Origin: a virus
DNA: 44,699 nucleotides
Virus record (IMG/VR): IMGVR_UViG_3300020154_000001
Location: 1 to 44,699 of that record
Direction: 5' to 3' (one strand)
Position 1 is the first letter of the stretch, and every line of letters starts with the position of its first letter. This document shows positions 1 through 44,699 of this stretch, in pieces. Under the pieces are notes generated by a model. It had not been told where the DNA came from, did no database searches, and worked only from the letters and a program-made list of their open reading frames with translations. Both the position numbers and the translations under genes were made by a program.

Positions 1-883
1 CGCGATTGATGTCTGGAATCAGACGCGTTGTAGGCTTGAGCTGCTCGCTCTGCTGGAGTGACAGCGTACGGTTGCGGTGCTCATCTTCGCGAGTGTTGTC
101 TCGCTGCTTTGCGGCTGCGGCTGCAGCTGCGCGCTGCATCGCGACTGCGTTGTCGGCATTGTTCAACTCGGTCTGATGCTGACGCGTCAGCTCGTGTTGC
201 TCGCGCGTGAAGTCTTGACCGGCTCGGAACTGGCTTGCAGCTTGCGCGCGCTGCGCTGCAGCGAGCGCTGCTTGCTGCGCCATCTGCTCGCGCGTAAGTC
301 CTTGGCTCGCGTCAAAGTGCCTATCCGAACGCTCGCCGCTCTCTGCAAACTGAGCTTCTTGCCGGATGGCGTTGCCTTGCTGCATAGCCATCGAATCCAG
401 ATGGTTGTCGGCTTGCTGCTCGTGATTGGCAATCTGCATCGCCTGCGATGCTTGGTCGCCCAGCACCTTACGGTCAGCCTCGAAGCCCTGCCGGTCTGCG
501 TTCTTGATTTGCTGAATCGCTGCCTGTTGCTGCAGCATCTTTTCCGGACTATTTCGACCGCGCCAATTCTCTAACCGTCTGTTGTACTGGTCTTCGCCAG
601 CCATCATGACTTGCCCGATATTGCCGCGACCTTGCTTGGTCATCAGGCTCATCGCCATTGCGAGCACCGTTTTCCAGTCGTCGCGCTCCGGAGCTGCCTC
701 GGGTGTTGGGGCCTTCAGGCCTGCAACTGCAGCGCTCGGCTTGTATTGCAGGCCTTGCTGTCGCTGCATCAAGTCGCGCGCTTGCGCCCATCGGTCCGGC
801 GCAGCTTCTGGCTGCACAGCGGCTGCGCTAGAGGCCTGCGAGCCAAGCCACTTGTTCAAGTCGTCTTCGTCTTCGTATGACAT
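1..883 (-). CDS. Candidate internal virion (ejection) protein, N-terminal part; crosses the circular join
   Basis: An open frame begins at the ATG at 883 (MSYEDEDDLNKW) and stays open to base 1. It continues in frame through 44572 down to a stop at 44076, giving 459 residues. I translated codon by codon across the join and found no stop. The N-terminus is acidic. Residues from about 110 to 280 are very rich in Gln, Ala, Arg and Asp and look like a long helical or coiled-coil rod; near residue 260 there is an Ala run. It starts 11 nt after the stop of the repeat-rich protein at 895-3207 and ends in an ATGA overlap with 42487-44079, so the three large Gln/Gly/Ala-rich proteins form one late cassette. 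By position and composition I infer an internal or ejection protein of a podovirus. No domain was recognised. Confidence 0.8.
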   Translation of the reverse strand, partial: MSYEDEDDLNKWLGSQASSAAAVQPEAAPDRWAQARDLMQRQQGLQYKPSAAVAGLKAPTPEAAPERDDWKTVLAMAMSLMTKQGRGNIGQVMMAGEDQYNRRLENWRGRNSPEKMLQQQAAIQQIKNADRQGFEADRKVLGDQASQAMQIANHEQQADNHLDSMAMQQGNAIRQEAQFAESGERSDRHFDASQGLTREQMAQQAALAAAQRAQAASQFRAGQDFTREQHELTRQHQTELNNADNAVAMQRAAAAAAAKQRDNTREDEHRNRTLSLQQSEQLKPTTRLIPDINR

Positions 884-894
884 GGTTGGCTCGC

Positions 895-3207
895 TCACTC
901 CCAAGGACCGGGGTTTTCTTCGTCGTACTTACGTTGGTACTCGCTGTCGACGTAGACTTGATTGACCGCTTCATCAGCGCGTCTATCCTCGCTCTTACCT
1001 CGCAGAATCTCACGCTGCGTGTCGTTGATGCCAGCTTGCGCCGTCTGCGCAACACCCGTCTGACCGAGTGCAAACTCGCCAGCGCGCCCGCGGTCAACGC
1101 CTTCGTCGCGTAGGCCTTCGTTTGTGCGACCAGTGAGTCTGTCGTAGCCTTCCACGAAGTCGCGATTGCTTTCGATAGTGCGACCAGCAACGCGGTCGTC
1201 ACGCTCGAAGCCCATGTCGATACCGTGCTGCGCGCGTCCGGTGTAGCTGTCAGCGCGCCTGTCAGAGTTCTCTGTCGTGCGGAAACCAGCGTCAGCAAGC
1301 CCCGCTTCGCGCTCCCACATGTCGCGCTGTTGACCCGCGTTGAAGTCATCGCGATGACGCGCTTGCACGTTTGTTTGCTCGCTGTTGAACATGCTAATGG
1401 CGTCGTTCGCCGTTCGCATGTCCGTCGCCATGTTGCCTTGCTGAATCGCGCCTTGCAGCATCGCGTCGCGATTGCCCATGCGCATAGCGTCATCTTGCCC
1501 GCGCATCGTATTGAGCATGCTGCCCATGCCCTGCGTACCTGCGAGGCGCGCGTCGCGATTGCCCATGCGCATCGCATCATCGCTCGCACGCATGCTGTTC
1601 AGCATTTGGCCTTGGCCCTGTGTACCTGTGAGACGCCTATCAGCGTTTGCGTTGCGCATCGCGTCATCTTGCCCGCGCATCGTGTTCGCCATCTGCCCAG
1701 CACCCTGCAGACCTTGCATCTGCTGAGCGCTGTTGAACTGACGCATTTCATCATCAGCGCGGCGCATCTCGGTAGACATCTGGCCTTGGCCTTGGATGCC
1801 TGCGAGTCGTTGCTGATTATTGGTTATCGCCATCTTGTCGGCTGCAGACTTCGTCGCGAAGTCGCGCTCAAACGATTGGTCAGCAATCGTGCTCGACATG
1901 TTGCCGTAGTTGACCAGCGCTTTCTCAGCGCGGTCTACAGCCTTCGCATTCGCCCCCAAGTCTTGGAGCGCTCGGGTGTTGCTCGCCTCAGCAGAAGAAG
2001 CATTGAGATTGCTAAGGGCCATCGTAGAGCCGCCCATGCCGCGGCGCTCAAGCTCGCGATAGTTCGCGTCACGCGCAGCTCGCTGAGATTGCTCTTGAGC
2101 CAATCGCGACTGCATATACATGAAACGTTCTGCATCAGTCTGACGTGGGTCCATGCGCTCCCGGAACTCTCCGAGCGCTTCCTTTTGAGCAGCCAGCGCT
2201 TCCGCATCAGCTTGCGCCGTCGCCGCTTCGCTTTCGAGGTCCATACCTCCACTCGCAAACTGCCCGTAGTCATCGAACACCCCTTGCTGCATGCCTACAA
2301 GGCCTGCGTCAGAGCTAATCGCGTTCGCGCCGCTCGCGTAGTCCATGAATCCGCCGTACACGTCTTGCTGCTGTCCGACGAGTCCTGCGTCAGAGCTGAC
2401 ATCGTTCGCGCCGCTCGCCCAGTTGCCAAACTGGTCAACTACGCCTTGCTGCTGTCCGACGAGTCCCGCGTCTGAGTAGATGTCATTCGCGCCGCTTGCC
2501 CAGTTGCCAAACTGCGAGACAACACCCTGTTGCTGACCTACCAGGCCAGCATCGGAGCTGATGCTATTCGCGCCGCTAGCCCATCCACCAAGCTGGTCAT
2601 AGGATGCTTGCTGTCTAGCGACATCTGCAGGGTTGGAGCTAATGTTCTGGTGATAGGCTTCTGGCGACAGCATGCCCATACTGTTAGCGACACCAGTTAG
2701 CCGACCGAGAGTGCCTTGGTCTGCAGCATTGTTCTGCTGGTATTGCTGGCCGAGTCCGGAGATAAGCGCATTGTTCTGCGTGTTCGCATTCTGCGCTGAC
2801 CCACGTAGTCCTGTGAGCTGCGCCCGATTGCTGCCGGTCGCCTGATTGAACGCGTTAGTCTGATTGGTCAGCGCTGTGTTGCGGACGCCTTGATTTGCGC
2901 CGATAGCGTTGTTGAATCCCTGCGCATGCGGCGTGAGCGCGTCGTAGAACCCTTGGCCCTGTTGTGCCTGTTCACCCATAAAGCTGTTCCAACGCCCTTC
3001 ATCAGCGGCGCGGTCAAGCTCTCGAATGTCATCGAACGCGCTGAGGTCGCCACCACGCGCGCGCGTTTCTGCATTGCTTCGGCGCGCTGTTGCATCTTCG
3101 GCAGCAAGGCGCGCATTCTCCGCAGCTTGATTGTCCAGATACTCTTGCGGAGTTACGCCGTTGATGGCTGCGAGCCATTCAACCATAGGGTCTATCGGTT
3201 CAGGCAT
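895..3207 (-). CDS. Large repeat-built internal virion protein candidate (770 aa)
   Basis: The ATG at 3207 (MPEPIDPMVEWL) is preferred over an in-frame TTG at 3219 because a GGGG run lies just upstream and it overlaps the previous stop by only 8 nt. No family was recognised. Two internal repeat blocks are clear. Five copies of a 27-residue unit around WASGAN...SSDAGLVG occupy nt 2244-2613. Five copies of a 29-residue unit around MRGQDDAMR...RLTGTQGQ occupy about nt 1395-1805. The whole protein is rich in Gln, Asn, Ala, Gly and Met and almost free of Cys. It lies downstream of the tail nozzle genes and upstream of two other low-complexity proteins, the usual place for podovirus ejection proteins. 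A role in the injected core is inference. It could instead be a structural fibre-like protein. Confidence 0.75.
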   Translation of the reverse strand: MPEPIDPMVEWLAAINGVTPQEYLDNQAAENARLAAEDATARRSNAETRARGGDLSAFDDIRELDRAADEGRWNSFMGEQAQQGQGFYDALTPHAQGFNNAIGANQGVRNTALTNQTNAFNQATGSNRAQLTGLRGSAQNANTQNNALISGLGQQYQQNNAADQGTLGRLTGVANSMGMLSPEAYHQNISSNPADVARQQASYDQLGGWASGANSISSDAGLVGQQQGVVSQFGNWASGANDIYSDAGLVGQQQGVVDQFGNWASGANDVSSDAGLVGQQQDVYGGFMDYASGANAISSDAGLVGMQQGVFDDYGQFASGGMDLESEAATAQADAEALAAQKEALGEFRERMDPRQTDAERFMYMQSRLAQEQSQRAARDANYRELERRGMGGSTMALSNLNASSAEASNTRALQDLGANAKAVDRAEKALVNYGNMSSTIADQSFERDFATKSAADKMAITNNQQRLAGIQGQGQMSTEMRRADDEMRQFNSAQQMQGLQGAGQMANTMRGQDDAMRNANADRRLTGTQGQGQMLNSMRASDDAMRMGNRDARLAGTQGMGSMLNTMRGQDDAMRMGNRDAMLQGAIQQGNMATDMRTANDAISMFNSEQTNVQARHRDDFNAGQQRDMWEREAGLADAGFRTTENSDRRADSYTGRAQHGIDMGFERDDRVAGRTIESNRDFVEGYDRLTGRTNEGLRDEGVDRGRAGEFALGQTGVAQTAQAGINDTQREILRGKSEDRRADEAVNQVYVDSEYQRKYDEENPGPWE

Positions 3208-3943
3208 GTTGCACCCCAAAATAGATGAATGTGTAAGTCAACACTGTTGGGTCCGGTTCGGGAGCTACTGTCATGCCATCGATGGAGCGTAGGACTATGG
3301 TGTTAGGGAGTGTTGAGGCGTGAAAGTCACACGCAACACCCGAGCGAAAGAAGCGCGCAGGGTCACTGAATGCCCAGATGCGTGATGCGATGATGCTGAC
3401 CGGCCGGAACCCGCGCGGTAGCGGGATATTCATCGGCTCGGTGTACGGCGCGTGCCAGTCGAGAATGAGCGTACGCCCCTCAGTGAACCCTGTTGGCAAT
3501 CCAGGCCCTCCGCCGTTGATAGGCCCGGTTCCGGGTGTTGTGCCGCCTCCCGGTCCTGGTCCGCCTGCGCCGCCATTGGGCAGCGGTCCGCCGAGCGCCG
3601 GCCCGAATCCGTAGCCTGGCATTCCTGGCCCACCCGGGTTGCGGCCTCCGCTCCAGCCCACCGGCCCCTGTGGCGCGCGAAAGGTGTCTGCTACGTCGCG
3701 CGCAAGGCCATCGATAGCGTTTACCAGCTGCTCGAAGGGGTCCATGTTGCCGAGGCCAATCTGCCTCGGCTGGTACGGGCTTAGCCGGAGCCCGTTGCCG
3801 AACGGGTTACCTTGCGTCCCTGTTGCAGGCAGCTGACGGCGGCGGAAGTTGTTCGCTGCTGCCTGCACCGCGAGCGCAGCTTGCCGCACGCGGCCCGGCC
3901 GGTCACCAGCTTGCAGAACACTACGCTTAGCGCACGTGCTCAT
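3200..3943 (-). CDS. Virion-associated protein with Gly/Pro linker (247 aa)
   Basis: The ATG at 3943 overlaps the stop of the nozzle gene (ATGA). The product has a basic N-terminal third and a central Gly/Pro-rich, collagen-like linker (about residues 95-150). Its C-terminal domain of roughly 95 residues is predicted beta-rich, with Trp, Phe and Tyr residues (for example LILDWHAPYTEP). This layout, an anchor, a flexible spacer and a beta domain, suits a small tail or capsid appendage. I recognise no family, and a tail-associated role rests on position only. The gene is translationally coupled on both sides. Confidence 0.7.
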   Translation of the reverse strand: MSTCAKRSVLQAGDRPGRVRQAALAVQAAANNFRRRQLPATGTQGNPFGNGLRLSPYQPRQIGLGNMDPFEQLVNAIDGLARDVADTFRAPQGPVGWSGGRNPGGPGMPGYGFGPALGGPLPNGGAGGPGPGGGTTPGTGPINGGGPGLPTGFTEGRTLILDWHAPYTEPMNIPLPRGFRPVSIIASRIWAFSDPARFFRSGVACDFHASTLPNTIVLRSIDGMTVAPEPDPTVLTYTFIYFGVQHA

Positions 3944-6309
3944 GTTGTACCCTTCGCTCTACGGATAGTCGTCGTGTAGTGGTTACAGATGATGCTTGCG
4001 CCGAAGAACTTGTAAGAGCATGTGCCTTCGGGCGTCGTATAGCCGAGGCTGATGCTGTTGTTTACGGCTGGCGCGTCGCGCGGCACTTCCATCCACGTTT
4101 GCGCAAGTGCGAAGTCTTCAGGGTCGCCTTGGTATGACGTGTCGATGCCTGTTTGCACGAACGACGGTACGTCCTCTGCGTCGTATGGGTCGAGGTCCCG
4201 CGTCATGCCTTCCATCTTGTTTACGAGGATTGTCATCTCTTCGCCTTCGCAGTCGCCTGCGAAGAACCATTCGACTTCGCTCCAGCGCTTCATGCTTGCC
4301 GGGTCGCCGTCAAACACAGGTTGGAAGCGCACAACACTCTGCTGCCGTACGGTTGGTGACTTGCGGCGCACGATAAGCTCTGCGCCTGCAATCTCAGCGA
4401 CTGTCACTTCAGTCTGCAGATTGCCAACGGTGCAAGCTACTTCAGTGTCGGCAACTCTGATGCGTGACCATTTGTTGAAACGCGTTGAGTAGGTATACGT
4501 GAAAGGGTCACCGTCGAAGTTGAAGTGTACATCTCCGGTTGCTTCATCCGGAGTAACGCGCGTCTTATCTGTTGCTGACCACTTAGCCTTACCAACGTTG
4601 CCTAGTGCAGTAGTGCTAATCTCACGCACATTACCGCCACCATCAATAACAACGCAACCAATGTTAGACGCACAGAATACCAAATCACCAAGTTTGCCGT
4701 AAGCTTTGGGACCTCGAAGGAGTACTTGCGTATCGATTTGGTCCAAAGCCCAATCGAAGCCTGCGCTTGAACTTCCACCCGTACCGCTGAGTCGGTGGAT
4801 TCCATGCTCAGTCCAAATAACCATCGCTTGCGACGTTGCGCACGCACCATAAACTTGCCCTGTCTTGCCTACGAGTCCAGCCGCTACGACAGCTTCAGGC
4901 TGCCCATTCTCGGTCCACATCATGCCGTTTTTGCGGCGCGGTCGCGTCACCAGCTCGGCTGTCTCGCTGAGTGTTGGGAGCGGTGGTTGGTAGTTCTGAC
5001 CGTTCGATGCTCGGATGGTGAAGTCGCCTGCAGCCGCATAGTCGAAGCGAAACGCAATGCCTGTTGCCGGTTGCGTCCACTCGCCTGGGGTGTCCGGGTT
5101 CACGCGCGCGAGGTTATCCACGTTGCAGACCGTCTGACTCGCCAGGTCATCTGCCTGCCCGAGCGGGAACTGCTCACCGTTTACCTCTACGTCGTCAACT
5201 TCTTCGTCGCGTGTACCTACTCCCCAGGCGCTCGACCAGTCATCAGTAAGGTTACCCATGCCGCCCGCTGCACGAGCAACTCGTGCTGGCGGTTCAGTGA
5301 TGTCGAAGTAGAAAGTGTAACCCCTAAACTCTTCAACCACTCGCGCAATGGGAGGTGGTCGCTTTTGGCTGCTTGCTCCGACGACGGTTGCATTTGTGTA
5401 TAGCGCCTCGCCAAGATTCTGGTCGCCAGTTGCCTCTTCCCACGTATGCGAGTCGAGCGCCGGGTCCGGAATCGTGAACGTAGACGACATGAAGTACTCA
5501 GCCGTCGTGCTGATGCCTTGCTCATAGTCTTCTGCTGTCTCGCCAGGTGCAGGTCTACGCGTCTGGTAGGTGCGGTACACCTCAACCATATCGCCAGGCA
5601 AGTACTGTGGGTGGTCCGGTCGCTGGTAGATGGTGATGCTGATGTTGCGCCTGTCGGCTTCAGCATCTTCTTCGTAGTCGCCTGGCGCGAAGGTTTGAGC
5701 TGCAGCTGACGGCGGACCAGTTACCTCGTAGCAGTCGGGAAAGTGGCGCGTGATAACCGCGACCGTGTGAGCTTGCTGGCCAGCGTGCAGAGCGCCTGCA
5801 CCTGTCTCAGCGATGGCTTCTGTCGAGATTGCCGGCGCGAACATGCCTGCGAGGCGAGGCGCGCGCTCAGCCGCTGTCGTGGGCGCCAAATAGTCGAACA
5901 CCATCGGCCCGACATCGGTGCACACAAACACCCTGTCGCGCGCGAGCATCCAGCTAACGCGATTGTCTATCTCGAAGCTCACAGCTTCGCTGTATGCACA
6001 CGTAGCAGCTGCCCAATCGCTCGGGGTGTTGGACGCGTCTATCCAGCAGTAGCGCCACGCGCCCGCCCGTTTGGCAAGCACGAGCGTGTATCCGGTCGGT
6101 AGCGGGATAATCTCGGCAGCCTCGAAGCTGCCCGTGTCAGCCTCTAGCGTAAGCGTCTCCACGAACTTCGGTGCAGCCTCGTGGCTGCCGGCGCTGCGAT
6201 ATACGACGCCTAGGCTTACAGCAAGCGCGCCGTCTGGATACTGGCCAAGCTTGCTCGGGTCCGTAATGAGTCCGAGAGGCTCAAGGATAAGCGGCTTTGT
6301 CAGAGGCAC
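3940..6309 (-). CDS. Tail nozzle / tail tubular protein B-like (789 aa)
   Basis: Large beta-rich protein immediately after the probable adaptor. Size, position and composition match the distal tail tube (nozzle) of podoviruses, T7 gp12-like in role. Near its start it has LTKPLILEPLGLITDPSKL, resembling the 'minimal requirement' N-termini of this class. A GTG at 6309 is chosen over the TTG at 6321 because GGAGGT sits 4 nt before it and it begins just after the stop of the previous gene (6312). Segments such as GLVGKTGQVYG and WTEHGIHRLSGTGG look like the beta-propeller blades reported for nozzle proteins. The assignment is from context and pattern. No catalytic motif is expected. Confidence 0.7.
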   Translation of the reverse strand: MPLTKPLILEPLGLITDPSKLGQYPDGALAVSLGVVYRSAGSHEAAPKFVETLTLEADTGSFEAAEIIPLPTGYTLVLAKRAGAWRYCWIDASNTPSDWAAATCAYSEAVSFEIDNRVSWMLARDRVFVCTDVGPMVFDYLAPTTAAERAPRLAGMFAPAISTEAIAETGAGALHAGQQAHTVAVITRHFPDCYEVTGPPSAAAQTFAPGDYEEDAEADRRNISITIYQRPDHPQYLPGDMVEVYRTYQTRRPAPGETAEDYEQGISTTAEYFMSSTFTIPDPALDSHTWEEATGDQNLGEALYTNATVVGASSQKRPPPIARVVEEFRGYTFYFDITEPPARVARAAGGMGNLTDDWSSAWGVGTRDEEVDDVEVNGEQFPLGQADDLASQTVCNVDNLARVNPDTPGEWTQPATGIAFRFDYAAAGDFTIRASNGQNYQPPLPTLSETAELVTRPRRKNGMMWTENGQPEAVVAAGLVGKTGQVYGACATSQAMVIWTEHGIHRLSGTGGSSSAGFDWALDQIDTQVLLRGPKAYGKLGDLVFCASNIGCVVIDGGGNVREISTTALGNVGKAKWSATDKTRVTPDEATGDVHFNFDGDPFTYTYSTRFNKWSRIRVADTEVACTVGNLQTEVTVAEIAGAELIVRRKSPTVRQQSVVRFQPVFDGDPASMKRWSEVEWFFAGDCEGEEMTILVNKMEGMTRDLDPYDAEDVPSFVQTGIDTSYQGDPEDFALAQTWMEVPRDAPAVNNSISLGYTTPEGTCSYKFFGASIICNHYTTTIRRAKGTT

Positions 6310-6311
6310 AG

Positions 6312-7226
6312 TTACCTCCAAGCGTGCTGAATAGGTTTGTGCGTGTCGACGCGAACGCGCGGCAGCAGGTAGCTCTTGAGTCGTTGCAGCTCGTCGCTGC
6401 TAGCTGCGGCCAAACGCTCGGCGCGCGTGTCCAAATCTCTGCGTCGGCAGATGGGTATAGCCGCGATGGAGCCGAGCAGGGTGTGGAACTCTTCCGGCAG
6501 CTGCGGCCAATCGGTCTGGCCCTCGAAGCGCACGTAGTCTCCCGGCTCGACGCGCGCGACGCTGAAGCCCTCGGCCACCTGCAGCGTAGATGAGCTGAGG
6601 ACTGTCGCGCTCGCGCTGAGTAGCGAGCGCTCGAAGTTGCCGCGCGGCTCGATGCAGTCGATGATATTCGTACCGCTAAGCGTAGCGTTAGCGTTGAGCC
6701 TATCTACAGGCATCGAGTTAACCGTAATGATGCGAGTCTCGTGGTCAACTGCAGTCACAAGGCCTGCTGTCTGCGTCTCGACAATCTGCGATGACTTGAC
6801 GACAGTCTTGACGCGTAGCATGCACGTGTCGATACGTGTTGGATTGATGAGATAGATGTACGAGCCTCGCAGTGTGTAGAACTGAGGCCAGGAGTACATG
6901 CGCGCTTCTTCTGCGCAATCCTGCGCTTCAGCTTCTATCGCCTCATCGAACGCAATCCATGTGCGCCCGCTGTCGTTGCTGATGTCGCACTGTTCGATAG
7001 CGGGCACTGCGCGTGCAGGCAAACGCACGAACGGGTTGCCAACACCCAGTTGCCGCGTGAATGTGTGAAGCCAGTAGCCTGCGCGTGCGTTGCTGATAAG
7101 CGGGTTGAACACCTTCCGCATCTGGTCGTTCAGCAGCTGCACAATCTTCGCGCGCGTGAACTCAGTCGAGCGCGCGCTGAGTGTTGCCTCATCGCGCGCC
7201 CACTCGACTAGCTCCAGCTCGTTCAT
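6312..7226 (-). CDS. Head-tail adaptor / tail tubular protein A-like (304 aa)
   Basis: Starts with ATG in an ATGA overlap with the preceding short gene. The N-terminus (NELELVEWARDEATLSARST followed by a helical stretch) and a mixed alpha/beta body fit the helical-bundle adaptor (gatekeeper) placed between portal and nozzle in short-tailed phages. It is coded directly before the nozzle-like gene, as in T7-type tail modules. Length is somewhat above T7 gp11. Function is inferred from order and general pattern, not from a diagnostic motif. A minor capsid or neck protein is the alternative. Confidence 0.6.
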   Translation of the reverse strand: MNELELVEWARDEATLSARSTEFTRAKIVQLLNDQMRKVFNPLISNARAGYWLHTFTRQLGVGNPFVRLPARAVPAIEQCDISNDSGRTWIAFDEAIEAEAQDCAEEARMYSWPQFYTLRGSYIYLINPTRIDTCMLRVKTVVKSSQIVETQTAGLVTAVDHETRIITVNSMPVDRLNANATLSGTNIIDCIEPRGNFERSLLSASATVLSSSTLQVAEGFSVARVEPGDYVRFEGQTDWPQLPEEFHTLLGSIAAIPICRRRDLDTRAERLAAASSDELQRLKSYLLPRVRVDTHKPIQHAWR

Positions 7227-7573
7227 CGAACGGCGCCCCGAAGTCGCGGGTCATCCTCAGCCATCGTCTGTGGCCGTTGCTGCGCCGCGTACTGCTGCGC
7301 TGCTTGCTGGAACATCTGGCCCGGCGCGACAGGGCTTCTGCCTGCGCTCGGGTTCTGAATGACAGGCGCACCCTGCCCAGGGTCGCCCCACGGCTGTTGT
7401 TGCAGACCCTTGCTCATGCCGCGGAGTGCTGCGGTTGCTTGCGCGCCCCACTGCGCTGGCATGCCCTGCCCGGGCTGTCCTTGCGGTGCGCCTTGTGGTT
7501 GCTGCGGCATCTGCCACGGCGGCTGTTGCGCCGCGAGGCCGCGTTGCATGCCTTGCATCATTGGTCCGGGCAT
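7223..7573 (-). CDS. Small Gln/Pro/Gly-rich disordered protein (116 aa)
   Basis: ATG at 7573 overlaps the upstream stop (TAATG) and the stop overlaps the adaptor start (ATGA), so it is a real, coupled member of the late operon. The sequence is dominated by Met, Gln, Pro, Gly and Ala with short motifs such as QPPWQMPQQPQG. It should be largely disordered. No family recognised. A minor virion or assembly protein is the likeliest role, on position alone. Confidence 0.65.
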   Translation of the reverse strand: MPGPMMQGMQRGLAAQQPPWQMPQQPQGAPQGQPGQGMPAQWGAQATAALRGMSKGLQQQPWGDPGQGAPVIQNPSAGRSPVAPGQMFQQAAQQYAAQQRPQTMAEDDPRLRGAVR

Positions 7574-7977
7574 TAGTAGGCCGCCTTTAGCTGCAGAGAC
7601 ACGGTGCCTCCGCCGCTTGTGTAATCGTAGGTTGCGATAACGAATGGCGGAGGATTCGCGATGCGAATCACGCCCCTGTAGGTGCCGAGCGGCAAGCCTT
7701 CGAGTGTTGAGAGGACGCCCGCCGTGAAAGTTAGGTCGTCGCTGTCACCTGACACGCTGATATGCGTGCCATCGGATAGCACAGGCCACGAGCTGTACGC
7801 GCCGTCGTCTTCAACGTTGCAGCGTAGCGTGACTGTGCTGATAAGGTCCGCTGCTGAAGCTACGAGCTTGTACCCAATGAACAAGGCTAGCGCTTGCGTG
7901 TCGTTACAGTTGATAACTTTGCTTGTCGCGTCTGCGGCGGCAGCATCGAGAATCGTTTTCGTAGTCTTGTTTCTCAT
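7573..7977 (-). CDS. Small beta-rich late protein (134 aa)
   Basis: ATGA-coupled to the gene upstream. After about 25 residues the sequence alternates hydrophobic and polar residues (LISTVTLRCNVED, GTYRGVIRIANPP, YTSGGGTVSLQL), as in an immunoglobulin-like or jelly-roll domain. It lies between the capsid and tail genes, so a capsid decoration or neck-whisker role is possible. No family recognised. Confidence 0.65.
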   Translation of the reverse strand: MRNKTTKTILDAAAADATSKVINCNDTQALALFIGYKLVASAADLISTVTLRCNVEDDGAYSSWPVLSDGTHISVSGDSDDLTFTAGVLSTLEGLPLGTYRGVIRIANPPPFVIATYDYTSGGGTVSLQLKAAY

Positions 7978-8339
7978 CGCGCTCCCCGCACCTTTTCATA
8001 CTCGTCTCGCTCATCGCCCCAGCTGCCGAAGCTTTGCGACACGTCTTGAAAGCCTTGCTGCCGAGGCGCTTCTTGCCTGTTCAGCAGCGCCATCCCAACA
8101 CCCCCTAGGATGTTGCCCATCTGACTGTCTGGTCGCTTAGGCGCATTCTCCATGCCGCCTAACGCCATCTGCGTGTAGCCAGAATCCCCAGCTCGCGCAG
8201 CTCGCCTGTCATGGATATCGCGAATCAGCTTCTGCCGATGCTCCATGGAGTTCTTCTTGTGCTCGTGCTTGCCTTGCTGGTCTTGGATAATGCCAGCAGC
8301 GAGCGCAATGCCGAGCTGCGCGAGTAAGGGGATTGCCAT
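7974..8339 (-). CDS. Small late protein with hydrophobic N-terminus (121 aa)
   Basis: The ATG at 8339 starts one base after the capsid stop codon. A longer frame to a TTG at 8357 would overlap the capsid gene and is not favoured. Residues 2-18 (AIPLLAQLGIALAAGII) form a hydrophobic helix followed by a charged, Gln/Arg/Lys-rich segment. A second Gly-rich hydrophobic patch lies near residue 80 (GNILGGVGMALL). A short hydrophobic N-terminus plus a charged helix is reminiscent of small podovirus ejection proteins such as T7 gp14, but similarity is only architectural. It may insert in the host membrane during ejection (inference). Confidence 0.6.
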   Translation of the reverse strand: MAIPLLAQLGIALAAGIIQDQQGKHEHKKNSMEHRQKLIRDIHDRRAARAGDSGYTQMALGGMENAPKRPDSQMGNILGGVGMALLNRQEAPRQQGFQDVSQSFGSWGDERDEYEKVRGAR

Positions 8340-8340
8340 A

Positions 8341-9618
8341 TCAGGCCGCGTCCTCAACGTCGCCTGGCGAGACGATGTCCTTCACCAGGAAGTTGTGCCA
8401 GTTCTCTCGAACGAACGGCGCTTGGTTGCTGTACATGACTGACTGGCAACCGGACTTGTCGATGAGCGGAGTCAAGAAGCCTTCGTTCAGGCCCTTGATG
8501 GGACGCATGGTGTTGTCGGTCGTTCCGACGCGGCAGCCGCCCGAGCTGTTCGCGATGTACTTGGCCTGACCTTGCTTCGCGAGGTCCCACACAACCACTT
8601 CGATGTTGCCTGCGGGAGTCTCGAAGACGAGCTTCGATTCGCCCTGTTTCTTCACGCCACCGGCTGACGTGTCGCGATTCAGCGCGCTGAACTCTTCTGC
8701 GAGCGCAGCGAACGCGGAACCCGCAACCATCAGGCGCCCGCCTTCGCGTGAGCCGTTGTCTGCGATGAGCGCTGCCCACTCGCGGATAAGCTTGCGGCTC
8801 AGTGCGCCGTTGTCAGCAGAGAAGATAGGCGTTCGGAACTGCGAGATGATGCCGACGTCCACGCCAAACAGCGTGCCCGTCTGGGTGTTCATGATAGCTT
8901 CCAGGCCGATGCAGGAGTTACCCAGCCAGCCCTTCGGCACAATGACATCGCCCGCCTGCGGCGTGACAGCCGAGCCCGCCTTGTACAAGCGAACGTGCGT
9001 CTTGGTCTGCGTGGGAGCGCCAAGCACCTGCACGTCACCAACACGCAGCGTGGTGCCGTCGGACTGGTAGATATCGACAAGCGCGTTGCGCATCGAAGGC
9101 CAAAGGCCACGGATGTAGCTCTTGGCAGTCAGGCGAACATCGCGTGCAGTGGACAGTGCGCCCGCTGCGTTGGTCGAGAGAACGCCGATGTTGCTCGCGA
9201 GTGTTGAGCCGGCGCCGGGACCGTAAGCGAGAGCGAGGTCACGGTAGAGACTCGCGCCCTTACCTTTCGCCTTCATCTTGAGCGACATGATATCGTTGTA
9301 GGAAGTGTTGCTTCCGTTCAACGATGCATACACGTCGTCCCAAGAGTACTGAGCGCGCATCATGATGGTAGAACCATCAAGCTCCGCACGCGGCACCTCA
9401 GCGCCAATCGCTGCGTTTAGGTCGAAGAGACCACCCGCGCGCGACGCTGTCTGACCGTGTTCGAGGCCAGCCAAGAAGCTGACTTGGTATTTCTCGCCAA
9501 TCTTCTGCTCTTGCCTGAAGGGGAGCAGTTCGGCGACGGTGTTGATTTCGGGCAGCGCATCGAAATAGCCGCCGTATTTGATTTTGAAGTTGCCAATGAG
9601 GGCAGGAGTAATCGTCAC
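8341..9618 (-). CDS. Major capsid protein (425 aa)
   Basis: Size, an Ala/Gly/Val-rich composition, and location two genes after portal and scaffold identify the main head subunit, probably HK97-fold. I choose the GTG at 9618 (MTITPALIGNFKIKYGG), which has an AAAGG Shine-Dalgarno 8 nt upstream; a TTG at 9639 lacks one. Stretches such as NGSNTSYNDIMSLKMKAKGKG and the later GLFGVDVGIISQF-like region suit an E-loop/P-domain organisation, but I cannot show the fold from sequence. A 215 bp gap with a hairpin separates it from the small gene upstream. This may allow a separate promoter or mRNA processing for high expression. Confidence 0.8.
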   Translation of the reverse strand: MTITPALIGNFKIKYGGYFDALPEINTVAELLPFRQEQKIGEKYQVSFLAGLEHGQTASRAGGLFDLNAAIGAEVPRAELDGSTIMMRAQYSWDDVYASLNGSNTSYNDIMSLKMKAKGKGASLYRDLALAYGPGAGSTLASNIGVLSTNAAGALSTARDVRLTAKSYIRGLWPSMRNALVDIYQSDGTTLRVGDVQVLGAPTQTKTHVRLYKAGSAVTPQAGDVIVPKGWLGNSCIGLEAIMNTQTGTLFGVDVGIISQFRTPIFSADNGALSRKLIREWAALIADNGSREGGRLMVAGSAFAALAEEFSALNRDTSAGGVKKQGESKLVFETPAGNIEVVVWDLAKQGQAKYIANSSGGCRVGTTDNTMRPIKGLNEGFLTPLIDKSGCQSVMYSNQAPFVRENWHNFLVKDIVSPGDVEDAA

Positions 9619-9787
9619 GTTTAGAGCCTTTCGGAGCAAACAGTTGTTCGCTGCGTCGGATTGGCTCTGCGTGTCGGCTTACTCGCTACCTCTGCGTGCG
9701 CTGGTTTACCCGTAGGTCCAGGACTCGCCGCAGATGGCCTTTGGCCTCAATCGCTCGATGCTTCGCGCTGCACTCTGACCATGACCA
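9619..9787 (-). promoter_or_regulatory. Leader region of the capsid gene
   Basis: No ORF of useful length is present. Just upstream, inside the hairpin loop, the minus strand has a perfect TTGACA (9806-9801). CATGGT lies 17 nt downstream (9783-9778), which is a consensus -35 with a weak -10. This could be a capsid promoter, but the -10 matches TATAAT at only three of six positions. Confidence 0.25.
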
Positions 9788-9835
9788 TAGCGCCCCGGTG
9801 TGTCAAGAGAGACTGCACCAGGGCGCTACGTTTTT
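9788..9835. terminator. Strong hairpin between capsid and small upstream gene
   Basis: Arms 9788-9800 (TAGCGCCCCGGTG) and 9816-9828 (CACCAGGGCGCTA) enclose a 15-nt loop. Read on the plus strand the stem is followed by TTTTT (9831-9835), the form of an intrinsic terminator, but plus-strand transcription here would be antisense. On the minus-strand mRNA the single mismatch becomes a G-U pair, so the stem is stronger, and it lies directly after the stop of the 91-aa gene but lacks a U run. It may block antisense transcripts, stabilise the capsid mRNA, or both. Confidence 0.6.
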
Positions 9836-10109
9836 ACTCTTCTACGTCCAGCTCGTAGGTGGCGTCGAAGTCGGCCTTCGACACCAGCGTGTAGAACTTC
9901 GGGAGCGGGTCTGCGGCTGCCGTGTAGACAACGAAGTCCCCCACAACACCCTTCGACCAGCCGGTCCGCTCACACACGATGTACGCCCCGTCGCTCAGCA
10001 GCTTGATTGCTTGGTCAGCGACGGCTGTCGTGTACCAGGTTGGAGGTGATGCGGCGCCCAGCTCGTGGGCCTCGCAGGTAAGGTCAGCAGTTCTGTTGTA
10101 TGTAGCCAT
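9834..10109 (-). CDS. Small capsid-adjacent protein, possible head decoration (91 aa)
   Basis: ATG at 10109, nine bases after the scaffold stop. The product (MATYNRTADLTCEAHE...) is beta-rich with alternating hydrophobics (GAYIVCERTGWSKGVVGDFVVYTAA). A small beta protein directly between scaffold and capsid genes is the usual place for a head decoration or stabilisation protein. No family was recognised, so this is contextual. The stop codon abuts the strong hairpin at 9788-9835. Confidence 0.6.
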   Translation of the reverse strand: MATYNRTADLTCEAHELGAASPPTWYTTAVADQAIKLLSDGAYIVCERTGWSKGVVGDFVVYTAAADPLPKFYTLVSKADFDATYELDVEE

Positions 10110-10118
10110 GTCCTGTTG

Positions 10119-11315
10119 TCACTTTCCCATTTCGCTCCAGCGCTTGCGCGTTGGCTGGCCGATGTTACCACGCTGCCCCGGTTGCGCTGCCGGTCCAGTG
10201 CCTCTGAGTGTTGGGGGCGCGACTTTCTTGGGGCCGCCCAGTCGGCGCGCGCGCGGTCCGCTCGTCATCCTGTCTAGGTTCTGCTTAGTCTGCAGCACGA
10301 GCTGCTTGATAAGCTTGGGGCTCGGCGTGCGCCCGCGCTGCAGAACAGGGGGTTCAGTCCACTGCCCGTCGGGACCTTTGACGCCCGCAGCTGCGCGCTC
10401 GAACACACGCTCCAGCTCGTACACGAAGCCATCATCTTCCACGTATTCGGGCTTCAAGCCCAGCTCCTTATAGATAGAGGGGAGCGTGTTGATAATGTGC
10501 TGCTGTACATGAACGATGTCCGGCGCTTGCGCGCCTTGTGCTGCTTGCTCTGCTGCACGTTGTGCATTCAGCTCAGCTTCGAGCTGCTTTGCTTTCTGTT
10601 CGTTGAAATGCGCTCGTATCTCCGCATCGCGCGCAGCGAGTAGACGCCGCTGCTGATGCGGCGGCAGTTGCTCAAGCTCCGCACGCTCGTTTACGTACTG
10701 CAGCACCATAGCTTCGAGTGTCTTCTCATCAGCCATATAGCGCGCTGCACGTAGGCCTCGCACTGCGTCACCTGAGCGCATGTCTTCTGCAAGCATGCGT
10801 TGCCCAGTGATGAGTCGGTCAACTTGTCTGCGGCTGTCTGCAACCTCCGCAGTCTTGCGTTGATAGTCGCGGTACATGAGGACGTTGTCCGGTAGGTCGC
10901 GCAGGCGCATAGGCACCTGTCCGCCTTTGCCGTCATCGAACCACATAACCTTGTCCATGAACTCGTCTGGGATGTCGGCGGACTCTTGCCACTCTTGGAA
11001 CTTCGCCGCCATCTGCTCGGGTGTGAGCGCGCCTTCGGGCGGTCCCGTCTCATCTTCGAGCAGCTGCTGTTCTTCTGCAGCAGGCTCATCGAGCGACTGC
11101 ATTTCCGCTTCATCAGTCGGGGCCTGCTCACCCTCAACACCCTGCTGTGCGGGTGCCGGTGCAGGGTCATCGAGCGACACCATGCCCGCGGGTACTTGTC
11201 CCGCGTTCACGGTGCCTAGGTCGCTTATGCGCCGGTACGTTGCGGGGTCTACTGCGCCGGCCATTGGTGAGCCAATATCGCTGGCGCCGATGCTTCCTAA
11301 TGTCGTGTCACTCAT
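10119..11315 (-). CDS. Scaffolding protein (398 aa)
   Basis: Starts in an ATGA overlap with the portal stop. The first 100 residues are acidic and Pro/Ala/Glu-rich. Then follows a long charged helical region (about 150-265, with RRQVDRLITGQRM, QQRRLLAARDAEI and many Gln, Glu, Ala, Arg). The C-terminal 60 residues are basic and Gly/Pro-rich (PRARRLGGPKKVAPP). An acidic head, coiled middle and basic C-terminal capsid-binding tail are typical of internal scaffolds, and the position between portal and capsid supports it. No protease motif was seen. Confidence 0.75.
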   Translation of the reverse strand: MSDTTLGSIGASDIGSPMAGAVDPATYRRISDLGTVNAGQVPAGMVSLDDPAPAPAQQGVEGEQAPTDEAEMQSLDEPAAEEQQLLEDETGPPEGALTPEQMAAKFQEWQESADIPDEFMDKVMWFDDGKGGQVPMRLRDLPDNVLMYRDYQRKTAEVADSRRQVDRLITGQRMLAEDMRSGDAVRGLRAARYMADEKTLEAMVLQYVNERAELEQLPPHQQRRLLAARDAEIRAHFNEQKAKQLEAELNAQRAAEQAAQGAQAPDIVHVQQHIINTLPSIYKELGLKPEYVEDDGFVYELERVFERAAAGVKGPDGQWTEPPVLQRGRTPSPKLIKQLVLQTKQNLDRMTSGPRARRLGGPKKVAPPTLRGTGPAAQPGQRGNIGQPTRKRWSEMGK

Positions 11316-13528
11316 GCTGCTGCCTTATCTTTCTTCGGGGCTTTTTTCTTGGCTTTGTTGGGTGTTGAGGGAGGGCCTTCACTGCCTGCCGGTTGAGGCG
11401 GCTGCATAGCCGGGTCCATCGCGCCTCCAGGCGACATCGCTAGCTCTGCCTTGGCTTGGTTCAGGCGCTGCTGGAAGATGAATGCGTTGTTACCCGGCAA
11501 CACGGGCGGTTCTGGCTGATTGTCGAGTCGCGCCGCGACCGGGTTCTGGTTTTCAAGCATCTTGCAATGCTCATCGAGATGCACTTGAAAGCGCATGATG
11601 ACTGCGGGGTCAGCCTCGGGCAGCGTGCGATACTCGTCGAACGCTGACTTGTGGTCGTTGAAGTGGTCGTAGTGGTTATCGTACATGCTCGCGCTAACTG
11701 GGATGTCGCCAGCTAACAAGCGCTCATTCTCGATAGCGATAAGGTTGATAGAACGGCTGTCGTTCTTACCGTACTCATCGTCACCACGCGTAATCATCTG
11801 CACCGCCTTAGCGCGTTCGCGAGGGTCTTCGATGTCCTTTGTCAGCTCTACCAGTTTCACGCGCGCGAGAGACCCACGCATTGCGTCAGGCACAGCCTTA
11901 GCGACAAGGCGTCTGATGCTGCCGAATGACTCGGGCGTGAACGCTTTCGCAAGCGGTGCGCCTGACTTGCCCGCTATCTCGATGATGAACTCTACGTTAC
12001 CGTAGTTAATCATCATATCGATAGTGTCGTTCATTACCTCAGTGTCGTGCGTTACGAGCTGCGCCTGCGGTAAGCTCAAGTTACGCGCGGTAATAGCCTC
12101 GAATACAGCCGCATGCGCGCCTGATGTCGTGTCTTCAATCGTGCCGCGGGAGACATCACCAAAGCCCGAGATACGTGGGAGCGCTTCGATAAGGTCTTCT
12201 TTAAGCGCTTGTGCACCCGGAGGCATCGGTTGTATCTGCAGCATGACAGGAGGCGGAGCACCACGTGGACCAACGATTTCCCGTGTGCCTCCCGATGCTT
12301 GTTCGCCCGGTATAACACGCTGAGACTCTTCTCGATAACGCGTCTGTTTGCCGTAGTACGCATAGTTCGCTAGCTCCGCGCTTCGGATACGGTTGAGTGC
12401 ATCTTCAATCGGTCCGATGCCGAGAGCATCGGCGAATGACATTGCGTTATCGGTGTACTTAGAGTTCAGCAGTATTCTGACAGGTAGCCTACCAGCTGGT
12501 AGCGGGCAGCCTCCCTGTGAGATATGCAGATCGCCGATGATGATGTCGTAACGTCCACCCTTCAGCTCATCGAACGTGCCACGAGGCATCTCGATAGAGT
12601 CTGCATAGTAGAAGTGCATAATGATGATGTCACCCTCATCAGCACCATACTCGTCCTGCCACATAGCTAGCCGATAAGCCATGTACTCATCAGTGCACGA
12701 TTGGTCGAGGATTTGCTGTGCATGCTCCGGGAAGCGCTCTGCGAGCACGTACAGATTTGCCCGTTCGAACGCTACAACCCAGTTAGCTTTCGGGCCAACG
12801 ATGGCATCTTGCGCGAAGAATGTCGGGTCGAGCGCTTCACGGTACGGTGCGCCTGATTTTGCTGGTCGCTTTTGCTTGACGAGCTTCGGCACGACTTGCC
12901 CTTGCTCATCAGTCACAGGTACCGGGTTGCCCAGCTCGTCCAGGTTCGGAATCGGCTCGCCCGTCTCCGGGTCTACTTCATCCTTCACGCTCATCTGAGG
13001 CACCACTTCGCCCGTTGTCGGGTCGGTCAGCGGTATCTCGTATTCTTCGAGTACGTCATCGCCCCGCATCGAATCCCAGCGCGTGTGCGACGCTGTTGCG
13101 CCGTACACGATGAGATTCTCGGCGAGGTCTACCTGCGAGGGCTTGATGTGCTCGGTGTAGATGTAGTTGGCTGCTTTCTCGCCAACCTCCGATGCCATCA
13201 CGTCTCGCTGTGCGCCGGTGCTCGCTACGACGTGGAAGCTGATAGGCTCCGCGAGCAAGAATGCCAGCTGCTGCCTGATGAGCGCGCGCATCTCGGGAAC
13301 ATGGATGTTCACCTCGGGCTTCTTGCGCGTGCCCGTGTCGAGTGTTGTGCTGTCGCCAAAGCCGTGCTTGCCTTGACGCATGAAGTAGTTCGCGTACTGC
13401 CTTCGCCACTTCTCGGTGAGTCCAAGGTGCTCGGCTACGTCGAAGTAGCGCTTCACCTTGGCTTTCACTTCCTTGACGAAGTCGGGGCCTTGCTTCTTTG
13501 CCCAGAAGTCTTGCGGTATTAGTGCCAT
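11312..13528 (-). CDS. Portal protein (738 aa)
   Basis: A large protein between terminase and scaffold with the style of long podovirus portals. It has an alpha-helical start (KEVKAKVKRYFDVAEHLGLTE), a region with RKPEVNIHVPEMRALIRQQL-like character, an acidic insertion rich in Pro/Glu/Val (about residues 155-200), a stem-like segment (RISGFGDVSRGTIEDTTSG), and a Gln/Pro/Lys-rich C-terminal tail. Length above 700 aa suggests a barrel extension. It forms the dodecameric DNA channel at one head vertex and docks the terminase. One of the only four GATC sites in the genome lies here (12529). Confidence 0.82.
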   Translation of the reverse strand: MALIPQDFWAKKQGPDFVKEVKAKVKRYFDVAEHLGLTEKWRRQYANYFMRQGKHGFGDSTTLDTGTRKKPEVNIHVPEMRALIRQQLAFLLAEPISFHVVASTGAQRDVMASEVGEKAANYIYTEHIKPSQVDLAENLIVYGATASHTRWDSMRGDDVLEEYEIPLTDPTTGEVVPQMSVKDEVDPETGEPIPNLDELGNPVPVTDEQGQVVPKLVKQKRPAKSGAPYREALDPTFFAQDAIVGPKANWVVAFERANLYVLAERFPEHAQQILDQSCTDEYMAYRLAMWQDEYGADEGDIIIMHFYYADSIEMPRGTFDELKGGRYDIIIGDLHISQGGCPLPAGRLPVRILLNSKYTDNAMSFADALGIGPIEDALNRIRSAELANYAYYGKQTRYREESQRVIPGEQASGGTREIVGPRGAPPPVMLQIQPMPPGAQALKEDLIEALPRISGFGDVSRGTIEDTTSGAHAAVFEAITARNLSLPQAQLVTHDTEVMNDTIDMMINYGNVEFIIEIAGKSGAPLAKAFTPESFGSIRRLVAKAVPDAMRGSLARVKLVELTKDIEDPRERAKAVQMITRGDDEYGKNDSRSINLIAIENERLLAGDIPVSASMYDNHYDHFNDHKSAFDEYRTLPEADPAVIMRFQVHLDEHCKMLENQNPVAARLDNQPEPPVLPGNNAFIFQQRLNQAKAELAMSPGGAMDPAMQPPQPAGSEGPPSTPNKAKKKAPKKDKAAA

Positions 13529-13534
13529 GGCTGC

Positions 13535-14008
13535 TTAGCACCAACTCAGCCGCAACACCTGCGGGCGCTGCGAGCCAAGGTCGACGAATGCGAGGCGCAT
13601 GCCCATCGGAACGATGTTCTTGCCGACCTCTTCAAGGAAGCCCGGCACGTCCAGGATTGCAGGACGCAGCGGGTGCTCACGCACAAACTTCGGTTCGATG
13701 CTGTGACTCACCTGCATCTCATCCATCAGCTCTTTCTCGGGTCGCATGACTGCAGTCATCGCACCATCATTGCGTACATGCGGCTCCATGACTGGCTTGG
13801 CGCAGTCGCGGAACACGAAGCACACGCGAATGCCGCCTTGCAGCGCGAGCAGGTGAAGCTCATCGAACACGCGCTGCTCATCGATTGCTTTCTTCACGTT
13901 AGCTTTCAGGAAGCGCATCGCGAGCTTTGATTCCTGCCCCTCTGCAGGTATAAGAATGACTGTGCTTTTGTCATTCAGCATCGATAGTTGCTTGTCAGTG
14001 ATTGCCAT
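13535..14008 (-). CDS. Conserved-looking hypothetical protein (157 aa)
   Basis: ATG at 14008, overlapping the upstream gene by 14 nt. Mixed alpha/beta, Met- and Glu-rich, with a compact pattern (STVILIPAEGQESKLAMRFL, GGIRVCFVFRDCAKPVMEP, PMGMRLAFVDLG) that looks like a folded cytoplasmic or assembly protein. No family recognised. It sits six bases upstream of the portal gene and may serve head assembly. Confidence 0.6.
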   Translation of the reverse strand: MAITDKQLSMLNDKSTVILIPAEGQESKLAMRFLKANVKKAIDEQRVFDELHLLALQGGIRVCFVFRDCAKPVMEPHVRNDGAMTAVMRPEKELMDEMQVSHSIEPKFVREHPLRPAILDVPGFLEEVGKNIVPMGMRLAFVDLGSQRPQVLRLSWC

Positions 14009-14210
14009 AACTCAAATCTTTCGGTTGCAGAACGTTGTGTTTATGCTTGTCGCAGAGCTTCCACATGCCTGGACGCGTGCCTGAATGCGTCCAGCCTTCT
14101 TGTGAGAGCTGGTAGACTGTCTTCGGGTAAAGCACGTCATAGCCTTTGATGACGCAGTCCGTGCACCCATCGGCAAGCGCTTCGTTTGCGATTTGGTTGA
14201 GTTTGCTCAT
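13995..14210 (-). CDS. Small Cys/His protein (71 aa)
   Basis: ATG at 14210. It contains CTDC near residues 16-19 and a later C-x-K-H-K-H cluster (LCDKHKHN), a possible single zinc-binding site. It overlaps both neighbours slightly, as expected in this operon. Several nearby genes also carry Cys pairs, so this stretch between terminase and portal is a cluster of small putative zinc proteins of unknown role. Confidence 0.6.
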   Translation of the reverse strand: MSKLNQIANEALADGCTDCVIKGYDVLYPKTVYQLSQEGWTHSGTRPGMWKLCDKHKHNVLQPKDLSYGNH

Positions 14211-14213
14211 GGC

Positions 14214-14498
14214 TTAGAACCTATCCGCGATGCGGTTGAGGGTCAGTTGCTGCTCTTGCTGCAACTCGTGCATGTGCGCGACGGTCGCCTTGAGTGCTTG
14301 CAGCTCATCAGCGTTCTGCGTGATGGCAGCGCGCTCCTCAGCAGTCTTGGCTGCACGGTCCTCACGCTCGCAGTTGAGCTTCATAAGGTCGAGACGCGCG
14401 CTCGCATCATCGCGCGTGCGCTGCACCTTCGTGTAGCTGTTGTATGCGAATGCAGCCGCTGGCGGCAGCACGAACGCGAGGATGTCAAGCAGCGTCAT
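14214..14498 (-). CDS. Membrane-anchored coiled-coil protein (94 aa)
   Basis: I start at the ATG at 14498 (MTLLDILAFVLPPAAAFAYN), which overlaps the preceding gene by 14 nt. The longer frame upstream is antisense-like in composition and overlaps that gene fully. Residues 2-19 form one membrane segment. The remainder is a charged helix (TRDDASARLDLMKLNCERED...). A single N-terminal membrane anchor plus coiled coil is the layout of inner-membrane spanins and of some small virion membrane proteins. It is far from the lysis cassette, so a lysis role is doubtful. Confidence 0.6.
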   Translation of the reverse strand: MTLLDILAFVLPPAAAFAYNSYTKVQRTRDDASARLDLMKLNCEREDRAAKTAEERAAITQNADELQALKATVAHMHELQQEQQLTLNRIADRF

Positions 14499-14835
14499 TG
14501 CCGCCTCCAACACCCTGTAGAGACGCGGCACGGCGAGCGCGCATCTCACGTAGCAGTTGCAGCTCATCCTCAGACGGCTCGAACGGTTCGCGGGGTGTTG
14601 GCGCTTCGATGCCTTCTGCCACTGCCGTAGCGACAGGGGGCGCGAACGCATCCTCGACCAGCGTCACGATTTGACCATCGGGGCGTTGCCAGCGAATCTG
14701 CTGCTGCGAGAGCAGAATCATCGCGCGCATGTGCCGCGGGCTGATGCGCACGGGGTTCTGGAACTGCCCCTGTGCGCCGTTGACCGCGTTGATAACTTCG
14801 TTGACCGTTGCTTGTGCTAGTGCGTCTAGTGCCAT
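14485..14835 (-). CDS. Hypothetical protein (116 aa)
   Basis: ATG at 14835 (MALDALAQATVNEVINAVNG). It has a helical N-terminus, a short region QQQIRWQRPDGQIVTLV, then an acidic Pro/Glu stretch and a basic helical end. I recognise no family. It is in phase with the packaging/portal operon, with 5 nt to the gene upstream and a small overlap downstream. Confidence 0.6.
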   Translation of the reverse strand: MALDALAQATVNEVINAVNGAQGQFQNPVRISPRHMRAMILLSQQQIRWQRPDGQIVTLVEDAFAPPVATAVAEGIEAPTPREPFEPSEDELQLLREMRARRAASLQGVGGGNDAA

Positions 14836-14840
14836 CTCAT

Positions 14841-15305
14841 TTACCTTTCGTTCGTAAACATATGCCCGCAGTCAGCGCAGCGTTGCGGCTTGTCGTGGCT
14901 GCTGAACTCGTATCCACATTGGTCGCAGTTGTAGGCTTTAGGTCCGTGCTTCCTGTCGTATGCTTCAATGAATGCTTGAGCATAATCGTCGTTGCGTTCG
15001 ATGCCGCGCTTTTGCAAGTCGCGTAGCTCGTCAACGAAGTCTTGTCTGTTGAATGCACGCCCCTTGCTCGCGTCGTGCCGAGCGTGCTTCAGTGACTCGC
15101 GCTTCGCTTGCTGATGCTTCTGTTGCTGCGCGTACTCCACTGGGTAGCTCTCATTGTAGAGGCATGGGTTCTCTTCGCGAGGGCACATAGCCCCCATAGC
15201 CCTTATGTATTCTGCCCCGCACACAGTGCATTTGCGGCGTGATGTTTCGCGCATCCAATCGATACACCTACAAGGTGAACAGACGCACAAAAGGCAGAGG
15301 CTCAT
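14841..15305 (-). CDS. Protein with zinc ribbons at both ends (154 aa)
   Basis: ATGA-coupled to the upstream gene. Near the N-terminus a cluster of Cys residues includes CTVCGAEY and CPREENPC. The C-terminus carries a clear ribbon, CDQCGYEF...CADCGHMF, of the rubredoxin-like type. Between them is a charged helix. Zinc ribbons of this form bind nucleic acid or brace protein contacts, but which applies is unknown. Together with 15302-15901, 16233-16478 and 13995-14210 it forms a block of Cys-rich genes downstream of the terminase. Confidence 0.65.
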   Translation of the reverse strand: MSLCLLCVCSPCRCIDWMRETSRRKCTVCGAEYIRAMGAMCPREENPCLYNESYPVEYAQQQKHQQAKRESLKHARHDASKGRAFNRQDFVDELRDLQKRGIERNDDYAQAFIEAYDRKHGPKAYNCDQCGYEFSSHDKPQRCADCGHMFTNER

Positions 15306-15901
15306 GGCTCGTATCCTTCCGCTGCAAGCGCATCGGCGCTCTCCTGCGTGATGATGTCTGCGTCAGCGAGGTCTTGAGGCGAGTTGAGAAACGTGTTCAC
15401 GCCGCCGTTGTCGGCGACGCGCGCGAACATCTCTTGATACAGAGCGTTCGGCACGTGCAGCGACTCGGTCTTGCCAGCGTTGCGGCCGTACGGCTCGATG
15501 CCTGCAAGCACTGGCAACGGCTCGTATGCCTCTCCCATGTTCCGCATGCGCTCCGCCTCTAGCGGCTGCACATAGGGAATCTTGTACTTCGGCAGCAGTG
15601 ACGCAGCTCGACGCCGCTGCTTGTGCGTCAGCCGCTTGCCTGGCAGTTTGTTAGCCTTCTGCCGCGCTCCAGCGTTGCAGAGCGGGCAGCGTTCGAGCGC
15701 TTGCGTCACGTCCCACACGAAGCGCGTCTTGCAGACGCTGCAGTCGTATGTGATTAGGTTCTCCTTCGGTACGCCAGCCTCAATCAACGGTCGTGCTTGG
15801 CTCTTGATTGCCAGTGGGCGCGGCTTGTGCGGAGTGTTGGCGAGCTTGCGAGCCGCTTGTCGCGCTTGCTCCCTGCGAATCATGCTTAGGCTCAGTCCCA
15901 T
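15302..15901 (-). CDS. Zinc-ribbon protein with HNH-like layout (199 aa)
   Basis: ATG at 15901 in an ATGA overlap. The basic N-terminus is followed by CSVCKTRFVWD...CPLCNAG, a complete C-x2-C/C-x2-C ribbon near residues 54-75. A Lys/Arg-rich helix comes next, then an acidic-to-neutral C-terminal half (YQEMFARVADNGGVNTF). No catalytic HNH His pair could be identified, so I do not call it a nuclease. A DNA-binding packaging accessory is possible by location next to the terminase. Confidence 0.6.
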   Translation of the reverse strand: MGLSLSMIRREQARQAARKLANTPHKPRPLAIKSQARPLIEAGVPKENLITYDCSVCKTRFVWDVTQALERCPLCNAGARQKANKLPGKRLTHKQRRRAASLLPKYKIPYVQPLEAERMRNMGEAYEPLPVLAGIEPYGRNAGKTESLHVPNALYQEMFARVADNGGVNTFLNSPQDLADADIITQESADALAAEGYEP

Positions 15902-16236
15902 CAGTGACTCCTGTCATCGTGAATGTGTGCCATGGTTGCGTGAGAAGTAGCTTCACGTGTCGTCCGTTCGTACGCAGCTAGCAGCTGCTGTTGCACGTAG
16001 TCTTCTGCGTAGCGCGCAAGCTCGCGCCAATGCAGCTCAAACACGTCGTCGGTGACCGGGTACCACGTTGGCACTTGCTTACGGAACAGTAACGTATCGA
16101 GCACGCGGTCAGGGTCTTGGTACATCAGCGTTAGATTGACGGCTGCGTGGTCGAACACGAGCGAAGCTGACGCATGCCAACCGTTGCCTAAGTCTACGTG
16201 CACATCGTTATTGTACGGTATGCGGAAGTGCTTCAT
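15901..16236 (-). CDS. Hypothetical protein (111 aa)
   Basis: I choose the ATG at 16236 (MKHFRIPYNNDVHVDLGNGWH). It overlaps the previous stop as ATGA and has GGAGGG seven bases upstream. The product begins with a beta-rich half and ends with a helix (LHWRELARYAEDYVQQQLLAAYE) and a His-rich tail (SHATMAHIHDDRSH). No family recognised. Confidence 0.6.
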   Translation of the reverse strand: MKHFRIPYNNDVHVDLGNGWHASASLVFDHAAVNLTLMYQDPDRVLDTLLFRKQVPTWYPVTDDVFELHWRELARYAEDYVQQQLLAAYERTTREATSHATMAHIHDDRSH

Positions 16237-16478
16237 TCGCCAGCCCTCCACTCCTTCAAGTAGTCCTCAATCATCTTGCGCGCGAGTGGTCCCATCGGCG
16301 CATACTTCACGGGCTCGCGCCAACGTCGCGCTGTCCAGCATGTGAAGAACAGCGTAGGCACGTGGCGCGAACACCCCGCGCACTCGGGCAAGCAGCACGA
16401 GCGCTCACAGCGACAGTCAGTCACTGCATGATTGCAGTTGCGACACCAAGGTGGAAGACCGTCAATGAACGTTACCAC
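16233..16478 (-). CDS. Cys-rich small protein (81 aa)
   Basis: A GTG at 16478 with AGGAGG four bases upstream starts inside the last codons of the terminase gene. The first 50 residues contain about nine Cys (CRNC, CRCERSCC, CAGC) and a His, enough for two zinc sites. A short helical tail follows (MGPLARKMIEDYLKEW). Probably a zinc-binding accessory protein made with the terminase. Function unknown. Confidence 0.6.
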   Translation of the reverse strand: MVTFIDGLPPWCRNCNHAVTDCRCERSCCLPECAGCSRHVPTLFFTCWTARRWREPVKYAPMGPLARKMIEDYLKEWRAGE

Positions 16479-18127
16479 ATCCCCTCCTCTTCATCGTCGA
16501 CGAACAGCTCCGGCACCCACGACTCAGTCTTCGGCTTCAGCAGGTGTTCCGGTGGTTCGCAGAGCATATTCCAGTACTCGGGCCAGTTCCTCAGCGCGTA
16601 GACAACGCACGCCGCGAGGTCCACGTGACCATAGAGGTTGTGCTCTGCGAACTTCGTGTGTTGGGTGTTCCACTGTGCTGCGTGGCAGTGCTTGTACGTC
16701 AGCTCTGCCATCGGCCCGAACGCGACCTTGCCTTGCGCCATGCGTGCGCGAGCGTTCTTGACCATTGAGTCGACGAGGTCATCCTTGGTCGTTGGTGCTA
16801 CGTGCAGGCCGTAGATGGTGCTTAGGTCGTTGATGACTTGCAGAGCTGTGTCGCTAATTCGAACCACAGGCGCGCTCCGAAAGAGCTTGCTGTCGTGGTC
16901 GTACCACTGCCAATCGCTGAGCATGTCGTTACCGTCAGCGGCTGCGCGCTCGCCTAGCTGCGCAAGCGAATGAAGCATCGGTGCGTGATGCTCTGTCCTA
17001 TCACCAGCAAGTAGACTCGACCATCCACGCGCGCGTAGCTGACCTCTAGCATCATACTCATCGTCAAGCGGAATGCGAGCCAACTTGCCGGATGGCTGTG
17101 TTCCCCACAAATCAAACTCCCGAGCTGCAACAATAGCCGCCACTCGCTCAGTGTTTGGATTGCTCTCGGCCCAATCATCGATGAAGACAACTTGCCCTCG
17201 TTTCTCGTCGTAGACGCTGAAGCTCACCGCGAACAGGTGAATCTGTCCGGGGTCGAGTGTTGTCATGCCAAGCCCGTACTTCGGTAGCTTGTACTCGCTA
17301 AGCTTCATGTGCTCCTCAATCTCTCTGAACACGGTCTTCTGCTTATTGCGTACGCGCTTGCCGTAATACTCGCGCTCGGTATCTTCCGGGTCTATCTCGC
17401 GTGCAGCAGAGAGGATTGCGTCCTTACGCTTAGGTGAGAGCGCAGTGTTGTCGTCAATCGTCATGAACACGTAGGCCTTGCGGCGCTGACATGACGGCAA
17501 GAACTTCGTATCGAAGTCGTGGTCTGCATCCTCGGGCGCGCTCGACTCAAGGATAAGCGTCGGGTCGCGGCCTCGCTGAAACTGTGGCTGCAGCACGCTG
17601 ACCACCGTCTTCGCCAGCTTCCCTACGAATGCAGCTTCGTGGATGCTCGCACCATCGCACTTCGGGCCACGCAAGCCCTTTGGGTTCTTGTCGAGCCCGA
17701 CCAGCTTCAGCACCGACCCATTAGGAAACCAGTACGCAGCCTTCATGCCGCGATGGTGCTTGATGAACGTCGGTCGCACGTCATCGGGCAAGTACTCAAT
17801 GATAGCGTCTATGTTAGGAATGATGAACTCAGATAAGCTCACCTCTTCTGCACATGCTGATAGGTAACGGCTGTTCGGATGCCTAACGCAATCCTCAACG
17901 CGTATCAGGCCTGTGGTAAACGACTTGCCAACCTGTCGGCCTGCGTCGAGCATCCAGCAGTTGTAGAAACCGTCGCCTTCGTACTCGTGCATGCGAGCTT
18001 CGAAGTCGCGATAAGGCAGGTAGATTTGCTCTAGTTGGTGCTTGTCAAGCAAATACGACAGGTCACCTAAGCGCCCGAGCCGCTCGGCTGTTAGTCGGTC
18101 CTGTTCATCAAGCAGCTCGAGCGACAC
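16472..18127 (-). CDS. terL: Terminase large subunit (551 aa)
   Basis: DNA-packaging motor. The ATPase half shows Walker A at residues 62-69 (AGRQVGKS) and a Walker B-like segment ending in the catalytic Glu (SIHEAAF, about 161-167). The C-terminal RNase H-like nuclease shows Asp292 in TTLDPGQ and a late conserved Asp in GHVDLAACVVYAL, consistent with a two-metal nuclease. The start is GTG at 18127 with AGGAT upstream. It follows the putative small subunit by 11 nt. Length is normal for TerL. The packaging mechanism (headful or cohesive ends) cannot be read from the sequence, but the circular assembly suits circularly permuted or terminally redundant ends. Confidence 0.93.
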   Translation of the reverse strand: MSLELLDEQDRLTAERLGRLGDLSYLLDKHQLEQIYLPYRDFEARMHEYEGDGFYNCWMLDAGRQVGKSFTTGLIRVEDCVRHPNSRYLSACAEEVSLSEFIIPNIDAIIEYLPDDVRPTFIKHHRGMKAAYWFPNGSVLKLVGLDKNPKGLRGPKCDGASIHEAAFVGKLAKTVVSVLQPQFQRGRDPTLILESSAPEDADHDFDTKFLPSCQRRKAYVFMTIDDNTALSPKRKDAILSAAREIDPEDTEREYYGKRVRNKQKTVFREIEEHMKLSEYKLPKYGLGMTTLDPGQIHLFAVSFSVYDEKRGQVVFIDDWAESNPNTERVAAIVAAREFDLWGTQPSGKLARIPLDDEYDARGQLRARGWSSLLAGDRTEHHAPMLHSLAQLGERAAADGNDMLSDWQWYDHDSKLFRSAPVVRISDTALQVINDLSTIYGLHVAPTTKDDLVDSMVKNARARMAQGKVAFGPMAELTYKHCHAAQWNTQHTKFAEHNLYGHVDLAACVVYALRNWPEYWNMLCEPPEHLLKPKTESWVPELFVDDEEEGMW

Positions 18128-18138
18128 TGAACATCCTA

Positions 18139-18606
18139 TCAGGGTCGGCTGTTGCGCATGATGCGGAGCTTCGCTTGAAGCGCCTCACGGGCCTCTGCCA
18201 GGTTGGTCACCTCGGCTGGGGTGGAGGTAGCGGGCTTGTCGTCAGCTGGCCGCTCAGTGTCGCTGATAAGCTCGAACACGCGGTCTAACAGCCACTTGGC
18301 GCTAGCCTCCCGCTGCCCCTCGCCGCGCTGCCTCTTGCCCCTCCCCTTGGAGCCATGACGTATCAACTTAGCTGCGTCCACAGCTCCAGCCACAAGCTCG
18401 TCAAGCGCCAGTGCGCGCAAGTGCTCGCGTGTCAGTTTGGGCGCGTCAGCCTCGTATGCGGCACTGAGGAGCGGGTCGCTGGGTGTTGGGCGCTTTTGCA
18501 CGCTGTTGGCGCTCGTAGCAACGACGCGGCGTTTCTTCAGTGGTTTCGCACGTTTGGTCCCCTTTCCCAGCTTCCGTGAATCCGCGTTCATGCGGTGAGC
18601 ATGCAT
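18139..18606 (-). CDS. Probable terminase small subunit (155 aa)
   Basis: ATG at 18606. Very basic N-terminal 45 residues (GKGTKRAKPLKKRR) are followed by a helical region (LTREHLRALALDELVAGAVDAAKLI) and another basic patch (HGSKGRGKRQRGEG). The protein lies directly upstream of terL, the normal position of the DNA-recognising small subunit. No helix-turn-helix could be fixed by eye, so the call rests on position, size and DNA-binding character. Confidence 0.6.
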   Translation of the reverse strand: MHAHRMNADSRKLGKGTKRAKPLKKRRVVATSANSVQKRPTPSDPLLSAAYEADAPKLTREHLRALALDELVAGAVDAAKLIRHGSKGRGKRQRGEGQREASAKWLLDRVFELISDTERPADDKPATSTPAEVTNLAEAREALQAKLRIMRNSRP

Positions 18607-18684
18607 TCAGGCGCAAAAAAGCGCAACCCAAACGTTGCACATTGGCACGTTCAGGCTGCGCTGGGGCACTTCTGCAGGCTTACG

Positions 18685-18801
18685 CTACTCGAACAGCTTC
18701 CACACAAGCCATCCCACTAGCACCGCTATGAGCAACGGCGGGAAGGCGCACAGCAGCGTAAGGATGGCGAGTATGATTAGTACCTTCCATAGTTCAGGCA
18801 T
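18685..18801 (-). CDS. 38-aa double-hydrophobic membrane peptide
   Basis: ATG at 18801, TAG at 18685. The start overlaps the stop of the 64-aa gene upstream by 8 nt. The peptide (MPELWKVLIILAILTLLCAF, then PPLLIAVLVGWLVWKLFE) has two membrane segments joined by a Pro-Pro turn. This is a minimal helical hairpin with almost no charge except at the ends. Size and topology resemble tiny holins or phage membrane stress peptides. It sits between early-type small genes and the terminase, not in the lysis cassette, so its function is open. Confidence 0.65.
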   Translation of the reverse strand: MPELWKVLIILAILTLLCAFPPLLIAVLVGWLVWKLFE

Positions 18802-18988
18802 CGGGCTCTGTAACTCTGTACGTCACAGACAATACGCAGCTATCCAGCTCATGAGCATCACGATAGGAATCCAAAGAAGCTCTATTGTCGTTGAACGCTT
18901 GCACTGCTGCTCGCGCGACTGTGCGGAACGGATTAGCTCGGCTTCCATCTCCGGAGACATCGCTACCCTCCTTGTTGACCCAATACAT
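18794..18988 (-). CDS. 64-aa protein with DUF1565-like N-terminal motif
   Basis: The ATG at 18988 overlaps the previous stop (ATGA). The longer frame to 19009 is rejected. The N-terminus MYWVNKEGSDVSGDGSRANP, followed by FRT, matches the opening motif of DUF1565/right-handed beta-helix proteins (Y-V-x-x-x-G-S-D-x-x-G-D-G-S-x-x-N-P-F-x-T). The beta-helix that should follow is missing: only 40 more residues remain before a normal coupled stop. It may be a free-standing cap motif or a decayed remnant. Confidence 0.6.
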   Translation of the reverse strand: MYWVNKEGSDVSGDGSRANPFRTVARAAVQAFNDNRASLDSYRDAHELDSCVLSVTYRVTEPDA

Positions 18989-19425
18989 CAGTACACTCCA
19001 TCGTCGCACAACTTAGCTATCTCTTTACGCTTAACGAATGCTTCGATGTAGTCAGCAGCCTCTGTAGCTGTCGCTGCGTTGTCGCAACCAAACTCGCTGA
19101 ACAAGTCGAACATCTCTTCATAGTCTAGGTCGAAGGCTCGCGTTAGCTGCGAATCTGTGTACAGCGCTGGCATGAGGTCGCCATCAGTATCCGGGTCTTT
19201 ATACACCAACATGCCATTGCGAATGCGCAAGACGTCCTGCAAGTCTGTGCGTGCGCCTAAGTGCCCGAGCGCGCACGCAGGAGTACCGCACCAATCCTCC
19301 GGCAAGTCTTTCCCATCGAGGTCCCACAAGCGTTTTTCATGCACATACGCGCGCATAGAAAAGCGCTCCGGATTAGGAGCTTCGCGCAGTGCGCGCACAA
19401 CAGCTAGTAACAGTTCTTTGTTCAC
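18988..19425 (-). CDS. Hypothetical early protein (145 aa)
   Basis: GTG at 19425 with AAGGA eight bases upstream. The sequence (MNKELLLAVVRALREAPNPERFSM) contains a motif CGTPACALGHLGA near residues 46-58 and an acidic C-terminal half (FDLDYEEMFDLFSEFGCDNAA) that could be an EF-hand-like or helical domain. Small phage proteins with a C-G-T-P-A-C-x-x-G-H motif are common but, as far as I know, uncharacterised. It opens the coupled run 19425-18685. Confidence 0.65.
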   Translation of the reverse strand: MNKELLLAVVRALREAPNPERFSMRAYVHEKRLWDLDGKDLPEDWCGTPACALGHLGARTDLQDVLRIRNGMLVYKDPDTDGDLMPALYTDSQLTRAFDLDYEEMFDLFSEFGCDNAATATEAADYIEAFVKRKEIAKLCDDGVY

Positions 19426-19444
19426 GGGTTAGGTCCTTTCCGTA

Positions 19445-19816
19445 TCAGTATAGGGGCTCGCAGGCATTGTCCTGCGGCTTGTCACAATCACACACGCCTT
19501 GTGCGAAGGTGTCAAGATTTGTGTAAAGAAACGATGTGTACTTAAAGCCTCTGCTTACGAATGTGTCACTGATTGCGTAGTCTGCACCGATGCACTGCAC
19601 TGTGAGGCCATGCTTACCGTTGCCGTACAGGTGTGTGCATTGCCAATGCTCCTTCATGAACGCAGCGAGCGCATCAGTGCATGGCGCCTGCATGATGCCT
19701 GCGTTATACGCACGCCACGACATGCGCGCGCCATGTACGCACGCACCTGCAGCCAGAATCAAGAAGATGACCAGCTGCAAGCTAGCGCGCTTCAAGGTCG
19801 CCAGCGCTGCGCGCAT
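19445..19816 (-). CDS. Secreted or membrane-anchored protein (123 aa)
   Basis: The ATG at 19816 is chosen because AAAGGAGG lies eight bases upstream; the open frame extends further without any ribosome site. The N-terminus MRAALATLKRASLQLVIFLI continues as LAAGACVHG, a signal peptide or membrane anchor with a possible lipobox-like AGAC. The exported part has at least five Cys (for example CTD, CTH, QCIG, CDCDKP), likely disulphide-bonded in the periplasm. No family. Export of an early-type protein suggests a role at the envelope, such as superinfection exclusion (inference). Confidence 0.65.
   Translation of the reverse strand: MRAALATLKRASLQLVIFLILAAGACVHGARMSWRAYNAGIMQAPCTDALAAFMKEHWQCTHLYGNGKHGLTVQCIGADYAISDTFVSRGFKYTSFLYTNLDTFAQGVCDCDKPQDNACEPLY
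19483..19511 (-). promoter_or_regulatory. Candidate sigma70 promoter for the 19425-18685 operon
   Basis: Minus strand TTGACA (19511-19506), a 17-nt spacer and TGTGAT (19488-19483). The start codon at 19425 is about 60 nt downstream. The -35 is perfect and the -10 matches four of six. It lies inside the coding end of the upstream gene, so chance is possible. Confidence 0.4.
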
Positions 19817-20045
19817 GCTGGTAGCCTCCTTTAGGTTGGCCGCACTCGGAGCAGCGTTCGAGCACTTGCGGCCTACCGCGCTTGCTAGAGCGGCTGCGTG
19901 TGGCTGCATAGACGTCGTCGTAGCAGACGCCATACTTGCGTAGGTCGTTGGCTATCATGTGTCCAGCTTGCGCTTCCCTATATGCTGCGTACTGAGGAAA
20001 TGCGGGGTGTTGACGTATGCGGGCGGCTTTGCTGAGTTTAGTCAT
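19782..20045 (-). CDS. Small basic protein with Cys pair (87 aa)
   Basis: ATG at 20045 (MTKLSKAARIRQHPAFPQYAA) preceded by GGAG at good spacing and overlapping the previous stop by 8 nt. The C-terminal half has CSECGQPKGGYQH, a possible half zinc site, in a basic context (RSRSSKRGRPQ). It may bind nucleic acid. Overlaps the start of the secreted protein downstream by about 35 nt. Confidence 0.55.
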   Translation of the reverse strand: MTKLSKAARIRQHPAFPQYAAYREAQAGHMIANDLRKYGVCYDDVYAATRSRSSKRGRPQVLERCSECGQPKGGYQHARSAGDLEAR

Positions 20046-20199
20046 CGCTACTCCACACGCCGCTGTCGCCTTCGTTCGGGTCAAAGTCTACGTCCTGCGT
20101 GTCTTCGCCCCCGTCGTAGTACGGCGGTTCGTCCGTTGTTCGGCTTGGTGAGTTGCCTCGGTTGCGGTCCTTGTGGTCTGTCTTGTCGTTGGGTCCCAT
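20038..20199 (-). CDS. Acidic small protein (53 aa)
   Basis: ATG at 20199 with a perfect GGAGG five bases upstream; a start at 20223 would place the ribosome site inside the gene. The product (MGPNDKTDHKDRNRGNSPSR...) is hydrophilic and becomes strongly acidic (DVDFDPNEGDSGVWSSDD). It is probably disordered. No function assigned. Confidence 0.6.
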   Translation of the reverse strand: MGPNDKTDHKDRNRGNSPSRTTDEPPYYDGGEDTQDVDFDPNEGDSGVWSSDD

Positions 20200-20212
20200 T
20201 GAGTCCTCCGCA

Positions 20213-20246
20213 CTGCCCTGCAACCTAGCTACTTGCTGCAGGGCAG
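20213..20246. repeat. 10-bp inverted repeat upstream of the 53-aa gene
   Basis: CTGCCCTGCA (20213-20222) and TGCAGGGCAG (20237-20246) form a perfect stem with a 14-nt loop. In the minus transcript the stem ends six bases before the GGAGG ribosome site of the 53-aa gene and shortly after the stop of 20257-20490. There is no U run, so I read it as a translational or RNA-stability element rather than a terminator. Confidence 0.55.
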
Positions 20247-20256
20247 ACCGGAAGGT

Positions 20257-20490
20257 TCAGGCCGGAAACAGATCCTTAGCCTCGACACCAGTGCTTAGCG
20301 TCGAACCTTCGTCCGCACGCACAGCAAACACCGTGCGCGTTACCACGTTGACACTAGGGTAGCCGCAGCGTCCCGAACCCACGTACTTGCGCGAGGGATA
20401 CTTGCTGCACACAACCACAAGCGTACGCTCGGTTGAGCTGTCCAGACGTGCCAAGTACTTCTGCCCTACCTTGATGTCTCGTGCTCTCAT
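20257..20490 (-). CDS. Small beta-rich protein (77 aa)
   Basis: ATG at 20490 behind a leader with GGAGAG. The sequence (MRARDIKVGQKYLARLDSST..., RTLVVVCSKYPSRKYVG, VVTRTVFAVRADE) alternates hydrophobic and polar residues like a small SH3 or KOW-type barrel. The opening 'IKVGQKY' resembles the start of the OB-like protein at 29734, but this may be coincidence. Function unknown. Its 3' end carries one of the four GATC sites (20271). Confidence 0.65.
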   Translation of the reverse strand: MRARDIKVGQKYLARLDSSTERTLVVVCSKYPSRKYVGSGRCGYPSVNVVTRTVFAVRADEGSTLSTGVEAKDLFPA

Positions 20491-20529
20491 GTTTGCTCTC
20501 CGGTTAGGTCGGTCGCTGCAACTAAAGAG

Positions 20530-20558
20530 AACCTACCGCCTAGCCTCATGCTTGTCAA
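20530..20558 (-). promoter_or_regulatory. Candidate sigma70 promoter upstream of 20257-20490
   Basis: TTGACA (20558-20553), exactly 17 nt, then TAGGTT (20535-20530) on the minus strand, about 40 nt before the ATG at 20490. The downstream bases (GTTCTCTTT) resemble those after the stronger promoter at 21340-21368 (GTTCTTTCTC), which supports a shared early-promoter form. Confidence 0.5.
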
Positions 20559-20796
20559 CAGATTCGGCGCCTAACTTTTGTCTTTCTTCACGTAGGGTCT
20601 TTGCCCACACACGCCTAATCTTCACCTCTGCGATGTACTGGTAGCCACGTGCTTGCAGCATGCCTACTGCGTTCGACTTATACGTACGCTCTTGCTCTAG
20701 CTTCGTGCGGAACATCTCGGTATCGCGCCTAGCCGCTAGCTTAGCGTTAGGACGCACAATTTGCTCAAGTATCTCTTCATCGGTCATGAGGGTCAC
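20533..20796 (-). CDS. Hypothetical helical protein (87 aa)
   Basis: A GTG at 20796 overlaps the upstream stop (GTGA) and an ATG follows at 20787; either may be used. The product (MTDEEILEQIVRPNAKLAARRDTEM...) is charged and mostly helical. No motif recognised. The end of the gene contains the promoter-like sequence for the next gene. Confidence 0.6.
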   Translation of the reverse strand: MTLMTDEEILEQIVRPNAKLAARRDTEMFRTKLEQERTYKSNAVGMLQARGYQYIAEVKIRRVWAKTLREERQKLGAESVDKHEARR

Positions 20797-20981
20797 AACA
20801 GTTGCTCCAGTGCGCGTAGCTCTGAGTAGCGCTCAAACTTTTCTGCCGCCATCTTGTGCAATATGCTACTAGTCTCAGACCCTACAGGGGAAGCGCGCGC
20901 AGCTGTCTCTAACGCTCGGCATTCACTCTGCAGCTGCGCTAAGCGCGTAGCCAGATAGGTTGCTGTCTCTTCTCGGTTCAT
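20793..20981 (-). CDS. Small coiled-coil protein (62 aa)
   Basis: ATG at 20981 (MNREETATYLATRLAQLQSE) with GGAGG seven bases upstream and an ATGA overlap with the gene before it. Heptad-like helix through most of its length (LQSECRALETAARASP..., KFERYSELRALEQLL). No family recognised. Confidence 0.6.
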   Translation of the reverse strand: MNREETATYLATRLAQLQSECRALETAARASPVGSETSSILHKMAAEKFERYSELRALEQLL

Positions 20982-21154
20982 GTGTAATCCTCCGCATCCA
21001 TCGCGCAGTCTTGGCAACAGTGCACACGATACTCGGGCAGCTCGCACTTGCAGTTGTAGCAGTAGCGTGAGCTTGGAAACGCTGCGCGCGTAGCGATACG
21101 CACTGCGGCTGCATCCATGCCATCAGCATCATCAACAGGAAACTCGTTAGCCAT
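20978..21154 (-). CDS. 58-aa zinc-finger protein
   Basis: ATG at 21154, TGA at 20978, with GGAGA upstream. The product (MANEFPVDDADGMDAAAVRI, then ATRAAFPSSRYCYNCKCELP) carries CYNCKC and HCCQDC, four or more Cys spaced like a treble-clef or ribbon finger, between acidic ends. It fits small phage 'Cys-rich' regulators, but no partner is known. Confidence 0.65.
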   Translation of the reverse strand: MANEFPVDDADGMDAAAVRIATRAAFPSSRYCYNCKCELPEYRVHCCQDCAMDAEDYT

Positions 21155-21172
21155 GGTCTCTCCAGTTAGGTT

Positions 21173-21188
21173 AGGGGCCGAAGCCCCT
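21173..21188. repeat. UUCG tetraloop hairpin in early mRNA
   Basis: In the minus transcript AGGGGC-TTCG-GCCCCT forms a 6-bp stem closed by a UUCG tetraloop. It lies between the 30-aa peptide stop and the ribosome site of the 58-aa gene, without a U run. A stabilising or processing hairpin is more likely than a terminator. Confidence 0.55.
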
Positions 21189-21195
21189 GGTTATC

Positions 21196-21288
21196 TCAGA
21201 CGAACAGCGAAGCCAGTGGGATAGCTGCAAGCACCACGAACATCGGGCCAAGCACGACTACCGCTAGGATTTTATCACCGAGTGTCAT
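21196..21288 (-). CDS. 30-aa single-pass membrane peptide
   Basis: ATG at 21288 with GGAGAG at ideal spacing, TGA at 21196. The peptide is MTLGDKILAVVVLGPMFVVL followed by AAIPLASLFV: a short polar start and one continuous hydrophobic segment. It is the first gene after the best promoter in the genome (21340-21368), so it should be strongly and early expressed. No family. A membrane-acting host-takeover peptide is a reasonable guess. Confidence 0.65.
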   Translation of the reverse strand: MTLGDKILAVVVLGPMFVVLAAIPLASLFV

Positions 21289-21339
21289 GTTCTCTCCGGG
21301 TTAGGGCCGGTCGGGGTGTTGGTGCCGCCGACGAGAAAG

Positions 21340-21368
21340 AACATAGGGCGGACCCTCGCGGCTGTCAA
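21340..21368 (-). promoter_or_regulatory. Strong sigma70 promoter for the small-gene operon
   Basis: Minus strand: perfect TTGACA (21368-21363), spacer exactly 17 nt, TATGTT (21345-21340). The first ATG (21288) follows about 50 nt downstream. This is the best match to the sigma70 consensus that I found and suggests immediate transcription by host polymerase. Confidence 0.75.
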
Positions 21369-21415
21369 CACTTTCGACGAAAAAAGTTTCAAACCGCCAA
21401 AAGTGGTCGATGTGA

Positions 21416-21437
21416 GGGGGTGAGGGGGGGGTACGGG
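21416..21437 (+). other. G-rich run with quadruplex potential
   Basis: The plus strand reads GGGGG-TGA-GGGGGGGG-TAC-GGG, enough for four G-tracts of three with short loops. It lies in the only sizeable intergenic gap of the minus block (21289-21608) beside an AT-rich tract. A role in replication initiation or transcription pausing is inference. Confidence 0.4.
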
Positions 21438-21467
21438 TACTTTCCAGACCTCTAAGGAACTCCCTAA

Positions 21468-21540
21468 AACGAATACATACGTATTACGTTATACTCTGTT
21501 TATATAATCTTCATACATAGGATAGGGGTTCATAGAGACA
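21468..21540. other. AT-rich tract, candidate origin or promoter region
   Basis: This is the most AT-rich stretch I noticed. It contains the palindrome ATACGTAT (21477-21484), a plus-strand TATAAT (21503-21508) and several TATA-like hexamers, but no paired -35 at proper spacing. With the adjacent G-rich run and the terminator on its other side it has the look of a melting region. No iteron set was seen, so origin function is a guess. Confidence 0.35.
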
Positions 21541-21551
21541 GAAAAGAGAAC

Positions 21552-21584
21552 AAAAAACCCGAGAAACAAAGCGTCTCTCGGGTT
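21552..21584 (-). terminator. Intrinsic terminator after primase-helicase
   Basis: AACCCGAGA (21556-21564) and TCTCGGGTT (21576-21584) form a 9-bp stem with an 11-nt loop. On the minus strand the stem is followed by a run of six U (plus-strand A run 21552-21557). It lies 25 nt past the stop of the primase-helicase gene and would separate that transcript from the small-gene operon. Confidence 0.8.
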
Positions 21585-21608
21585 GAACCCTACCCCTCAA
21601 ACACCCCT

Positions 21609-24092
21609 TCAAAGGCGTCTGGAAGGGTGCACTCTCACCCATCGATTGCCACCCGCTGTGTGCTTTTTCACCCACCCGAGAGCCTTTAGGGCCTTCGATA
21701 TCGCGATTGAGTGGCGAAACACATCACCTTCCGGTACGCACATGCGTGCGGCGTCCAGAAAGCTCACCTTCGTTTTGCTGCGCAGCTGCTTTGCCAACAC
21801 CAGCTCATACGGATTGACCGCGCGCACTGCATGCGCTGCCTCGGCCTGCAGCTCCGCCTCATCGCTGGTTAGCCACCACTGCTCTCCCGCTGCGTACCGC
21901 AACGCAGCCTCGCGCCAAAGCTGCACTGCCTGCTTGCGCGTCATCGTGCATATCTTCGTGCAAGCCACTGGCCAGTAGCGACGGTTGGCTCGGTCGGAGA
22001 GAAAGTCATCGTCATTCGTCGTGCCGATGAAGACCATGCGACGCTGGTGCTCCTCAGCAGTGCGCGCATAAGGCGCACGAACGAAGTCTGTCTTGCGCGT
22101 AAAGAATGCCTTCAGTGACTCTTCTTGCGCGCCTCGCAGCGCACGCAGCTCGCTTACCTCTACCAGCAACCCACGCTGCATGACGAGCAAGCTATCCTTA
22201 TCGCGCGTGTCGAGCAGCTCCTGATAGCCAGAAGGAATGACCGACGCCAGCGTGCGAACAACCGATGTCTTCCCGATACCCTGCTCGCCCATGAGCACGA
22301 GCATCGTGTCTACCTGCGCACCGGGCCGCACCGCGCGCGCCACTGCCGCAATCAGCGTCTTCGCAGCCGCAGCGTCAGCGTACGCGCCGCGCTCAACACC
22401 CAAATGCCGATGCAGCCACTTGTCTAGCCGAGGCTTCAGCGTCGCTAGCTGCTCGCACGCCTCAGCAGCTGGCAGCAACGCTTCCGGAAACGCGACAAGG
22501 AAAGGGTCATACGATGTCATTCGCTCAACGAAGCCTTCGAACATCTCGCGAACCTTGTACGCTGCGCTCTTACGGCACCCGATGCTGTCTAGCCATGTGA
22601 CCAGCGTCTGCACCATTGCTCGCGGCTTGATTGCACCAGGGTGCATGCGGAAGATGTTCGTCTCAGTCAGCTCAAGCTCTGCTGTACGAGCGTTGACGCG
22701 AAAGCTATCTGCGAAGCCTGGGTAACGTGAGAAGATGGCAACGATGTTTGCATCAGTCGCGAGTATCTCATCACGCTGCATGAGAAGGCCTTCGCGCCAC
22801 GCCGATAAGTCTACAGGCTTAGCGTCTGCGATGGAGGCTTTGCATTGCTGCTCCGATAAGCCTGAGTGGAGCCGAAGCGTGTCAATCACCTTCTGCTCGC
22901 CGAGCACTTCCTTGTACTTGCCGAGCTGCGCACCAGCTTCATGCAGCGCTTTCTCAGAGCCTGCATTCTTCGCTAATCGCGCAAGTATCTGCTCCTGCAT
23001 CTCGCGCGCAGCTTCTTCCATCATGCGGCGAGTCTTGGCCGATTGCTGCGCCAGCCTGTCGCGCTCCATCGCTACGCCCCAAGCGATGCCTTCGAGCACA
23101 CGAGCAGTGTAAGCATCTGCGCCATGCTTCGTGTCGGGCAGCGCGGCGAAGCGCTCGCCCCACTTGACCGCGAGCCGCTCGGCTTCATCGCGCCACGTCT
23201 CATGACCGCGCTTCTTGTCGTTCCAAGTCTTCAGCGCGACTGCGGCGCCGAAGTAGGTACCCGCCTTGTAGGCGTCGAGGTAGGCCGAGGCTGATGTCGT
23301 GAGTGTTGCGCGAGCTCTCTTGATGGCTGCCTTGAACGCACCCTCTATCTGCGCGTCCGAGACATCGGCGCAACCCTTGGGGCGCTTGGTGAGCGGCGCA
23401 GCGGCGGGCTCGGGCTCGATGGCCGTGATGTCGAGCGGCGTCGTGACCCGAGGACCCTTCAACACCCCAAGGCGCTTGCCCTCCGGTCCTCCAATGGGGT
23501 CGGCGGTGTAGTGCGGCTGCACGGTGCGCCACGTGACAGGGTCCACGTGCTCGGTGCCCTTGAGCCATTGCCGGAGCTGTGCGCTCGTGAGCGGGGCGTC
23601 GAGCAGGAACCATAGGTGCAGCTTCGCGACCTTCACGTCGGTCCCTGCGGAGGCCGAGGCCTGCCACACGCAGCCAGCGGCGGCGAACGCTTCAGGCAGC
23701 AGACCCCTCACGTAGGCGGCATGGTCGTCGGTGTAAGGGAAAACCCTGAGGCTTTTTGGCAACACTACTGAATCGATGTCCAGCATGACCCAAGCCTGGC
23801 CAACATCTTCGAAATGTGAGCGCCTCCGCCTCAGTGGCGGCTCCGCGTCAGGACTGAGTGCGCCTCGAATCACACAGCGGTCAGGGTGTTTGGCTAGTCG
23901 TTTCAGACACTTGTGCAAGTCTCGTAGCGTGTCGAATGGCCACGCTTCAGCCGAAGTCAGACGAGATACTTTGTCGTAAGTAGCTCCAGTTGTTAGGTTT
24001 TTCGTTAGGGTACGACGTGAGGCGCGTATGACCGTCAAGCTTTGCATTGCGGCAGCTTGACGTGCACGAGCTACCGCTGGCAAGATGTCCAC
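21609..24092 (-). CDS. Primase-helicase: AEP-like primase + VapE/D5 helicase (827 aa)
   Basis: Replication protein that should prime and unwind DNA. The N-terminal half looks like an archaeo-eukaryotic-type primase: metal-binding Asp pair in WVMLDIDS (D105/D107) and a later His in KLHLWFLLD (about 159). The C-terminal half is a virulence-associated protein E type ATPase: Walker A GEQGIGKT (602-609), Walker B-like LLVEVSEL (642-649), KAFFTRKTDFVRAPY, sensor GTTN (690-693), and NRRYWPV with the arginine finger. The start is a GTG at 24092 without a good ribosome site; the ATG at 24047 is the alternative, which would remove 15 residues but no motif. A terminator follows (21552-21584). Confidence 0.85.
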   Translation of the reverse strand: MDILPAVARARQAAAMQSLTVIRASRRTLTKNLTTGATYDKVSRLTSAEAWPFDTLRDLHKCLKRLAKHPDRCVIRGALSPDAEPPLRRRRSHFEDVGQAWVMLDIDSVVLPKSLRVFPYTDDHAAYVRGLLPEAFAAAGCVWQASASAGTDVKVAKLHLWFLLDAPLTSAQLRQWLKGTEHVDPVTWRTVQPHYTADPIGGPEGKRLGVLKGPRVTTPLDITAIEPEPAAAPLTKRPKGCADVSDAQIEGAFKAAIKRARATLTTSASAYLDAYKAGTYFGAAVALKTWNDKKRGHETWRDEAERLAVKWGERFAALPDTKHGADAYTARVLEGIAWGVAMERDRLAQQSAKTRRMMEEAAREMQEQILARLAKNAGSEKALHEAGAQLGKYKEVLGEQKVIDTLRLHSGLSEQQCKASIADAKPVDLSAWREGLLMQRDEILATDANIVAIFSRYPGFADSFRVNARTAELELTETNIFRMHPGAIKPRAMVQTLVTWLDSIGCRKSAAYKVREMFEGFVERMTSYDPFLVAFPEALLPAAEACEQLATLKPRLDKWLHRHLGVERGAYADAAAAKTLIAAVARAVRPGAQVDTMLVLMGEQGIGKTSVVRTLASVIPSGYQELLDTRDKDSLLVMQRGLLVEVSELRALRGAQEESLKAFFTRKTDFVRAPYARTAEEHQRRMVFIGTTNDDDFLSDRANRRYWPVACTKICTMTRKQAVQLWREAALRYAAGEQWWLTSDEAELQAEAAHAVRAVNPYELVLAKQLRSKTKVSFLDAARMCVPEGDVFRHSIAISKALKALGWVKKHTAGGNRWVRVHPSRRL
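24033..24062. repeat. 8-bp inverted repeat at the primase-helicase start
   Basis: CGTCAAGC (24033-24040) and GCTTGACG (24055-24062) flank 14 nt that contain the alternative ATG (24047) of the primase-helicase. A perfect dyad at the start of the divergent region could be an operator or an mRNA hairpin controlling that start. Confidence 0.4.
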
Positions 24093-24136
24093 AGCTTTGC
24101 AGCTGGCGCCCTTCGGGGTGTGCGCGAACGCCAGGG

Positions 24137-24175
24137 GGCACCGGTGAGTTAGGCATCGGTGCCTCTTTTATTTTC
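24137..24175 (+). terminator. Plus-strand terminator or attenuator ahead of the replication operon
   Basis: GGCACCGGTG (24137-24146) and CATCGGTGCC (24154-24163) form a 10-bp stem with one G-U pair and a 7-nt loop, followed by TCTTTTATTTT. No plus-strand gene lies upstream, so it either stops antisense transcription from the left or attenuates a leader transcript of the operon starting at 24219. A TTGACA (24176-24181) follows directly, but no good -10 lies at the right distance. Confidence 0.7.
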
Positions 24176-24218
24176 TTGACAGCACCTCTGCCACAGCCGA
24201 CCCTCGGCCCTCCTAACT

Positions 24219-24980
24219 ATGACCATTCGCATCAGTGGTCCGGTCCGCCTACGCGGTGGCCGGTGGTTTTACGCGTCACCTTCCGCCATAGAGGCGTGGA
24301 ACCTGTGCCCGGCGCGCGCTGTTGCGAAGTACGTCGGAGGGTTCCGTGAGCCTACTACTCCAGCGATGGAAGAAGGTACGCGCCTACACCGAGTGACACA
24401 GCATGCGCTCGTGACTGGGCACATGCCCTCGATGACCGAGCGCGCTGTGCACAAGATAATAGGCGCGTTGCCTATCCCTATCGGCACGGTAGAGCCAAGG
24501 AACATCGAACGCGTGCTCCTGCTACCTGCGTTGAATGGCTTCATTGATTGGAGCGATGACTTCGGTAGACAAGGTGACCTGAAGTTCACGTCCAGCGTGA
24601 AGTACCAGAAGGCCAAAGACCCGCGCAAAGACGCGCAGCGTATCCTCTACGCGCTCGATTACTTCTATCGCGAACCCTTTGCCGCTGACTTGAAGCAAAC
24701 GTGGAGCGTGTCTCAGTTCAACGGCGCGAAGGCTCTGCGCCTTGACCACACCTGGACACGACGCAGCGCCAAAAAGAAATTCGCACTGCATGTGCATAAG
24801 CCTCTTGACATGCTACAAGAGGCCGTTCATAACCAACTCGACTGGCAGCGAGCACCGAAGAACTTTGAGAGTTGCCACGCGTATAACAAGCCCTGTCACA
24901 TGATTGCTAAGGGTTGCAAGCGCTCACTCAGTCAGCGGCTCGCGTCACAGAAACCCGGAACGATAAAGGTAGACCCCTAA
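24219..24980 (+). CDS. PD-(D/E)XK nuclease, RecB/Cas4-like with four-Cys cluster (253 aa)
   Basis: A RecB-family nuclease fold is visible: SPSAIEAWNLCPARA (20-34), His57 in EGTRLH, Asp110 in GFIDW, the core D120-L-K122 in GDLKF, and the Gln motif DAQRILYAL (Q140). Cys30 near the N-terminus and Cys219, Cys226 and Cys233 near the C-terminus match the arrangement of the Fe-S cluster in Cas4, AddB and Dna2. It should degrade or resect DNA ends from ssDNA. It is the first gene of the plus-strand block and overlaps the next start (TAATG). Such nucleases serve phage recombination or replication. No Cas1 or Cas2 is near, so it is not a CRISPR gene. No Shine-Dalgarno precedes the ATG. Confidence 0.8.
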   Translation: MTIRISGPVRLRGGRWFYASPSAIEAWNLCPARAVAKYVGGFREPTTPAMEEGTRLHRVTQHALVTGHMPSMTERAVHKIIGALPIPIGTVEPRNIERVLLLPALNGFIDWSDDFGRQGDLKFTSSVKYQKAKDPRKDAQRILYALDYFYREPFAADLKQTWSVSQFNGAKALRLDHTWTRRSAKKKFALHVHKPLDMLQEAVHNQLDWQRAPKNFESCHAYNKPCHMIAKGCKRSLSQRLASQKPGTIKVDP

Positions 24981-25213
24981 TGAACAAAGAACTGAAAAGC
25001 ACGCTTCGCGAGATGCAAGCGCCCGAGCTGACCGCTGTTATCAACTTCTCGAAAGAGCTGCGCGCTGAGAAGCGCGTCGCGGCGACTGAGGAGCGCGCTC
25101 AACTCAAAGCACGGCTTGCCGAGCTGACCGAAAAGCGCAACCGCGGTGAGAAGGTCGAGAGCCCCAAGAAGGGCAAGAAGGGCAAGCGCTCCAAGAAGGA
25201 AGCCGAGGCGTGA
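24980..25213 (+). CDS. Small basic coiled-coil protein (77 aa)
   Basis: ATG at 24980 overlaps the nuclease stop (TAATG); a longer upstream frame is rejected. The N-terminal 50 residues are helical and charged (MNKELKSTLREMQAPELTAV, then QLKARLAELTEKRN). The C-terminus is a Lys-rich tail (SPKKGKKGKRSKKEAEA). The form recalls H-NS-like or histone-tail-like DNA binders. As a small, abundant-type basic protein it is one candidate for reading the genome-wide octamer, but nothing in the sequence shows that. Confidence 0.65.
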   Translation: MNKELKSTLREMQAPELTAVINFSKELRAEKRVAATEERAQLKARLAELTEKRNRGEKVESPKKGKKGKRSKKEAEA

Positions 25214-25743
25214 AGCGCGTCCAACACCCTGGTGGCTACGCAGTATTGGCAGGCCAGGGTGTTGTGCGGATAGAGCAGAAGGGGCCGCACTGCTTTTGGG
25301 TCGGCTCGCAGTACATAACGGATAACCTAACTGATGCCGAGGCGCTGAAGGCTCGATACGAGCGGCGCCGTTTAGAGGACCACATGGGCAAGAAGACAAA
25401 GTCGGAACCAAAGAACGCGAAGAACACAGGCCGCGGCAAGGGCGGCAAGTCGTCGGATGACGACGATGACGACGATGACGAGGATGAGGACGACGAAGAC
25501 GAGTCACCGAAGTCTAAGAAGCTTGCTCGGAAGACCAAGGGCGGCAAGGTCAACGCGCCGGAGTCAGATGACGACGATGACGACGATGACGACGAGTCGG
25601 ATGACGATGACGACGACGACGATGACGACGACGACGACGAGGATGAAGCCCCGAAGAAGGTCGGCAAAGGCAAATCCGACAAGTTTGACCGTGTGAAGGC
25701 TGCGAAGCTTGCACAGCAGCTTGTTGATATGCTGAAGCCGTAA
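25210..25743 (+). CDS. Poly-aspartate protein, possible DNA mimic (177 aa)
   Basis: The GTG at 25210 overlaps the previous stop (GTGA). The first 57 residues (MKRVQHPGGYAVLAGQGVVR...) form a small compact domain. Then come Lys-rich linkers and three almost pure Asp/Glu runs, the longest about 17 residues, encoded by GAC/GAT repeats near 25456-25505 and 25568-25645. The C-terminus returns to a basic helix (DKFDRVKAAKLAQQLVDML). Extreme acidity suggests a DNA mimic (anti-restriction, histone-like chaperone) or a partner of the basic protein encoded just before it. An internal ATG at 25384 could give a shorter acidic form. Confidence 0.7.
   Translation: MKRVQHPGGYAVLAGQGVVRIEQKGPHCFWVGSQYITDNLTDAEALKARYERRRLEDHMGKKTKSEPKNAKNTGRGKGGKSSDDDDDDDDEDEDDEDESPKSKKLARKTKGGKVNAPESDDDDDDDDDESDDDDDDDDDDDDDEDEAPKKVGKGKSDKFDRVKAAKLAQQLVDMLKP
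25222..25264. repeat. 11-bp inverted repeat built from two octamer sites
   Basis: CAACACCCTGG (25222-25232) and CCAGGGTGTTG (25254-25264) are perfect inverted copies 21 nt apart, inside the start of the poly-Asp gene. Both contain the genome-wide octamer. The arms extend three bases beyond the octamer, so the pair can form a stable cruciform or RNA hairpin. Confidence 0.6.
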
Positions 25744-25951
25744 GAGTTCCCCTAGTAGCTGCCGATTCGCATGAGGGCAGCGAACGGGTCAGCGCTAGCA
25801 GACCGCGAGATAGTCTGCTTTACCGCCGCATCGTTCAACTAGGACGCCCAGCACGGCCGATAAATGGGAATCTGGGTATGCTGTTTAGACACAGCTGCGG
25901 CGACCGCGCAAAAGCTCCGCGCTAGCATCGGCGGACCAGCTTACCTGCGTG
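25744..25951 (+). other. Intergenic stretch before tRNA-Trp
   Basis: No ORF with support. A small hairpin, GCAGAC (25798-25803) with GTCTGC (25813-25818) followed by TTT, may end the upstream operon, but the stem is weak. I see no tmRNA or second tRNA. Confidence 0.4.
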
Positions 25952-26000
25952 CGCCCAACACTCACCTGCCGCCATGACATAATGTAGGGAGTGTTGGGCG
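25952..26000. repeat. 12-bp perfect inverted repeat next to tRNA-Trp, made of two octamers
   Basis: CGCCCAACACTC (25952-25963) and GAGTGTTGGGCG (25989-26000) enclose 25 nt. The right arm ends six bases before the tRNA. The spacer holds GACATAATG with a CATAAT -10-like hexamer, so the dyad could be an operator over a tRNA promoter. It is the longest octamer-based palindrome that I found and it lies in non-coding DNA. Confidence 0.65.
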
Positions 26001-26005
26001 ATTCT

Positions 26006-26077
26006 TGGTCACTAGCACAACGGCAGTGCATCCGATTCCAAATCGGAAGGTTCTACGTTCGAATCGTAGGTGGCCAG
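26006..26077 (+). tRNA. tRNA-Trp (anticodon CCA)
   Basis: All arms fold. The acceptor stem is TGGTCAC/GTGGCCA with one G-U pair, and the D stem is GCAC/GTGC with loop AACGGCA. The anticodon stem is TCCGA/TCGGA with loop TTCCAAA, giving anticodon CCA for UGG codons. A 5-nt variable loop follows, then T stem CTACG/CGTAG with loop TTCGAAT. It has 72 nt including the discriminator G and no encoded CCA tail. It may support Trp-containing phage proteins or replace a host tRNA cleaved by a defence nuclease. No integrase or att repeat was seen, so it is not an integration remnant. Confidence 0.92.
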
Positions 26078-26079
26078 CC

Positions 26080-26136
26080 GCCCCGGTTGCATCAAACAAC
26101 CTCCAAAACGAATCTTCTGAAGACTGCAACCGGGGC
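26080..26136 (+). terminator. Long-loop inverted repeat after tRNA-Trp
   Basis: GCCCCGGTTGCA (26080-26091) and TGCAACCGGGGC (26125-26136) are perfect 12-nt inverted copies separated by 33 nt and followed by TTT. The GC-rich stem could end or process the tRNA transcript. The long loop makes it an atypical terminator. Confidence 0.5.
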
Positions 26137-26154
26137 TTTACCTAACGAGGCACC

Positions 26155-26379
26155 ATGTCACCCGAAGACCAGCATAAGACCGTAGTCAATATTCTATCTG
26201 TCGGCTTACGGCATGCGTGCCGAGGCGAAAGACAAGTGGCTCTTGCTCGTAAGTACCCTGATGTAGACATGCAGGCAGCTACTTTTGAAGCATTCAATAT
26301 GACGCGAGACTGCATGCCGGAACGCGAATACTTTGCAACGCTTGAAGCTGCGGCGCGCAAAGCTAACGAGGCGTTATGA
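26155..26379 (+). CDS. Hypothetical helical protein (74 aa)
   Basis: ATG at 26155 with CGAGG upstream. The sequence (MSPEDQHKTVVNILSVGLRH...) is helical and charged with an even hydrophobic pattern. No motif recognised. It ends in an ATGA overlap with a 32-aa membrane peptide, so it belongs to the plus operon restarting after the tRNA. Confidence 0.6.
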   Translation: MSPEDQHKTVVNILSVGLRHACRGERQVALARKYPDVDMQAATFEAFNMTRDCMPEREYFATLEAAARKANEAL

Positions 26380-26474
26380 ACCACTACGAAGGGGCAGGCT
26401 GTACCATCTACCTACTCACAGTAGCTGCAACCATCTTCGCAGCAATCGCCTTAGCGGGTTGGAGGGCTTTATGA
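26376..26474 (+). CDS. 32-aa single-pass membrane peptide
   Basis: ATG at 26376 in an ATGA overlap, TGA at 26472-26474 overlapping the next start. The peptide (MNHYEGAGCTIYLLTVAATI, then FAAIALAGWRAL) has one membrane segment. It is coupled on both sides, which supports real translation. Confidence 0.6.
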   Translation: MNHYEGAGCTIYLLTVAATIFAAIALAGWRAL

Positions 26475-26992
26475 GCCAGATTGACGACCAGCTGCGAGCC
26501 GAAGTGGAGCGCCTGCGCGAGGCGCTCAGCAAGCTGGCCGCTGCGCACCACTCCATGCACGAAGAGTGTCAGCGTCTGCGCGTCGGGGAGTTAGAAGCAC
26601 AGGCTAGGGCAATCGCCGCCGACCAGAACATCCAGCGCATCAAGCAACTCGAGAACAAGTCGCGGCACAGAGGGAACATGAGCGACAACGATGAGCAACT
26701 CAAGCGTCTAGGTCTATGCGCTGCGCAGCTGCACGCAATGCAGCCTGGCGGCGAGAACTGCGGCGCGTTGTGGCAAATGCACATTGCTAGTGTTGTGGAA
26801 GAGATGGCTGAGCTTGTCGGGTGCAAAGCGCCCGCACCGCTCCTCAACACCCTAGCTGGCTACCGTGAAGCGTGCACGAAAGGCGATATCCGAGAGCGCA
26901 TGCGCCTGGTCGAGCAAGCACACGAGTGCCTCGAAGGTTGGCTGGCGAAGATTGCTGTAGAGGCCCGAGATGCCAAGACCGCGAAAAGCTGA
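26471..26992 (+). CDS. Coiled-coil hypothetical protein (173 aa)
   Basis: I start at the ATG at 26471 (MSQIDDQLRAEVERLREALS), with GGAGGG five bases upstream; the open frame begins further 5' without a site. Residues 1-65 form a coiled coil. Residues 70-173 form a helical domain with HIASVVEEMAELVGC. An internal ATG at 26679 (MSDNDEQL) could give the second domain alone. The VVEEMAEL segment recalls MazG/all-alpha NTP pyrophosphatases, but the metal-binding ExxE pattern is too incomplete to claim. Confidence 0.6.
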   Translation: MSQIDDQLRAEVERLREALSKLAAAHHSMHEECQRLRVGELEAQARAIAADQNIQRIKQLENKSRHRGNMSDNDEQLKRLGLCAAQLHAMQPGGENCGALWQMHIASVVEEMAELVGCKAPAPLLNTLAGYREACTKGDIRERMRLVEQAHECLEGWLAKIAVEARDAKTAKS

Positions 26993-27176
26993 TGTCAGCA
27001 GCTGCGGCGAGTGCCCGCTCGAAGCATACAGCGGCTGTCAACACCCCGATGCTGTCGGCGAGCAGCGGTATATCGGCGCAGTCGCTGAATACTCAGACAG
27101 ACACACTCGCCCCGATTGGTGCCCTCTGCGGCTACGTGACCTGTTGATATGCGAAGCCCCGGAACCATCAAGCTGA
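26970..27176 (+). CDS. Small Cys-rich protein (68 aa)
   Basis: ATG at 26970 after GAGG, overlapping the previous gene by 23 nt. The basic start MPRPRKADVSS is followed by CGECPLEAYSGCQHPD, a likely zinc site, and a later WCPLRLRDLLIC. Similar short Cys-rich proteins occur in many phages near replication genes. Function unknown. Confidence 0.55.
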   Translation: MPRPRKADVSSCGECPLEAYSGCQHPDAVGEQRYIGAVAEYSDRHTRPDWCPLRLRDLLICEAPEPSS

Positions 27177-28930
27177 GTGTTGGCCCTAACTCTACCACTG
27201 AGCGCGTGCAGCGCTTCCAAGGAGTCCCACGTGATGAAGAGTGGCAACGAATCAACGGACTACCCAGACGACACTGGACCGGCACGCAAGCTGAAAGAGC
27301 TGTTGCTCGACTCACCAAAAGACTTCGACGTAACGGCAGCAGTCGGGTTCTATGGCGCGACCAGGCAATCTGCCTATCTGAAATCGGTTGGTATGGAGGC
27401 ATTGTCGGAGGTATTCGGGTCAGTGGGGGGAAGACTCTTATTAGTTTCCTTGCTGGAACTATGCTTGCCGATTGCCCGCGTCCCCTTCTTATCACTCCTA
27501 GCAAGTCTATCAAGTCGGGTAAGGTCGCAGCAGCCTACGACGAGGAGCGAGAGCATTGGCGAATCCGAGACGACTATGCTTGGATTGCCTACGAGTATAT
27601 ACAGCGGCCAGACTACATTGACTACCTCGATAACTACAGGCCCGGACTCCTGGTCTTGGATGAAGCTCACCATGCAGGGCGGTACGACACTAGCCGAACT
27701 GCGCGCATCGGGGCTTACCTTAGAGACAATCCCGAAGTTCCTTGCATCGTTCTCACAGGTAGCCTTATTGCATCGAGGGTCGTGAATGATAGTCTCACTC
27801 TATGCGCTTGGGCAAGACGTGAGCACACGCCTCTACCTCTACCGTCTGCAAAACTCACTCAGCGATTTTGGAAGCTGGCACTGGACACACCACAACGTGC
27901 GGAGCCCGGAGCGCTACGTGCTTGGTGTAGGCGTGGCGAGTCGTCAGTCGCGGGTGTTGGGAGGCGTTATTATGAAACACCTGGAGTGGTGTGCAGCTCC
28001 GGGGAGAACGTCATCGGCACAAGCCTTGCCGCTGACACGCAGCTTATTCGAAGTCTTGAGCCGAAGGTCACCGAAGCGTTTGCACATGTACGCAAAGGTC
28101 TGGCCCCTGATGGCTCAGAGCTACTGGATACCGATGGCCGTCGAACGTGGTTGGTCTCGCAAACACTCGCGCTAGGATTCTATTATGTCTATGACCCTGA
28201 ACCGCCTCCTGATTGGCTTGATGCGTGGCGTAACTGGTGTTCCTACTACCGGGAACACGTCCGGTCAGGTGACTGTCGATGCGATACTGAGAAGAAGGTC
28301 AAGGAACATATCGATGCATCTGACAGTGAGTGTTGGCCACTCGCCGAGTGGCTGGACATCAAGTCTAGCTATAAGCTGCAACGCAAGGCAATCTGGCTCG
28401 GGAACGATGCGATTCATCGTGCGGCCAAATGGCTGGATAAGCATCCACACGGAATCGTCTGGACGCAGTTCCCTGCGTTCGGTGCGCGCTTGGCCGCCAG
28501 CACTGGAAGGCCCTACTACCACACCAACGCACGAGACAAGCGCAGCGGGCGTAGCATCACGGAACACCCGAAAGGTGAACCTTGCATAGCGTCGCTCTCG
28601 ACGTGCAGCGAAGACCTGAACCTGCAGCGACAGTTCTGCGATAACCTCTACGTCGCGCCACCGGGAACGGGCGCGCATATCGAGCAAAGCACAGCTCGAA
28701 CACACCGGTACGGCAGCACGTTTGACGAAGTAACCAGCACCTTCTGGCTGGCCTGCGCCGAGAACCGGGATAACTTGAGTGTTGCGAAGGGGAGGGAACG
28801 CTCCGCAGCCGAGATGACTGGCGATAGCAGTCGCAAGATGCTTATCGCCGACTGGACACAAGCGACTCTACGTAACCTAACCGGCCCTCAATGGGCTAAG
28901 ACGAAGATAGCAAAGGAACTGAAACGATGA
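27149..28930 (+). CDS. SF2 DEAH-type helicase (593 aa)
   Basis: ATP-dependent DNA helicase or translocase. Motif I is VSGGKTL (91-97), motif II is DEAH in LLVLDEAHHAGRY (171-174), and motif III is LTGS (202-205). A motif VI-like segment EQSTARTHRYG occurs in the C-terminal RecA domain. Length and motif order match small phage SF2 helicases of the UvsW/restriction-helicase type. No strong ribosome site precedes the ATG at 27149, and a stretch with AAGGAG at about 27219 opens another frame that I reject. It lies between the Cas4-like nuclease and the polymerase, so a replication or recombination role is likely. Confidence 0.82.
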   Translation: MRSPGTIKLSVGPNSTTERVQRFQGVPRDEEWQRINGLPRRHWTGTQAERAVARLTKRLRRNGSSRVLWRDQAICLSEIGWYGGIVGGIRVSGGKTLISFLAGTMLADCPRPLLITPSKSIKSGKVAAAYDEEREHWRIRDDYAWIAYEYIQRPDYIDYLDNYRPGLLVLDEAHHAGRYDTSRTARIGAYLRDNPEVPCIVLTGSLIASRVVNDSLTLCAWARREHTPLPLPSAKLTQRFWKLALDTPQRAEPGALRAWCRRGESSVAGVGRRYYETPGVVCSSGENVIGTSLAADTQLIRSLEPKVTEAFAHVRKGLAPDGSELLDTDGRRTWLVSQTLALGFYYVYDPEPPPDWLDAWRNWCSYYREHVRSGDCRCDTEKKVKEHIDASDSECWPLAEWLDIKSSYKLQRKAIWLGNDAIHRAAKWLDKHPHGIVWTQFPAFGARLAASTGRPYYHTNARDKRSGRSITEHPKGEPCIASLSTCSEDLNLQRQFCDNLYVAPPGTGAHIEQSTARTHRYGSTFDEVTSTFWLACAENRDNLSVAKGRERSAAEMTGDSSRKMLIADWTQATLRNLTGPQWAKTKIAKELKR

Positions 28931-29616
28931 GATACGACACCACTGACCTGCGAAACTGCTGCAAGTGCAACCTATGCCGCGAGCTGCGTCGCGTGAATGA
29001 TATGCCTGAACCGACGCCTACCGAGGCGGCGGAAGCGTTGCGGCGCGTCACTGCAGACAAAGACAGCGAGGTGCGCGATGCAGTCATCAAGCACTATCTG
29101 CAAGTCTTCAAGAGGACGCACGGGTCGCTGACGCCATTTACGTCTGCAGAGTTCGCGAGTGCTGCAGAGCGAGTCGCGGATTGGATGCGCGCCAACACTC
29201 AAGAGGCGCAACGCGTTACCGAGCTGCGTGAGAAACTCTCGCCTGGGAAGTCGTTTCTTCTCGACACTAGTATCCAGTCGATGGTTGACCGCTTGATAGA
29301 TGCCGGGCAACCCGCAACAGGCTACGCGCGAAGCGTTCACCCCGCGTTCAGTCCGACCGGTCGTGACAACACTCCGAAGCCGCGCATGCAGCCAATCGAG
29401 CGTGGCGCGTTCGACCAATGGGTGGCAGAGCAGCAGAAAGACCTAGTTCCGCCCGTATCTCCGAAGAACGTCTACCTAGACCGGCTGCAAGCCGCGATTG
29501 ACGTGCTCGAAGAGATACTAGAAGACGATGACGACGGTGAGCTAGACTCAACAGACAAGCGCATCATGCTGCTGCGCGTGCAAGAGATTCGCGTACTGAC
29601 GCAGAGTAACATATGA
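28927..29616 (+). CDS. Hypothetical protein with N-terminal Cys cluster (229 aa)
   Basis: ATGA-coupled to the helicase. Residues 11-18 carry CCKCNLC, a possible metal site. The rest is helical and charged, with an acidic stretch (LEEILEDDDDGELDS) near the C-terminus. An internal ATG at about 29002 (MPEPTPTEAAEAL) is a possible second start. No family. Position between helicase and ssDNA-binding protein suggests a replication accessory. Confidence 0.6.
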   Translation: MRYDTTDLRNCCKCNLCRELRRVNDMPEPTPTEAAEALRRVTADKDSEVRDAVIKHYLQVFKRTHGSLTPFTSAEFASAAERVADWMRANTQEAQRVTELREKLSPGKSFLLDTSIQSMVDRLIDAGQPATGYARSVHPAFSPTGRDNTPKPRMQPIERGAFDQWVAEQQKDLVPPVSPKNVYLDRLQAAIDVLEEILEDDDDGELDSTDKRIMLLRVQEIRVLTQSNI

Positions 29617-29753
29617 ACCAAGCCGCTACAAACCTCGTGCTAGCCGTCACGCTTGTCATAGTGACAGCGTTAGACGTGCACGTATACCTCAAGCTCAAGC
29701 GTCGTGTAGACGCGATAGAAATGGAAATCAGAGATGGCAAAGAAACCCGGTGA
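29613..29753 (+). CDS. 46-aa membrane peptide
   Basis: ATG at 29613 (ATGA overlap), TGA at 29751-29753; the last 20 nt overlap the next gene. The sequence MNQAATNLVLAVTLVIVTAL gives one membrane helix, followed by a charged amphipathic tail (DVHVYLKLKRRVDAIEMEIR). Placement in the replication operon could mean membrane tethering of a complex. Unknown function. Confidence 0.6.
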   Translation: MNQAATNLVLAVTLVIVTALDVHVYLKLKRRVDAIEMEIRDGKETR

Positions 29754-30180
29754 GATCAAAGTCGGTCAGAAGTTCCAATACGTCGAGCTGCCTAAAGGCA
29801 TGGACGAATGCTACTACGAGCTGGAACTGAAAGAAGTCAAGGAGCTGGACTCGGGCAACGAAGCGTTCGTTTTCGAGATTATGGACACGAACACGAAGCA
29901 AAAGGTTGGGTCAGAGACTAGTTGCATACTCAACCCTAACCAGAAGCTCGCGAGCATCTACTATTTCAAGGAGATGTTTGCCATCCACTGCGCGCTGAAC
30001 GGCAAGGAGTTTACGCAGAAGCGCGTAGACAAGATGACCGCGAAGTACAAGACAATCAAGAAAAGCTTCTTGGCGTCTGAGGAGCACGTCGGTAAGCGCG
30101 CGAAGCTCGTCATTGAGAGCTATGAAAACAAGGACGGCGAGACGAAAACGCGACGCACATGGGAGCCGCTGGAGTCATGA
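29734..30180 (+). CDS. Probable ssDNA-binding protein (148 aa)
   Basis: ATG at 29734 (MAKKPGEIKVGQKFQYVELP). Alternating beta pattern with many Lys and aromatics (CYYELELKEVKELDS, KLVIESYENKDGETKTRR) fits an OB-fold or DUF669-like single-strand DNA binder. It lies between helicase and DNA polymerase, as phage SSBs often do. The acidic C-terminal tip usual in SSB is only partly present (WEPLES). The call is by pattern and context. One of the four GATC sites is at its start (29754). Confidence 0.55.
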   Translation: MAKKPGEIKVGQKFQYVELPKGMDECYYELELKEVKELDSGNEAFVFEIMDTNTKQKVGSETSCILNPNQKLASIYYFKEMFAIHCALNGKEFTQKRVDKMTAKYKTIKKSFLASEEHVGKRAKLVIESYENKDGETKTRRTWEPLES

Positions 30181-30740
30181 GCCTACCTGTCTATCAAAGC
30201 CATAAACGTGTGCAAGCTGCGCAGATTCGCGCGATGGTTGCAGACCGAGAGGGGGCACACGCTAAAGGTCCGGTCGAGAAGCTCACTATCTACCATGACG
30301 GGGGCAGCGACCCTATCGAGCTGACCGGGCCGGTGGCTGAGCGCTTCTTTGCTGCGTTCGAGGCCAACGCAGCCTCGGTAGGCAACCGAGATGACCTTGG
30401 CTACTACGTGCTCTATCCTGATGGTTACGTGAGCTGGTCACCCACGAAGGCATTCGAGGAGGGCTACACGCACGCGCTCTCGCCCGACACGTACCGCAGC
30501 AAATCCAAGTGCCGAGCTTGGCTCAACACCCTTGGTTCGGGTGAAGAAGTGCCTGCATGGGTGTTGGCGAGTCCTGACCTGCAGTTCAACACGCCCGAGC
30601 CGGGTAGCATTACGGTCGAGAACGTCTGGATTGGTACGCACGTGTGCAAGCCGGGGGACTGGCTATGCTTGGCTGACGATGGCGCAATCGCAGCATGCAA
30701 CGCAGGCGCATTCCAACTCTCCTACGAGCCTTGCACATGA
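30177..30740 (+). CDS. Common phage protein of unknown function (187 aa)
   Basis: ATG at 30177 in an ATGA overlap with GGAG upstream (MSLPVYQSHKRVQAAQIRAM). The opening 'YQSHKxVxAxxI' and a later block with YPDGYVSWSPTKAFEEGY (about 84-101) are features I associate with a widespread small phage protein of unknown role. The C-terminal half is aromatic- and Cys-containing (HVCKPGDWLCLADDG). It directly precedes the DNA polymerase. Confidence 0.65.
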   Translation: MSLPVYQSHKRVQAAQIRAMVADREGAHAKGPVEKLTIYHDGGSDPIELTGPVAERFFAAFEANAASVGNRDDLGYYVLYPDGYVSWSPTKAFEEGYTHALSPDTYRSKSKCRAWLNTLGSGEEVPAWVLASPDLQFNTPEPGSITVENVWIGTHVCKPGDWLCLADDGAIAACNAGAFQLSYEPCT

Positions 30741-32923
30741 CATCATCGCAGGCACTGCTAGCCCCGGATACTGAGACTCACTTGATAGCTCCGGGGCTAG
30801 CGGCGCCTCCGATGGTTTGTACTGCGTTTGCTGTCGAGCCTTGCAAAGGCGCGTTGCTGCACGTCAAGGATGCAAAACAGTATTGGGAGATATGGCTCAA
30901 GCGTGCAGCTGCGGGCGAACTACTCCTAACCAATGTGAGCATGCATTATGACATGGCGGTTGTTCTCGCGATGTGGCCCGACTTGGCCGAAGATATCTTT
31001 CGTGCGTACGAATCAGGCAATGTTCATTGCTCTGTCGTAGACCAAAGACTTATCGATATCCGCGACGGTGTGCTCGAATCGAAGCTTAGGCCAAAGCATC
31101 AGAGATACTATTCGCTCAAGGCTCAAGTCTCGCGCTTCTTCGGTGTAGACCTCGCTAAGGGCGAAGACACTTGGCAGTTGAGATACGCAGAGCTTGAGCA
31201 CCTACCGTGCGAAGAATGGCCAGTAGAGGCTCGCCGCTACCCCATCAAAGATGCCAAGTGGGCGCTGAAGCTGAAGCAACGGCAGATAGCCAATGGCGAC
31301 TTGATGCCGAACATGGGCTTCGAGGCGTACGCAGCGTTCGCTCTGTACCTGCAAGCGTGCCGAGGGCTCCGCACTGACCCTGTCGCGTGCCAGAAGCTCA
31401 TCAAAGGTCTTGAGAAGGAGCTAGTCCGCTGCGAAAAGCTCTTGTGGCAGGCAAAGCTGTTGAAGATGAGCAAGGCTGGAAAGGTTACAAAGGACCTTAA
31501 CCAAGCACGCTATCTAATCATGTATTCGCTCCCACGCCGCATCAGGCGCAAGCTGAGCAAGGCGATAGCTGCAGCAAAGGCGTACAGCAGCAAGCAGGCA
31601 CGCGAGCAACGTGAGAACGTGCAGCGTGTGTTCTCGCTAGATGACGCAGACTTCGCGAAAGCTGAGCGGCGCCTAGACCGCATCTTGCGGAAAGACGTCA
31701 GCCACAAGCGGCGCATGAAGCTGTGGCGGGCGCACGGCTACGACGACACGCTTTGGGTCGCGATGCAGTCGCTCATCAAGAAACCGCGCCCGTTCAAAGC
31801 GCTGGGTGTTGCGCTCTCTAGGACAGGCCAGATATCGGTCAACGCTGCCGCGTGCAAGGCCAGCCGCAACGAAGCTCTGATTGCGTACGCGCGTTTCACG
31901 AGCGCCAACACCCTGCGGAAGAAGGCGCAGCGCATGCTCAAAGGCAGCGTTATCCCGCTGCAAACGACGTACATGACGCCAGTCAACTCGGGCCGCACGA
32001 GCAGCCGAGCGAGCGAGCAACCTCTCGTAGGCGACAACTTTCAGAACTTCCGCCGCTCAGCGTTTGACACGCTGGAAGGTGAGGAGGAGCTACCAGGACA
32101 GCGCGAGTGCTTCGTACCTCGTGACGGATTCGTTTACTGCAGTATCGACCTAAACTCAGCAGAGATGAGGGGATATGCACAAGTCGAATATGACCACTTG
32201 GGAGTTTCAGAGCTTAGAGATGTACTTAACGCAGGAAAGAATCCGCATCGCGTTTTGGGTGCGTTCATCCTTGGCATCTCGGAGCGTGATTTTGAGCGCC
32301 GCTATGCGGCTGGTGATGAAGAGTGCATTAGGGCAGCGCAGTTTGCTAAGATTCCCAACTTCGCTTTGCTCGGTGGAGGTGGGCACGCGATTCTACCCGA
32401 TTACGCTGCAGGTATGGGTATCTCACTAGACCTTGATGAAGCGAAGGAACTCTACGATGCCTTTCACGCTAAGTGGTGCCACGTTGCGGAGATGCATAAG
32501 TATTTCCGTAAGTTCATTCACAAGGTATACACCAATCCCCGTACCGGGTTTGCGCGTTACCTTGATCGTTACGCACAAGCATGTAACAACCCTTTTCAGA
32601 ATATCATTGCTGCGGTCGCTAAGAGATGCTGTACGGCTGTCGCGCGAGAGATTTACGTGCCCGGAGGTCAACTGAACGGCTCGTATGCAGTACTCTTCCT
32701 GCACGATGAGATACTCTTCGAGCTGCGGGAGGATATGGCTAGTGAGCATGCTTGGCGCGCAACGCGGCTGATGATTGATGCCGCTAACTACTACCTGCCC
32801 GACGTGCCCATGACCGCAGAGCCGGCCCTTATGACAAGGTTCACCAAAGGTGCTAAGACGATTACGCATAGCAGTAGGCTGGACCGGGACGGGAATCCGC
32901 TCCTACTTGTGCACAAAGCTTGA
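30737..32923 (+). CDS. polA: Family A DNA polymerase with 3'-5' exonuclease (728 aa)
   Basis: Replicative polymerase. ATG at 30737 (MTSSQALLAPDTETH) in an ATGA overlap. Exo I is D11-T-E13, exo II is N66...D72 in TNVSMHYDM, and exo III is the Y...D in RRYPIKDAKWALKL (about 180-190). Polymerase motif A is near residue 470 (SIDLNSAEMRGYA; consensus DYSQIE/DxxxxE), and motif B is near 530 (RAAQFAKIPNFALLGGG). Motif C is H656-D657-E658 in FLHDEILFE. All catalytic acids are present, so both activities should work. No 5'-3' exonuclease domain. Length is normal for phage PolA. Confidence 0.93.
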   Translation: MTSSQALLAPDTETHLIAPGLAAPPMVCTAFAVEPCKGALLHVKDAKQYWEIWLKRAAAGELLLTNVSMHYDMAVVLAMWPDLAEDIFRAYESGNVHCSVVDQRLIDIRDGVLESKLRPKHQRYYSLKAQVSRFFGVDLAKGEDTWQLRYAELEHLPCEEWPVEARRYPIKDAKWALKLKQRQIANGDLMPNMGFEAYAAFALYLQACRGLRTDPVACQKLIKGLEKELVRCEKLLWQAKLLKMSKAGKVTKDLNQARYLIMYSLPRRIRRKLSKAIAAAKAYSSKQAREQRENVQRVFSLDDADFAKAERRLDRILRKDVSHKRRMKLWRAHGYDDTLWVAMQSLIKKPRPFKALGVALSRTGQISVNAAACKASRNEALIAYARFTSANTLRKKAQRMLKGSVIPLQTTYMTPVNSGRTSSRASEQPLVGDNFQNFRRSAFDTLEGEEELPGQRECFVPRDGFVYCSIDLNSAEMRGYAQVEYDHLGVSELRDVLNAGKNPHRVLGAFILGISERDFERRYAAGDEECIRAAQFAKIPNFALLGGGGHAILPDYAAGMGISLDLDEAKELYDAFHAKWCHVAEMHKYFRKFIHKVYTNPRTGFARYLDRYAQACNNPFQNIIAAVAKRCCTAVAREIYVPGGQLNGSYAVLFLHDEILFELREDMASEHAWRATRLMIDAANYYLPDVPMTAEPALMTRFTKGAKTITHSSRLDRDGNPLLLVHKA

Positions 32924-32942
32924 TGAGCCGAGTGTACGGCTT

Positions 32943-33404
32943 GTGTGGGCGTGGGCGCGGCTGCGGCGCATCAAGCGCTCACGCGCCCGCGCGCTAAGGC
33001 ACGCCGAGCTTGTGGAGTTGGTGCGCACTGGCAAGTCGGATGCTCTAAGACTTGCAGACCTGCCAGTGCCTCGGAAGCTCCGCCCACCTCCGCCGCCTAT
33101 CTCGTGCGGCTGCTTTTACAAGCGCGACATGGTGCTGCAATATGGGGAGAACGTAGCAGTTAGCAACTATAACCCGCGCTACGCAGCAGACTACCCGCAC
33201 GTGGACGTTTGCACAGAAGCGTGGGTGTTGCTGACGCGAGAGCAGCACATGATACCGGGCCGACCGACTCAGAGCCTCTGCTACGAGACAATAGCCGGCA
33301 CTATCGAAGTTCATCACAACCCGATGCTACATGCCAAAGCGAACAACTACACAGAACTCCAAGCAGCCACGATTGCGCGCGCCGTCCGAAACCTTCGAGA
33401 GTAA
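32943..33404 (+). CDS. Hypothetical protein (153 aa, start uncertain)
   Basis: The frame is open from 32850, inside the polymerase gene, but the only good starts are a GTG there and a GTG at 32943. I choose the latter because it begins 19 nt after the polymerase stop. The basic N-terminus (RRIKRSRARALRHAE) is followed by a Pro run (PPPPPISCGCFYKRD) and a mixed domain with three Cys. No family. The end overlaps the VRR-NUC start by 74 nt. Confidence 0.55.
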   Translation: MWAWARLRRIKRSRARALRHAELVELVRTGKSDALRLADLPVPRKLRPPPPPISCGCFYKRDMVLQYGENVAVSNYNPRYAADYPHVDVCTEAWVLLTREQHMIPGRPTQSLCYETIAGTIEVHHNPMLHAKANNYTELQAATIARAVRNLRE

Positions 33405-33756
33405 GGCGTTCGCGCGGTGGCTTCAGCGCCAGATGCAAGCCGGGGTGCTGCTGTTCAGCAAGATTCCCATCGGCGACTCAACACTCAGCGGCGAAGAGGG
33501 AAAGAAGCTCTACCACATGGGTGTTCGGCGCGGCGTGCCTGACTTTGTTATCGTGCACATAGCGACTCGAAAGGTCCTATGGGTCGAGATGAAGCGCGAG
33601 CAGGGCGGAGTGTTGAGTGCGTATCAGAAGGCGTGGAAGTCTGCGCTAGGGCCATCTGCAGCGGTTGCTTATGGCTTCAAGGACGCGAAAGCGATAACAG
33701 TGGAGTGGTTATATGCAAGGGGATTTGAGACTAGGGATAGACGTAGCGGCGCGTGA
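33331..33756 (+). CDS. VRR-NUC nuclease (141 aa)
   Basis: A stand-alone VRR-NUC domain of the PD-(D/E)XK class, as found in many phages for Holliday-junction or flap processing. Visible elements are F-x-R-W-L near residue 30, GVRRGVPDFVIV with catalytic Asp71, LWVEMKRE with Glu86 and Lys88, and Gln99 in SAYQKAW. Length is typical. Sits after DNA polymerase, together with the Cas4-like nuclease and SF2 helicase, giving a full set of replication and recombination enzymes. Confidence 0.85.
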   Translation: MPKRTTTQNSKQPRLRAPSETFESKAFARWLQRQMQAGVLLFSKIPIGDSTLSGEEGKKLYHMGVRRGVPDFVIVHIATRKVLWVEMKREQGGVLSAYQKAWKSALGPSAAVAYGFKDAKAITVEWLYARGFETRDRRSGA

Positions 33757-34330
33757 ACTGACAGCAGATGAGCTAGCAGCGAAGGAGGTGTTCTTCGGCC
33801 TCGCTGCGCACTTCGCGCTGCAGCTGACGCGCGTGCGTAATCAGCAGTTTCGTGAAATAGGCATTGAGTCGGTTGTAGCGTACGAGCCTCCTCACGACGT
33901 AGTGGTTGACGCGCTGAAGCTCATTGCTTACGAGCCTGACCAGCAGATAGTGCTAGACGCGTCAGTGCATCCGGCGCAGAAAGCAGAGCAACGTATCCTG
34001 CAGCTGATTGCTGCGTTCGCCGCCGATACGGTGAAGCTGGCTGTCCAACACCTATCGCGCGCGGAGCTGCTTGAGCGGGTAAGGGTGTTGGCGCGTACGC
34101 CGCTAGAAGAGGATGCGGACGCAGCTACGGACCGCCTTGACGCAATCTACCAGCTGCTTGGCGGACACAACTCCGCGTACGTGGGTGAAGTGCTGGAGCG
34201 GGTCGAGCGCATCATTACGCGAGATAGCTTAGGCTACCAGGGATACGATGTAGGTATGAAGTCAGGCATCGACCGCATCGTGCTCGACCTCAAAGAGGCC
34301 TTTACCGAAGCTCTCACGGTCGGTCGATGA
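33713..34330 (+). CDS. Hypothetical protein (205 aa)
   Basis: ATG at 33713 (MQGDLRLGIDVAARELTADE) with GGAGT upstream, overlapping the nuclease end. Strongly helical, rich in Ala, Leu, Glu and Arg; two long helices around residues 70-130 and 165-200. No motif recognised. Confidence 0.6.
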   Translation: MQGDLRLGIDVAARELTADELAAKEVFFGLAAHFALQLTRVRNQQFREIGIESVVAYEPPHDVVVDALKLIAYEPDQQIVLDASVHPAQKAEQRILQLIAAFAADTVKLAVQHLSRAELLERVRVLARTPLEEDADAATDRLDAIYQLLGGHNSAYVGEVLERVERIITRDSLGYQGYDVGMKSGIDRIVLDLKEAFTEALTVGR

Positions 34331-34713
34331 GGATGGAGAAGCTTGGCGCTGTGGAGGCTGCAATACGGGTGGCATTTGAAGCCAGGTTCCCGAGCATCAA
34401 CTCGACTTTCCTCCTCACGCAGTCAAAAGAGCTAGCCAATCAACGAAGCGCGATGTTCGCTGCTGTCATTATCCCCTACTCTTACTTCGATGAGGGAGGC
34501 TGGCACCTAAGGCAGGGGGCTAGGTGGATACTGCACGTGCCGAATATGCAGAAGATGTCCTTGACAACGCGCGAGCAACTGATAAGCATCGTTTTAGACG
34601 AGATGGACGAGTATATCGCGAAAGGTTCCATCACCAATGACGAGACTTCTATACATATTCTTGACGACATTCGCTATCGCCTGCAGCGAAGCACCAACCG
34701 AACCATCAACTAG
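34327..34713 (+). CDS. Hypothetical protein (128 aa)
   Basis: ATGA-coupled. Mixed alpha/beta (MRMEKLGAVEAAIRVAFEAR..., AVIIPYSYFDEGGWHLRQGARWIL), with an acidic helical C-terminus (LDEMDEYIAKG). No family recognised. The 3' end overlaps the lipoprotein start. Confidence 0.6.
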   Translation: MRMEKLGAVEAAIRVAFEARFPSINSTFLLTQSKELANQRSAMFAAVIIPYSYFDEGGWHLRQGARWILHVPNMQKMSLTTREQLISIVLDEMDEYIAKGSITNDETSIHILDDIRYRLQRSTNRTIN

Positions 34714-35083
34714 CAGCGATGCAGCTGCAGACGACGAAGACGCAGGTTGGGACGAGCCTGTTGAAGCTCGCAGCTTGGCGATAACCGGGACCAACTACGC
34801 AATCAGCAAACTGCAGGCACGCTACCCAACTTATGGTAGTTGGGACGAGGAGCCGGACCGCCTCACTGGCGCAACGCCTGACGGCTGCAAGTGGATTCGC
34901 GCTTACCATACACACTACAGCAGTACTTGGTATTCTTACAACATTTGGAAAAAGACACTGCCTATCCAAGGCTGTGGCCCTCTTCATTATCCTAACGCTT
35001 ATAGCTTCTCCGAAACCATTCGCTGCCCGATGGCGCCTGCTTACGGCAGCTCTTGCTGGAAAGTCGCAGATTTACACCCATGA
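34637..35083 (+). CDS. Lipoprotein, Cys/Trp-rich (148 aa)
   Basis: ATG at 34637. Signal peptide MTRLLYIFLTTFAIAC with a lipobox ending at Cys16, then an acidic, Pro/Ser/Asp-rich linker (to about residue 45). A folded exported domain follows with four Cys and many Tyr/Trp (CKWIRAYHTHYSSTWYSYN, CPMAPAYGSSCWK). It overlaps the next lipoprotein start. The motif AISKLQARYPTYGSWDE resembles the corresponding part of that neighbour, so the two may be old duplicates. Envelope lipoproteins of phages often block superinfection; this is inference. Confidence 0.7.
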   Translation: MTRLLYIFLTTFAIACSEAPTEPSTSSDAAADDEDAGWDEPVEARSLAITGTNYAISKLQARYPTYGSWDEEPDRLTGATPDGCKWIRAYHTHYSSTWYSYNIWKKTLPIQGCGPLHYPNAYSFSETIRCPMAPAYGSSCWKVADLHP

Positions 35084-35562
35084 GATACGCAATCCTAACA
35101 ATCGTGTTCGCTGTGTTCGCTGTTGGCTGCGCCGAGTCGTTCGACGCGCCGCAACCGGACCCTATCCACAACATCACAGAGGCCGCCGCGGGGCGCGCAG
35201 CACCAACACCCAGCACTCGGGACGAAGAGAACTACAAATGGCCGGAGCCGGGACCATCGCCTGAAGTTGGCGGCGTCGTGTCTGCGCTCACCGCTTGCAG
35301 CGCTGCAAAGCAAAAAATCAAGGCTCGCTATGGTTGCTCGTACGGTTGGGTCGAGACAAGCAGCGAGTTCCGAAACGAGTCCGGCTCGTGCAGCGGCGGC
35401 GAGCAGTACTTGATTTTCAAAACGTCCTCTCAGCCTACAGACGGCCAAGTGCGCTTCGAAGTCGACCGCAAGCAGTGCGTTCCAGACGCGGGCTGCGGCT
35501 GGGTGTTCAGGCACTACGCGAAATGTGACTGCTACAACACTCCATGTACTACAGGCTGGTAA
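35080..35562 (+). CDS. Second lipoprotein, Cys-rich (160 aa)
   Basis: ATG at 35080, ATGA-coupled. Signal peptide MRYAILTIVFAVFAVGC with lipobox Cys17, then a Pro/Asp linker. The domain has about ten Cys (for example CSAAKQKIKARYGCSYGW, CDCYNTPC), implying several disulphides in the periplasm. The segment AKQKIKARYGCSYGW aligns with the ARY...YGSW of the preceding lipoprotein. The role is unknown. The location just before an anti-CBASS gene suggests a counter-defence or exclusion island. Confidence 0.7.
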   Translation: MRYAILTIVFAVFAVGCAESFDAPQPDPIHNITEAAAGRAAPTPSTRDEENYKWPEPGPSPEVGGVVSALTACSAAKQKIKARYGCSYGWVETSSEFRNESGSCSGGEQYLIFKTSSQPTDGQVRFEVDRKQCVPDAGCGWVFRHYAKCDCYNTPCTTGW

Positions 35563-35569
35563 TACCTAA

Positions 35570-35791
35570 ATGAACAACATTCTCAAAAGAATCGACAATG
35601 ACTTTGTCTACCACGCGCCGAAAGAGGGCCAGCCTGCTACCTATGCTGAGATTCGCGAGCGCTGTCGTCTCTTGGCTGTACACTTCGCAGAAGTCATGCC
35701 GGAGTCAGCGGTGCGCGAACTCTCGCTAGCGCTGACCAAGCTGGAAGAAGCTGCGTTTTGGGCGAACGCAGGCATTGCGAGACACGGCTAA
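35570..35791 (+). CDS. acb2: Acb2-like cyclic-nucleotide sponge (anti-CBASS) (73 aa)
   Basis: Recognised from the conserved C-terminal signature LALTKLEEAAFWANAGIAR and the N-terminal FVYHAP, with R-x-R-C-R between. These are the hallmarks of the Acb2/Tad1-hairpin family (two long helices). Acb2 proteins form hexamers that bind cyclic di- and trinucleotides made by CBASS (and some Thoeris) sensors and so silence the effectors. Length is normal. It lies at the end of the plus-strand operon, so it should be made before late genes. The match is by eye, and the nucleotide-binding residues were not individually checked. Confidence 0.8.
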   Translation: MNNILKRIDNDFVYHAPKEGQPATYAEIRERCRLLAVHFAEVMPESAVRELSLALTKLEEAAFWANAGIARHG

Positions 35792-35877
35792 TGGAGAAGC
35801 TGATGGATAAGCACCTGCTGTTAGCAATCATACTATTCATGATGCTAGTTGCTTCGCTCATGACGCTGGACCTCTAG
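35791..35877 (+). CDS. 28-aa membrane peptide
   Basis: ATG at 35791 (TAATG overlap with acb2), TAG at 35875-35877. The sequence MEKLMDKHLLLAIILFMMLV, then ASLMTLDL, is a charged start plus one hydrophobic helix. Last gene of the plus operon, 17 nt before the terminator stem. Coupling to acb2 hints at joint expression. Confidence 0.55.
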   Translation: MEKLMDKHLLLAIILFMMLVASLMTLDL

Positions 35878-35894
35878 CAGCACTGCACATAGAA

Positions 35895-35934
35895 AAGCCC
35901 CGTGCGACCAGTCATCGCACGGGGCTTGTCTTTT
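35895..35934. terminator. Bidirectional terminator between convergent operons
   Basis: AAGCCCCGTGCGA (35895-35907) and TCGCACGGGGCTT (35915-35927) form a 13-bp stem with a 7-nt loop. T runs flank it on both sides (GTCTTTT on the plus strand; TTTT on the minus strand), so it should end both the replication operon and the lysis/metacaspase operon. Confidence 0.92.
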
Positions 35935-35949
35935 AGGCGCGGTAGCGTA

Positions 35950-36813
35950 CTAGATGGAGAATGCCACGCTGCGCTCGAACGCGTCAAGCCGAGGTCCTGC
36001 GTAAACATAGTGCGGGGTCTGGGTTGGCGGCAGCGAGCGGCGCACTCGAGTGATAAGCTCACCGTAGCTCGCCTTCGGGTAGTGCCTCAGCGTCTGCAGA
36101 AGCGCCCCCGTAAAGGCGCCGTTGACCGGCCCGTCCATCGAGGTCTGATTGTCCTGACAGCCGCTGAACGACAGCACGTGGGCCTGAATCGGCGCTCGTT
36201 TGGCGACCGCTCGGGCCACTTGCCGGTATTCCATCTCGTTCCGCTCGGCCGTGCGTGCCATCACGTCCGGAGGCACAGCGCGGCTGTCAGGCTGCAGCAA
36301 CACCCCGGTCTGACCGAACGCGCGAACCATGGTGCCCGAGTGGCACGAGTCCGAAAGGAACATGATGCGGACTCCCGGCCGGAACGTCGCCCACGCGGCC
36401 TCCAACTCGTCGTCCAGAATCTGCCGGTCGTAGAGACAAATGGTCTCGTCCATGCTGTCTGATTCGTCGCTGTCGTAGTCGAACACCTGCGAGCCGTGGG
36501 AGCTGTTGCTGACTACGACAATGTCACCCGGAGCAGCTGCGCCGGCCAGCTCGCTCAGCGCCTTGAAAAAGTTGTGGCTGGTCGCGTTGCGAGTCAGGAG
36601 CACCATGCCTTCGTAGTCGCGCTCTTGCGTCAGCATGTGATGCATGTGACGTGCATCGTTCTCGCAGCCGCGCAGTGGGCCGCTCCAGCCGTCATAGTGG
36701 TCAGGGTCCACTACGTTGACGCCAACGTTTAGGCAGTAGCCTTTGGGCTTGCGCGTAGCTTTCGCAGGTTGCGGATGCTTCCAGAATGCGGCGAGTCGTT
36801 CGAATAGATTCAT
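35950..36813 (-). CDS. Metacaspase-like (C14) cysteine protease (287 aa)
   Basis: Start ATG at 36813 overlaps the endolysin stop (ATGA). A caspase p20-like core is clear: YCLNVGVNVVDP, LRGCENDARHMHHML, the catalytic His106 in VSNSSHGSQV, an acidic loop DYDSDESDSMDE, and Cys157 in FLSDSCHSG. The p10-like part has SFSGCQDNQTS, a metacaspase signature, and GAFTGALLQTL. The N-terminal 25 residues form a short helix. Type I metacaspases cleave after Arg/Lys, usually with Ca2+. It is the last gene of the late/lysis operon and lacks a signal peptide, so it acts in the cytoplasm or virion. Possible roles are cleavage of a host or virion protein, lysis timing, or interference with caspase-gasdermin defence. 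Both catalytic residues are present. Confidence 0.88.
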   Translation of the reverse strand: MNLFERLAAFWKHPQPAKATRKPKGYCLNVGVNVVDPDHYDGWSGPLRGCENDARHMHHMLTQERDYEGMVLLTRNATSHNFFKALSELAGAAAPGDIVVVSNSSHGSQVFDYDSDESDSMDETICLYDRQILDDELEAAWATFRPGVRIMFLSDSCHSGTMVRAFGQTGVLLQPDSRAVPPDVMARTAERNEMEYRQVARAVAKRAPIQAHVLSFSGCQDNQTSMDGPVNGAFTGALLQTLRHYPKASYGELITRVRRSLPPTQTPHYVYAGPRLDAFERSVAFSI

Positions 36814-37295
36814 GGGACACCAATAGGCCAACGGTAATCGATAATGTCTTCATACTTTTCGAGCTTGGTGCAAACGCGGTTACTCTGATTGCCACCAAGC
36901 ATCGCGAAGCCCTTACCAGGCAAGTCGCCAGCGTAGAAGCCGACGTGCGCTGCCTTCGGGTTCTTCGGGTCGATGCGTTTCGTAACGACGATAGCGCCGA
37001 TACACGCCTCGCACTTCTCGCCCCAGCCGAGCCAACTACGTGCTGCGGCTGACTTCGTTGACTTGATGCCGCACTGCTCCATCATGGCGCACACGAAGGC
37101 GGAGCACCACGCAGTCTCATCACTCTCGGCTAGCTCGTGCCCCTTGAGTGTTGTGTACTTGAAGAAGGAAAGAATGGTCGGGTGTGCCGCAACACCCTTC
37201 ACCTCCATGATTCCTGCGCGCTCGAACGTCTGAGCATGCAGAAACCATGGCGGTAGGAATGCTTCGGCAATCGGGACCTGAGCTACTTGCTGCAC
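36810..37295 (-). CDS. Endolysin, TIGR02594/NlpC-like peptidase (161 aa)
   Basis: Peptidoglycan hydrolase of the papain-like TIGR02594 type. Visible features are PPWFLHAQTFERAG near the N-terminus, catalytic Cys64 in TAWCSAFV, SAAARSWLGWGE (82-93), His117 in AAHVGFYAG, and Asn136 in GGNQSNRV. Length is typical of single-domain phage endolysins. GTG start at 37295 with GGAG five bases upstream. No signal peptide, so it needs a holin or membrane disruptor; candidates lie just upstream. Confidence 0.88.
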   Translation of the reverse strand: MQQVAQVPIAEAFLPPWFLHAQTFERAGIMEVKGVAAHPTILSFFKYTTLKGHELAESDETAWCSAFVCAMMEQCGIKSTKSAAARSWLGWGEKCEACIGAIVVTKRIDPKNPKAAHVGFYAGDLPGKGFAMLGGNQSNRVCTKLEKYEDIIDYRWPIGVP

Positions 37296-37609
37296 GCTAT
37301 CTCCGCCGTGTCTTTCATCGCCTGCTTGAAAATCTCCCTACGCGCCAGCAGCGTAACGATAAGACCCAAAGCAGTTTGGATTGCTGCCGTTGTCGGATTG
37401 ACGGCTGCTTGCACTGAGCCGCAGATTTTGACCATCTCGCTATCTTGCGCCTCCACCACGCCGCAGTACTGATTGAGCGCCGATGTCAGAGCCGCATGCT
37501 GCGTCTGTGCTTCCGTGAGCACAGCGCCTGCGTTCTGCGCCGGGGTGTTGGTGGCGAGGCAGCCTGAAGCCAGAATAAGTGACATAAAGAGAGCTACGAT
37601 GCTTTTCAT
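37283..37609 (-). CDS. Lipoprotein in lysis cassette, candidate outer-membrane spanin (108 aa)
   Basis: ATG at 37609 with AGGAAA upstream (ATGA overlap); an upstream in-frame start is not favoured. Signal peptide MKSIVALFMSLILASGC, lipobox Cys17, then a helical mature part with two more Cys and a hydrophobic segment (TAAIQTALGLIVTLLARREIF). A short lipoprotein next to an endolysin suggests an o-spanin, but the internal hydrophobic segment is unusual for that. Confidence 0.6.
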   Translation of the reverse strand: MKSIVALFMSLILASGCLATNTPAQNAGAVLTEAQTQHAALTSALNQYCGVVEAQDSEMVKICGSVQAAVNPTTAAIQTALGLIVTLLARREIFKQAMKDTAEIACSK

Positions 37610-37854
37610 TTTGGTTTCCTGATGTACGGGTCGGTTGGGTCGTTGTCTGTGTCCCAAGGGTCGAGATGCGCCGCTTGGATATTGAATCTGTCCAGCTTAC
37701 CAGCGAGGTAAGCTGCTTTGAGTGCCGCCGAGCACTGCTCGCGAATCGTCCCCAACTCGGCGAGACTCAGCGCTCGGCCTGATAGATAGCGGACAGCTGC
37801 GGCCGTGTTACGCGTGAATACGTCTAGGATGATTGCAAGCTTAGGGTTGGTCAT
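37606..37854 (-). CDS. Hypothetical lysis-cassette protein (82 aa)
   Basis: ATG at 37854, coupled on both sides. Helical first half (MTNPKLAIILDVFTRNTAAA..., LAELGTIREQCSAALKAAYL), then an acidic C-terminal tail. No membrane segment long enough for a holin. Unknown role. Confidence 0.6.
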   Translation of the reverse strand: MTNPKLAIILDVFTRNTAAAVRYLSGRALSLAELGTIREQCSAALKAAYLAGKLDRFNIQAAHLDPWDTDNDPTDPYIRKPK

Positions 37855-38017
37855 TCAACGCGCCTGAGGCAGCGTCAAAGAGCGCAACGACAAAGCTTGC
37901 ACCGTCAGTGATTGCCCCAGCCTCCCACAGACCTACGAGGGTAGTTGCGACTGCGAGCACGATGCCCGCAATCTTGAGAGCAGCCTTCACAGTCTTCGGG
38001 TCAATGGTCGGTTTCAT
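37841..38017 (-). CDS. 58-aa small membrane protein, candidate holin
   Basis: ATG at 38017, TAA at 37841. The protein (MKPTIDPKTVKAALKIAGIV, then LAVATTLVGLWEAG) has a strong membrane segment at about 12-30 and a weaker hydrophobic stretch at 38-50 (TDGASFVVALFDAASG). A small one- or two-helix membrane protein within two genes of the endolysin is the best holin or pinholin candidate here. Confidence 0.6.
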   Translation of the reverse strand: MKPTIDPKTVKAALKIAGIVLAVATTLVGLWEAGAITDGASFVVALFDAASGALNDQP

Positions 38018-38294
38018 GCTTGAATAGCCTCGGTGCTGATGTTTCTTTTTCTAGTACAGTCAACCTATACGTGAGCAGCTGAGTCGTTGTCTTCTCGGCT
38101 ACTAACTCTTGCTGCAGCGTTTCACACGTCACGTTGAGTCTATCAACGCTCGTCTTTAGCGACTTGAGTGTGTGCTCCATCGACACGAAGCGCGCATGCA
38201 TAGTGAACACGACGCCAATAACGCCGCCGACGAACGTGCTGTACTTGACTGCGGTTTCAATCCAGCCTTTCACGCTGTCAGCTCGCTTATCCAT
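38001..38294 (-). CDS. Membrane-anchored coiled-coil protein, candidate holin or inner-membrane spanin (97 aa)
   Basis: ATG at 38294. After a short basic start, one membrane segment (about 18-33, YSTFVGGVIGVVFTMH) is followed by a long coiled coil (SMEHTLKSLKTSVDRLNVTC...). This N-in membrane anchor plus periplasmic coiled coil is the i-spanin form; some holins look the same. It opens the lysis cassette and overlaps the tail-protein gene upstream by 25 nt. Confidence 0.6.
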   Translation of the reverse strand: MDKRADSVKGWIETAVKYSTFVGGVIGVVFTMHARFVSMEHTLKSLKTSVDRLNVTCETLQQELVAEKTTTQLLTYRLTVLEKETSAPRLFKHETDH

Positions 38295-39394
38295 GCACCA
38301 TGCTCGCTATAAGTGCCGTCCACTAAGTCGGCTCGCCATTGCACCGGTAGTACTTGACTCGGAGCCCCCGCTGACAGCTCCGCGGCCAATGTCAAGTGGC
38401 CCGAAACTGCATAGACCTGTTGTAACACGGCCGACAAAACTGCGCCTGTGGCGAGTGTGCCCGAGCGGTTGAAAATCCGCCCAGCTGCCCCGTCCAGCGA
38501 CGCAGTGGCAGACATGCGGCCGGAAACCTCAATGGTCGTGTCTAAGGTCGGCTCGCCAGTCAGCGCGGCTGCCGTGGCGAGGTTGCCCGACACGTTGAAC
38601 TGCATGGCATGAGCGCCACTGAAGGCGGCAGCGGCGGCCACAACACCCGAGGCGCCTAGGACTAGGGTGTTGGTGCCCGAGCTGAGCGTTGCCGACGCGC
38701 CGAAGCTGCCCGAAACGTCTATGACGTTCGAGGGCTCTAGCTCCCCTGGCACCGTGTGCAGGCCGGCTCCGGGGCTACCGCCGCCTGCAGCTATGTTGGT
38801 TATCGTATGCGCGTTGCCGGAGCTGTCTGTTAGCCCGCCCGCCTCGAACTGCCACCACGCCTCTACAAAAGCTGTTCCGTGCTGAGGCGTCCAGTAGGCC
38901 GCCTCATCAGCCAGCTCTGAAGTGTCGAGCGCGTAGCCGTTCCACGCTTTGAGCTGAGCTATTTCTAGGTCATTCCCGCCGCCAAAGTCACCATACTCGC
39001 AACGCGTAAAGACTGCAGCTAACGTGACTGACGTGACTTGCTCTACTTGCACGCCATCTACGTACGCAGTTACAGTACCCGCAGACGCATCATGCACCAT
39101 CGCAACGTGGTACCATTGGCCTAAGCTTATGGTGTGCGTGTAGTCCATCACACGTGACGTACCGTCGGCGCATACGAAGCGCAGCGACGGATTGCTGCCT
39201 ACGCGCTCGTATCCAAGATACGTCATGACGCCAGCAGCGTACGTGCCGTCATCTTGAAAGAAGATATCGCCGCCACCACTACCGCTAGTCGAGTAGTAGA
39301 ACCATCCACATACAGACCAATCGTTAGCAGAGTCGAAAGACCAGCCTGAGTTTATCTGGTCATATGTGAACCCTTGGAAGTAGCGGCGACTCAT
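38270..39394 (-). CDS. LamG-domain tail protein, possible receptor binding (374 aa)
   Basis: The N-terminal 210 residues form a concanavalin A/LamG-like jelly roll: WSVCGWFYYST, GQWYHVAMVHDASAGTVTAYVDGVQV and a later IAQLKAWNGYALDTSEL are typical. The C-terminal 150 residues hold five or so copies of a 25-30-residue unit with V-S-G-x-(F/L/M)-x-x-x-A-x-L (Ala/Ser/Leu-rich), probably a repetitive stalk. LamG domains bind sugars, so a tail tip adhesin is plausible. It follows the fibre genes. Confidence 0.75.
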   Translation of the reverse strand: MSRRYFQGFTYDQINSGWSFDSANDWSVCGWFYYSTSGSGGGDIFFQDDGTYAAGVMTYLGYERVGSNPSLRFVCADGTSRVMDYTHTISLGQWYHVAMVHDASAGTVTAYVDGVQVEQVTSVTLAAVFTRCEYGDFGGGNDLEIAQLKAWNGYALDTSELADEAAYWTPQHGTAFVEAWWQFEAGGLTDSSGNAHTITNIAAGGGSPGAGLHTVPGELEPSNVIDVSGSFGASATLSSGTNTLVLGASGVVAAAAAFSGAHAMQFNVSGNLATAAALTGEPTLDTTIEVSGRMSATASLDGAAGRIFNRSGTLATGAVLSAVLQQVYAVSGHLTLAAELSAGAPSQVLPVQWRADLVDGTYSEHGAWISELTA

Positions 39395-39406
39395 AGCGAC
39401 ACCTCA

Positions 39407-39847
39407 TCAAGTCAGAGTGAACTCAAGCTCACCAGCAGTGAACCGCAGAGCGTTGGGCGCTGCGACTGCTTGCGAACCACCGGTCAGCGCGTTGAAGCCG
39501 AGAAAGTCTGCGGCTGTGCGGCTGGTCGCGTGACTCCACACACCGAAGTGAGAGACAGTGCCGAAGCCACTTCCTTCTGCCGGTCCGAACTCGATGGCTG
39601 AGCTGTTGCTGACGACGATATCAGAGCCGCTCGTAGCTGCAGCGCTCCAGTCGCCCGCATCCACAGCTTGCGGCGCGTAGCCTGTGCCGCTCGTGCTGAC
39701 TTCGTTGCCCGACTGCCCATCGGCGCCAGGTGACGCTGTGTGCAGCGTAATCCAGAATCCGCCGCCAGCAGTGTGCGCGCCAGCGAGTGTTGCGCCGTTG
39801 AAGATGTAGTCTGCGATGTTCGTGCGTGTCGTGGTTCCGAGTGGCAT
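39407..39847 (-). CDS. Phage tail fibre/adhesin protein of Gp80-like type (146 aa)
   Basis: A common small tail protein pattern: a start MPLGTTTRTNIADYIFN, LHTASPGADGQSGNEVSTSG, then WSAAATSG...NSSAIEFGPAEGSGFGTVSHFGVWS and a C-terminal beta end. Members sit beside fibre genes, usually as fibre tips or chaperones. ATG at 39847. Function by family resemblance. Confidence 0.75.
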   Translation of the reverse strand: MPLGTTTRTNIADYIFNGATLAGAHTAGGGFWITLHTASPGADGQSGNEVSTSGTGYAPQAVDAGDWSAAATSGSDIVVSNSSAIEFGPAEGSGFGTVSHFGVWSHATSRTAADFLGFNALTGGSQAVAAPNALRFTAGELEFTLT

Positions 39848-39864
39848 TGGTTCTTTCCTTTAGC

Positions 39865-42483
39865 TTACGCCTTAATGAGTATGGTTGTGCCTGTGGCAAT
39901 GCTGAAGCTTGCGCCCGATGAACGTACATTGAATCCGATAGAAGACGAGCCGGCTGTTGTCGCGTTCCAGTGCGCGTCAAGCATGATGACTCCGATAGGT
40001 GGAATAGCTGACATCGGAATCGATATTTCTTGACCGTGTGTTGAGAGCTGGCCGCCGCCTGCGTGACACGTCACTCCAACTATACCGCTAGCGCTAGCCC
40101 ACAGCAGTTTGATGATGATGTTAGACCCTGTGTCCGATATCGCGTAGGGCACAGTTACGCGATAGACGTAGTTGCCTGATGCGCTTGGTCCGAAGCTGCA
40201 TAGAACAACTTCAGTTGTCGTGACAGTTCTCGCCGTCACACTACCCGCAGAAAACACAACAGCCGCCTGCGCCGCTGCAATCAGCGAATCTACCGTATAT
40301 GCAGACTGCGAGATAACCTTGCCGGTTGTTCCGTTGAACACCGCAATCATGTTGGATGTCGAGCTTGCAGGCCCGGTGACATCACCGATAGCTGAACCGT
40401 TGACGGTGCCAACACCCGTCAAGTTACCGCTATCGTCAATGCTGATTGCACTGTTTTGGACAATCTTGCCAGTCGTGCCATCAAAGCGCGCGATGCGGTT
40501 ATCGGCGCTCGTGCCTGCGTTCGAGACAAAGTTAGTTAGTGTTACGCCGTTCAGCGTGCCGACGCCCGATATGTTGCCGCTGTCGTCAACGGTGATTGCG
40601 GAGTTCTGAATCAGATACCCGGTCGTGCCATCGAAGCGCGCCAGCCGATTATCCGTAGCTCCACCAGGACCCCTGACTAGCTCGTCCGGGTCCCGCCCGT
40701 TTAGCGTACCGGACATCGCGAGGTTACCGACACCTGCGATATTGCCGTCAACGTCCAGCGTTACGGCGCTGTTGGCGATGGTTCGTCCGCCCGTATTGGT
40801 CCAGCGAGCAATCGCGTTTGTAGTCGATGCGGCAACAGTGGGACCTTCTACGAAGCGCGAAGGTAGCCTCCCATTGAGCTGCGTAACGACTAGGTTACCG
40901 GAATCGTCAAGCTCTGCGTTGCTGGATTGAATAAGCTTGCCGCTTGAACCATCGAAGCGCGCTACTCTGTTGTCGGCTGCGCTTGATGGACCTACAGTCC
41001 AGTTGTCCGGGTCGTCGCCGTTTATCGTCCCGACGTTCGACAAGTTGCCATCGTCGTCAACGATGACTGAGCTACTTTGAATAACTTTGCCGGTAATGCC
41101 ATCGAAGCGAGCGACGCGGTTATCCGCCGCGCTAGCAGGACCGCTAACGTCGCCCCATGCACCTATCGTGTAACCGTTGACTTGGCCTACCCCTGTAAGG
41201 TTGCCGCTATCGTCTAGGCCTATCGCGCCTTGCTGGATGAGCTTGCCCGTCGTTCCGTTGAAGCGAGCAATGCGATTGTCTGTCGCGCCGGCCGGGCCGA
41301 ACACATCGCCTGACGCAGTCACGTCCACACCGTTTATCGTCCCGACGCCTGATAAGTTGCCCGAGTCATCTATGGCAACGTTAGACGATTGGATGGCGCG
41401 CGACGCGCCGTCATAGCGCGCGACGCGATTGTCCGCCCCAACACTCCCAGACGTGACCACATGGTCGCTGACAATGCCGGAACTCGTAAGCCTCCGGCCT
41501 GCGCTGTCGGCGTACTCGGGCAGGTGCCCTGACGTGACTTCACCGTCTGTCGTGTAGTGGATGTCGAATAGGCTCAGCTCGCTGTCGGCAATCAGGCGCC
41601 CGCTCGTGCCATCCCAGACCGCTAGGTTGCCGCTCTCAGCGACGGCGGGTGTTGGGCCTGAGACAAAGTCGCCTAGCTCGATGACTTGCGGCCAAGCTTC
41701 ACCGTTTATCGTGCCGACGCCCGTCAAGTTGCCAGCGTCATCGATGACGACGGCGCTGTCTTGAATCAGCCTGCCGGTGGTCGAGTCCCATCGCGCGACA
41801 GCGTTGTCTGTGACAGAGCCAATCGCGGGACCGTCAACCCATCGCGCGATATCGCGAGTGTTGAGCGCTGTGACACCTGTGATTTGACCTGTATCGGAGA
41901 GTAGAACGACGCTGTTCTGGATAACCTTGCCGTTGACGCCATCCCAGCGCGCAAGTGCGTTGTCTGTGCTCGTGCCAGCACAGGTAACGACATGGTCAGC
42001 AATAACGCCCGAATCCACCAACACACGGCCAGAAGAATCACCGAACTCAGCAAGGTGGCCCGTTGTGACTTCCGAGCCTTCATTGCGTACGATGTTGCCG
42101 ATATGCAGGCCCGAATCAGCAATATCTCGGCTGCCTGAGTCAATCCAGATAGCCACGTGGTTCGTTGTGGTGCTGCCGAGCGAGGGGCCATCGACCCATT
42201 GCGCGATGTCTCTGCCATTGAGTGCTGTAACTCCTGTGACTTGTGCAAGGTCGCTGATGATGACCGAGCTGTTTTGAATCGCTGTGCCGCTAGCGCCATC
42301 CCAACGCACAATCGCGTTGTCTGTCGAAGACGCAGGCCCTGTGACATCGCCTTCCGGCAACACGAGAGGGGCGGTGATGATTTGCCCGCCCGAAAAGGTC
42401 AGGTACTGTGCATCGACAAACGCCCCGATAGGGATATCGACATCAGTACCGTTGACCGTCGCGCGTAGGTGCTTGCGATGCAT
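39865..42483 (-). CDS. Repeat-built tail fibre (872 aa)
   Basis: ATG at 42483. Between an N-terminal anchor of about 45 residues and a C-terminal globular head of about 150 (ARTVTTTEVVLCSFGPSASG...) the protein is about a dozen repeats of 40-60 residues. The core of each repeat is D-N-R-x-A-R-(F/W)-D-G-x-(T/S)-G-K-x-I-Q-x-S followed by D-D-S-G-N-L-x-G-V-G-x-(I/V/L)-N-G. This repeat is widespread in phage tail fibres and builds a trimeric beta rod. Copy number is likely to change by recombination between the repeats, altering fibre length. The C-terminal head is the probable receptor-binding part. Confidence 0.85.
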   Translation of the reverse strand: MHRKHLRATVNGTDVDIPIGAFVDAQYLTFSGGQIITAPLVLPEGDVTGPASSTDNAIVRWDGASGTAIQNSSVIISDLAQVTGVTALNGRDIAQWVDGPSLGSTTTNHVAIWIDSGSRDIADSGLHIGNIVRNEGSEVTTGHLAEFGDSSGRVLVDSGVIADHVVTCAGTSTDNALARWDGVNGKVIQNSVVLLSDTGQITGVTALNTRDIARWVDGPAIGSVTDNAVARWDSTTGRLIQDSAVVIDDAGNLTGVGTINGEAWPQVIELGDFVSGPTPAVAESGNLAVWDGTSGRLIADSELSLFDIHYTTDGEVTSGHLPEYADSAGRRLTSSGIVSDHVVTSGSVGADNRVARYDGASRAIQSSNVAIDDSGNLSGVGTINGVDVTASGDVFGPAGATDNRIARFNGTTGKLIQQGAIGLDDSGNLTGVGQVNGYTIGAWGDVSGPASAADNRVARFDGITGKVIQSSSVIVDDDGNLSNVGTINGDDPDNWTVGPSSAADNRVARFDGSSGKLIQSSNAELDDSGNLVVTQLNGRLPSRFVEGPTVAASTTNAIARWTNTGGRTIANSAVTLDVDGNIAGVGNLAMSGTLNGRDPDELVRGPGGATDNRLARFDGTTGYLIQNSAITVDDSGNISGVGTLNGVTLTNFVSNAGTSADNRIARFDGTTGKIVQNSAISIDDSGNLTGVGTVNGSAIGDVTGPASSTSNMIAVFNGTTGKVISQSAYTVDSLIAAAQAAVVFSAGSVTARTVTTTEVVLCSFGPSASGNYVYRVTVPYAISDTGSNIIIKLLWASASGIVGVTCHAGGGQLSTHGQEISIPMSAIPPIGVIMLDAHWNATTAGSSSIGFNVRSSGASFSIATGTTILIKA

Positions 42484-42486
42484 CGT

Positions 42487-44079
42487 TCACCGATGGCTTC
42501 CGTAGCCAAGCGCTTGCCTGCGTGCCTCTTCTTCGCCTTCTTCGTCGAAGTACTCAGATGCGCCCATGCCTGCAGGCACACCACCATGCGACATCGCACT
42601 TTGCATGCGCGACAAGTCGATGTCTTTCGTTGCGCCTTGAGCCTTGCGCAGGATGTTCGCTTGCGTGCCCATCGCGCGGGGTGTTGAGAGCAGCCGAGTC
42701 GTAACCGGGTTCGTGGCGCTGAGGCCGCCAGCGACTACGCCGCCAAGAAAGCCCTTCAGCGGGTCTTCTTCTGTCATCTGCGAGCCGATGCCACCGCCCA
42801 GAAGCGCAGTCACCATGCCAGGCACCTGCGTGTTTACTTGGTCCACGTTGCCGCGGTCGTACGCGACGTCGCGCAGCTTGGCGATTTTTGCGAAGCGCTG
42901 ATTCAGCTTGTTGAACTCATCTTTTGTGCCTGGCGTGCCATGGTCAACGACATGTTGCAGCGCGTCTTTCAGCAGCTCGCCGTGATGAGCATCCACTTGC
43001 GAGCCCGGTGTCTCGGGCACAAAGCCCATGTTGCCCTCGCGCCCGTCTTGCTGCAGCGCGGTCTTGCGCTCGCGCAACCCTCGCGAAGCTGTAGGCGGCT
43101 GTTCTGCTGCAAAGCGCTCAGCTTGCGAGAGCGCAGCGTTCTTACGGCTAAGCTCTTTGTTGCCCGTGCCCGGCATGCCGTCTGCCCATGACTTGAGCTT
43201 CTGCTGCGCATCGGTCCAAAACGTCGGAATCATGTTGTTGATTCCGTCGCTCGCATCTTTCGCATCCAGAAACTGGTCGATAGCGGGACCGTGTAGCGCT
43301 GACTGTGCTTTCAAGTCGTTTGCGCGCTCTAGCGGCGACATGTCGATGATGCCTTTGCTAGGCGTCACTTCTTCGATGAGCTTCGCAGTTCCAGCCGAGT
43401 CCCACACGCCGCCGTTGATGTCGCCTAGCTCGCGCGCTTCCTTCGCGCCGATGCCCACCGAGCGGTTGCGGAGGCTGTCCGCAGACGAGCCTACGGCGTT
43501 ACTGATGGCGTTGCCCGCCTTCTTCACACCGCCCGCCACTGCCTGCCCAACACCCGGCAGCGCGCCGCCGAGCGCGCCGCCAGTGGCCGCTGCAGTCGCC
43601 GCTTCGCCAGCTGTGCCGCCTTCCGCAATCGTGCGCGCGCCGCCTTCGACTGCGCCGAGCGCTGCCTCACGACCCATGACACCAAGTAGGCTCTTGCCGC
43701 CGCCTACGAGCCCGCCCATTGCGAGGCCGGCACCAAGGTCACCGGCAGTCGTTGCGTAAGGGCTGCGCTTCTGGACATCGTTGTAATCGTCCAGACCTAC
43801 GCGCTGCATCACTGACTGATTGTCGTCGCCGAACTTGTAGTCAGCAAAGCCGAGTGTTGCACCGTGCGCGGCGCCGCGTGACGTGTCGCCCAGTGTCTCT
43901 AGGATGCTGCTCCACATGCCCTCGCCGCCTTCGGCGCCTTGCTGCTCCGGAGTGTTGGGCGGTCGGTAGCTGAACTCCTGCCCGCTGTTTTGCAACGCAG
44001 CGATGCCTTGCGGCGTTGCTTTGTAGCGCTTGCCGTTCACCCAAATGTGGCGACGGTCATCTGTGCCGGGGTCGCTCAT
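42487..44079 (-). CDS. Internal virion / ejection protein candidate (530 aa)
   Basis: ATG at 44079 (ATGA overlap with the join-spanning gene). After about 80 polar residues a Gly/Ala-rich stretch (TTAGDLGAGLAMGGLVGGGK through GGALGGALPGVGQAVAGG, about 110-190) looks like a membrane-active or pore-forming segment. The second half is helical and charged, with another Gly-rich hydrophobic patch (VTALLGGGIGSQ) near residue 430. A hydrophobic Gly/Ala segment within a large late protein is typical of podovirus ejection proteins that form the periplasm-spanning channel. Inference from pattern and place. Confidence 0.7.
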   Translation of the reverse strand: MSDPGTDDRRHIWVNGKRYKATPQGIAALQNSGQEFSYRPPNTPEQQGAEGGEGMWSSILETLGDTSRGAAHGATLGFADYKFGDDNQSVMQRVGLDDYNDVQKRSPYATTAGDLGAGLAMGGLVGGGKSLLGVMGREAALGAVEGGARTIAEGGTAGEAATAAATGGALGGALPGVGQAVAGGVKKAGNAISNAVGSSADSLRNRSVGIGAKEARELGDINGGVWDSAGTAKLIEEVTPSKGIIDMSPLERANDLKAQSALHGPAIDQFLDAKDASDGINNMIPTFWTDAQQKLKSWADGMPGTGNKELSRKNAALSQAERFAAEQPPTASRGLRERKTALQQDGREGNMGFVPETPGSQVDAHHGELLKDALQHVVDHGTPGTKDEFNKLNQRFAKIAKLRDVAYDRGNVDQVNTQVPGMVTALLGGGIGSQMTEEDPLKGFLGGVVAGGLSATNPVTTRLLSTPRAMGTQANILRKAQGATKDIDLSRMQSAMSHGGVPAGMGASEYFDEEGEEEARRQALGYGSHR

Positions 44080-44699
44080 TGTTCAGGGTCCTCTTCTAGG
44101 TCAAAGCCCATGTTCAGCGGCGCAGGCGCTGCAGGTCCAGCAGTTGTCGCAGTTGTCGGCTGCGTAGGTCCGTAGATGCCCGCCCAGCCGTACGGCTCCA
44201 AGATGCCGCGCATGATGCCTTCGTTGCCGTTGGCGCCGCGTGAGCGCAGGTTCAGCTCAAGCGCTTTCTTGAAGTTGCGGATAGCGAGTCGCGTTTGCTT
44301 CTCGTTGTTCCCGCCCATTCTCAGCATCTCACGCGCTTGCTCAGCTTCTGCTGAGCCAGCACCCGTCAAGTCGCGCAAGTCATACTCGACGATGTTCTTC
44401 ACCGCGAGGCGCATGGCCTCGTCGTCTTTCTTCCACGCTTCGGAACGCGGTCCGCTTAGCAAGCGCGTTGCTTTCGCGAGCGTGCCCGTCCAATTCGGGT
44501 TGGCGTTGCCGTCGAGCGTACCAACACCCGGCAAGTCGTTCTCGTATTCAGGGTTGTCGATGATGGCCATCGCGCGATTGATGTCTGGAATCAGACGCGT
44601 TGTAGGCTTGAGCTGCTCGCTCTGCTGGAGTGACAGCGTACGGTTGCGGTGCTCATCTTCGCGAGTGTTGTCTCGCTGCTTTGCGGCTGCGGCTGCAGC
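44076..44699 (-). CDS. Candidate ejection protein, C-terminal part of the join-spanning gene
   Basis: Same gene as 1..883. In the window the frame enters from the right edge (bases 44573-44699 duplicate 1-127) and stops at 44076. Taken alone it would be misread as a 164-aa gene from the internal ATG at 44570, which has no ribosome site. The segment is helical (KKDDEAMRLAVKNIVEYDLR, QTRLAIRNFKKALELNLRSR) and ends with an Ala/Thr/Pro-rich tail and an acidic tip. Confidence 0.8.
   Translation of the reverse strand, partial: AAAAAAKQRDNTREDEHRNRTLSLQQSEQLKPTTRLIPDINRAMAIIDNPEYENDLPGVGTLDGNANPNWTGTLAKATRLLSGPRSEAWKKDDEAMRLAVKNIVEYDLRDLTGAGSAEAEQAREMLRMGGNNEKQTRLAIRNFKKALELNLRSRGANGNEGIMRGILEPYGWAGIYGPTQPTTATTAGPAAPAPLNMGFDLEEDPEQ
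44573..44699. repeat. 127-bp terminal redundancy (circular assembly overlap)
   Basis: Bases 44573-44699 are identical to 1-127. Exactly 127 bp is a common maximum k-mer in short-read assemblers, so this is best read as the overlap of a circular assembly graph and not as a phage terminal repeat. It shows that the genome is complete and that its ends were circular or circularly permuted in the sample. An open reading frame runs straight through the join. Confidence 0.95.

Follow-up and report, generated by a model that had tools for sequence, protein, structure and literature searches.

The window analysed here, 44,699 bases long, is an entire IMG/VR record of an uncultured bacterial virus, a podovirus-like phage. 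A late operon on its minus strand passes from a tail fibre gene into a lysis block and closes with a metacaspase gene. The features of this locus are the following:

35570-35791, plus strand: Acb2_Tad1_hairpin protein of 73 aa (PF24729, E = 1.1e-17), convergent with the caspase gene
35895..35927, both directions: strong bidirectional intrinsic terminator with a 13-14 bp stem (fold z-score -6.3), ending the late operon after the caspase gene
35950..36813, minus strand: GSU0716-type metacaspase (Peptidase_C14) of 287 aa with His106 and Cys157 intact, final gene of the late operon
36810..36813, minus strand: ATGA overlap joining the endolysin stop codon TGA to the caspase start codon ATG, read directly in the sequence
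36810..37295, minus strand: TIGR02594-family protein, predicted endolysin, with a GTG start (80.6 bits against a curated cut-off of 70.55)
37283..37609, minus strand: small lipoprotein with a lipobox-like LASGC, candidate outer spanin (sequence reading)
37606..37854, minus strand: 82-aa protein of unknown function within the lysis block
37841..38017, minus strand: 58-aa protein with a single hydrophobic segment, candidate holin (sequence reading)
38001..38294, minus strand: protein with a membrane anchor and a coiled coil, candidate inner spanin (weak match to the Rz-like spanin phrog_739, E = 0.0049)
38270..39394, minus strand: LamG-domain tail fibre protein (PF13385, E = 3.3e-13), upstream of the lysis block

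Following the minus strand, the LamG tail fibre gene precedes those of the coiled-coil protein, the candidate holin, the 82-aa protein, the lipoprotein, the TIGR02594 endolysin and the caspase, after which comes the terminator. Several genes of this tightly packed operon overlap one another, and the terminator begins 23 nt past the caspase gene, which is the last of them. The endolysin and caspase genes are co-directional, have the terminator in common and are coupled through the ATGA; the direct reading of bases 36810-36813 bears out the translational coupling claimed in the first-pass annotation. The position in the operon suggests that the caspase is produced late in infection. The TIGR02594 gene also matches a tail lysozyme family (phrog_1259, 1.6e-27), and its reading as an endolysin is supported by its homologues in the related phages G052 and G053, which come after tail-fibre and holin-like genes. 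The LamG tail fibre is conserved in the closest relative, G044 (46% identity), and a small membrane protein encoded at the equivalent position in that phage looks, on visual comparison, similar to the candidate holin; the PHROG search returned no match and no holin family for the candidate holin, and the lipoprotein has no family match in Pfam or PHROG. The layout after the tail fibre, with a TIGR02594 endolysin, candidate spanins and a candidate holin, is like that of canonical lysis cassettes built of holin, endolysin and spanins, except that in the window the endolysin gene is overlapped by one for a protease of caspase fold. Elsewhere on the plus strand, the window encodes a tRNA-Trp with a CCA anticodon (26006-26079) and a protein with long aspartate runs (25210-25743).

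The caspase gene starts at the ATG at 36813 and stops at 35950-35952, so that the coordinates first given for it, 35950-36813, hold a genuine reading frame, but on the minus strand. Its 287-aa product matches Pfam Peptidase_C14 (PF00656) with E = 4.6e-28 and 98.9 bits, above the curated cut-off of 21.4, and a phmmer search of the PDB ranks 3bij/GSU0716 first (4.5e-56) and yeast Yca1 next, with Candida and plant metacaspases among the further matches. In the phmmer alignment Cys157 falls on the catalytic cysteine of Yca1, the one mutated to Ala in 4f6p. The catalytic His/Cys dyad, present in H-G and D-x-C-H-S-G motifs, is invariant among 50 aligned relatives, and the SGCQDNQTS segment is intact. 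The caspase core with His106 and Cys157, numbered from the ATG at 36813, was thus correctly recognised at first reading. Together with an identity of 49-50% to proteins of two related phages, the E-values exclude a chance reading frame. Across viral loci, His106, Cys157, Asp155 and Asp53 are invariant in 43/43 compared; Asp155 and Cys157 belonged to the search pattern by which these loci were retrieved, whereas His106 and Asp53 did not.

An AlphaFold2 model of the window caspase, built on 50 relatives, has a mean pLDDT of 90.3 and a target-normalised TM-score of 0.88-0.89 to 3bij, which identifies a caspase fold. The comparison with metacaspase structures that the first-pass annotation had proposed therefore shows the fold kept in the model, and at this level the model gives no sign of the lost catalytic geometry that would have spoken against a protease. 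Cys50, Asp53, Ser104 and Asp155, which we take to be the equivalents of the basic-P1 pocket residues of trypanosome MCA2, are all present and make up a complete predicted acidic S1 pocket for Arg/Lys; Asp53, Ser104 and Asp155 were covered by the conservation counts across viral loci. As to calcium dependence, in our reading of the alignment Asp122, Asp134 and Asp135 are kept, and Arg164 occupies the position Cys+7, at which trypanosome MCA2 has a calcium-ligand Asp. Residues 160-169 form a low-confidence loop in the model, compatible with a processing loop.

The nearest known protein, GSU0716 of Geobacter sulfurreducens (PDB 3bij), a prokaryotic type I-like metacaspase, likewise consists of a single caspase domain, with 43% identity in the aligned set and the same His/Cys/Asp and SGCQDNQ segments; it is encoded by a cellular gene, whereas the window copy is phage-borne and closes a late operon in which it overlaps an endolysin. 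The type I metacaspases Yca1 (4f6o) and MCA2 (4afr) share the aligned catalytic dyad and the C-x-x-D, S-x-H and D-x-C motifs, but the window protein lacks a prodomain. Giant viruses and ascoviruses also encode caspase folds (Foldseek search of BFVD, best E 3.1e-15); however, their hosts are eukaryotic, the identities are mostly 10-26%, and the pairing with an endolysin is a feature of bacterial viruses. Of the BFVD matches at E<=0.001, a single one bears a phage label, and it scores poorly (TM 0.36). From these residues and motifs, we infer a prodomain-less and active metacaspase with a predicted specificity for Arg/Lys, in agreement with the initial description of an apparently active metacaspase in a phage late or lysis operon.

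Comparison with related phages indicates how firmly the gene belongs to this lineage. Structural genes are common to the window, G044, G045, G048, G001, G002 and others. G044, with identities of 78, 62 and 83% for terminase, portal and capsid, has the same terminase-portal-capsid-tail set as the window and carries neither the caspase nor the TIGR02594 gene. Among 22 related records, which may be incomplete, caspase matches occur in G001 and G002 only, and TIGR02594 is confined, with the same reservation on completeness, to G002, G052 and G053. G001 and G002, more distant relatives than G044, carry orthologues that group with the window caspase in one clade (SH-aLRT 97). In G002 the caspase gene lies just before the terminase and the TIGR02594 gene about 44 kb off on the contig; with these genes apart, and with G044, G045 and others devoid of the caspase, a constant endolysin-caspase adjacency in this lineage was rejected. 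It follows that the caspase is kept, or exchanged, within one phage group and is dispensable for head and tail.

These comparisons bear directly on a role in virion maturation, which had been raised at the outset, or as a virion-borne protease. Such a role would suit a late gene in an operon common with tail genes, but G044 possesses the same head and tail module without it, which marks the caspase as an accessory gene that virion maturation can do without, and it sits at the lysis end of the operon, not between portal and capsid. Virion protein maturation is thereby largely excluded, and we regard a virion function as extremely improbable. Another reading is a cargo gene at the permissive end of a late operon, whose product would act after release, for example on neighbouring cells or released polymers, or in competition between phages. 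Phage cargo genes often lie beside lysis genes, the caspase is the last gene before the terminator, and G044 has neither caspase nor TIGR02594. However, neither a signal peptide nor a targeting domain is apparent in the caspase; Pfam matches in the window include no integrase, which makes lysogenic conversion unlikely; and the overlapping start and stop codons bind the caspase to endolysin translation. We hold a cargo function to be quite unlikely.

A single-sequence search of IMG/VR with the caspase gave no matches, and a profile search was needed to find further viral copies. Profile scans of viral contigs retrieved 45 loci in a first round and 52 in a second, which added 17 new ones; removal of near-duplicates left 43 and 15, about 58 non-redundant loci, whose neighbouring genes were called in-house and checked with Pfam and PHROGs. 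Besides the window, four viral caspases lie directly downstream of an endolysin of another family, with an overlap of 1 or 4 nt, and others precede an endolysin or lie near one:

G001/L010: M15_4 endolysin (4.2e-7) directly upstream of the caspase, ATGA overlap
L035: endolysin with NLPC_P60 (5.2e-6) and PG_binding (2.6e-14) directly upstream, TTGA overlap, on a contig identified as phage by terminase, portal and capsid
L047: amidase-type endolysin of phrog_12609 (7.5e-21) directly upstream, GTGA overlap
L231: GH25 endolysin (1e-18) directly upstream, 1-nt overlap within TAATG
L031: caspase directly before an endolysin of phrog_1493 (4.9e-18), 8-nt overlap
L217: caspase directly before an endolysin with a Muramidase match (1.7e-71)
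L258: M15_4 protein (4.4e-15) two genes from the caspase
L025: glucosaminidase (2.8e-8) two genes from the caspase

An SLT gene at L026 was not counted as an endolysin, as PHROGs links it to baseplate hub proteins. Since the endolysins come from different families, the pairing does not go back to a single block of genes passed on by descent.

We compared these arrangements with a rough null model that assumes one endolysin per contig and 1.15 genes per kb, based on in-house gene calls and with the window excluded. Plain adjacency of caspase and endolysin, seen in 6 cases against 2.8 expected, is not significant (P=0.065) and was rejected as evidence. An overlapping endolysin directly upstream is found in 4 cases against 0.21 expected (P ~7e-5), with the reservation that the null is rough and that the criterion is post hoc, being set after the first cases, when it required 4 nt, and later relaxed to admit the 1-nt overlap of L231 as well. 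Overlaps of 1 or 4 nt are shown by 14.9% of co-directional pairs. In the second retrieval alone, 1 such case is seen against 0.047 expected (P=0.046). The majority of the retrieved viral caspases, that of G002 included, are not beside an endolysin, and their positions are widely scattered. This scatter and the weak significance of plain adjacency are what would be expected if mobile metacaspase genes were caught by chance near lysis genes as neutral passengers with no role there. Against this, highly diverged viral copies, including those of a second clade, retain the catalytic residues and those of the predicted S1 pocket, and the members of the window/G001/G002 clade (SH-aLRT 97), at about 49% identity, point to a gene long kept. 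A neutral passenger thus seems distinctly improbable, and the occurrence of metacaspases paired with unrelated endolysins in other phages strengthens the link of the caspase to lysis.

Other genes were noted beside viral metacaspases. Patatin-like phospholipase genes lie directly upstream on two phage contigs, L027 (7299-8423, PF01734, 1.1e-21) and L034 (2700-4013, assigned by sequence reading), and at L020 (10609-11121, plus strand) a phospholipase A2-like gene, also assigned by reading and with no Pfam match, directly follows the metacaspase gene.

Bacterial relatives of the caspase have a TIGR02594 protein in their vicinity in S. meliloti and a CHAP/PG-binding protein as immediate neighbour in Palleronia. 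Metacaspase-amidase fusions in bacteria, and an amidase in a metacaspase operon of G. sulfurreducens, are described in an earlier report (PMC3501461). Endolysins as recurrent neighbours of bacterial caspases were not borne out, clustering having yielded large-hydrolase-like and papain-like proteins as judged by sequence reading. Bacterial metacaspase relatives at L003, L009, L057, L058, L069, L081, L096, L108 and L110 often have papain-like peptidase neighbours, and in rhizobia an apparent SGNH-hydrolase-like domain, also recognised by reading, is followed by a caspase domain in a single protein.

The convergent gene at 35570-35791, 158 nt from the caspase gene, likely encodes an anti-CBASS or anti-Thoeris sponge, to judge from its Acb2/Tad1-type family match. 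Homologues of this type are found in G001 and several related phages, and at L256 (4384-4887, plus strand; PF24729, 2e-13) one is the second gene downstream from a viral metacaspase. Since the phage encodes such a protein, it probably faces nucleotide-signalling immunity, and the caspase might accordingly be imagined as an anti-immunity or host-takeover protease that cleaves host defence proteins or disturbs caspase- or gasdermin-type suicide systems, the late operon being a mere site of expression. In a PADLOC scan of the caspase and the endolysin, the caspase alone matches, weakly, a caspase defence model (1.9e-10), and partner genes of caspase defence systems are absent from the Pfam assignments of the window's genes. 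A link between caspase and Acb2 was rejected, as Acb2-type genes occur in 5/12 relatives without the caspase and in only 2/50 viral records with it. Late expression would also come late for blocking immunity, and an anti-immunity function leaves the repeated endolysin overlap unexplained. Overall, we consider it unlikely.

The literature searched yielded no description of a caspase or metacaspase in a phage lysis cassette, and PHROGs has no family matching the caspase. When three diverse viral caspases served as tblastn queries on 50,697 phage records, the only match was in an uncultured 485-kb phage; this jumbo phage (L002/L040, LR745208.1) carries an intact metacaspase and is the sole match among public phage records. 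The initial statement that no such cassette had been described thus stands for the literature and phage records covered. Phage-related metacaspase operons were reported earlier in Clostridium botulinum, and differ in that neither endolysin coupling nor lysis is described in the passages of that report consulted (PMC3501461). While the enzymes belong to a known family, their occurrence in phage lysis modules appears to be new.

The best explanation of the locus, which we advance tentatively and at somewhat less than an even chance, is an active, prodomain-less metacaspase with an accessory function in lysis. From its last place in the late operon and its ATGA coupling, the caspase would be expected to be produced late, at a pace set by the endolysin, and because no signal peptide is apparent, it would accumulate in the cytoplasm. 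Its action may come at about the time the holin is triggered and the membrane opens, with ion influx as a guess for the trigger, given that one calcium ligand of trypanosome MCA2 is missing here, and it could cleave envelope-tethering, cytoskeletal, nucleoid or stress proteins of the host, leading to cell collapse and release of progeny. In favour of this explanation are the intact catalytic residues and the fold, the place in the operon, the overlap, its recurrence with unrelated endolysins in other phages, and the cell-wall enzymes found with some bacterial metacaspases. The common use of late operon ends as landing sites for cargo genes, the position of most retrieved viral caspases away from endolysins and the close relatives without a caspase count against such a role. 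A broader proposal, which we find rather doubtful, is that metacaspases have been taken up by phages time and again and form a lysis protein class of their own: cytoplasmic proteases, synthesised along with the endolysin and activated once the holin opens the membrane, that would dismantle the host proteome while the wall is being cut.

Accounts of phage lysis speak of holins, endolysins and spanins, and do not count a caspase-type protease among the recognised components. If the pairing is functional, phages share with bacterial suicide immunity and eukaryotic cell death one enzyme family. The poorly understood GSU0716-type metacaspases of bacteria, some of them encoded close to enzymes of the cell wall, would likewise gain a testable hypothesis of a function at the cell wall or in lysis.
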